DNA of 36,694 nucleotides from Candidatus Uhrbacteria bacterium RIFCSPHIGHO2_02_FULL_53_13 (GTDB lineage: Bacteria > Patescibacteriota > Patescibacteriia > UBA9934 > UBA11717), in assembly GCA_001791035.1 (NCBI GenBank), contig MGDX01000031.1, positions 5,245 to 41,938 on the forward strand, in the 5' to 3' direction. Both the position numbers and the translations under genes were made by a program. Positions 1 to 36,694 of this stretch are shown one piece after another. The notes under the pieces are model-generated. The model was not told where the DNA came from. It saw only the letters and a program-made list of their open reading frames with translations, and did not search any database. How positions within the stretch are numbered: the first letter of the stretch is position 1; each line of letters opens with the position of its first letter.

Positions 1-910
1 AGATTTTTTTGCCACGGAGCTTTTTGGATATCGTTTGGACAATGACGCTCAACGATTCGATCACGAACACAAGGCCGATGATGGGCAACAGGAGCGCCAT
101 GTTGGTAAGCATCGCAACAATCCCAAGCGTAATGCCGAGCCCCATCGCGCCCGTATCGCCCATAAAAAAACGCGCCGGATTGATGTTGAACCACAAAAAA
201 GCCAAGAGCGCACCAAGAATCGCCGCGCAAAACGCCGCCAAATCAAAACGCCCCTGCGCAAAAGCGATCGCCCCAAATGAGCCGAACGCCGCCATGAGTC
301 CGCCGCCGGCAAGGCCGTCGAGGCCATCGGTTTCGTTCACCGAAAATGCCGTGGACGCCACGATGATGATAAAGATGGGAATGTACCAAACGCCGACGGA
401 AAAGTCGCCAAGAAACGGCACGTGAAACACATCCCAATCGAGTTTGAAAAAAAACCACCACGCGCCGATCGCCGAAACGATCGTATAGAGTCCTAAACGA
501 TACAGGAGACTAATGCCCCCTCCGTGCGGACCGATACGTTTGACGTTCAGATAATCATCCACGAGCCCAATGAGCGCAGAGGCCACCAGCGCGCCAAGCG
601 GAAGGAGCGTTTGCGAACGCGTCAAAAAACTCAACTCTCCCACGAGAGAATGGGGCGCAAAGGTCCACACCGCAAGCAGAGCGGATGCCACCATGAGGAC
701 GGTCAACCATACCAAAACGCCTCCCATCGTCGGCGTTCCTGATTTCTTTTTGTGCAATTTGGACGCAATCGGCGCAGAAGATGCACTGCGAATCGTTTTA
801 CCGAGCTTGAAACGATACAACACGTGCGTCAACAGTGGCGTCCACGCAATGGCCACGACAAACGTAAGTGCCGAGAGCACGATGAGACGAACCAGTTGCG
901 CGGGATCCAT
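1..910 (-). CDS. mraY: Phospho-N-acetylmuramoyl-pentapeptide-transferase (MraY), 3' end truncated by window edge
   Basis: Manual minus-strand translation from ATG at 910: MDPAQLVRLIVLSALTF...LHKKKSGTPTMGGVL...LIGLVDDYLN...NETDGLDGLAGG...NINPARFFMGDTGAMGLG; hallmark MraY motifs. Absent from the ORF track because it has no stop inside the window. Confidence 0.95.
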   Translation of the reverse strand, partial: MDPAQLVRLIVLSALTFVVAIAWTPLLTHVLYRFKLGKTIRSASSAPIASKLHKKKSGTPTMGGVLVWLTVLMVASALLAVWTFAPHSLVGELSFLTRSQTLLPLGALVASALIGLVDDYLNVKRIGPHGGGISLLYRLGLYTIVSAIGAWWFFFKLDWDVFHVPFLGDFSVGVWYIPIFIIIVASTAFSVNETDGLDGLAGGGLMAAFGSFGAIAFAQGRFDLAAFCAAILGALLAFLWFNINPARFFMGDTGAMGLGITLGIVAMLTNMALLLPIIGLVFVIESLSVIVQTISKKLRGKKI

Positions 911-913
911 ACC

Positions 914-1288
914 CTAGACGTTTGCGAGCAGAATGAAAACAAGCGCTACGTCGCACAAGAGCGCCACTAAAAACGATGTTATCAGCAAGAGCGTTGCCAT
1001 CATACGATCGTCTTGGGATTTTCCAAACAGAATAAGCACGTTGAGTCCAAAGACCAGTGTGGCAAAACCCGGAATCATCAAAATGCGCCACCACGGACCG
1101 ACGCTATCTACGCCAAAATAGATGTTGTAGTGCAAAGGGACAACCTCGCCTTGCGCTCCAAAGGCCGGAAATCGCCAAAAGCTGATCATCCATCCGACGA
1201 GCAATAATAAACCGACGGCCGCCACAAGCGCTCTCATGCCGCGCGAACGCCAGATGATGGTGGACGATGCTGATGGTTTGGCACTCAT
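914..1288 (-). CDS. Conserved small membrane protein, function unknown
   Basis: ORF with several hydrophobic segments, tightly packed between mraY and the NifU-like gene. Confidence 0.7.
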   Translation of the reverse strand: MSAKPSASSTIIWRSRGMRALVAAVGLLLLVGWMISFWRFPAFGAQGEVVPLHYNIYFGVDSVGPWWRILMIPGFATLVFGLNVLILFGKSQDDRMMATLLLITSFLVALLCDVALVFILLANV

Positions 1289-1524
1289 ACGACGGCGACA
1301 ACTGACACGACCGTTTTGATGCGCTCCTTGAGGAGAGCCTCAATGCCGTGCTGTAACGTGAGCGATGCTAGCGGACATCCGTGGCACATCCCAAGAAGGC
1401 GCACCGACACGCAACCCGTCACTTCGTCAAAATCGACAAACTCGATATTGCCGGCGTGTATGGCAAGCCGCGGCCGCACTTCGCGCTCTAAGATTTCTTC
1501 AATGGTTTTTTTTACGTTTTTCAT
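1285..1524 (-). CDS. NifU C-terminal-like domain protein (Fe-S scaffold type)
   Basis: 79 aa with ...VRPRLAIHAGNIEFVDFDEVTGCVSVRLLGMCHGCPLASLTLQHGIEALLKERI; CxxC in NifU C-domain context. Confidence 0.9.
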   Translation of the reverse strand: MKNVKKTIEEILEREVRPRLAIHAGNIEFVDFDEVTGCVSVRLLGMCHGCPLASLTLQHGIEALLKERIKTVVSVVAVV

Positions 1525-1570
1525 AGGCAGAGGTCAGAAGTCGAGAGTCGTACTATCCACCAGTTCGTCA

Positions 1571-1655
1571 TTGCGAGCACTGTTGCGAGCATAGCGAAGC
1601 AATCTATACGCAAGCCTACGCGAAAATAAGATTGCTTCGTCAAACTCGCAATGAC
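1571..1655. repeat. Short palindromic 'GTCATTGCGAG...GAAGCAATCT' repeat units in inverted arrangement
   Basis: cattgcgagcactgttgcgagcatagcgaagcaatct ... agattgcttcgtcaaactcgcaatgac. Confidence 0.8.
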
Positions 1656-1665
1656 GGACTGGCAT

Positions 1666-1793
1666 AAGATTGCTTCGCGGCTTGATGCTCGGGGCACTCC
1701 GGTGCGCAATTCTGCGCACATCGGAGTACCCGTCTCACGGTTCGAGCATGCCTCAATGGCATGTTCTTCATCCCGCTCGACCTCGCAATGACG
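1666..1793. repeat. Structured intergenic repeat (family B), copy 1; reverse complement of 29056..29177
   Basis: agattgcttcgcggcttgatgctcggggcactccggtgcgc...cggttcgagcatgcctcaatggcatg...cctcgcaatgac; matches 29056..29177 in reverse complement with small hairpins conserved. Confidence 0.9.
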
Positions 1794-1879
1794 GAATGGG
1801 CGCTCGCAATGACATTCCGCGAGGTCTTACTGTCCGGCCACTATGCAGTACTCACCACTCACTGTCTCCAAGTATACCA

Positions 1880-1907
1880 AAACGACTGCAGTTTGGTGCA
1901 GTCGTTT
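1880..1907 (-). terminator. Stem-loop directly after rpmA
   Basis: AAACGACTGCA...TGCAGTCGTTT, 11-bp stem starting at the stop codon; weak T-tract. Confidence 0.6.
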
Positions 1908-2196
1908 ACTTTCCTGATTCGGACGGAACAATGTGCACAAACTTACGCTTTTTGAGAACGCCTGTGAAATTGCGCGCCATGCGCGTGGTGAACTTCACGG
2001 TGCCCTGAATGCCCGCGTAGACTGTGTCATCTCCACCCACTTTGACGTTCTTTCCGGCGTGGATTTTGGATCCGCGCTGTCGCACGAGAATCTCTCCCGC
2101 GCCGACCGCCTGCCCGTCGGAACGCTTGACACCCAGCCGCTTCGCTTTCGAATCGTGGATGTTTTGGGTGGACCCGCCCGCCTTTTTATGTGCCAT
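1906..2196 (-). CDS. rpmA: 50S ribosomal protein L27
   Basis: [61 protein letters not shown]. Confidence 0.98.
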
Positions 2197-2220
2197 AGAG
2201 GGTCGTTATTAGAAATCAGC

Positions 2221-2252
2221 AAACGGAGGAGCGCCAAAGGCGCATTCCGTTT
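2221..2252. other. Hairpin in the region upstream of rpmA
   Basis: AAACGGA-gga-GCGCC-aaa-GGCGC-at-TCCGTTT. Confidence 0.45.
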
Positions 2253-2424
2253 TGGCAGGTTGGACTATATCGCAGGTTTATTGGCATGTCAAGCTAGAAT
2301 GAGATCGCCAGCATGAACATAGTAACCGACATCTTACTTCTCCAGTCGCTCACTCAACGCAATAAAATCAGTTTGTGTCCAACCGGCAAAATGATTCGTT
2401 GTACCCAATATGAATACAGGAAAT

Positions 2425-2667
2425 TTATCTATTTTCTGCGAGTTCCTCGGGTTCTTCTACGCCACTCACTCTCCGATTACCAAAGTCCTGATTTGCCGCA
2501 ATATCTTCTGCTTCGTCCGCGGTCATGGCTTCAACGATGACCTCTTCATAGAGAGCCGCGCCTGTTATTTCTTCACCATCCCTGCCATACCCCTCCATCT
2601 CAACGAGCACTTTCCACATTCTCTTTGACTGTTCGGGTGATGAAATTTGTTCTGGCGTTTTCTTCAT
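2425..2667 (-). CDS. Hypothetical protein
   Basis: 80-aa acidic ORF overlapping the rplI stop; same strand and operon-like spacing. Confidence 0.6.
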   Translation of the reverse strand: MKKTPEQISSPEQSKRMWKVLVEMEGYGRDGEEITGAALYEEVIVEAMTADEAEDIAANQDFGNRRVSGVEEPEELAENR

Positions 2668-3125
2668 ATAGATTCACTCGAGTCGGAATCTGCAACCATC
2701 ACACGGAACGAAGCCTCGTAGCCACCGGGAAATTCTGCTTCGAGATTATATTCTCCGAGCTCTTTGATCGGTTCGTGGTCTTTGATTTGAGTTGGTTTGA
2801 GCGCGATGCCCGCCGCGCGCGCCGCGGCAGAAATCTCTTTGGAAGAAACGGCGCCGTACAGCACCCCGTCTTCGTTCACCTTCGCCGTCACCGTAAGCTC
2901 GGCTCCTTCAAGCGCATCGGCCACCACACGCGCCGCCTTGTGAGAACGCTTCGCCTCCTTTTTCGCCTTCTGATCTTGTGCCGCGATGCGATTCAACGCA
3001 TCGGGCGTTGCTTCCACGGCGAGTGTCTGCGGAAACAAAAAGTTGCGCGCATAGCCGTCGCTCACTTCAATGACGTCGCCGCAAAATCCCTTCCCTTTGA
3101 TGTTTTCCATCAGGATCACTTTCAT
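2664..3125 (-). CDS. rplI: 50S ribosomal protein L9
   Basis: MKVILMENIKGKGFCGDVIEVSDGYARNFLFPQTLAVEAT...; canonical L9 N-domain. Confidence 0.97.
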   Translation of the reverse strand: MKVILMENIKGKGFCGDVIEVSDGYARNFLFPQTLAVEATPDALNRIAAQDQKAKKEAKRSHKAARVVADALEGAELTVTAKVNEDGVLYGAVSSKEISAAARAAGIALKPTQIKDHEPIKELGEYNLEAEFPGGYEASFRVMVADSDSSESI

Positions 3126-3152
3126 AATTGGAGGTTGGAAATTGGATATTCA

Positions 3153-3866
3153 CTACTCATCAAATTCTTGTACCAGTATTGTGCCGCCTGCCGCCGCCAT
3201 TGGCAAGACGACGATGTTGAGCACGGGAACGATAAGGCCCAGCGCCTTGGCTAACCCCATCCCAACGACCGGACGTAGATGGGCAAGCACCCATTTGCGG
3301 CGATCCGACAGCATCAGCCCGCGCCGCGCGAGCGCCGGACCAACGCTGTCGGCACCGAGCGTCAACACGAGAACCGCAAAACCGATCGCGACGCTCAATC
3401 CCTGTCCAATGACGGGTGCAAACTGCAGAACGAATATCAGAAACGACAACGCGACGACGACCACCAGTTTTCGTGCCTCTTGGTCAACGGCGAGCTTGAC
3501 TTCCACATACCACGCGCGTTCAACAATCGGCCGGCGCGCTTCTTTGTCTATGCGCACACCGATCTCCTCGTAAAATGGCGCTCCAATCACCTCGGCAATC
3601 ATGGGAAAAAGAAACGCGTATGCGATAAGCACAAGGAGCAACGTCGCCACCCAAACGATAACCTTGAGTACAGCGCTAAACGCAATAGAAGCGGTAAAGG
3701 AAACGAGCCATGGCAGTATCCACACGACGAGCGCCACAACAAAAAGACCAAAGATGGCGAGATTGAGCACGACGGGAATCAATGCAAAACGCAACGCCCC
3801 GCGCGTCTTTGTGATCGCGCGCCAACCTCGAAAGAGAAGAAAAAATCCTTTTGCGATGTCCGTCAT
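3153..3866 (-). CDS. EI24/CysZ-like integral membrane protein
   Basis: FFLLFRGWRAITKTRGALRFALIPVVLNLAIF... multi-TM with EI24-type layout (GAPFYEEI). Confidence 0.75.
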   Translation of the reverse strand: MTDIAKGFFLLFRGWRAITKTRGALRFALIPVVLNLAIFGLFVVALVVWILPWLVSFTASIAFSAVLKVIVWVATLLLVLIAYAFLFPMIAEVIGAPFYEEIGVRIDKEARRPIVERAWYVEVKLAVDQEARKLVVVVALSFLIFVLQFAPVIGQGLSVAIGFAVLVLTLGADSVGPALARRGLMLSDRRKWVLAHLRPVVGMGLAKALGLIVPVLNIVVLPMAAAGGTILVQEFDE

Positions 3867-3877
3867 GAGAGGAGCCC

Positions 3878-4363
3878 CTAACTAAACGGGTTTTTCTTGT
3901 GACGCTTGCGCACTTGGCGCGCGATGAGCAAAACAGCCTTTTCTACGATGATCTCCATGTCTTCGTACGCCGAAAGCTGATTGGTTTCCTTGAGCCCCAC
4001 CCAACGCGCCGCCTGAATTTGCTCGCCGCTTTCCATCGGCACCAGTCGTTTTACGCGCGCGTTTGGAGGCGCTTCGAATAAAAAGTAATGAATGTCCTTG
4101 ACGACCGTGTCGCCTTTGCGCACATGCCTATCCTCAAACGTGATCGTGATTTTTCCGAGCTTGCGCACAAGCCGCAAGTTCTTGAGCGCAGTTTCTTCAC
4201 GCACTTCGCGCCGCGCCGTGCGTTCAATGGTTTCGCCGCGCTCGACATGGCCCTTCGGAAATGTCCACTTCCCCACAGAGTCGCGAATGAACGCGACCGC
4301 CACTCCCTTCTTTGTGACCTTGAACACGATGCCGCCCGATGACACTTCACGACGGGTCGCCAT
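3878..4363 (-). CDS. NUDIX hydrolase
   Basis: GHVERGETIERTARREVREETAL matches the NUDIX box. Confidence 0.95.
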   Translation of the reverse strand: MATRREVSSGGIVFKVTKKGVAVAFIRDSVGKWTFPKGHVERGETIERTARREVREETALKNLRLVRKLGKITITFEDRHVRKGDTVVKDIHYFLFEAPPNARVKRLVPMESGEQIQAARWVGLKETNQLSAYEDMEIIVEKAVLLIARQVRKRHKKNPFS

Positions 4364-5594
4364 ACGCGTTCGATTTCAATGCGTTGAGCGCGGCCTCAAG
4401 TTGTACGTCTATTCCCTCTTTATAGGCTTCCAAATCGAACACAATCTCCACATCCGGCGCAATCCCATTCTGATCAATGGAGCGCTCGAGCGGCGTGAGC
4501 CACTCGGAGATGGTGATTTTCACCGCCGAACCGTCCGCGAGCTCGCGGTACTCCTGCACTGACCCCTTCCCAAACGTTTGCTCTCCCAAAATCGTCGCGA
4601 ATCCATAATCCTGCAAAGCGCCAGCCACAATCTCGGACGCGCTCGCCGTTCCACCATTCACCAGCACAAGCGTCGGAATGCGCTGAAGACGCCCGACGCC
4701 CGTTGACGGAAAGCGCTCTAAGTCCCCATTTTCATTGCGCTCAATCACCACCGTGTCATTGCCGATCCATTCCCCCGCCACCGAGACGGCGCGATCGAGA
4801 AATCCGCCGGGGTTGTTTCGCAAATCAAGCACGATACCGCTCACATCCTCCTGCATGAGCTCCACAACGGCGCGATTGAACAGCGCCGCCGTATCGGCAT
4901 TGAAAAACGCAATACGAATCACCGCCACACCATCGTCCGTCACCTCCCATGTGACCGAATCAATGCGTATCACGTCGCGCACGATCGAAATCTCCTCAAC
5001 CGTTTCGATGCCGTTGTGCGAAACAGTCAGCACGACCGTGGAGCCACGCGGTCCGCGAATGAGCCGCACGGCCTCGTCAACCGACATCTCGGCCGTGTCC
5101 ACATCGTCAATAAAATAAATCTTGTCGCCTGCTTGAATACCCGCATGCTCTGCCGGTGAATCCACCAGCGGCGATACGATGACGAGCTGATTTTCACGAA
5201 TGCCAATTTCCGCGCCAATCCCCTCAAACTTCCCTTCCAAATCGCTTTCGAACACATCGGCCTCTCGTGGATCAAAAAACTCACTGTATGGATCGTTGAG
5301 CCCATCTACTAATCCGTTGACGGCACCGTAAAACAAATCCTTTTCCGGAACCGGCCCTCGTAGATAGTCGTTCTGCAACATGTCCCATACCTCCCAAAAC
5401 AGCGCAAACTCCACGTCATTCGCGCGCTCGCGAACTTCCTTCAGTCCAATGACACTGCCGTCTTCGAGCACAACACTTTGCGTCTGCGTGCGACCTACGG
5501 CAAAGCCAACCGAAAACACCGCCGTGACAACAAGACCCGCGACCGCCCACACGATGGGTTGCTGTTGTTTGATTTTTGCGAGAAATGGGAGCAT
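4347..5594 (-). CDS. ctpA: S41 family C-terminal processing peptidase (PDZ + protease)
   Basis: PDZ-like GIQAGDKIYFIDDVDT; NGGTASASEIVAGALQDYGFATILGEQTFGKGSVQ; N-terminal TM. Confidence 0.93.
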   Translation of the reverse strand: MLPFLAKIKQQQPIVWAVAGLVVTAVFSVGFAVGRTQTQSVVLEDGSVIGLKEVRERANDVEFALFWEVWDMLQNDYLRGPVPEKDLFYGAVNGLVDGLNDPYSEFFDPREADVFESDLEGKFEGIGAEIGIRENQLVIVSPLVDSPAEHAGIQAGDKIYFIDDVDTAEMSVDEAVRLIRGPRGSTVVLTVSHNGIETVEEISIVRDVIRIDSVTWEVTDDGVAVIRIAFFNADTAALFNRAVVELMQEDVSGIVLDLRNNPGGFLDRAVSVAGEWIGNDTVVIERNENGDLERFPSTGVGRLQRIPTLVLVNGGTASASEIVAGALQDYGFATILGEQTFGKGSVQEYRELADGSAVKITISEWLTPLERSIDQNGIAPDVEIVFDLEAYKEGIDVQLEAALNALKSNAYGDPS

Positions 5595-5663
5595 GAAGCC
5601 CCATCATACAGGAGTGCCGCGCCCCTTGCAAAAACAACGTCCGATGCGTATGCTCACACACGT

Positions 5664-6908
5664 ATGCAGACGCGAAGAAAACTCTTTTATGTGTTCGTCC
5701 TTCTTTTTGTGTTGACGGCGCCTCTCGCACTCCTCTACACCGCAGGATACCGATGGTTTCCGGAAAGTGGGCTTTCTAAAACCGGAACGCTTCTCTTGGC
5801 AACAACGCCGCGCGGAGCAACGATTTCGGTGGATGGACGCGAGCGTCGCGATCGGTCACCGAGCATCGTAAAATGGATACGACCGGGCGAACACGTCGTG
5901 CGTATGGAGCTCGAGGATCACGCACCGTGGGAAAAAACCATCACCGTAAAAAGCGGGGAAACTTCGTTTGCGGAAGCCGTGGTCCTGTTTTCTAGCGATG
6001 CACTCATGCTCGCGGTTCCACATGCTTTTGTTTCAGCCGCCTTGAGTCCAAACGGTCGGCGCCTCTCGTGGATCACGACCGAGAATGGATGGACGGAAGT
6101 GTGGGTTACCGACGACAAAGGTCTGAGAGCGCGTCTTGCGTACCGCACCGTCGAAAACAACGCGCTCGTGCATGCATGGAGCGACGACGATCACCTCATC
6201 ATCCGCAATGCCTCGGAGCTTCTCGTGCAGATTGACACACGTACGAACACCACAAACACCGTGACCACCACGGTCACGCTCACGCAGGAGGACACGGCAA
6301 CAGTCGTGCGAGCGACAAGCGGCAACGAAATCGCTCGTCTCCCGAAAGGAGAGTACATGGTCGTGGACGAGCGCAACACACACACGCTCTTGGAACAACC
6401 GTCTCAACGACGCATCGTTCTCATCAATCGTTCCGATATGCAAACGCCGCTTCACTTGGTTGAATCGGCACTCTCCTACGAATGGATCGGCCCGCAAACA
6501 TTGCTCTACGCCGATGCGTATGCCGTCCAGTTGTACAACACGGAGACCTTACGCTCAACCACGCTCACGCGTTTGAGCCAGCCACTTGTGGCCGTGCACT
6601 GGACCATTCGCCATCCCGGATACGTATTCTATGCAACGAACACCGAAGTATTTGCCATCGAAATCAACGGACTTGGGCATCGCCTGACGCAATCGCTTGG
6701 AACGCTCGACGCCATTGAAGACATTGGTACGGACGAGTCGGGACGTTTTCTCTACGTCATCGGGCGCAACGCGCTGGATGCCGGACTGTTTTCGCGGCCG
6801 CTTTTTCACCGATCTTCACCAGACGATGAATCGCAAAAGTCCCCGGAAATAAACATTGAGGAGAGGGTTTACGAGATATTTCAGGAGGACGTTTTCGACC
6901 TCTTGTGA
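5664..6908 (+). CDS. PEGA domain-containing membrane-anchored protein
   Basis: N-terminal TM MQTRRKLFYVFVLLFVLTAPLALLYTAGYRWF, then GTLLLATTPRGATISVDGRERRDRSPSIVKWIRPGEHVVRMELEDHAPWEKTITVKSGE (PEGA). Start placed at 5664 rather than the 5478 ORF start because of the TM segment and divergent spacing. Confidence 0.85.
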   Translation: MQTRRKLFYVFVLLFVLTAPLALLYTAGYRWFPESGLSKTGTLLLATTPRGATISVDGRERRDRSPSIVKWIRPGEHVVRMELEDHAPWEKTITVKSGETSFAEAVVLFSSDALMLAVPHAFVSAALSPNGRRLSWITTENGWTEVWVTDDKGLRARLAYRTVENNALVHAWSDDDHLIIRNASELLVQIDTRTNTTNTVTTTVTLTQEDTATVVRATSGNEIARLPKGEYMVVDERNTHTLLEQPSQRRIVLINRSDMQTPLHLVESALSYEWIGPQTLLYADAYAVQLYNTETLRSTTLTRLSQPLVAVHWTIRHPGYVFYATNTEVFAIEINGLGHRLTQSLGTLDAIEDIGTDESGRFLYVIGRNALDAGLFSRPLFHRSSPDDESQKSPEINIEERVYEIFQEDVFDLL

Positions 6909-7910
6909 AGTCAAGCGACCGACCATCATGGCAAGCATGTCACGGTCGGTATGCAGGCGAAGACGGCGCGTTTCAAGGCGTCGTTTTTTGATGTCACTCC
7001 AGACGTTTGGATCAAAGAAAAAGCGATAGGCAAAAAGGCGCTTTCCAAGATAGCCGCTACGAGCGGCAAATACGAGCGCTCCCAACTCCATCAAAACCCA
7101 CGCCGGCATGAACACCAAAAGTGTTCGCCATTTCAATCGCGAGAGATGCGTGCGCCAGCGATTCTGTTCCATCCACACAAACTTTGCGGTACTGCGGGAG
7201 AATTCGTATCGGTGATAAGCAATGGAATTCTCTGGAAATGCAATATCAAACCCCAAAAGACGCATGCGCCACGACAAATCAACGTCTTCGTGATACATGA
7301 AATATACGGGATCAAAGAGGTAGCCATACGGTTCTAGAGCTTGAACACGAACAAACAGCGCCGCGCCACTGCCAAAAAAATGAGGCAAACGCGAACGTGA
7401 GGCCTCTGCGGGCGTTTGTCCGTTGCCGTCTGAAAATCCAAAACCCAAAAAATGCAGACAATTGCCAAGCACATTCAAACGCGATGGATCTTGTGCAAGA
7501 CGAATCTGCGACTGCACGAGCGCGATGTGAGAGTCGTCAAACGCCGCCACCGCATGGGTGATGGTATCGGGCTCAATGTACGCGTCTTGATTCAAGAGAA
7601 ACAGAACGTCCGTTTCGGCGGACCGCGCCTCATAACCGCGCTGATGTCCGCCGGCAAAACCATCGTTTTTATCGGAACACAAGAGCCGCACACGAGGCAG
7701 AGTCACACCCGCTTTCGGCAGAACAGTTGCCTCAATCCAGCCGCGCATCATTCCCTGCGGCGATGGATTATCAATGAAGATAAGCTCCCACCGATCTTGC
7801 GGATAGCGTACGCGCTCGAGCGACGAGATCAGAAGCTTCAAATCCTCCTCCGCGTCTTTTGAGCAATAAGATATGACTTGGACCGCAATGTACGGCATCA
7901 TAATCCCCAT
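6816..7910 (-). CDS. Glycosyltransferase family 2
   Basis: VISYCSKDAEEDLKLLISSLER...LFLLNQDAYIEPDT...FDPVYFMYHEDVDLSWRMRLLG. Start chosen at the ATG overlapping the upstream stop. Confidence 0.9.
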   Translation of the reverse strand: MGIMMPYIAVQVISYCSKDAEEDLKLLISSLERVRYPQDRWELIFIDNPSPQGMMRGWIEATVLPKAGVTLPRVRLLCSDKNDGFAGGHQRGYEARSAETDVLFLLNQDAYIEPDTITHAVAAFDDSHIALVQSQIRLAQDPSRLNVLGNCLHFLGFGFSDGNGQTPAEASRSRLPHFFGSGAALFVRVQALEPYGYLFDPVYFMYHEDVDLSWRMRLLGFDIAFPENSIAYHRYEFSRSTAKFVWMEQNRWRTHLSRLKWRTLLVFMPAWVLMELGALVFAARSGYLGKRLFAYRFFFDPNVWSDIKKRRLETRRLRLHTDRDMLAMMVGRLTSQEVENVLLKYLVNPLLNVYFRGLLRFIVW

Positions 7911-8710
7911 TTGCTCAAATAACGCAACCAACTTTGCACATGAGCGCGTGCCAAGCGATTTGTGACAAGTCCCGCGAGCGGACCGGAAACTTTGGCTGAT
8001 CCCTGCGTGTATTCGTGCGCGATCGTGCCTGAAGGAAGATAGTACACCGGACGGCCGCGCTCCCAGCATCGCCGACACAAATCCACGTCCTCAAAATACA
8101 TAAAGAAGCGTTCATCAAACCCTCCGATTTCGCGAAAAAGTGCGGCGTCAATCATGATCGCCGAACCCTGCACCCAATCCACCATGCGCTCCGCTTCGTG
8201 ATCAAAATCCTTCATCAGAAATTCATCAACGTATCGCTTACCGCGATGAGGTGCCATAAGGCGCGTGCGCCGCGCGATAGGCATATGCCATGCGGGAAAA
8301 CGTCGGCACGTTTCTTGCAACGAGCCATCCAAATAATGTGTTCGCGGAGCCACGATACCCACTTTTGGATATCGCTTGATAAAGGCATGCAATTGCTCAA
8401 ACAAAGCATCGTCCGTCAAGATCGTATCCGGATTCAAAAAGAAATATGTGCCGGCTTTGAACCCCTTGGCGCCGCGATTGCACGCGCTCCCAAACCCGCG
8501 ATTCAAGCGGCACACAATGAGATGTGCCTGTGGATAGGCTTTGGTAACCAAAGCGGCAACATCCAAGTTGGGTGAGGCGTTGTCCACGACAACCACATCC
8601 ACTTTGAGCTTTGTGCGCTCAATCACGCGCCGTAACGTTGGCAAGCACTGCGGATGCAGTTTGTTGTACACGACCACAATGACGGCGATGTCAGGCATGC
8701 GTGCGTTCAT
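7898..8710 (-). CDS. Glycosyltransferase family 2 (rhamnosyltransferase-like)
   Basis: IAVIVVVYNKLHPQ...VVDNASPNLD...YFFLNPDTIL...FFMYFEDVDLCRR. Confidence 0.93.
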   Translation of the reverse strand: MNARMPDIAVIVVVYNKLHPQCLPTLRRVIERTKLKVDVVVVDNASPNLDVAALVTKAYPQAHLIVCRLNRGFGSACNRGAKGFKAGTYFFLNPDTILTDDALFEQLHAFIKRYPKVGIVAPRTHYLDGSLQETCRRFPAWHMPIARRTRLMAPHRGKRYVDEFLMKDFDHEAERMVDWVQGSAIMIDAALFREIGGFDERFFMYFEDVDLCRRCWERGRPVYYLPSGTIAHEYTQGSAKVSGPLAGLVTNRLARAHVQSWLRYLSKWGL

Positions 8711-9632
8711 AAAATATACGCTTTTTTTTGAGTTCGGGAAGCATATCATGGGTTTCTTTTATGGCCCTCCACCACAACCGCGGCGCCGTCAGCATCACAA
8801 ACAGTGCTTTGATCATCTCGTATGGAATCACCACCCACAGATCGCCGCGCACGGACCGCGAAGCCCCATGACTCACAAGATTCCAAAGATGGTTTCGATA
8901 CGACTCAAAGCGCGCTCTGTCGGTTTGGGCAAACCGTTGCCTCATAGAAAAGGTACGCTGATGCCACGCAATCGCTCGGGGAACCGTGAGCGCCCTCCAC
9001 CCACCCCCCTTGAGTCGATAAGCTAAATCTACATCTTCTTTGTACATAAAGTAGCGAGCATCGAAAAGAGTCCCGTCCACACTGGTTGCTTCTACCGCTT
9101 GGCGACGATACATGGGAAGACAGCCAGACACTCCAAAAACCTCTAAAGGGGTTGAATCAAATTTGTGTTCAACATTTTTGAGATCCTCCACTTTATGTGT
9201 TCGCCGACAGACGAGGCCTTGCGAATCTATTTCATCGAGCGCGTGAAAACGTCCGTCCTTATACTGCGCTTTAAAGATCACGCCCGCCGCCGCGCCCACG
9301 CTTTGATCTACAAACGCTTCCCGCAGAGCGTGAATATACTCTACTCCAAGAATGGCGTCTTGGTTGAGAAGAAGCACGAGATCGGCGTCGTGGCGTGTAA
9401 ACAAACGCTGATGCCCACCGGAAAAACCACGATTGTCGAATGTTTCGTCCCACACATACGGCAATCCCGACATCTCAAGATACTGATGCGTGTGTGCACG
9501 TTCCGCAATGTCTTCGCTTTGATCTCGAACAAAGAGCGTCCAGTTGCAATCGGATTGCGATTGGAGCGAGTCCAAAAGCGAAGGAAGATAGGACGATCCT
9601 CGGTAGAGAACCAGTTGAACAGCAAGCGTCAT
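8691..9632 (-). CDS. Glycosyltransferase family 2
   Basis: LVLYRGSSYLPSLLDSLQSQ...LVLLLNQDAILG...YFMYKEDVDLAYRLKGG. Confidence 0.92.
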   Translation of the reverse strand: MTLAVQLVLYRGSSYLPSLLDSLQSQSDCNWTLFVRDQSEDIAERAHTHQYLEMSGLPYVWDETFDNRGFSGGHQRLFTRHDADLVLLLNQDAILGVEYIHALREAFVDQSVGAAAGVIFKAQYKDGRFHALDEIDSQGLVCRRTHKVEDLKNVEHKFDSTPLEVFGVSGCLPMYRRQAVEATSVDGTLFDARYFMYKEDVDLAYRLKGGGWRALTVPRAIAWHQRTFSMRQRFAQTDRARFESYRNHLWNLVSHGASRSVRGDLWVVIPYEMIKALFVMLTAPRLWWRAIKETHDMLPELKKKRIFYERTHA

Positions 9633-10495
9633 ATTTGATTCCGCATCCAGCGCGCGGCATCATGAAATGTGCCTGCAATAATAGCCAGCGGCGTTACGAC
9701 AACAAAAAGAAGATAGGCGCCCCATCCGTTCCATTTTTTGAAATAATATCGTTGACTGCGCATAAAGAGTCGCTGTTTCCTGCGTGTAGAGACCTGCGCG
9801 AAACTCAATCCTACCGCATCTTCAGCGCAAATATTCGCCTCAAAATGTACCAAAAGTCCCGCCTCGCGAACACGACGGCAAAAATCAACCTCTTCAAACC
9901 AAAGATAATACCCTTCATCAAACGGCCCCACCAAATCGGCAACGGATCGCGAAAAGGCAAAAAACGATCCGCGTAATTGATCCACAGATTGTGATCGCGA
10001 CAAGTCTAGATCGCCGGCGAGATAGCGGCGCAGGACGCTCGGAAAAATATGGGGAACTTTCAGCGCTATGGCCAGTTGATCGACAATACCGGGATCGCGC
10101 CGAACGGACTGCACGACCGTTCCATCGTGCGACTCAAGTTTCCCGCCAAGCACACCGATGCGTTTGTTCTGTTCAAGACACTGCACAAGACGATCAAGCG
10201 CGCCCTCGCGCACCAGCATATCCGGATTGAGCAGAAGGATGTGGCGCCCGCGCGCGCATCGAAGACCCTGATTCACCGCCGCAGCAAAACCGGCATTCCA
10301 ATCGTTTTCAATCACGCGCGCTTCCGGGAACTGCTCGCGCACGGCCGCCGCAGATTGATCCGATGAAGCATTGTCAATCACAATCACTTCACGGACAACC
10401 ATATCCTTCGTTGAAAACAAACATGCGAGATTGCACAACAGCGCCTCCCGCACATTCCACGACACAATGATGATCGTTAAGTCGATAGTTCTCAC
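9629..10495 (-). CDS. Glycosyltransferase family 2 with C-terminal TM
   Basis: TIIIVSWNVREALLCNLACL...VIDNASSDQSAAAV...HILLLNPDMLV...YYLWFEEVDFCRRVREAG. GTG start near 10495 (VRTIDLTIIIV); the longer ORF N-terminus reads into the neighbouring repeat gene and is spurious. Confidence 0.88.
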   Translation of the reverse strand: MRTIDLTIIIVSWNVREALLCNLACLFSTKDMVVREVIVIDNASSDQSAAAVREQFPEARVIENDWNAGFAAAVNQGLRCARGRHILLLNPDMLVREGALDRLVQCLEQNKRIGVLGGKLESHDGTVVQSVRRDPGIVDQLAIALKVPHIFPSVLRRYLAGDLDLSRSQSVDQLRGSFFAFSRSVADLVGPFDEGYYLWFEEVDFCRRVREAGLLVHFEANICAEDAVGLSFAQVSTRRKQRLFMRSQRYYFKKWNGWGAYLLFVVVTPLAIIAGTFHDAARWMRNQI

Positions 10496-10526
10496 ACTAT
10501 GAAAGCTATGCCCTCCGTTCGACGGC

Positions 10527-11786
10527 CTATGGGGCCTGTTCCACGGCGCTCTCATCACCTCTTCTGCCTCGAAATAGCTTATTGAGCTCATCCTTCGATG
10601 GGATACCCACTTGCATCCCCGTGATGGATTTGAGATCAACGTTGTTATTCGTACACCACGCAAGCAGGCCATCGAGCTTCTTTACATCAGGTACGCCGAG
10701 GCCAGTCTGCATCCCCGTGATGGATTTGAGATCAACTTTATTGTCTTGGCACCACGCAAGCAGGTCATCGAGCTTCTTTACATCAGGTACGCTGAGGCCC
10801 ATTTGCATCCCCGTGATGGATTTGAGATCGACGTTGTTATTCGTACACCATGTGAGCAGGCCATCGAGCTTCTTTACATCAGGTACGCCGAGGCCCACTT
10901 GCATCCCCGTGATGGATTTAATATCAACGCTGTTATCCTTGCACCACGCAAGCAGGTTATCGAGCTTCTTGGCATCAGGCACGCCAAGGCCACTTTGCAT
11001 CCCCGTGATGGATTTAATATCAACGCTGTTATCCTTGCACCACGCAAGCAGACCATCGAGCTTCTTTACATCAGGCACGCCAAGGCCATTTTGCATCCCC
11101 GTGATGGATTTGAGATCGACCTCGTTGTTTGTGAACCATTCAAGCAGACCATCGAGCTTCTTGACATCAGGCACGCCGAGACCATTCTGCATCCCCGTGA
11201 TGGATTTGAGATCAACGTTGCTGTTCGTACACCACGCAAGCAGACCATCGAGCTTCTTGACATCAGGCACGCCGAGACCATTCTGCATCCCCGTGATGGA
11301 TTTGAGATCGACCTCGTTGTTTGTGCACCATTCAAGCAGACCATCGAGCTTCTTGACATCAGGCACGCCGAGACCATGTTGCATCCCCGTGATGGATTTG
11401 AGAGAAATGTGATGTTGTTTGCAAAGCTCTATGATAGTCTTGACTTCTTCTAGAAACTCACCGTATGACTGTTCGTCAATAGGTCGAGCGTCTGCGTATT
11501 GACAGGCATACATCGATGTGACCGGTGCGGTGTCTTGCTTCTTTGTCACAAGATCTGCAGCACGGTTGATGAGTGCAAATAGTCTTTTGTTAAGATCCTT
11601 GATTTCTTCTTGTTCCATTCCTTTATACTTCTTGTCTAAAAACTTCAGGAGTGTATCCTTGATCACAATATCAGGAATATCTCCCACTTCTCTTTTTGAG
11701 ATACGCGCCAGAAGCCCTTTTCTTCTTTCGAGATTACGAATAAGATATCGGGCTTCCTCCGGTGTTTGTCTTTTTTCAGGGCTCAT
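10527..11786 (-). CDS. Tandem 32-aa helical-repeat protein with a hypervariable residue per repeat; function unknown
   Basis: No signal peptide or TM. Unit LKSITGMQ-X-GLGVPDVKKLDGLLxWCTNNxVD, 8 full copies plus one half copy; ~125-aa non-repeat N-terminus. Confidence 0.95.
   Translation of the reverse strand: MSPEKRQTPEEARYLIRNLERRKGLLARISKREVGDIPDIVIKDTLLKFLDKKYKGMEQEEIKDLNKRLFALINRAADLVTKKQDTAPVTSMYACQYADARPIDEQSYGEFLEEVKTIIELCKQHHISLKSITGMQHGLGVPDVKKLDGLLEWCTNNEVDLKSITGMQNGLGVPDVKKLDGLLAWCTNSNVDLKSITGMQNGLGVPDVKKLDGLLEWFTNNEVDLKSITGMQNGLGVPDVKKLDGLLAWCKDNSVDIKSITGMQSGLGVPDAKKLDNLLAWCKDNSVDIKSITGMQVGLGVPDVKKLDGLLTWCTNNNVDLKSITGMQMGLSVPDVKKLDDLLAWCQDNKVDLKSITGMQTGLGVPDVKKLDGLLAWCTNNNVDLKSITGMQVGIPSKDELNKLFRGRRGDESAVEQAP
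10614..11405. repeat. 96-bp direct tandem repeat inside the CDS, 8 full units plus partial
   Basis: 'catccccgtgatggattt' recurs at exactly 96-bp spacing (10614 to 11382 = 8 x 96). Confidence 0.98.
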
Positions 11787-11809
11787 ATTCTACGAATGCA
11801 TTTGTTTGA

Positions 11810-11837
11810 AGTATAGCGCAAAGCGGAACATCAACAA
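11810..11837 (-). promoter_or_regulatory. Candidate sigma70-type promoter for the repeat-protein gene
   Basis: Minus strand TTGTTG-N16-TATACT, ~24 bp upstream of ATG 11786. Confidence 0.5.
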
Positions 11838-11871
11838 GCAACTGGCCAAAATCTTACAATGCAGTCAATGA

Positions 11872-12966
11872 CTAAAGCGTCAACGTACTGTTCTGCCCGA
11901 TCACCATGCTGTGTGCGCCACTCACGCCCATCATTTCCCCGTTCAACACCGCCCCACGGCCGATGATACTGTCCAGAATGCGCTTCTGCGTTTTTATCAC
12001 AGCCTCCTCCATGACAATCGAGTGCATGATTTCAGCACCTTCTATTGTCACCGCGTTGCCAATAGATGTATGCGGGCCGATAAACGAGTCAGAAATTTTT
12101 ACTCCGTCACCAATGACCACCGGGCCTCGAATGAGCGTGCACGGTCCAATCACGGTGTGCGCCCCCACCTTCACGCGCCCCTGCAACTGCGCCGTCTCAT
12201 GCACTTGCGCCGTTTCATCAATCAATGCTTCCTCAATCGTCATCTCGTTGAGCAAGAGTTGGTTGCCCTCAAGCAGATCTTCCGCCTTTCCCGTATCTTT
12301 CCACCAACCCGTGATTTCTTCGTAGCCAACCTTGTAGCCGTTTTTGAGCAGCCAGTCGTGAATATGCGTAATCTCGTACTCGTTGCGAGCGGAATCCTTT
12401 GGCGAGATGTGCCGGAATGCCTCCAGATGCGGCTTCATTTTGTAGAGGTAAATGCCTGTCACCGCCAAGTCGCTCGGTGGAATTTCTGGTTTTTCAATGA
12501 ACCCCGAAAGCTTGCCGCGCTTGTCAAACATTGCCACGCCAAACCGCTCGGGCTCGCGCACGCGTGCAAAGGCGAGGCAACAATCCAATGAGTCGTTGAC
12601 GAACCGGTCCACAAATCGCTGAAGAGATCCGAGAATGATGTTATCGCCGAGGTAATAGAGCACATCGTCGTCGTCGATGAATTCGCGTGCGTTGTACACA
12701 ATTTGTCCAATGCCAACCGCACCGCCCGATTGCTCAATGTATGTGAGTTCTACGCCCCAGCGCTCGCCGTCGCCGCACACCTCTTGAAGGTCTGTTTCGC
12801 CAGGGTTCACGTTGATCGCGATTTGCGTGACGCCAATTTCCGCAATCTTTTTGATGGCATTCCAAATCATCGGCTCGTTCCGCATTGGGATCAAGTGCTT
12901 GTTGAGCGTCCATGTAATCGGACGTAAACGGGTGCCGTGTCCTCCGGCGGCAATGATGGCTTTCAT
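11872..12966 (-). CDS. rmlA: Glucose-1-phosphate thymidylyltransferase (long, LbH-containing form)
   Basis: MKAIIAAGGHGTRLRPITWTLNKHLIPMRNEPMI...YYLGDNI...EKPEIPPSDLAVTGIYLY...GWWKDTGKAEDLL. Confidence 0.92.
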   Translation of the reverse strand: MKAIIAAGGHGTRLRPITWTLNKHLIPMRNEPMIWNAIKKIAEIGVTQIAINVNPGETDLQEVCGDGERWGVELTYIEQSGGAVGIGQIVYNAREFIDDDDVLYYLGDNIILGSLQRFVDRFVNDSLDCCLAFARVREPERFGVAMFDKRGKLSGFIEKPEIPPSDLAVTGIYLYKMKPHLEAFRHISPKDSARNEYEITHIHDWLLKNGYKVGYEEITGWWKDTGKAEDLLEGNQLLLNEMTIEEALIDETAQVHETAQLQGRVKVGAHTVIGPCTLIRGPVVIGDGVKISDSFIGPHTSIGNAVTIEGAEIMHSIVMEEAVIKTQKRILDSIIGRGAVLNGEMMGVSGAHSMVIGQNSTLTL

Positions 12967-12973
12967 AGGGATG

Positions 12974-13855
12974 CTATTGGCGATTAACTATTGGCTCTGG
13001 CACAGCTTGCTGCATTGTCCTCTTTGCAAGAGCGTACCGATTCATCGTATCACGAAGCGCTTTCTGCGCGGGACGCATATGAATACCAAATGTGTTCAAG
13101 CGCTCGGATGCTAGAAAATTATTTGAACGATCCTTCACGGCGAGCCCAAGCGCAACAAGCTGTTCATTCTCAATCCACTCATTTGTATGCTCTGGATCCA
13201 CAAGCTCTTCGTACAACGCAAGGATGTCGCGGTGACGTACCGTGCCGGGATTCGTGGCATGAAACACTCCCTCGGCCTTCTTTAGCATGAGTTGATAGAA
13301 GACCGACACCATGTCATCAATCACGGTGACGCTGTTCTCCACATCAATCACCTTTTCAAATGACGCGAGCTTGTCAATAAGATTTCCCGGGGACGGCACG
13401 GCATCAATGGGCATGCGAATGCGCGCAATCCCCACATTCAGCAAAGTCGAAAGTGCCAAATCCGCCGCCCACTTTGTGCGCGAATAGGTCGGCAAAGGAT
13501 TCCCAAAATCGTGCTCGCGCCACGCCTTGTCCGGATGCGGAGAGTCGCCGTAAAAAATGCACCCTGACCCGATATGGAGCAAGTAGACGCCCACATCCTG
13601 ACAGGCGTCTGCCAAAAGAAGCGGTAAGACGGTATTCCCGCAAATCGTTTCCATTTGATGTGTGTCGCACCAATCGACATTCGGGACGCCGCGAACTCCC
13701 GCCGCGTTGAGCACGACATCTGGCTTTACTCGCGCGATTTCGCGCGCCGCGTCGTCTTTTGTCAAAACAAACACATCCGATAGCACCGCCTCGTCGCGCC
13801 ACGCGTCCGCACAGCGTTGCCCAATAAATCCTTTACCAAAAATCAAAATCTTCAT
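12974..13855 (-). CDS. SDR-family sugar reductase/epimerase (dTDP-4-dehydrorhamnose reductase-like)
   Basis: MKILIFGKGFIGQRCADAW...VVLNAAGVRGVPNVDWCD...LHIGSGCIFYGDSPHP...YSRTKWAAD. Start re-placed to 13855. Confidence 0.85.
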   Translation of the reverse strand: MKILIFGKGFIGQRCADAWRDEAVLSDVFVLTKDDAAREIARVKPDVVLNAAGVRGVPNVDWCDTHQMETICGNTVLPLLLADACQDVGVYLLHIGSGCIFYGDSPHPDKAWREHDFGNPLPTYSRTKWAADLALSTLLNVGIARIRMPIDAVPSPGNLIDKLASFEKVIDVENSVTVIDDMVSVFYQLMLKKAEGVFHATNPGTVRHRDILALYEELVDPEHTNEWIENEQLVALGLAVKDRSNNFLASERLNTFGIHMRPAQKALRDTMNRYALAKRTMQQAVPEPIVNRQ

Positions 13856-13949
13856 ACAGGGGCCTCTGTAAAAGTCCAGTGCGAGTCCGGTGCGAGCAGG
13901 ATTTGTTCCGTCGCTCGGTTCGGTTTTGAAGGCGATATGGACATATCGG

Positions 13950-15050
13950 TTAGAAATCGGACCGAGATGACGGGACGAATCCTGCCGCATCGGAGCCGTG
14001 CTGGGCTTTTTCAGAGGTCCCTAAACGTTCAAGCTCACCAATCTGCTTTGAATAATAGGTTTTGTAATACTCCTGATAAGCGCCCGACTTACAGCGCCGC
14101 CACCAGTCCGCGTTGTCACGATACCAGAGAATCGTTTCACGAATGCCTATTTCAAAGTCAACGCGCGGCTCCCACGAGGTGTCGCGCTTGAGCTTGGCAG
14201 GATTCAGCGCATACCGCTTGTCATGCTGGAGCCTATCTGGAACATAAGTTTTGAGCAAAGCGGGTTTCTGAAGCGTCGTGAGCACATACTCGGCGATATC
14301 TTCAACCGATTTTTCCACCTGTGTGGCAATGTTGTACGCTTCGCCAATGCTCCCTTTATACAGAATCGCTTCAATCGCGCGCGCGTGATCGTCCACATGA
14401 ATCCACGGACGGCGATTTTGACTGCTCTTGTACACCGGCAGAGGCTTGTCTTCAAGCGCGTTGGTGGCAAACAGCGGGATGACTTTTTCGGGAAACTGGT
14501 ATGGCCCGTAGTTGTTCTCGCAATGGCTTATGGTCACAGGCAGTTTATATGTGTGAGCGTACGCCATCACCAGATGATTGGCCGCCGCCTTGGAAGCGTT
14601 GTAGGGAGTCTTTGGGGCGTACGGATCGCTTTCTTGAAACATGCGGTCTTCATCGAGTTCAAGATCGCCAAACACCTCGCACGTTGAGATATGATGAAAA
14701 CGCGACACCTTGGCATCACGTGCCGCCGCCAAAAGCACCTGCGTACCAAGCACGTTCGTTTTGACAAAAATCCCGGGATCCAAAATGGCACGATCGTTGT
14801 GCGACTCTGCCGCAAAGTTCACCACCGTATCCACGCCCTCCAACGCCTCGCGCGCCGTGTCAAAGTCGCCAATGTCGCCCTGCACGAATGTGTAACGGCG
14901 ATCGCTTTCAATATCTTTGAGATTTTCCAAATTGCCGGCGTATGTGAGCGCGTCGTAATTCACCAGCGAATCCTCCGGATGCGCTTTCAGCCAGTACCGA
15001 ATAAAATTTGAGCCAATAAAACCGGCGCCGCCCGTGACGAGGAGTTTCAT
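13950..15050 (-). CDS. rmlB: dTDP-glucose 4,6-dehydratase
   Basis: MKLLVTGGAGFIGSNFIRYWL...NFAAESHNDRAI...VFGDLELDE...PYNASKAAANHLVMAY. Confidence 0.95.
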   Translation of the reverse strand: MKLLVTGGAGFIGSNFIRYWLKAHPEDSLVNYDALTYAGNLENLKDIESDRRYTFVQGDIGDFDTAREALEGVDTVVNFAAESHNDRAILDPGIFVKTNVLGTQVLLAAARDAKVSRFHHISTCEVFGDLELDEDRMFQESDPYAPKTPYNASKAAANHLVMAYAHTYKLPVTISHCENNYGPYQFPEKVIPLFATNALEDKPLPVYKSSQNRRPWIHVDDHARAIEAILYKGSIGEAYNIATQVEKSVEDIAEYVLTTLQKPALLKTYVPDRLQHDKRYALNPAKLKRDTSWEPRVDFEIGIRETILWYRDNADWWRRCKSGAYQEYYKTYYSKQIGELERLGTSEKAQHGSDAAGFVPSSRSDF

Positions 15051-15073
15051 AGTATTTGGATGTTACCGCGAGC

Positions 15074-15496
15074 TCACGATTCCTTCAAGGCGTCGCGAAT
15101 CTTGGCGGCATCGGCAGAAATTTCTTCTGCGCGGCGCTCGATCTTTGGCCACGATTTCAAACCGTCGCCCTCAAATCGCGGGATGATGTGCACGTGGGGA
15201 GAAAAAACGCGCTGGCCGGCGGCCGCCTTGTTGTTCATGATGATGTTGAAACCGTCGGCGCCGAGCGCCCGTGCTACGCGCGGCGCAATGCTCTGCACCA
15301 TACGCCACACGGGCGCCATCGCATCTGTGTCCGTATCGTAGAGATTCTGCCCCGTTTTACCTTTTGGAATCACGAGAACGTGCCCGGGAGATACTGGCGT
15401 CACGTCCATGAATGCCAACGCTCCGTCATCTTCGGCCACAATGTCGGCGGGAACTTCTTTTTTGAGTATTTTCTGGAAGATCGTCTCATCGTTCAT
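15074..15496 (-). CDS. HIT family protein
   Basis: TIFQKILKKEVPADIVAEDDGALAFMDVTPVSPGHVLVIPK...FSPHVHIIPR. Confidence 0.95.
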   Translation of the reverse strand: MNDETIFQKILKKEVPADIVAEDDGALAFMDVTPVSPGHVLVIPKGKTGQNLYDTDTDAMAPVWRMVQSIAPRVARALGADGFNIIMNNKAAAGQRVFSPHVHIIPRFEGDGLKSWPKIERRAEEISADAAKIRDALKES

Positions 15497-15502
15497 AGAT
15501 CG

Positions 15503-15697
15503 TCATGATTGCGCCTTTCTGGAAAAATAGTACCACAAAACCCCCGCAAAACAGGCAACCAAAAAGAGATGAGGCGAAAACAGGCGCGTGACAGTCGTCG
15601 GACGCAACAATTCAATTGTCACAAACACAACCCAACTCAACGCGCAAACACGGTAGAGTGTCGCGGCCGTGCACTGTTGTTCATCACGGTTCATCAT
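15503..15697 (-). CDS. Small membrane protein
   Basis: 64 aa with two hydrophobic segments; 4-bp overlap with the upstream CDS. Confidence 0.55.
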   Translation of the reverse strand: MMNRDEQQCTAATLYRVCALSWVVFVTIELLRPTTVTRLFSPHLFLVACFAGVLWYYFSRKAQS

Positions 15698-17190
15698 ATC
15701 CTCGTGCCCTTCAATTTACTTAGCAAGATGCGAAACACATCCGCAAAACCGCGCGGCTCTCTCTCAAACTCCACTTCAATGCGAGCCACTTCTACACTCG
15801 CGTCGCGGTCGCCGATCCGCGGAGCCGAAACGACAAAGCGCAAAGACTCGGCTCGTCCCACCGGTTCGCCGTGCGGTCCAATCGCTCGCTCGCGTTCTAA
15901 ACTCGGAAGATCAAACGCGGCCTCTGCCACAAGCCAGTCATCCTCCTTTTTCGGCGATTGATAGCGCGCGAGCACATAATCCACATTGAGCTTTTCCAAA
16001 TCGGTGCGGTCGTCGAGCCGAACCGGAAACGGATCAAAGAACGCGCTTTCACTAAAGGCCAAAAGGCCGTCGGTCACGAGCACCACATCACCGCGGGGGA
16101 TGCGCACAGACGAGAGTCCCGCCGTGCGCGACTCCACCTGATACCGCTCGTGCGGAACGGCCACATCCACGACCTCATCGCCAACCGTGACTTTCTGCAC
16201 GCCTTCGGCATGGCGCGTAAACACCGTCAAATGCTGTGCATCCGTGAACAGCATCACCGCGCGAGGCGTTGAAAGATACCCCACTTCGTCGCCCACGGTG
16301 ACATTCGACAAAAACGTCATCTTTGGAAGCGACAAACGAATCTCGCGCCAATACACGTCGGCGTTGGCGTTGAGTTCCACTTTGACGATTCCCGCCGCGG
16401 GTTTTTCAACCGCAATGTGCAGTTTTTGTTGGCCGAGCGAAGCGTTCGTATCGGCCTCAACGCCATCGTCTTTTATCGTTTTTTCGAAGAGCAGACGGCC
16501 GCTTTGATACACGCGAACCGTCACGGGATCGGCACCAGGGTTTCGATTCATGTCCATGTAAACGATGTCGAGCACAACATCCTTGCCATCCGTGACTGTG
16601 ACAAACTCGTGGAATCCGCGCAGAGATGCGGATGTGAGAGACGCCGTCGCGCCCTGCATCCACGATGCGGGCAGTGTTTTTGTTTCCGGAAGTTCCGCGT
16701 GATATGTGGCAATGCGAGAGAGCTCCGGCGGCGCATCAAGAAAATCGGATACATCGATGTACTTGGGCACGCGCTGATAAAGCACGATGTCCCCCTCTCG
16801 AATCGACGGCCAAGAAATGTGTTCAAGCGTCTGGTGCCAAATCGGATACAGAAGAATCTGCCCGGCAAGCGCGTTGACCGTCGCTCCCAATTCCACCATA
16901 GGCTGTTGATTTGAACGAAACCAAAGCTTGACAATCGCGCGCTCGTAGTCCCCCGGCGGCGATACGGAAAGGTACACGGGATCTCCGGTCAATCGGATAG
17001 CGTTGCCGCTTGCTTCCACGCGACTCGTGGGACGAAGTCCGTGAATGAATGGCGACTGATCGCGAGGTGTCCAAACAGCGCGCGTGAAACCATCCATATC
17101 AAGCGCTGACACTCCAACCCACACAAGGAGGATGATGGGAACGAACCGAATGATGGTGCGCAATAGAAACATAATATTGATGTCTTTCAT
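15694..17190 (-). CDS. Conserved membrane-anchored protein of unknown function in glycan cluster
   Basis: Single N-terminal TM (MKDINIMFLLRTIIRFVPIILLVWVGVSAL) and a beta-rich ectodomain; start moved inside to exclude the repeat-derived N-terminus. Confidence 0.7.
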   Translation of the reverse strand: MKDINIMFLLRTIIRFVPIILLVWVGVSALDMDGFTRAVWTPRDQSPFIHGLRPTSRVEASGNAIRLTGDPVYLSVSPPGDYERAIVKLWFRSNQQPMVELGATVNALAGQILLYPIWHQTLEHISWPSIREGDIVLYQRVPKYIDVSDFLDAPPELSRIATYHAELPETKTLPASWMQGATASLTSASLRGFHEFVTVTDGKDVVLDIVYMDMNRNPGADPVTVRVYQSGRLLFEKTIKDDGVEADTNASLGQQKLHIAVEKPAAGIVKVELNANADVYWREIRLSLPKMTFLSNVTVGDEVGYLSTPRAVMLFTDAQHLTVFTRHAEGVQKVTVGDEVVDVAVPHERYQVESRTAGLSSVRIPRGDVVLVTDGLLAFSESAFFDPFPVRLDDRTDLEKLNVDYVLARYQSPKKEDDWLVAEAAFDLPSLERERAIGPHGEPVGRAESLRFVVSAPRIGDRDASVEVARIEVEFEREPRGFADVFRILLSKLKGTRI

Positions 17191-17193
17191 TCT

Positions 17194-17285
17194 GTCATTG
17201 CGAGCGTAGCGAAGCAATCTATGCTGGCGTAAGATTGCTTCATAGATCGCTTCGCCACGCTCGCAACGGAGCTCACAATGACGGG
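17194..17285. repeat. Short palindromic 'GTCATTGCGAG...GAAGCAATCT' repeat pair
   Basis: gtcattgcgagcgtagcgaagcaatct...agattgcttcatagatcgcttcgccacgctcgcaac...caatgac. Confidence 0.85.
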
Positions 17286-18905
17286 CTACTCGCTCACAAT
17301 ATAAAGAGTCATATCCCCCCATGTGGAGAGATCCTGAATTTGCAATCCGTGAGACGCTAAGCGCACTGTGTTCAGATGCTCCACATCCTGCGGCGGCAGT
17401 GTCAAACCGTAGTACAACAAGCGGCCGCCTTGTGCTTGCACGGCATCGTAGGCAAGGCGCATCGAGGCGTATGTTTGTTCACTGCGCAGTGGCACAATCA
17501 CAGAGCGTTCGGGGAAGAGGTATTTGTCAGATCTGTCCACAATGAGAAGGTCGCGCTCGTTTGTTTGCGACATCACCCATGACCGATGCGCCTGATCAAC
17601 CTCTACTGTTGCCAAAAGCGGCACAAGCCCCTCCTGCGGCGAAAACACGACCATGCTCGTACTCAACATCACCAGAGCAGTGCCGCCAAACGCATAGATG
17701 TATCGCCGTGTCCTCATCGAGAATTCTTTCACCGCACGCACGACTCCGTAAGCAGCAAAGAGGGTCATCCACACGCTGATCGGCAACCAATAGCGAATGT
17801 AGGAAGTGCCAATGGTAATCGCTCGCGGATCCGGATTATCGCGAAACTGCCACGAACCGTACTCAATCAACAAGTAGAGCGCGATCATCGCGCCTGTGTA
17901 CAGTATGAGTATAAGTGGCTTGGTCGTGGAACGGCGCTCAAAAAACACCCAGCCAACTCCAAAGAAAAAAAGGATTGTCCACGGCCAAAAGAACGCTGCA
18001 TGAAATGACCACACATTGCGCAGAGTGTTCAGTTCATGAACACCAAATGGGAACAGGGTTCTGACCACACTTGAAAAAAGTGAAGCGTTATCCCCTAAAA
18101 CATTGACCTCAAGACCCGGAATGGGGTCGCTAGCACGGTTGTATCCAACAGAAAATGGTGAACCATAAATGTATTCATGTACCGCACCCATCAGAATGAT
18201 TGGGAGTAAAAATCCCGCAACGGCAGCCGCGATAGGTATGCGCATGGTATGACGCACCGGACGGGAAGCGCGCGCCCACGCAAACACGAGAAATACTGCA
18301 AGCAACGGAACGAGCCAAACGGCCTCGTTCGCGCGAACAAAAACCGCCAGGCCAAACAGCACACCGCTTGTGCCCGCGAGCATCCACGGACGCCGAGTCT
18401 CAAACGCCTTCATCCAACTCCAAACACCGCACAACAACAGCGAAACAAAAGGTACATTGGGATGCAAACCACGCAAAGCGTAGTGCCACCATCCTGGGTG
18501 CACGGCCAAAAGCAGAGCCGCGATCCATCCAACATCCTCGCGACCACTCACGCGCGCGGCAATACTTTTCCAACTGATAACGCCAAGAACCGCAACAAGC
18601 GGCACCAGCAAAACGCTCCACGAAATCGGAATACCTAAAACCACGAGCGTACGCAACGCAAAGGCCAATCCAACCCAACTACTCGGTACATACGAACCGT
18701 CAACAACCATCAAACTGCGCGGCGAGACGAGCCCTCCGAGCGCTTTGCCAAACGGCGCGAGCGTCATCAACCCGTGCTCGGCCACATAGGCAACCGCAGC
18801 TTCGTCAGGTGATGTCCATGCACTTGGCGAGACAAGCATCAACGCTGCATAGGCAAAAAAGAGCGCAAGCGCTCCCAGTCCTCCCCAGAGTATCGAGTGC
18901 CTCAT
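17286..18905 (-). CDS. Polytopic membrane protein, GT-C/GT39-like glycosyltransferase
   Basis: Many TM helices, SPDEAAVAYVAEHG near the N-terminus in the GT-C loop-1 position, LLLAVHPGWWHYALRGLHPNVPF. Confidence 0.75.
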   Translation of the reverse strand: MRHSILWGGLGALALFFAYAALMLVSPSAWTSPDEAAVAYVAEHGLMTLAPFGKALGGLVSPRSLMVVDGSYVPSSWVGLAFALRTLVVLGIPISWSVLLVPLVAVLGVISWKSIAARVSGREDVGWIAALLLAVHPGWWHYALRGLHPNVPFVSLLLCGVWSWMKAFETRRPWMLAGTSGVLFGLAVFVRANEAVWLVPLLAVFLVFAWARASRPVRHTMRIPIAAAVAGFLLPIILMGAVHEYIYGSPFSVGYNRASDPIPGLEVNVLGDNASLFSSVVRTLFPFGVHELNTLRNVWSFHAAFFWPWTILFFFGVGWVFFERRSTTKPLILILYTGAMIALYLLIEYGSWQFRDNPDPRAITIGTSYIRYWLPISVWMTLFAAYGVVRAVKEFSMRTRRYIYAFGGTALVMLSTSMVVFSPQEGLVPLLATVEVDQAHRSWVMSQTNERDLLIVDRSDKYLFPERSVIVPLRSEQTYASMRLAYDAVQAQGGRLLYYGLTLPPQDVEHLNTVRLASHGLQIQDLSTWGDMTLYIVSE

Positions 18906-18906
18906 G

Positions 18907-19494
18907 TTACAGACCATACGTCACAAGACTCATCACCGCCAACACGACCGCAACGAGCAGAACAATCACACCGGCCATGACAAGTCCCGGCACGCCGTCG
19001 AGAGCCGCTGAAAACAGTAAAAGCCCCACGCCAGTCACTTGCATCAACATTTTTGCCTTCCCCCAGTGATTTGCTGAAAGCACGTTCCCCGAGCGTTTGT
19101 GAATGAGACCGCCCAAGACAATGACCATCTCTATAAAGATAACGAGCGTCGCAAGCCACCATCCGACCATGCGCACAATCACCACGATAGCCGAGAGCGC
19201 AATGAGCATTTTGTCTGCAATGGGATCAAAAAATGTACCCCACTCAGTGACTTGATGGCGCACGCGAGCGAGCGAGCCGTCGATCATGTCGGTGAACGCC
19301 ACAAACAGAAAGAGAGGGATTGACCAGGCGTACGCGTCAATCGCGAGCGCCCACACCACAAACGGCGTAGCCAAAAATCGAAAAATCGTCACCTGATTTG
19401 GTGTAATCCATTTTGGAATAAGCGGAAGCACAACCCACTTCATCACATGGTCGTGCGGATAGAGTTTACTCGGATCGCGCGTTGGCTGTTTCAT
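18907..19494 (-). CDS. pgsA: CDP-alcohol phosphatidyltransferase (PgsA-like)
   Basis: DMIDGSLARVRHQVTEWGTFFDPIADK matches DGxxAR...GxxxDxxxD. Confidence 0.92.
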   Translation of the reverse strand: MKQPTRDPSKLYPHDHVMKWVVLPLIPKWITPNQVTIFRFLATPFVVWALAIDAYAWSIPLFLFVAFTDMIDGSLARVRHQVTEWGTFFDPIADKMLIALSAIVVIVRMVGWWLATLVIFIEMVIVLGGLIHKRSGNVLSANHWGKAKMLMQVTGVGLLLFSAALDGVPGLVMAGVIVLLVAVVLAVMSLVTYGL

Positions 19495-19528
19495 GTTAGA
19501 CTATCGTCTACAGAGATCCTATTACGCT

Positions 19529-21628
19529 ATGTCACGCTTTGTATTGCTCAAGTATAGCATTCTGACCGCGCTTGGCCTAGGAATGTTTTTTGCAGGGGCC
19601 GTTGCGCTTGAAATGCCCGCCGTCACGCTTACCGGCCTTGGCGTCGTCACGCTCGTGAGCGCCGGATTTTTTGCGCACACATGGGGATCGCATTTGCGCG
19701 GCACGCGTTTGTTGCTTGGCTCCGTCGTAAGCCTGTGCGTCATCATGATTCTCGGCAGTGCCGTGTACTACGTTGGCACGATAACAGCATCGCACCTGTT
19801 TTGGGTCATGATCGCGCTTCCTTTTTTAGGTTGGCTGACGGCGCATTTTTTTGAAGAAAGCCAGTTCATCGAAGAGCCGTCTTCAGACGCGGCACTTTCT
19901 CTTGGACTGTTTGGGGCGTTTTTTGTCATCAGCATCATCGCGTTTAGCTTGCTCATATCCGGTTTCCAGACCATGGATGCCGTCCGTTCTCCATGGCTCG
20001 TGACCTCGCCGCTCATACTGCTAGCTCTTGTGAGCGCCGCTGTTTGGCTGTGTTCCATAGCGGCAAAACAGCACGCGCGGTTAGCTCTGATTGGCACGAT
20101 GGTCCTTCTTGGAGCCCTATTGAGTATTGCCGTCATGGTGTTTCCGCTCGGCTACGGCTTTGATCCGTTTCTGCATCAAGCCGCGCTCGATTACATTGCG
20201 CAAAACGGCACGATCACGCCAAAACCGCCGTACTACATTGGACAATACGCGCTCGAACTGGTCGTGATGTTGTTTGGCTCCCTCGATGCTCACACAGTTG
20301 ACGTCGTTTTTCTGCCAATCCTCACGGCACTGCTGTTGCCTGCCACGGCCGCCGCCTCTGTGTGGCACATCACCAAGCGCGGCATCCCGACGGCGTTTGG
20401 AAGCATCGCCACGGCGCTTGTTCCTCTTTCCCCATATATCAATACAACGCCGCAAGGGCTGTCGTATCTCTGGCTGTTATTGCTCTTGTTTCTCGCGCTC
20501 CCAGAGCTCGTGACCGGACAACGCTGGACACACCCGGTCGTGTTGATAGTGATGGCCCTGGCCACGCTGCTTGTGCATCCATTGACCGGTATTCCGGCCA
20601 TGGTGTTTGTCGCGCTTTTTTTGCTCTCCAAACCATCTGCACAGGACGCCCCATTTTCGCCGTTGCGCCGCGTGCTGTTTTGGATCACCGCCGCCGCGAG
20701 CGCCGTTTCCCTGCCCATCGCGTTCACGCTGTTTGGAGAAAGCGCGTGGCAGATCCATTGGAACGGCTTACGTGCTCTCGTTCCGCAAACATTTTTTTCG
20801 ACGCGCTTTGATGTGGTGGGCGATTTGGTGACGTGGATCACCGCCAACGGATGGCTGTGGCTCCTTGCGTTCGTTGGAGCGGCCGCTGTTATTTTGTGGA
20901 ACATGCGTTCAAAACGCTGGCGCATTCTGCTTCTGCTTTCACTCATCCTTTTTGTGAACGCGACGATTCTTGCCGTCACCGGAGATTTTTCGTTCCTCAT
21001 TGACTACGAGCAAACCAACTACATTGACCGTGTCGTCTATTTGTGTCTGCATGTGCTCCTGCCGCTTGCCGTGCTTGGTATTGGGCTTGTGACCGAACGC
21101 GTGCTCTCGCTCAATCGTCCGCTCATTCGAACCGTGGGAATGGTCGTACTCGCCATCGCGATTGGCGCCAACGCCTACGCCGCTTATCCGCGTCACGATG
21201 CATACACCGTCAGCCGCGGATTCACCGTCTCGCAAAGCGACCATCATACCGTCGCGTCGATTGCTTCTCATGCGAAGTCAACGCCGTACATTGTGCTGGC
21301 GAATCAAAGCGTGTCGGCCGCCGCGATTGAGGACAACGGATTTTTGCATTACTACGGGGAGCGCGGAGATGTGTTTTATTATCCCGTCCCGACCGGCGGA
21401 CCATTGTACACGCTGTTTTTGGAGATGATTGAGGACAATCCAACGCACGCGCGAGCAGAAGCGGCTATGGATTTAGCCGGCGTTGATCGCGCATATTTTG
21501 TGGTGAATGAATACTGGTGGTCGGCCGAGGTGGCCATCGAGCGGGCGCGCACGCAAACTAACGACTACTTTATCGTGGACGACGGCGCCGTGTGGGTGTT
21601 TGTGTTTGATAGCGGCGAAATCAGATAA
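19529..21628 (+). CDS. Large polytopic membrane protein, probable envelope glycan-related (GT-C-like)
   Basis: ~700 aa, many TM helices; start at internal ATG 19529. Confidence 0.7.
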   Translation: MSRFVLLKYSILTALGLGMFFAGAVALEMPAVTLTGLGVVTLVSAGFFAHTWGSHLRGTRLLLGSVVSLCVIMILGSAVYYVGTITASHLFWVMIALPFLGWLTAHFFEESQFIEEPSSDAALSLGLFGAFFVISIIAFSLLISGFQTMDAVRSPWLVTSPLILLALVSAAVWLCSIAAKQHARLALIGTMVLLGALLSIAVMVFPLGYGFDPFLHQAALDYIAQNGTITPKPPYYIGQYALELVVMLFGSLDAHTVDVVFLPILTALLLPATAAASVWHITKRGIPTAFGSIATALVPLSPYINTTPQGLSYLWLLLLLFLALPELVTGQRWTHPVVLIVMALATLLVHPLTGIPAMVFVALFLLSKPSAQDAPFSPLRRVLFWITAAASAVSLPIAFTLFGESAWQIHWNGLRALVPQTFFSTRFDVVGDLVTWITANGWLWLLAFVGAAAVILWNMRSKRWRILLLLSLILFVNATILAVTGDFSFLIDYEQTNYIDRVVYLCLHVLLPLAVLGIGLVTERVLSLNRPLIRTVGMVVLAIAIGANAYAAYPRHDAYTVSRGFTVSQSDHHTVASIASHAKSTPYIVLANQSVSAAAIEDNGFLHYYGERGDVFYYPVPTGGPLYTLFLEMIEDNPTHARAEAAMDLAGVDRAYFVVNEYWWSAEVAIERARTQTNDYFIVDDGAVWVFVFDSGEIR

Positions 21629-21641
21629 AGAGCACCCAATA

Positions 21642-21696
21642 CCAGTTGTGGATAAAAGTACCAGGTACTTTTATCCACACCTTTATCCACAACTGG
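21642..21696. promoter_or_regulatory. Cluster of three consensus DnaA boxes in overlapping inverted repeats
   Basis: TGTGGATAA 21647..21655 (reverse), TTATCCACA 21671..21679 and TTATCCACA 21683..21691. Confidence 0.7.
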
Positions 21697-21730
21697 ATGC
21701 TTGACAGACAATGTCTAAGTGTTCTGTATT

Positions 21731-21739
21731 TGCTATAAT
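21731..21739 (+). promoter_or_regulatory. Extended -10 promoter
   Basis: TGC-TATAAT (TGnTATAAT). Confidence 0.55.
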
Positions 21740-21759
21740 CTACTCAAGAAAAAGCGAGT

Positions 21760-21790
21760 ACCCACCCGTAACGGGTGGGTGTTTGTTTTT
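21760..21790 (+). terminator. Rho-independent terminator
   Basis: ACCCACCCG-taa-CGGGTGGGT followed by gtttgttttt. Confidence 0.85.
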
Positions 21791-21803
21791 CATCGCGACG
21801 ACA

Positions 21804-22970
21804 TCAGCTCACCAGGGCAAGAAGTCGCCGAACATACGCGTCCGCAGTGAGTGCAGGTTGCGGTGATGTCTGCGCCAGTCGCTCTGTGATTTGCCACATG
21901 CGTTGCGCAAGCGCACGGGGCTCCCCTGGCGGCACGAGTGCATGTACATCAACAAACTCGGCAACACCGCCGACATCCGACGCAATGACAGGCAGTCCCA
22001 CAGACCGCGCTTCAAGCAGAACGCCCGGGCAATTTTCCGCTACAAGCGACGGGAAAACGAGCACGTCGTGCTCGATCATCATCCGCAGAACCTCCTCGTG
22101 CGATACGTTCCCCAAGAAAGAAACCTTGACGGAGTCCGGTAGTGTAATGGCACGCTCCATAAGCTCGTCCTGGCGCGAGCCACTCCCCACGATCGTAACT
22201 TCGACCTGTGCATGAAGGCGATTCAGCGCCTCGATAAGCACATCCGCACCTTTGTGTGATTCCAGTTGCCCCACAAACAGAAATCGCGGCGGCGTGTGTG
22301 ATTGCACTCTCCTTCCCTGTGGTACATGCGCAAGCGGATTCTCTAGAACGATCGCGCGCGATCGCTCAAACATTCCCATCGCTTTGTGCGCATCCACGAT
22401 GTACGCCGTCGGACCAATCACCACGTCCGGCTCACCAAACAGATGCCGCACCGCAAACTGATACGGCCGCATCACCATGGAAGATTGCCACAGACGCTGT
22501 ACACCATGTATCGGAACCATCCAGTGCAGTCCACTTGGATAGAGCAACTGCACATCGTGCAGTGTGTGAACCCATTGCGCTCCCTCTTGACGCAACGCCC
22601 GCGTGAGCGACAATCCCATGCCGCGCATGTTGTGCGAGAAAATCACGTGCGCGTCGATGTTCTCGACCGCGCGCCGTACATCATGACTCACACGCGCTGA
22701 TAGCACGTCTTGCACATGCCAACGCACGCGCTTCCACAACGGCTGTGCGGCATCTTCAAGCAAGTGATACGGCAACTGCGGACAATAGCGATGAACCGTT
22801 AGACCGTCTCGTTTTGAAATTTCCACGCCGCTCATGCGGCGGCTTGTGGTCGAAAGCACGTGCACCTCATGTCCGGCGTGCACACTCGCACATGCGAGCG
22901 CTTCAACCAAGCGCTCCGCTCCGCCGCGCGCTTCTCTAGGAAAAAGATTTGTGACAAAAAGAATGCGCAT
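21804..22970 (-). CDS. Glycosyltransferase family 4
   Basis: MRILFVTNLFPREARGGAERLVEAL...FLFVGQLESHKGADVLIEAL...VFPSLVAENCPGVLLEARSVGLPVIASDVGG. Confidence 0.95.
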   Translation of the reverse strand: MRILFVTNLFPREARGGAERLVEALACASVHAGHEVHVLSTTSRRMSGVEISKRDGLTVHRYCPQLPYHLLEDAAQPLWKRVRWHVQDVLSARVSHDVRRAVENIDAHVIFSHNMRGMGLSLTRALRQEGAQWVHTLHDVQLLYPSGLHWMVPIHGVQRLWQSSMVMRPYQFAVRHLFGEPDVVIGPTAYIVDAHKAMGMFERSRAIVLENPLAHVPQGRRVQSHTPPRFLFVGQLESHKGADVLIEALNRLHAQVEVTIVGSGSRQDELMERAITLPDSVKVSFLGNVSHEEVLRMMIEHDVLVFPSLVAENCPGVLLEARSVGLPVIASDVGGVAEFVDVHALVPPGEPRALAQRMWQITERLAQTSPQPALTADAYVRRLLALVS

Positions 22971-23034
22971 ATTGGCTTTTTGGGCGTTAGCCTGTGAGTA
23001 GTTTCGGATAGAACGGCCTCGCGACCTCCAATCT

Positions 23035-24171
23035 CTAACCCCTCACCTCCAACGGCTCACTATGGTACATCTGCTCAAGCATATCCACATGTACGTCCCA
23101 CGAGTAGCGCTCGGCATGCGCGCGTGCCGCGCGACCCATGGCTTGGCGTCTTGGAGCATCGCCAAGCAATGTCTCTAGCGATTCACGGAGCGACGCGACA
23201 TCGCCTGGTTTGGCAAGGATCCCCGTCTTCCCCGGATCAATGACGGTTCGCACGCCGGGCAAATCAGACACAATGACCGGAACGCCGGACGCCTGCGCTT
23301 CAAGCGCCACCAACCCAAACGCCTCCGAGCGATCCACGCTCGGCAACACAAACATACCCGCCTGCGCATACATCGCCGGAAGCGCGTCGCTTTGCACGCG
23401 CCCTGCAAATGTGACGCGATCGCTCACATATAGCTCTCGACACAACGCTTCGTATCGCGCACGCCAATCACCGTCCCCGACAATCGTCAATCGCCACTCA
23501 TGCTCCCGCAACCCTTCGAGCGCTCGCAGAAGTTCTGGCAACCCCTTAAAATAATGCGCGCGATCAAGGGCGCCGACAAAAAGGATTCGCAACGGCTGAG
23601 TGCTGGTCAATGGCAGTCGTGATGACGGGCAAAAACGCGTAAGATCAACGCCAAACGGAATCTCCGCGAGTTTTTTTTCTATGAGCTCCCAGTGCGGATA
23701 AAGCCAGCTCGACTGTGCATAATCGCGCGAAGCAACGATCACGCGATCGGCCCGCTTCAACAGCCGCGGCAAAAAAGCCGCGCGCGAAATCGCCGCGACC
23801 CTTTTCACAAATCCATGCGCCACAAGATCCATGTGGTACGACATCACCAGCGGAATCTCTTTTGGAAATGACAAAACCATTTGCTCTTGTACGCCAAAAA
23901 ACGGCGCGTGCAGATGCACAACATCAACAGGCACTTCGCGCAACCATCGCCACCATTCAAACGCCCATCCCGCGTTGCCAAACGCCAACTCCGCACGAAG
24001 CCGATGAATCGTTACACCATGCTCGTCTTGTACGACCGAACGGTGCTTGGAGAGCGTCACGACATGCACCGCGTGTCCGCGCGACGCCAAATGCACGGCC
24101 TCCTCGTACGCAACGTGCGCCATGCCGGCGCGATATGGCGGATACACCGGCGTCACGAAGACGATGGTCAT
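23035..24171 (-). CDS. Glycosyltransferase family 4
   Basis: MTIVFVTPVYPPYRAGMAHVAYEEAVHLASRGH...ILFVGALDRAHYFKGLPELL...FVLPSVDRSEAFGLVALEAQASGVPVIVSDLPG. Confidence 0.95.
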   Translation of the reverse strand: MTIVFVTPVYPPYRAGMAHVAYEEAVHLASRGHAVHVVTLSKHRSVVQDEHGVTIHRLRAELAFGNAGWAFEWWRWLREVPVDVVHLHAPFFGVQEQMVLSFPKEIPLVMSYHMDLVAHGFVKRVAAISRAAFLPRLLKRADRVIVASRDYAQSSWLYPHWELIEKKLAEIPFGVDLTRFCPSSRLPLTSTQPLRILFVGALDRAHYFKGLPELLRALEGLREHEWRLTIVGDGDWRARYEALCRELYVSDRVTFAGRVQSDALPAMYAQAGMFVLPSVDRSEAFGLVALEAQASGVPVIVSDLPGVRTVIDPGKTGILAKPGDVASLRESLETLLGDAPRRQAMGRAARAHAERYSWDVHVDMLEQMYHSEPLEVRG

Positions 24172-24512
24172 ACGCGGGGATCATCCAACTCCCGCAGAGC
24201 GTCGTGTCGAACAAGCGCGGTGAGATCCCGTTCAATCGACTGAATTTTGAGAACGAGACGAAATACCACGTACATGAGCGCCACCAACGCAACATACACC
24301 ACCAAATCGGCGCCACGACCGATGCCGACGCGCGCGGCCAAAAGGTCGGTTGTTTGTGGCAAGAGCACGATGACAATAACGGCCGTCCACGCAAGCGACA
24401 GCGCGCCGCCCCACACAAACGGAACGCTTCTACGGCGCGTGAGCGCCACCGTACGCGCGAGTGCAAACAGCGCGAACACGACAAGGAAAATTTGGATGAG
24501 AGAAAGGAGCAT
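24168..24512 (-). CDS. DUF2304 membrane protein
   Basis: ~114 aa, three TMs, VALVALMYVVFRLVLKIQSIERDLTALVR ending; adjacent to a DPM1-like GT2 as is usual for DUF2304. Confidence 0.8.
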   Translation of the reverse strand: MLLSLIQIFLVVFALFALARTVALTRRRSVPFVWGGALSLAWTAVIVIVLLPQTTDLLAARVGIGRGADLVVYVALVALMYVVFRLVLKIQSIERDLTALVRHDALRELDDPRV

Positions 24513-24514
24513 AT

Positions 24515-25180
24515 CTATCGATACAACCGATGTAACAGAAGCCTCGCCGCCGTTTTTACGCCAACCGAAAAACTCTGACCTTTGCTGAGCGAGTAGTCCG
24601 TGTACACCGCGGTGACGGGAACCTCCGCGTACTTCAACCGATGCCGATGAATCTCACTGACAATCTCCGACGAGACCTCCATGCGATCCGTACGAATGCG
24701 AATGCGATCGGCTGCGCTTGCTGAAAACGCACGAAAACCGCTTTGGCTATCGGTGACATACTTCCCAAACAGCAGATAGGTCATCAGATTACCAATGCGT
24801 TGATACACACGGCGCAAAGGCGGCATGTTGCCTTCGAGATTCAACATGCGCGATCCAATCACCGCGTCCGCACCGTTTTCAAGCGCTTCTATAAAGCGCG
24901 GCACTTCTTCTGGAAGATGCTGGCCGTCCGCATCGAGCGTCACCACCGTGTGCGCGCCAAGCCGACGCGCCGCCTGCAAACCCGTTCCGATGGCGGCGCC
25001 CAATCCGCGGTTGACGGCATGCGAAATCACGCGAGCGCCCGCGCGCGCCGCCACCGCGGCCGTGGCATCGCGCGAACCGTCGTTCACCACGAGCACCGCG
25101 TCGGCGTAAGGCAAAGAGCGCCGAATCACCTCGGCGATTCGGCCCTCCTCGTTGTACGCGGGAATGACGATCAGTCTCAT
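24515..25180 (-). CDS. Glycosyltransferase family 2, dolichyl/polyprenyl-phosphate sugar synthase-like
   Basis: MRLIVIPAYNEEGRIAEVIRR...VVNDGSRDATAAVA...VVTLDADGQHLPEEVPRF...DSQSGFRAFS. Confidence 0.93.
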   Translation of the reverse strand: MRLIVIPAYNEEGRIAEVIRRSLPYADAVLVVNDGSRDATAAVAARAGARVISHAVNRGLGAAIGTGLQAARRLGAHTVVTLDADGQHLPEEVPRFIEALENGADAVIGSRMLNLEGNMPPLRRVYQRIGNLMTYLLFGKYVTDSQSGFRAFSASAADRIRIRTDRMEVSSEIVSEIHRHRLKYAEVPVTAVYTDYSLSKGQSFSVGVKTAARLLLHRLYR

Positions 25181-26208
25181 GCGCTTGGCGACAAATGATT
25201 GAGCAAAATACGATTGGCACGCACGTCGTCAATGGTGTGCTTGAGTCCGTCCTCGAGCCGCACAAGAGGCAACCATCCAAGCGTTTCTCGCGCACGCGCG
25301 ATGCGCGGCAGTCCCAGTTCCGTCAAAAACGCCAACGGCGGCTCAAACACGACTTCAGATTTGGACTCCGTCAAATGCGAAATCATGTTCGCCACATCCA
25401 CCATGCGCACGTCAACATCACTCCCAATGTTCACCGGCCCGGGATTCTCGCGCGCGTTCATGAGACGCATCATGCCGTCCACAATGTCCCCCACATAACA
25501 CAGTGACGTTTTGAAATGCTCGTCACCGTAAATAATCAGCGGCTTACCGTCGAGCGCGTTCATAATGAAATCCGGAATGAGATGACCATCAAACAGCGGC
25601 ATACGCGGTCCATACGTACGAAAAATACGCGCGATACGCACGTCCACATTGCGCGCCTGTCGATAGGCAAATCCGCACGTCTCCATGAAACGTTTGCCCT
25701 CGTCGTACACCGCACGCGGCGTGGTGTGATCCACAATCCCCTCGTCATCCTCGTCAAAAAACAGACGATCCGGCGTGCGCCCTCCATAGACGACAGAACT
25801 AGACGCCATCACGACACGCGCTTCGTATTTTTCGGCAACCTCAAGCACGTTGAGCGTGCCGCGGCCGTTGGCGTGCAGAGTATCGATGCGGTGGGCGTCA
25901 AATTTTTTTATCGCGGTCGGACACGCCAGATGATAGATTTCTTGAATCCCCTGAAACGGGATTTTGAACGCCTCGAGCTCCGGATAGGATTCAAGATCAA
26001 ATCGTTCCGAAACATCTCCGCGAATAAATTGAAAGTCCGGATGCTTCAACAAAAAGTCAATGTTGCGCTCTTGACTCGACACAAAGTTGTCAATGCAAAT
26101 GACGCGCGCCCCGCCGCGGATGAGCGTATCGCAAATGTGCGAACCAATAAAACCGGCGCCGCCCGTGACGAGCACGTTCTTCTTGTCAAAGATGGGTTTG
26201 GTTGGCAT
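25177..26208 (-). CDS. NAD-dependent epimerase/dehydratase (UDP-glucuronate decarboxylase-like SDR)
   Basis: KNVLVTGGAGFIGSHICDTLIRGGARVICIDNFVSSQERN...YHLACPTAI...YDEGKRFMET...RIFRTYGPRM. Confidence 0.9.
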   Translation of the reverse strand: MPTKPIFDKKNVLVTGGAGFIGSHICDTLIRGGARVICIDNFVSSQERNIDFLLKHPDFQFIRGDVSERFDLESYPELEAFKIPFQGIQEIYHLACPTAIKKFDAHRIDTLHANGRGTLNVLEVAEKYEARVVMASSSVVYGGRTPDRLFFDEDDEGIVDHTTPRAVYDEGKRFMETCGFAYRQARNVDVRIARIFRTYGPRMPLFDGHLIPDFIMNALDGKPLIIYGDEHFKTSLCYVGDIVDGMMRLMNARENPGPVNIGSDVDVRMVDVANMISHLTESKSEVVFEPPLAFLTELGLPRIARARETLGWLPLVRLEDGLKHTIDDVRANRILLNHLSPSA

Positions 26209-26222
26209 GGAAGAACATTACA

Positions 26223-28274
26223 CTATTTAGCCAAAGTCATCGGCGAACGGTATTCAAACTCCGCAAACAACTGAATATCGGCGAGCGACCCGTCTTCATT
26301 ATAAACGAAGAGGTCTGGTTTCCCAAGTGTGAGCTCCGATGTCACCAACACCGGCGACTGCTCTGCATATGGTTGCCACGCCGCAATATCACCATGATCA
26401 CCGCTCTCGACGGACGTATCAACCTGATTCACGAACGCTCCAATCAAAGTAAAAAACCGAATGTTGGGATTGACGCTTGACGCCATACGCGTCACGACCA
26501 TGCGCTTTCCCTCCGCGTTCACCCACACGTCCGAGTTCAGCTCGCCGCGCTCGTGTGGCCTGTATGCCAAGAACGACGTCTGCTGTGTCCCGTACAGGCG
26601 ATAGACGTACACGCGCGGTTCGCCGCCGCTTGTCGACACGAGAACATCGTCCGCGCCATCGCCGTCAATATCACCCGCAGAGATGTTCAGGGCATGCCTG
26701 CTGTCCGTTTCAAGAACAATCGTATCCATGAGCCCGCCGGATTTGCGATGGAACTTCACGACAGGCGATTCTCCCACGCCCGGCGCCGTGAGAATTTCGT
26801 CCACGCCATCGCCGTCCACATCGGCCGCCGCGATAGCCACGCCTCCGCGAAACGCCGCGTCGTAGGCAAAAAACTCGGACTCAAGCTTGCCCGTCAAACT
26901 AAACACCTTCACATGCGGACCCCCGCCTGGCCCTGGCGCCGTCGCCACTTCATAGGCACCGTCGTCATCAAACTGCCCCACCGCCACGCGAACATCGCCT
27001 GAAAATCCCGGGTACGGCGTAAACGCCAGCGAGTCAGACACCGAGGATTCCGTAAGTTCCACGCGCGCACCGTCGCCTGCGCGCGCACCAATGGCAAACG
27101 GACGATCAAACGCGCCAGCGTGCACAAGCGTCGCTGGAGTCACGTGCTCTTCAACAGCGCGGTCGGGTTCCTCTGTCACCGGAGCTTCATTCGTCTGCGT
27201 CTCCACGAGCCCCGCGGCAACCGTCATCGCTCTTTGTGCATTCACACGACCGGCGCCGAGCGTCCCCACCTGCCCTTTCGGATTCAACCCCACGATCGGA
27301 TCCACAGACGTTTGAAGCGCCGTGATTATCGTCGCCGGTGAAATGGTCGGATACGCCGAGCGCAAGAGCGCCGCAACGCCGGACACAATCGGAGCGGCCA
27401 GCGATGTGCCCGACCAACCGTTCCCGTACAACCCCAAACCCGCCGTACTCGTTTGCGTGGAATACATGGACACGCCCGGCGCCGCAATGTCGGCACAACG
27501 CTTTCCGTAGTTAGAAAACTCCGCACGCGCATCGTCGGCATTCGTGGCCGTCACGCCAAGAATGAGATTGCGCTTATCGGCCCACGCACTACACGCGGGG
27601 TACAAGGGATCCACATCCAAATCACGCGTGTCATTCCCCACCGCCGCAACCACGAGCGTGCCGCGTTCGTACGCGCGTTCAATCGCATCGCGCAGTTCTT
27701 GCGAATCGAGCTCACCGACAAAACTCAAGTTGATGACATCGGCTCCTTGAGCCACCGCATAGTCAATCCCATCAACGATCGTCTGAAACGTCCCGTCACC
27801 GTCCGTATTCAACACGCGCACGGGCAAAATGGACACGTCCCAAGCAACGCCAGAAACGCCGATGCTGTTGGTTCCTTGCGCGCCGATAATGCCCGCAATC
27901 ACCGTGCCATGATGGACGCCAATTTCTTCGGGGTTTCCGTTCAACTCAGGCCGCGGATCATTGTCATCATCAAAAAAATCCCATCCGTGCACGTCATCAA
28001 CGAGTCCATTGCCATCATTGTCAATATGATCGCCCGCGACCTCTCTTAGGTTTGTGTAAAGATTCGGGATCAAATCCTCGTGCCGCGTATCGAGACCCGC
28101 ATCGAGAACGGCCACAATGACATCGCTCGAACCGTGCTGTGTCTCCCACGCATCAAACGCACGAATTTTTTGGAGATACCACTGATTTCCAACGAGCTCG
28201 TCGTTCGGAACGACGGCGAAGGCCGTAGATGGGATCAGCAAGAGTGTCAAAATGATGACGATGCGGTGTGGCAT
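26223..28274 (-). CDS. Secreted subtilisin-like serine protease (S8) with C-terminal FG-GAP/VCBS repeats
   Basis: Signal peptide; VIVAVLDAGLDTRHEDL, HHGTVIAGIIGA, GWSGTSLAAPIVSGVAALL; VAVGQFDDDGAYEVATAPGPGGGPHVKVF and related repeats. Confidence 0.95.
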   Translation of the reverse strand: MPHRIVIILTLLLIPSTAFAVVPNDELVGNQWYLQKIRAFDAWETQHGSSDVIVAVLDAGLDTRHEDLIPNLYTNLREVAGDHIDNDGNGLVDDVHGWDFFDDDNDPRPELNGNPEEIGVHHGTVIAGIIGAQGTNSIGVSGVAWDVSILPVRVLNTDGDGTFQTIVDGIDYAVAQGADVINLSFVGELDSQELRDAIERAYERGTLVVAAVGNDTRDLDVDPLYPACSAWADKRNLILGVTATNADDARAEFSNYGKRCADIAAPGVSMYSTQTSTAGLGLYGNGWSGTSLAAPIVSGVAALLRSAYPTISPATIITALQTSVDPIVGLNPKGQVGTLGAGRVNAQRAMTVAAGLVETQTNEAPVTEEPDRAVEEHVTPATLVHAGAFDRPFAIGARAGDGARVELTESSVSDSLAFTPYPGFSGDVRVAVGQFDDDGAYEVATAPGPGGGPHVKVFSLTGKLESEFFAYDAAFRGGVAIAAADVDGDGVDEILTAPGVGESPVVKFHRKSGGLMDTIVLETDSRHALNISAGDIDGDGADDVLVSTSGGEPRVYVYRLYGTQQTSFLAYRPHERGELNSDVWVNAEGKRMVVTRMASSVNPNIRFFTLIGAFVNQVDTSVESGDHGDIAAWQPYAEQSPVLVTSELTLGKPDLFVYNEDGSLADIQLFAEFEYRSPMTLAK

Positions 28275-28336
28275 TTAGTGAGTAGTGCAAGTAAGTAGTG
28301 TTCGGACCGTACGGCTTCGCAAGGCGCATCCTCTCG

Positions 28337-29014
28337 TTATTCTCGTGCCTTTCGCGCCATCTCTTCGTACGCCTCGCGCAAAGCTTCGTTGTCCGGCTCC
28401 AAATCGGACGCGACTTTCAAATGCGATGCCGCTTCCTCAAAGCGTCCCTCCTCCTCGTACCATGCCGCCAGTTGCACAAGATAGAACCGCGTTTGACCCT
28501 CTGCGGCGATGGCGTCTTGATACAGCGCCTCGATGTTATCCGTTTGCGACGGAAGATGCTCGCGCCACAATTGCTCGAGTTTGTACACGACTTGCTGATC
28601 CACCGTGAGCTCGAGCGATTTGAGATACGCCAGTTCCGTAGCTTCGTAGTCGCCCATCTTGCTCACAATATCTCCAAAGATCGTCCAGTTCACGGGGTTG
28701 ATTTGGTTTTTGCTCAAGACAAACTCCATACGCTCACGCGCATCGGCATACTTGCCCAAGTTCGACTCCAGCACGGCGAGCGTGGCATTCGCGCTCAAGT
28801 CCTCCGGATCGTACGCTAAAGACGCTATCGCCGTATCGTACTGCGCTTCCCACTGCCCGCGGACGTCCGCGGGCAAATCCAACGCTTCTTCGTTGACAAA
28901 TCCCGGATAGCGATCCGACGAAAATAACTTTCCATCACCGGCCCAATCCCATGCCACCGCGCCGATCACGACAAGTCCCAAAACAATCAAAAGCACCTTG
29001 ATGCGATTTTTCAT
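28337..29014 (-). CDS. TPR-containing membrane-anchored protein
   Basis: N-terminal TM; ANATLAVLESNLGKYADARERMEFVLSKNQINPVNWTIFGDIVSKMGDYEATELAYLKSLEL. Confidence 0.8.
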   Translation of the reverse strand: MKNRIKVLLIVLGLVVIGAVAWDWAGDGKLFSSDRYPGFVNEEALDLPADVRGQWEAQYDTAIASLAYDPEDLSANATLAVLESNLGKYADARERMEFVLSKNQINPVNWTIFGDIVSKMGDYEATELAYLKSLELTVDQQVVYKLEQLWREHLPSQTDNIEALYQDAIAAEGQTRFYLVQLAAWYEEEGRFEEAASHLKVASDLEPDNEALREAYEEMARKARE

Positions 29015-29055
29015 AATGCGTGAATAGTAGCGTACTATGCCAAACCATTCAAGAA

Positions 29056-29177
29056 GTCATTGCGAGGTCGAGCGGTATGAAGGACGTGCCATTGAGGCAC
29101 GTTCGAACCGTGAGACGGGCACTCCTATGTGCGCCATGCGCACCGGAGTGCCCCGAGCATCAAGCCGCGAAGCAATC
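29056..29177. repeat. Structured intergenic repeat (family B), copy 2, interrupted at its right end by a foldback element
   Basis: gtcattgcgaggtcgagcggtatgaaggacgtgccattgaggcacgttcgaaccgtgagacgggcactcc...gcaccggagtgccccgagcatcaagccgcgaagcaatcta. Confidence 0.9.
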
Positions 29178-29358
29178 TATAGTCGTCACACCATAAAACA
29201 GGATTTAGCATTCTTGAAACGGGATGAAATCCGATGCTCTGGAGAGAGAAAAAACCACAGATGTAGCCGAGCTACATTGAGGATTTTTTCTCTTGAAGAG
29301 CAAGGAGTTCGCCCGTTTCATGAATGATGGAGTGCTGTTTTATGGTGTGACGACTATA
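29177..29358. mobile_element. Foldback/MITE-like palindromic element (family A), copy 1
   Basis: tatagtcgtcacaccataaaacag ... ctgttttatggtgtgacgacta(ta): ~24-bp perfect terminal inverted repeats; whole element folds as one long imperfect hairpin. Confidence 0.85.
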
Positions 29359-29455
29359 AATGCCAGTATGAGATTGCTTCGCGGAGTCTACCCCGAGCAA
29401 AGTCGAAGGGGCTCGCAACGACGGAAAGGGTGCGCTCGCAACGACGGAGAGAAAA

Positions 29456-29485
29456 ACAAAACAACCCCCGAAGGGGCTGTTTTGT
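29456..29485 (-). terminator. Rho-independent terminator of the surface-protein gene
   Basis: Minus strand ACAAAACAGCCCC-ttcg-GGGGTTGTTTTGT followed by TTTTTC. Confidence 0.85.
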
Positions 29486-29504
29486 TGATCTCGACTAAGC
29501 GAAT

Positions 29505-32500
29505 TTAGAAGATGATCGTTCCACCGATAAGTGGAAGGTTGTCCACGAGGTACGAACCGGATACTTCGTCTTCGAAGGCATCCGTGTCGTCCGTGGTGCT
29601 GCCATCGTCGTACCAGACAAGCGAGCTTGGCAAGTAGTCAAGTTCTGTGTTGTCGGCGACGGTAGCGCCCGAGCCACCTCGGTTGCGTCCCAAGTATCCT
29701 CGGGACACATAGAGGGCCGTGGCAGTGTCGTCGTCGATGTTCGTGACAAGCACGATTTCATCGGTTGACGCACAGGTGCCACTCGAGAGACAAACCACAT
29801 CTCCATGAAGCGGTCGGCTTGATCCAGTATCGATCGTCAACGTGGTCGTGTCCTCACCGGTCACGGCACCGTTTACGTCGAAGGCACCGGAATCAATGTA
29901 TGCCGACGCGATTGGATCCGCTGGGATGTCAAAGCGCACCGAGTCATCGTTCGTTGCCGACGCTCCCGTTGAGTCAAACCACAACGAGAAGGTCTTGGTG
30001 GTACCGGCAGCGATCACGAGATCGTCTGCGGCAACCAACTCAAGTTGTACGAAGGCAATCGAAGTGTCTGCGGTTGCTTCACAGTTCGCACCCGTCGAGC
30101 TGAGCAAGTTCCATGCGCTGGAGCTTGTGTCAAGCTCTGTTCCAAGATCCGTGTAATCGTAGAGCGAGAAGTCCGCATCTACCGAGTTACCGGAGACCGC
30201 CGAGCTACACTCGTTCCAGTCAGAACCGGCTGCGGTGGCACCGTTGTTGTCGGTCGAAACCATCTTGAAGATAGCTTCGTCGACCACGACATCCTCGTTT
30301 GAAGACGCCGCCACGGTAAAGCGCAACACTTCGTCAAGACCCGGAACCTTCGCGCCCGATGGGCTGCCAGAAGCCAGGCTGATGGTTGGCTTTGTTTCGT
30401 GAATAACGAATGCCGAGAGACCCGTGTTGCTTGAGGTTGGATCATCGTCATCAAGCACCGATCCTGAACCCTGACCCACGGCTCGGAAGTTATCGTCGTT
30501 CGTGGCATCAAGGAACAGTTCAACTAAGAGATCCTCGCCCGACTGCGCCGATCCGCCAGAATCGCGGTTCGATCCAGGGACGCTTACGGACACCGTCACC
30601 ACCTTTGGTGAGTTCGCAGGAACCAAGAAGTCCAAGCCGTCAAACTTCGCCTCGTTGCCGGACATGAACGCCGTCGCCGTAGCGGTGGCTCCATTGGAAT
30701 CCGGGTAAGAAACGGCCACCGAAGCCACATTGTTGGTATACGTTGTGGCGTTGGTACCGAAGTTGTCGTCTTCAGCCGCTTCCTCGGAAACCGTCAGTCG
30801 TGTGACCAACATGCTTTCGTTGGTTGCGGTGAACTTGAACTTCGATACGACGTTTCCAGATGTGCCAGCAACCAAAATGTCGGCGTTTGGCGAACCTGGA
30901 TCCGGAGCGTATGCGAGCGTGCCGGCCGAAGCGATCGAGATCGCGACCGACGCAACACCTGTGGTCGTGCCCACGGTTGTGCCGAGGGCTGTTCCACCAT
31001 GGTTGACAGCATCGCCTGTAGCCGTGACGCTGTTGCCATCTTCATCAGACGCGACCATATCTGCAGAGACATCGTTCAGTCCCCATGAGAATACGTCCGT
31101 ATCCGTGTCAGATGGGTTCGCCAAGTTACAGTAGACACTCATCACTTCAACCGTACCGGCTGGGACCGTCCAGAGCATGTCATCGAAGACGAAGTTGGCT
31201 CCGCTGTTTGAAGCGGCCGCAGGGCCGTCCAAGAGGGCGCCGTCACCGTCGTAAATGGAACATGAGCTGATGAAGTCCTCAACCTGCGCACCGGTTTCAC
31301 CACCGAGCGTACCCGTGGTTGTGCCGCCTTCATCCGCGTATGCGGAGACTGTGGCACTGCTCACCGTGACATCCGAGCCAACGCCCGCCGTCATGGTGAA
31401 CGCGGCAACGTTCACGTTGCTTGTTCCCTGAACCACCGTGGTGGAAACAGGAGAGCTTGCAAGCGCGACCGTCAACGCGGCCGAACGAGCCGTTCGGTTG
31501 TTCCCGATCAAATCACCCGATGGGATGATGTCGGTTCCAAGCGTCAGGTTGTCGCCGTTCGAATCTTCGATGGTGAGACCCGATACGTCGAGCGTGGCAC
31601 CGAATTCGGTGTCCGCCGTCACATCGTTGTCAATGTCTGCCGTCAACTCAAGATCGTACGTCGTTCCCGCTGTGAGCGTGAAGTCATCCGTAAAATCAAT
31701 CGTCTGGGCACCGTCGCGAGTTCCATCGGAACCACACGCCGTGGTGTTTGCCACACAATCGAGTTCAAGCGGGCTCAAGAGCACACCACTGCCATTGGAA
31801 TGGCGCACCTTGAGATCCTTGAGGTTGCCCTCTCCGTTGGTGTTGACCAACCCATCGCTGTCAAGCGTGGTGTCATCACCCGGAACAAAGGCGTTCGCAA
31901 GACCGTTGTCTTCACCGTACACGATGAAGTCAAGATCTTTCACCGTCACGTTCTGGGCCGAAGTGACCGAGAACGAGAACAGAATAACATCCTGTGAGTT
32001 CGAGTGCACATCGCCGGCTGGAGGGCCGTTGAAGGCAAACGTAACGTCACCGCCCTGGATGGTGCTGAACGAACAGTCGTTCGTCGTAGCCGCCGAGGAC
32101 GTGAAACAGGTGTTCGCGTCATCTTCCGTTGCGGCCGCGGCACCACCGTCGTATCCGCTTCGAGTCACCGACTGGTTGAAGCCGAAGTCGCCTCCGACCG
32201 CCACCAAGTCCGTGTCGCGATCCATCGCGATGGAGATATTTTCAGCAGCTTGACCGCCAATCTTCGCTTTCACGTCGAAGTTGCGGCTGTTGCCCTCTGC
32301 CACCGTGTAAGGAGCCGTGAACGCAAAGTCCACGTAGTCACCGCTGGCGTAGACGCCATCGGCAACTTTGTCCGCGCCCTGGTAGAGCGAGAATGCACTG
32401 TGGTCCGATGCGTTGTTGATCTTCAAGCGCAAGCGCTGAATTTCAGCGTTTTCGGTGCCCGCCGTGACGCGGAACTTACCGATAACCGCATTCTGCTGAC

Positions 32501-33713
32501 CCAAAGATGGGTTCGTGATGGTGCCGGTCTTCGTAATCGTGACCGTACCAACCGAGTTCCCCGAGAACGAGAACGTGTTGCCTTGAACACCGCTCACCGC
32601 GGCTCCGTTGGCCGAAACCACCGAGAAGCTCATGGTGTCGGCTGCGGTCGCGCTCGTGGAGGTTTCAACCGAAACCCACAAGTTGCGTGACTGGCCGTTC
32701 AAGACTTTGAAGTTCAAGTTCGAAAAGGTGACTTGTCGCGTTGAGCTGTTCGCCGAGCGACCTTCCGTCAAGCGCTGTGATCCCTCATAGAGGTACACAT
32801 TGCTGATGTTGGCCGTCGCACCGACGCCACCCAATGCAAGCACCAAGTCATCCAGTTCCACGTCTCCGCCAGAGGCCGAGGCGCGAATCTTCAAGACGTT
32901 CACCCCGTTTGCGCCCTGTGGAAGGGTTGCGCCCGCTGGTGTGTCTGAAGCTGTGGAGAGTGAGAGGCCACCAGCTGGCGTAACGCTGCTGCTGCCATCA
33001 CCCTCAAGGATTTGAGCCGTATCTGCTACCTCATTGCTCTTGGCATTGAGGTCACTGCCCGCCGCAATCGCCGACACCGCCACGGTTGTATTCATGACGT
33101 GTTTGCTTTGCAAGCGGTTTGCTGCCATACCGGCAGAGGACACTTGACGACGCTTGCCGCCCCAGATGAGGAACGTATTGCTCCCATCTGACACGAGCGC
33201 ACCGTCATACAAGTTCGCCGCGGAAGCGAGCGAAACTCCTTCCGTGTAGTCACTGAAGAAGGAATCCGGGACGTCCTGAACGAACGAACCCCAGTTCGCA
33301 CTGCCGTAAAGAGCTGCGGCAACTTCCGGAGATTCAATCCAACGAATGGTGCCGTCGGTTGAGACTGCGTACACCTTCGGGTTGGACTGAATTTTTACCC
33401 AGTAGGAACCTGGGCGATAAGCCACATTTCCTCCAAGAGGAATCGCCGCCAATTCAGAGTCCGAGATCGTCGAGACGCCTGAAAAGTCGGAATACCATGA
33501 GAAGTAAGTCTTCTCGTTTGGGAACGTGTAACGCATGCCGTTTGAACCGTAGTAGTACACCGTTGAGAACGATGTGCCGCGGATCAAGTCACCTGCTGAA
33601 ACAGCACTAGCGCTCAAAGGAGCGAGAGCGGTAGCACCAACTGTCCAGAGGATCGTCATGGCGACTACAGCAAGCGTAAAAATACGCTTCCCAATTGTCG
33701 AATCATTCGCCAT
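29505..33713 (-). CDS. Giant secreted surface (S-layer-like) protein, ~1402 aa
   Basis: MANDSTIGKRIFTLAVVAMTILWTVGATALAPLSASA signal; DLIRGTSFSTVYYYGSNGMRYTFPNEKTYFSWYSDFSGV CPR-type surface domain; long Thr/Ser/Asp-rich beta repeats. Start moved to 33713. Confidence 0.88.
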   Translation of the reverse strand: MANDSTIGKRIFTLAVVAMTILWTVGATALAPLSASAVSAGDLIRGTSFSTVYYYGSNGMRYTFPNEKTYFSWYSDFSGVSTISDSELAAIPLGGNVAYRPGSYWVKIQSNPKVYAVSTDGTIRWIESPEVAAALYGSANWGSFVQDVPDSFFSDYTEGVSLASAANLYDGALVSDGSNTFLIWGGKRRQVSSAGMAANRLQSKHVMNTTVAVSAIAAGSDLNAKSNEVADTAQILEGDGSSSVTPAGGLSLSTASDTPAGATLPQGANGVNVLKIRASASGGDVELDDLVLALGGVGATANISNVYLYEGSQRLTEGRSANSSTRQVTFSNLNFKVLNGQSRNLWVSVETSTSATAADTMSFSVVSANGAAVSGVQGNTFSFSGNSVGTVTITKTGTITNPSLGQQNAVIGKFRVTAGTENAEIQRLRLKINNASDHSAFSLYQGADKVADGVYASGDYVDFAFTAPYTVAEGNSRNFDVKAKIGGQAAENISIAMDRDTDLVAVGGDFGFNQSVTRSGYDGGAAAATEDDANTCFTSSAATTNDCSFSTIQGGDVTFAFNGPPAGDVHSNSQDVILFSFSVTSAQNVTVKDLDFIVYGEDNGLANAFVPGDDTTLDSDGLVNTNGEGNLKDLKVRHSNGSGVLLSPLELDCVANTTACGSDGTRDGAQTIDFTDDFTLTAGTTYDLELTADIDNDVTADTEFGATLDVSGLTIEDSNGDNLTLGTDIIPSGDLIGNNRTARSAALTVALASSPVSTTVVQGTSNVNVAAFTMTAGVGSDVTVSSATVSAYADEGGTTTGTLGGETGAQVEDFISSCSIYDGDGALLDGPAAASNSGANFVFDDMLWTVPAGTVEVMSVYCNLANPSDTDTDVFSWGLNDVSADMVASDEDGNSVTATGDAVNHGGTALGTTVGTTTGVASVAISIASAGTLAYAPDPGSPNADILVAGTSGNVVSKFKFTATNESMLVTRLTVSEEAAEDDNFGTNATTYTNNVASVAVSYPDSNGATATATAFMSGNEAKFDGLDFLVPANSPKVVTVSVSVPGSNRDSGGSAQSGEDLLVELFLDATNDDNFRAVGQGSGSVLDDDDPTSSNTGLSAFVIHETKPTISLASGSPSGAKVPGLDEVLRFTVAASSNEDVVVDEAIFKMVSTDNNGATAAGSDWNECSSAVSGNSVDADFSLYDYTDLGTELDTSSSAWNLLSSTGANCEATADTSIAFVQLELVAADDLVIAAGTTKTFSLWFDSTGASATNDDSVRFDIPADPIASAYIDSGAFDVNGAVTGEDTTTLTIDTGSSRPLHGDVVCLSSGTCASTDEIVLVTNIDDDTATALYVSRGYLGRNRGGSGATVADNTELDYLPSSLVWYDDGSTTDDTDAFEDEVSGSYLVDNLPLIGGTIIF

Positions 33714-33809
33714 AAGGAGAATTTCCTTTCGTATTCGTGATTGATATGTGCAATGCAGGGCTGACCCCTCGACCTTTAGGCATCGCACAGGTTAGAAGTG
33801 ACACCACAC

Positions 33810-33955
33810 GGTGCCGCGAGAGAGCATGGCTTTCTCGCAACTCGGTTTTAGCCGAGTGGGCACCAGCGCGAACGTGCGTCCGCTCTCTCTGATGAATGGG
33901 AGTTGATGAGTCGGTTCCGATCTCCGACCCCTTACCTCCATTCATGAGAGAGAGC
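33810..33955 (-). ncRNA. Candidate structured 5' leader RNA of the surface-protein gene
   Basis: Stem 33882..33902/33936..33955 with a nested GTCGG/CCGAC stem; then GGTGCC/GGCACC closing stem enclosing CTCGG-CTAAAA-CCGAG and GCGAGA-N11-TCTCGC. Confidence 0.5.
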
Positions 33956-33963
33956 GAGCCACG

Positions 33964-35184
33964 TTAATCCGTTGGCGTTTCGATAGGCGATTCGGCGCTA
34001 TCTTCCAACGGTGCTTCGAATCTAACGTTCAACGCTTCGTCGGACGTTTCTTCTTCAGTTGTCGGTTCGTCCATCACATCCGTTTCGATCACTGTTTCAC
34101 TTTCAATCACGACACTCGGTTTGTCGTTGGCTGTTTCCGGAACAATCATCACATCCTCATTGATCACCTCTGAAGCCGTCACGGGTTTTGTGAGCGCAAT
34201 CTCCGCGCTCGCCACGATCAACTCCACGGCGCGCAAATGACGCTGTATGGCGTTCGTCAATTCAAACGCACGGTTGTACCCGCCGCGTGCCGCAAAATCT
34301 TGCGCCCCCGCAACGTCCACATTATGCAACGCTCGACGTTGCGCCGCGATATCAATCTCTATGTCCGTGCGGCCCGAAGCGTTCACAACACGCTCAATCA
34401 AATCCAACCGTCCGGAAAGAACGGTTGTCGTGCCCAAAATATCCCGCACTTCATTGGTGAACTGGCGCGAAAGCTCGCCGGCAGAAACCACCGAGTCGCT
34501 GGCCGTGCTCGACAACACGTTGACCACCTCGGTATGCGCGGCATCTGTACTGCCTTGGGACGCCACTAATGCCGCCGTACTCGTTGCATCGTGCACAGAC
34601 TCGGAAACGGAAATAGCCTGATCGAGCGCGCTCTTAGAATGATCAATGAGCCGCGCAAGCTCAATGGCTTGCGCGTCCGACGGAGACTTCTTCAAATCAT
34701 TTTGCGCGGCTTCAATTTGCTTTTCAAAACCCTGAATTGCCACTTTCACGCGCGCATCTTTGTCGGTCGAACCACGTTCAACAAGCGTTGTAACCTCGTT
34801 CAAACGTCGCGACGCAAATTGCGCGCGCAAACGATTGCGCGCTTCTGTACCAGCAAACGTCAATTGCGCTTGCTCGCTAGCAATTTTGACAGAGTAAAAA
34901 GTATCGCCCGGCAGAGTGTCGAGAGACGCATTCACGGATGTGATCCATCCGCCGAGCATCATCACCACCACTAAACTCACGATCGCGTACGGACGAGCAA
35001 CCATCTCGGTGATGTCATGCGGGAGACGCAAGATGCTATCGAGCAACGAGGACGCCGTTTGTGCGGTCACTGGAGCCTCGAGCATGAGTAACCGCTTGCG
35101 TGTTTCTTCACGCACGCCATCATCCAGCCGCCACGAAGAGCGATTGGAGAGTTCCTTCAAACGTTGTTCAAGGGGAGAGTTCAT
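33964..35184 (-). CDS. DUF5667-type membrane protein, putative anti-sigma-like regulator
   Basis: Single TM (YAIVSLVVVMMLGGWITSV) followed by SLDTLPGDTFYSVKIASEQAQLTFAGTEARNRLRAQFASRRLNEV; overlaps the ECF sigma gene. Confidence 0.8.
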   Translation of the reverse strand: MNSPLEQRLKELSNRSSWRLDDGVREETRKRLLMLEAPVTAQTASSLLDSILRLPHDITEMVARPYAIVSLVVVMMLGGWITSVNASLDTLPGDTFYSVKIASEQAQLTFAGTEARNRLRAQFASRRLNEVTTLVERGSTDKDARVKVAIQGFEKQIEAAQNDLKKSPSDAQAIELARLIDHSKSALDQAISVSESVHDATSTAALVASQGSTDAAHTEVVNVLSSTASDSVVSAGELSRQFTNEVRDILGTTTVLSGRLDLIERVVNASGRTDIEIDIAAQRRALHNVDVAGAQDFAARGGYNRAFELTNAIQRHLRAVELIVASAEIALTKPVTASEVINEDVMIVPETANDKPSVVIESETVIETDVMDEPTTEEETSDEALNVRFEAPLEDSAESPIETPTD

Positions 35185-35729
35185 GTGAAATCGTGTTCAT
35201 CAATGACACGTTTGAGAGATCCGACGGCGCGATGTAGTGTGACGCGCACATTGTTGGGCGTTTTTTGCAGAGCCTCGGCGATTTCGGCAATAGAAAGGCC
35301 GTCCATAAAACGCATCACAATCAGTTCGCGGTAATCTTCGTAGAGGTGATCGAGCGCGATCTCGACGACTTGTAAGTCCGATCGCATTACAATGGACTCC
35401 ATCGTTGAATCGTCCGGCACTTGTGCAGCATCAGCCAAATCGGCGGTTTGCACTTCACGACTCAACATCCGATAATGATCGGCCACGGCTCGTCGCGCTA
35501 CCGTATAGAGATAGGCGCTCAAGTGGCGCACGCGTTGCTCGCACAGAGACTTCCATGCACGTTCGAACACATCAGACTGAATCTCTTGCGCGTCTTCCAT
35601 ACTGCCAACTTTGATGCGAACGAAACGCGTAATACGGTCGGCGTAAGCATCGTAAATTTCCGCGAATGCATGCGTATCATGCCGTGTCCGAATGCGGTGC
35701 AAAAGAAATTGTTCGCGAAGGCGATGCAT
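35181..35729 (-). CDS. ECF-type RNA polymerase sigma factor
   Basis: FAEIYDAYADRITRFVRIKVGSMEDAQEIQSDVFERAWKSL...LYEDYRELIVMRFMDGLSIAEIAEALQKTPNNVRVTLHRAVGSLKRV. Confidence 0.95.
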   Translation of the reverse strand: MHRLREQFLLHRIRTRHDTHAFAEIYDAYADRITRFVRIKVGSMEDAQEIQSDVFERAWKSLCEQRVRHLSAYLYTVARRAVADHYRMLSREVQTADLADAAQVPDDSTMESIVMRSDLQVVEIALDHLYEDYRELIVMRFMDGLSIAEIAEALQKTPNNVRVTLHRAVGSLKRVIDEHDFT

Positions 35730-35780
35730 GCGTCTACCCTATTTAGTCGTATAAAAAATGGCTCCATTACACTTGGGACC

Positions 35781-35786
35781 ATTATA
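35781..35786 (-). promoter_or_regulatory. Candidate -10 box of the sigma/anti-sigma operon
   Basis: TATAAT on the minus strand ~50 bp upstream of the sigma ATG; no convincing -35. Confidence 0.35.
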
Positions 35787-35942
35787 AACAGCCCGTGTAC
35801 GGATCCTATTAGAAGTGACGCTTGCTAATGTTAGCTAAATATCTACTGTGACTCGGGAGTTAGAATCTAACTTCCAACCTCTCATTTCTAACTTCCAATT
35901 GTAGAACATAACAGATAATCGCCTATTTGTCAACAATTCAAA

Positions 35943-35971
35943 TTGACATTTAGGTCGTTTTTGTCTACACT
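35943..35971 (+). promoter_or_regulatory. Sigma70-type promoter
   Basis: TTGACA-N17-TACACT. Confidence 0.6.
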
Positions 35972-35982
35972 ACTGTAGACAA
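35961..35982. promoter_or_regulatory. Perfect 22-bp operator-like palindrome overlapping the -10 box
   Basis: TTGTCTACA-ctac-TGTAGACAA, 9-bp perfect arms. Confidence 0.7.
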
Positions 35983-36034
35983 ATAGTGGGGGGTGGGAGG
36001 TTCGAGATTGGTAATTAGAACTCGCGAGGCCTCG

Positions 36035-36218
36035 CTATAGTCATCGCACTATGAAACAGGAATTAGCATTTTTGAAACAGAGCGAAGTCCGACGCTCTGC
36101 AGGGAGAAAAAACCGCAGATGTAGCCGTAGCTACATTGAGGATTTTTTCTTCCGAAGAGCTAGGAATTCGCCTGTTTCAAGAATGATGGAGTCCTGTTTC
36201 ATAGTGTGATGACTATAG
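36035..36218. mobile_element. Foldback/MITE-like palindromic element (family A), copy 2
   Basis: ctatagtcatcgcactatgaaacagga ... tcctgtttcatagtgtgatgactatag, 26/27 arm match; loop gatgtagc-cgta-gctacatt. Confidence 0.9.
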
Positions 36219-36247
36219 TACACTACTCACTTGCACTAACTCACCAA

Positions 36248-36529
36248 ATGCCCTCAAACGAACCAATCCGTGTATCCGTTTCCGAGGCCGCTCGGTTATT
36301 TGGCGTGAGTCAGCGAACCGTTCGTCGCGCTATTAAGGATCAAGAGATCACGTACATTGTGGTTCAAGGACGATACAAAGTGAATTTTGAAAGTCTTGTT
36401 CGATGGTCACAGCAACGCACGACGGTTCGCAAAAAACGAGACGCGCAAGGCATCGGTCAATATGTGGATCAATGGAAAATAGGCAATCCCCTATTCTCGC
36501 CGCGCACGCCAAACAAAGACGACAAGTAA
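36248..36529 (+). CDS. Small helix-turn-helix (excisionase/MerR-like) DNA-binding protein
   Basis: MPSNEPIRVSVSEAARLFGVSQRTVRRAIKDQEITYIVVQGRYKVNFESLVRW. ORF-track start lies within the foldback element, so the internal ATG at 36248 is preferred. Confidence 0.85.
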   Translation: MPSNEPIRVSVSEAARLFGVSQRTVRRAIKDQEITYIVVQGRYKVNFESLVRWSQQRTTVRKKRDAQGIGQYVDQWKIGNPLFSPRTPNKDDK

Positions 36530-36605
36530 AAACTCGCTCTTCGTAGCTCACGGCCCGTAGCTAAACACCCGTAACACAAAAGCCCACCCAGGGCGGGCAA
36601 GCTCG

Positions 36606-36694
36606 CTATAGTCATCACACTATGAAACAGGAATTAGCATTTTTGAAACAGAGCGAAGTCCGACGCTCTGCAGGGAGAAAAAACCGCAGATGTA
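36606..36694. mobile_element. Foldback/MITE-like palindromic element (family A), copy 3, truncated by window end
   Basis: ctatagtcatcacactatgaaacaggaattagcatttttgaaacagagcgaagtccgacgctctgcagggagaaaaaaccgcagatgta: near-identical to copy 2's left half. Confidence 0.9.

Follow-up and report, generated by a model that had tools for sequence, protein, structure and literature searches.

We conclude, with a probability of roughly three in four, that a gene-less jumping element of 182 bases, of which the genome of a tiny groundwater bacterium (a Patescibacterium of Candidatus Uhrbacteria type) contains about 20 copies, is a MITE with IS630-type ends that is moved in trans and that carries a strand-specific folded hairpin unrelated to its partner IS. 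By its sequence, the element is a non-autonomous MITE of the IS630 (Tc1/mariner) type and as such of a known kind; the unusual part is the interior, which is conserved, strand-specific and found across phyla. Most likely, an IS630 transposase would move the element in trans by cutting at the terminal repeats, with insertion into TA within CTAG-like sites, and this transposase would since have been lost from the genome or be missing from the assembly. Between the repeats, the CCRCA...GAGGA strand of the structured hairpin would be kept folded as RNA or single-stranded DNA, and some factor would probably recognise its asymmetric GNA/GA loops in the element's own life cycle.

The window, i.e., the whole stretch of DNA analysed (36,694 nucleotides; G000:C31:5245-41938), belongs to a genome of 927,564 bases in 41 contigs with 93.8% completeness. 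It contains two full copies and the left part of a third, all on the plus strand. Copy 2 (36036-36217, subfamily A1) is a full 182-bp foldback MITE when the outer TA is counted at each end. Copy 1 (29178-29358, 181 bp, subfamily A2) is full as well and about 85% identical to copy 2, and copy 3 (36607-36694, subfamily A1) is cut where contig C31, and with it the window, ends. A preliminary description of this DNA had located the three sites correctly, but had drawn their extents one base too wide on each side. In copy 2, the left terminal inverted repeat (36036-36061) matches IS630 ends and contributes 26 pairs to helix 1, with the right repeat at 36192-36217. The core hairpin (36107-36148), conserved across phyla, reads AAAAAACC-GCA-GATGTAGC(CGTA)GCTACATT-GA-GG-A-TTTTTT. 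According to the core alignment, its GCA (36115-36117) is one side of a conserved asymmetric GNA/GA internal loop, while GA-GG-A (36138-36142) provides the GA side followed by a conserved bulged A. A second GNA loop, again GCA (36099-36101), has its GA partner at 36154-36155. The core of copy 1 lies at 29249-29289. Further copies were sought genome-wide, as had been suggested, and about 15 full copies (one with a run of N) and 5-7 partial ones were found, several at contig ends. The copies are 81-100% identical (97-100% for subfamily A1, about 85% for A2, and 81% for one older copy) and sit at unrelated, mostly intergenic places.

Copy 1 is inserted within a REP-like repeat. Such repeats (GTCATTGCGAG...GAAGCAATCT) occur at window positions 29056-29178 and 29370-29410, 1567-1813 and 17198-17222, and stretches of 79 bp and 42 bp from 29056-29178 reappear inverted at 1667-1792. 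Between copies 1 and 2, three genes form a row on the minus strand (29505-35729), encoding an ECF sigma factor (35181-35729), a DUF5667 protein (33964-35184) and a protein of 1427 aa that has no match in Pfam (29505-33788). Copy 2 is followed by a small HTH_17 gene (36206-36529, plus strand). Elsewhere in the window, positions 10515-11486 contain eight 96-nt repeats in tandem, whose middle parts are 84-87% alike. They sit in an ORF on the minus strand (10527-11786) and give 32-residue protein repeats with only weak Pfam matches.

That the two full copies and the contig-end copy form one long hairpin, as first claimed, holds far beyond chance. The RNA fold of copy 2 has a free energy of -113.7 kcal/mol compared to a mean of -44.8 for shuffled sequences (z -18.1); the corresponding values are -66 (z -16.8) when copy 2 is folded as DNA and -107.5 (z -14.7) for copy 1 as RNA. 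All three compensatory pairs quoted in the preliminary description are real and correspond to alignment columns 8/177, 15/170 with 18/167, and 44/140. Over 14 full copies, changes on both sides were detected in 16 of 74 pairs (shuffle mean 7.0), and 98.1% of the cells are paired; neither value was reached in any of 500 shuffles. Uncompensated arm changes had been named as possible counter-evidence. They are present, but few (columns 11/174, 13/172, 25/160 and 47/137). The block 'gcgaagtccgacgctctgcagg', which had been put forward as a possible recognition site, makes up only some of the conserved asymmetric features of the hairpin.

The ends of the element indicate how it may move. The terminal repeats are 26-29 bp long, with MITE ends TATAGTC..GACTATA. 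All 14 full copies have TA at both ends, and the outer TA is probably a target duplication. The flanks read C-TA...TA-G in six of the 14 copies (p=1.2e-4), which is a CTAG-like target preference. Such a preference was described for IS630, judging by the title of Tenzen and Ohtsubo (1991) as cited in PMC2170065, and ISY100, a relative of IS630, performs cut-and-paste transposition into TA in vitro with the transposase alone being sufficient (PMC2170065). Searching the end sequences in 96 relatives revealed contig-end repeats of unknown length in one genome (G005) and a 1118-bp element in another (G060). The latter contains the gene of an IS630-family transposase of 347 aa, in which DDE_3 (PF13358, E=1.9e-24) and HTH_33 domains were detected. 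The ends of the 1118-bp element are identical to the MITE ends at 22-25 of 29 positions (23 and 25 when compared to the better MITE end), and the better MITE end is matched at 25-26 of 29 positions in G005 and at 23-26 in G062. A second IS630 (G094) encodes a DDE_3 transposase 54% identical to the first, and its ends, TATAGACATCACACTCCAAAATCGGACT, resemble a second MITE end type of the order and class (e.g., L056, L193, L194). Two MITE end types pair with two IS630 subfamilies. IS630 had been proposed earlier as a candidate source, and these ends, matching at up to 26 of 29 positions, bear this out; a transposase gene with matching ends, which the preliminary description had advised seeking in the genome, was found in relatives of the order and class, but not in the own assembly. 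There, neither PF13358 nor a relative of the partner transposase was detected. The initial remark that the window holds no transposase is thus correct for IS630, to which this check was confined, and extends to the whole assembly. A partner transposase in the same genome is usual for a MITE, but not required. Since the assembly (93.8% completeness) contains no IS630 transposase, movement in this genome would be past, or the gene would lie in the unassembled part. An IS630-type mobility mechanism is well supported by the anatomy of the element. Full copies elsewhere in the order are mostly about 182 bp long, with ends TATAGTCATCACAYTATGAAAYRGGA; the same-family genomes G001-G004 contain none. 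Shortened forms with intact ends (L132, 120 bp; L133, 112 bp; L134, 78 bp) lack the tip or a portion of one arm, and a few longer forms occur in the order as well.

The interior of the MITE is not contained in the 1118-bp IS, which is itself nearly all transposase gene. The interior consists of short helices parted by asymmetric loops rich in purines; close to the tip, 5'-GNA/GA-3' occurs twice, and there are a bulged A and additional loops lower in the hairpin. Scanning 84,980 genomes with the core pattern yielded 53 places in Uhrbacteria, Martelella, Rhizobium and one member of the Geobacteraceae, and close likenesses of the element exist in public Candidatus Uhrbacteria genomes. A downstream GATTT is common to the scan matches although it lies outside the search pattern. 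BLAST searches started from the pattern matches led to copies on Betaproteobacterial plasmids, which have GGATGGGATGC...GCAGACCGCC in common with Uhrbacteria, a stretch outside every pattern used. Among 25 diverse cores, pairing is retained in 96.3% of the cells, and both partners have changed in 10 of 15 pairs. With a first covariance model (R1), the core was detected in 29 of 381 genomes from the class, in 4 of 380 genomes of a phylum-wide sample, in 51 of 117 genomes from the order to which the Geobacteraceae genome belongs (with up to 26 copies) and in 2 of 150 genomes of the order of Martelella. To guard against circularity, a second model (R2) was built from members of the order and class only and then applied to stretches of DNA of the other groups. 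E-values ranged from 2e-11 to 5e-7 for Geobacterales (in 107 kb) and from 1e-8 to 6e-3 for Betaproteobacteria, but must be discounted (about 4400-fold for Geobacterales) because the stretches had been preselected from a larger space by R1, patterns or BLAST. After this discount, the best Geobacterales matches survive, whereas the weakest ones in Betaproteobacteria would not suffice by themselves.

The ends of the elements differ among the groups carrying the core. Further, hairpins of about 130 nt (about 132) without terminal inverted repeats (TIRs) exist in Geobacterales and in one member of the class; hence, the hairpin can occur independently of IS630 ends. Three of these TIR-less hairpins (L237, L239, L257), from three Geobacterales genomes, have nearly identical flanks, which suggests vertical retention at one locus. 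In Martelella, no long end pairs were found in the elements, which measure 265 bp or less; a 265-bp element (G096, e.g., C2:63386-63557) contains two cores in inverted orientation. In another genome (G414), two stretches (L184, L186) have two neighbouring hairpins in opposite orientation, and five (L182-L186) have a common upper hairpin with differing yet self-complementary lower arms; one of the five directly follows an apparent tRNA gene. A search against Rfam covariance models gave no relevant match, and BLAST of a window copy against phages and plasmids returned nothing or chance 31-bp matches to T5-like phages (E=0.6). Name and sequence-word searches detected no description of the core in an open-access library or Rfam.

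Isolated mismatches in the stems were used to distinguish between the two strands. Any G·U seen on one strand appears as A·C on the opposite strand; consequently, both should be equally frequent if both strands were equal or if the arms were copied from each other. With the orientation set by the core and the core itself excluded from the count, we found 36 G·U versus 10 A·C in 40 elements clustered at 80% identity (p=1.6e-4) and 41 versus 7 in an independent set of 31 clustered Geobacterales elements (p=6e-7); clustering lowers, but does not remove, shared ancestry in these counts. The excess of G·U points to one strand (CCRCA...GAGGA) being folded and selected, either as RNA or as single-stranded DNA; in DNA too, G-T is the less disruptive mismatch, and the excess is compatible with both forms. 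The preliminary claim that the folded form is under selection is thereby refined to one specific strand. The excess also argues against cruciforms and against the other option named at that time, arms converting each other. In a version of the latter, the element would be an ordinary IS630 MITE with an unselected fold, its arms being matched by hairpin-templated repair or template switching. The deletions of the tip or of one arm in L132, L133 and L134 do indicate that replication or repair acts on the palindrome. However, copying would erase asymmetric loops, yet the GNA/GA loops, the bulged A and further asymmetries are retained in different phyla, and it has no bias toward G-U over A-C intermediates. 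We therefore give this explanation a slim chance.

The elements show no preferred orientation relative to the genes beside them (12 in the same direction, 15 in the opposite one). This speaks against host read-through transcripts or a transcription-linked mutation bias as the cause of the asymmetry, and selection probably operates within the life cycle of the element itself. A role of the hairpin in host transcripts at each insertion (RNA processing, stability or termination) would resemble what was reported for other MITEs, including Correia and ERIC (reviewed in PMC10969869). The mostly intergenic position of the elements would suit such a role, as would the core with its T-run, which scores as a terminator on the plus strand, and the apparently same neighbouring sequence beside the TIR-less hairpin in three Geobacterales genomes. 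Random gene orientation despite one-strand selection is difficult to reconcile with it, and in the core alignment the T-run shortens to 3-4 in other groups; overall, we regard a host-transcript role as unlikely. No sigma-70-like promoter was detected in copy 2.

A strand-specific fold could also be explained by a REP/RAYT- or IS200/IS605-type system, in which the single-stranded hairpin would be the substrate of a Y1 (HUH) transposase; IS200-type transposition had been considered at the outset. The Martelella element with its two inverted cores is reminiscent of REP pairs, and the genome studied has one RAYT-like Y1 gene (291 aa, G000:C17:56982-57305). However, the hairpin flanks none of the 26 Y1 loci in positive genomes, where the only matches have E >= 0.2, and the hairpin-rich genomes G044, G080 and G414 have no Y1 match. 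In addition, the element ends, TA flanks and matching-end partner fit IS630 cut-and-paste. A Y1/RAYT partner was therefore rejected, and a mechanism of this type is a very remote prospect.

Returning to the MITE carrying an unrelated strand-specific hairpin, a wider interpretation would be an undescribed family of structured hairpins of about 130 nt, RNA or single-stranded DNA, in which only one strand is functional and a bulged A accompanies the repeated GNA/GA loops. This family would have spread over at least four lineages (Patescibacteria, Geobacterales, Alpha- and Betaproteobacteria) by travelling within MITEs that differ in their ends, its fold being read by a common factor needed for propagation. 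We offer this tentatively, at slightly less than even odds. If true, a small parasite can hitchhike on different transposases, and ERIC and other foldback repeats may merit the same strand test, as the count of G·U versus A·C is a simple discriminator between single-strand selection and arm conversion. The IS630 partner renders mobility testable.

In bacterial MITEs, whatever lies between the ends is usually viewed as filler; in the present case, this 'filler' is a strand-specific structure that is conserved and common to phyla, while the ends vary. Like IS630/Tc1-mariner MITEs, e.g., RUP of pneumococcus or the eukaryotic Stowaway, the element is short and gene-less, with IS630-matching terminal repeats and TA flanks. 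In contrast to these, its whole length folds, and its interior is conserved and common to other-ended elements of other phyla. REP/RAYT repeats are likewise hairpins repeated between genes, but are much shorter and linked to Y1, a link not seen for the element at the 26 Y1 loci. ERIC of enterobacteria and Correia of Neisseria are also intergenic, long imperfect palindromes, and have TA as their target; for the element described here, however, a transposase family with matching ends was identified in relatives. Chunjie, a MITE of Geobacter uraniireducens (178-235 bp; PMC10969869), is alike in size and high copy number, occurs in Geobacter and might belong to the same core family.
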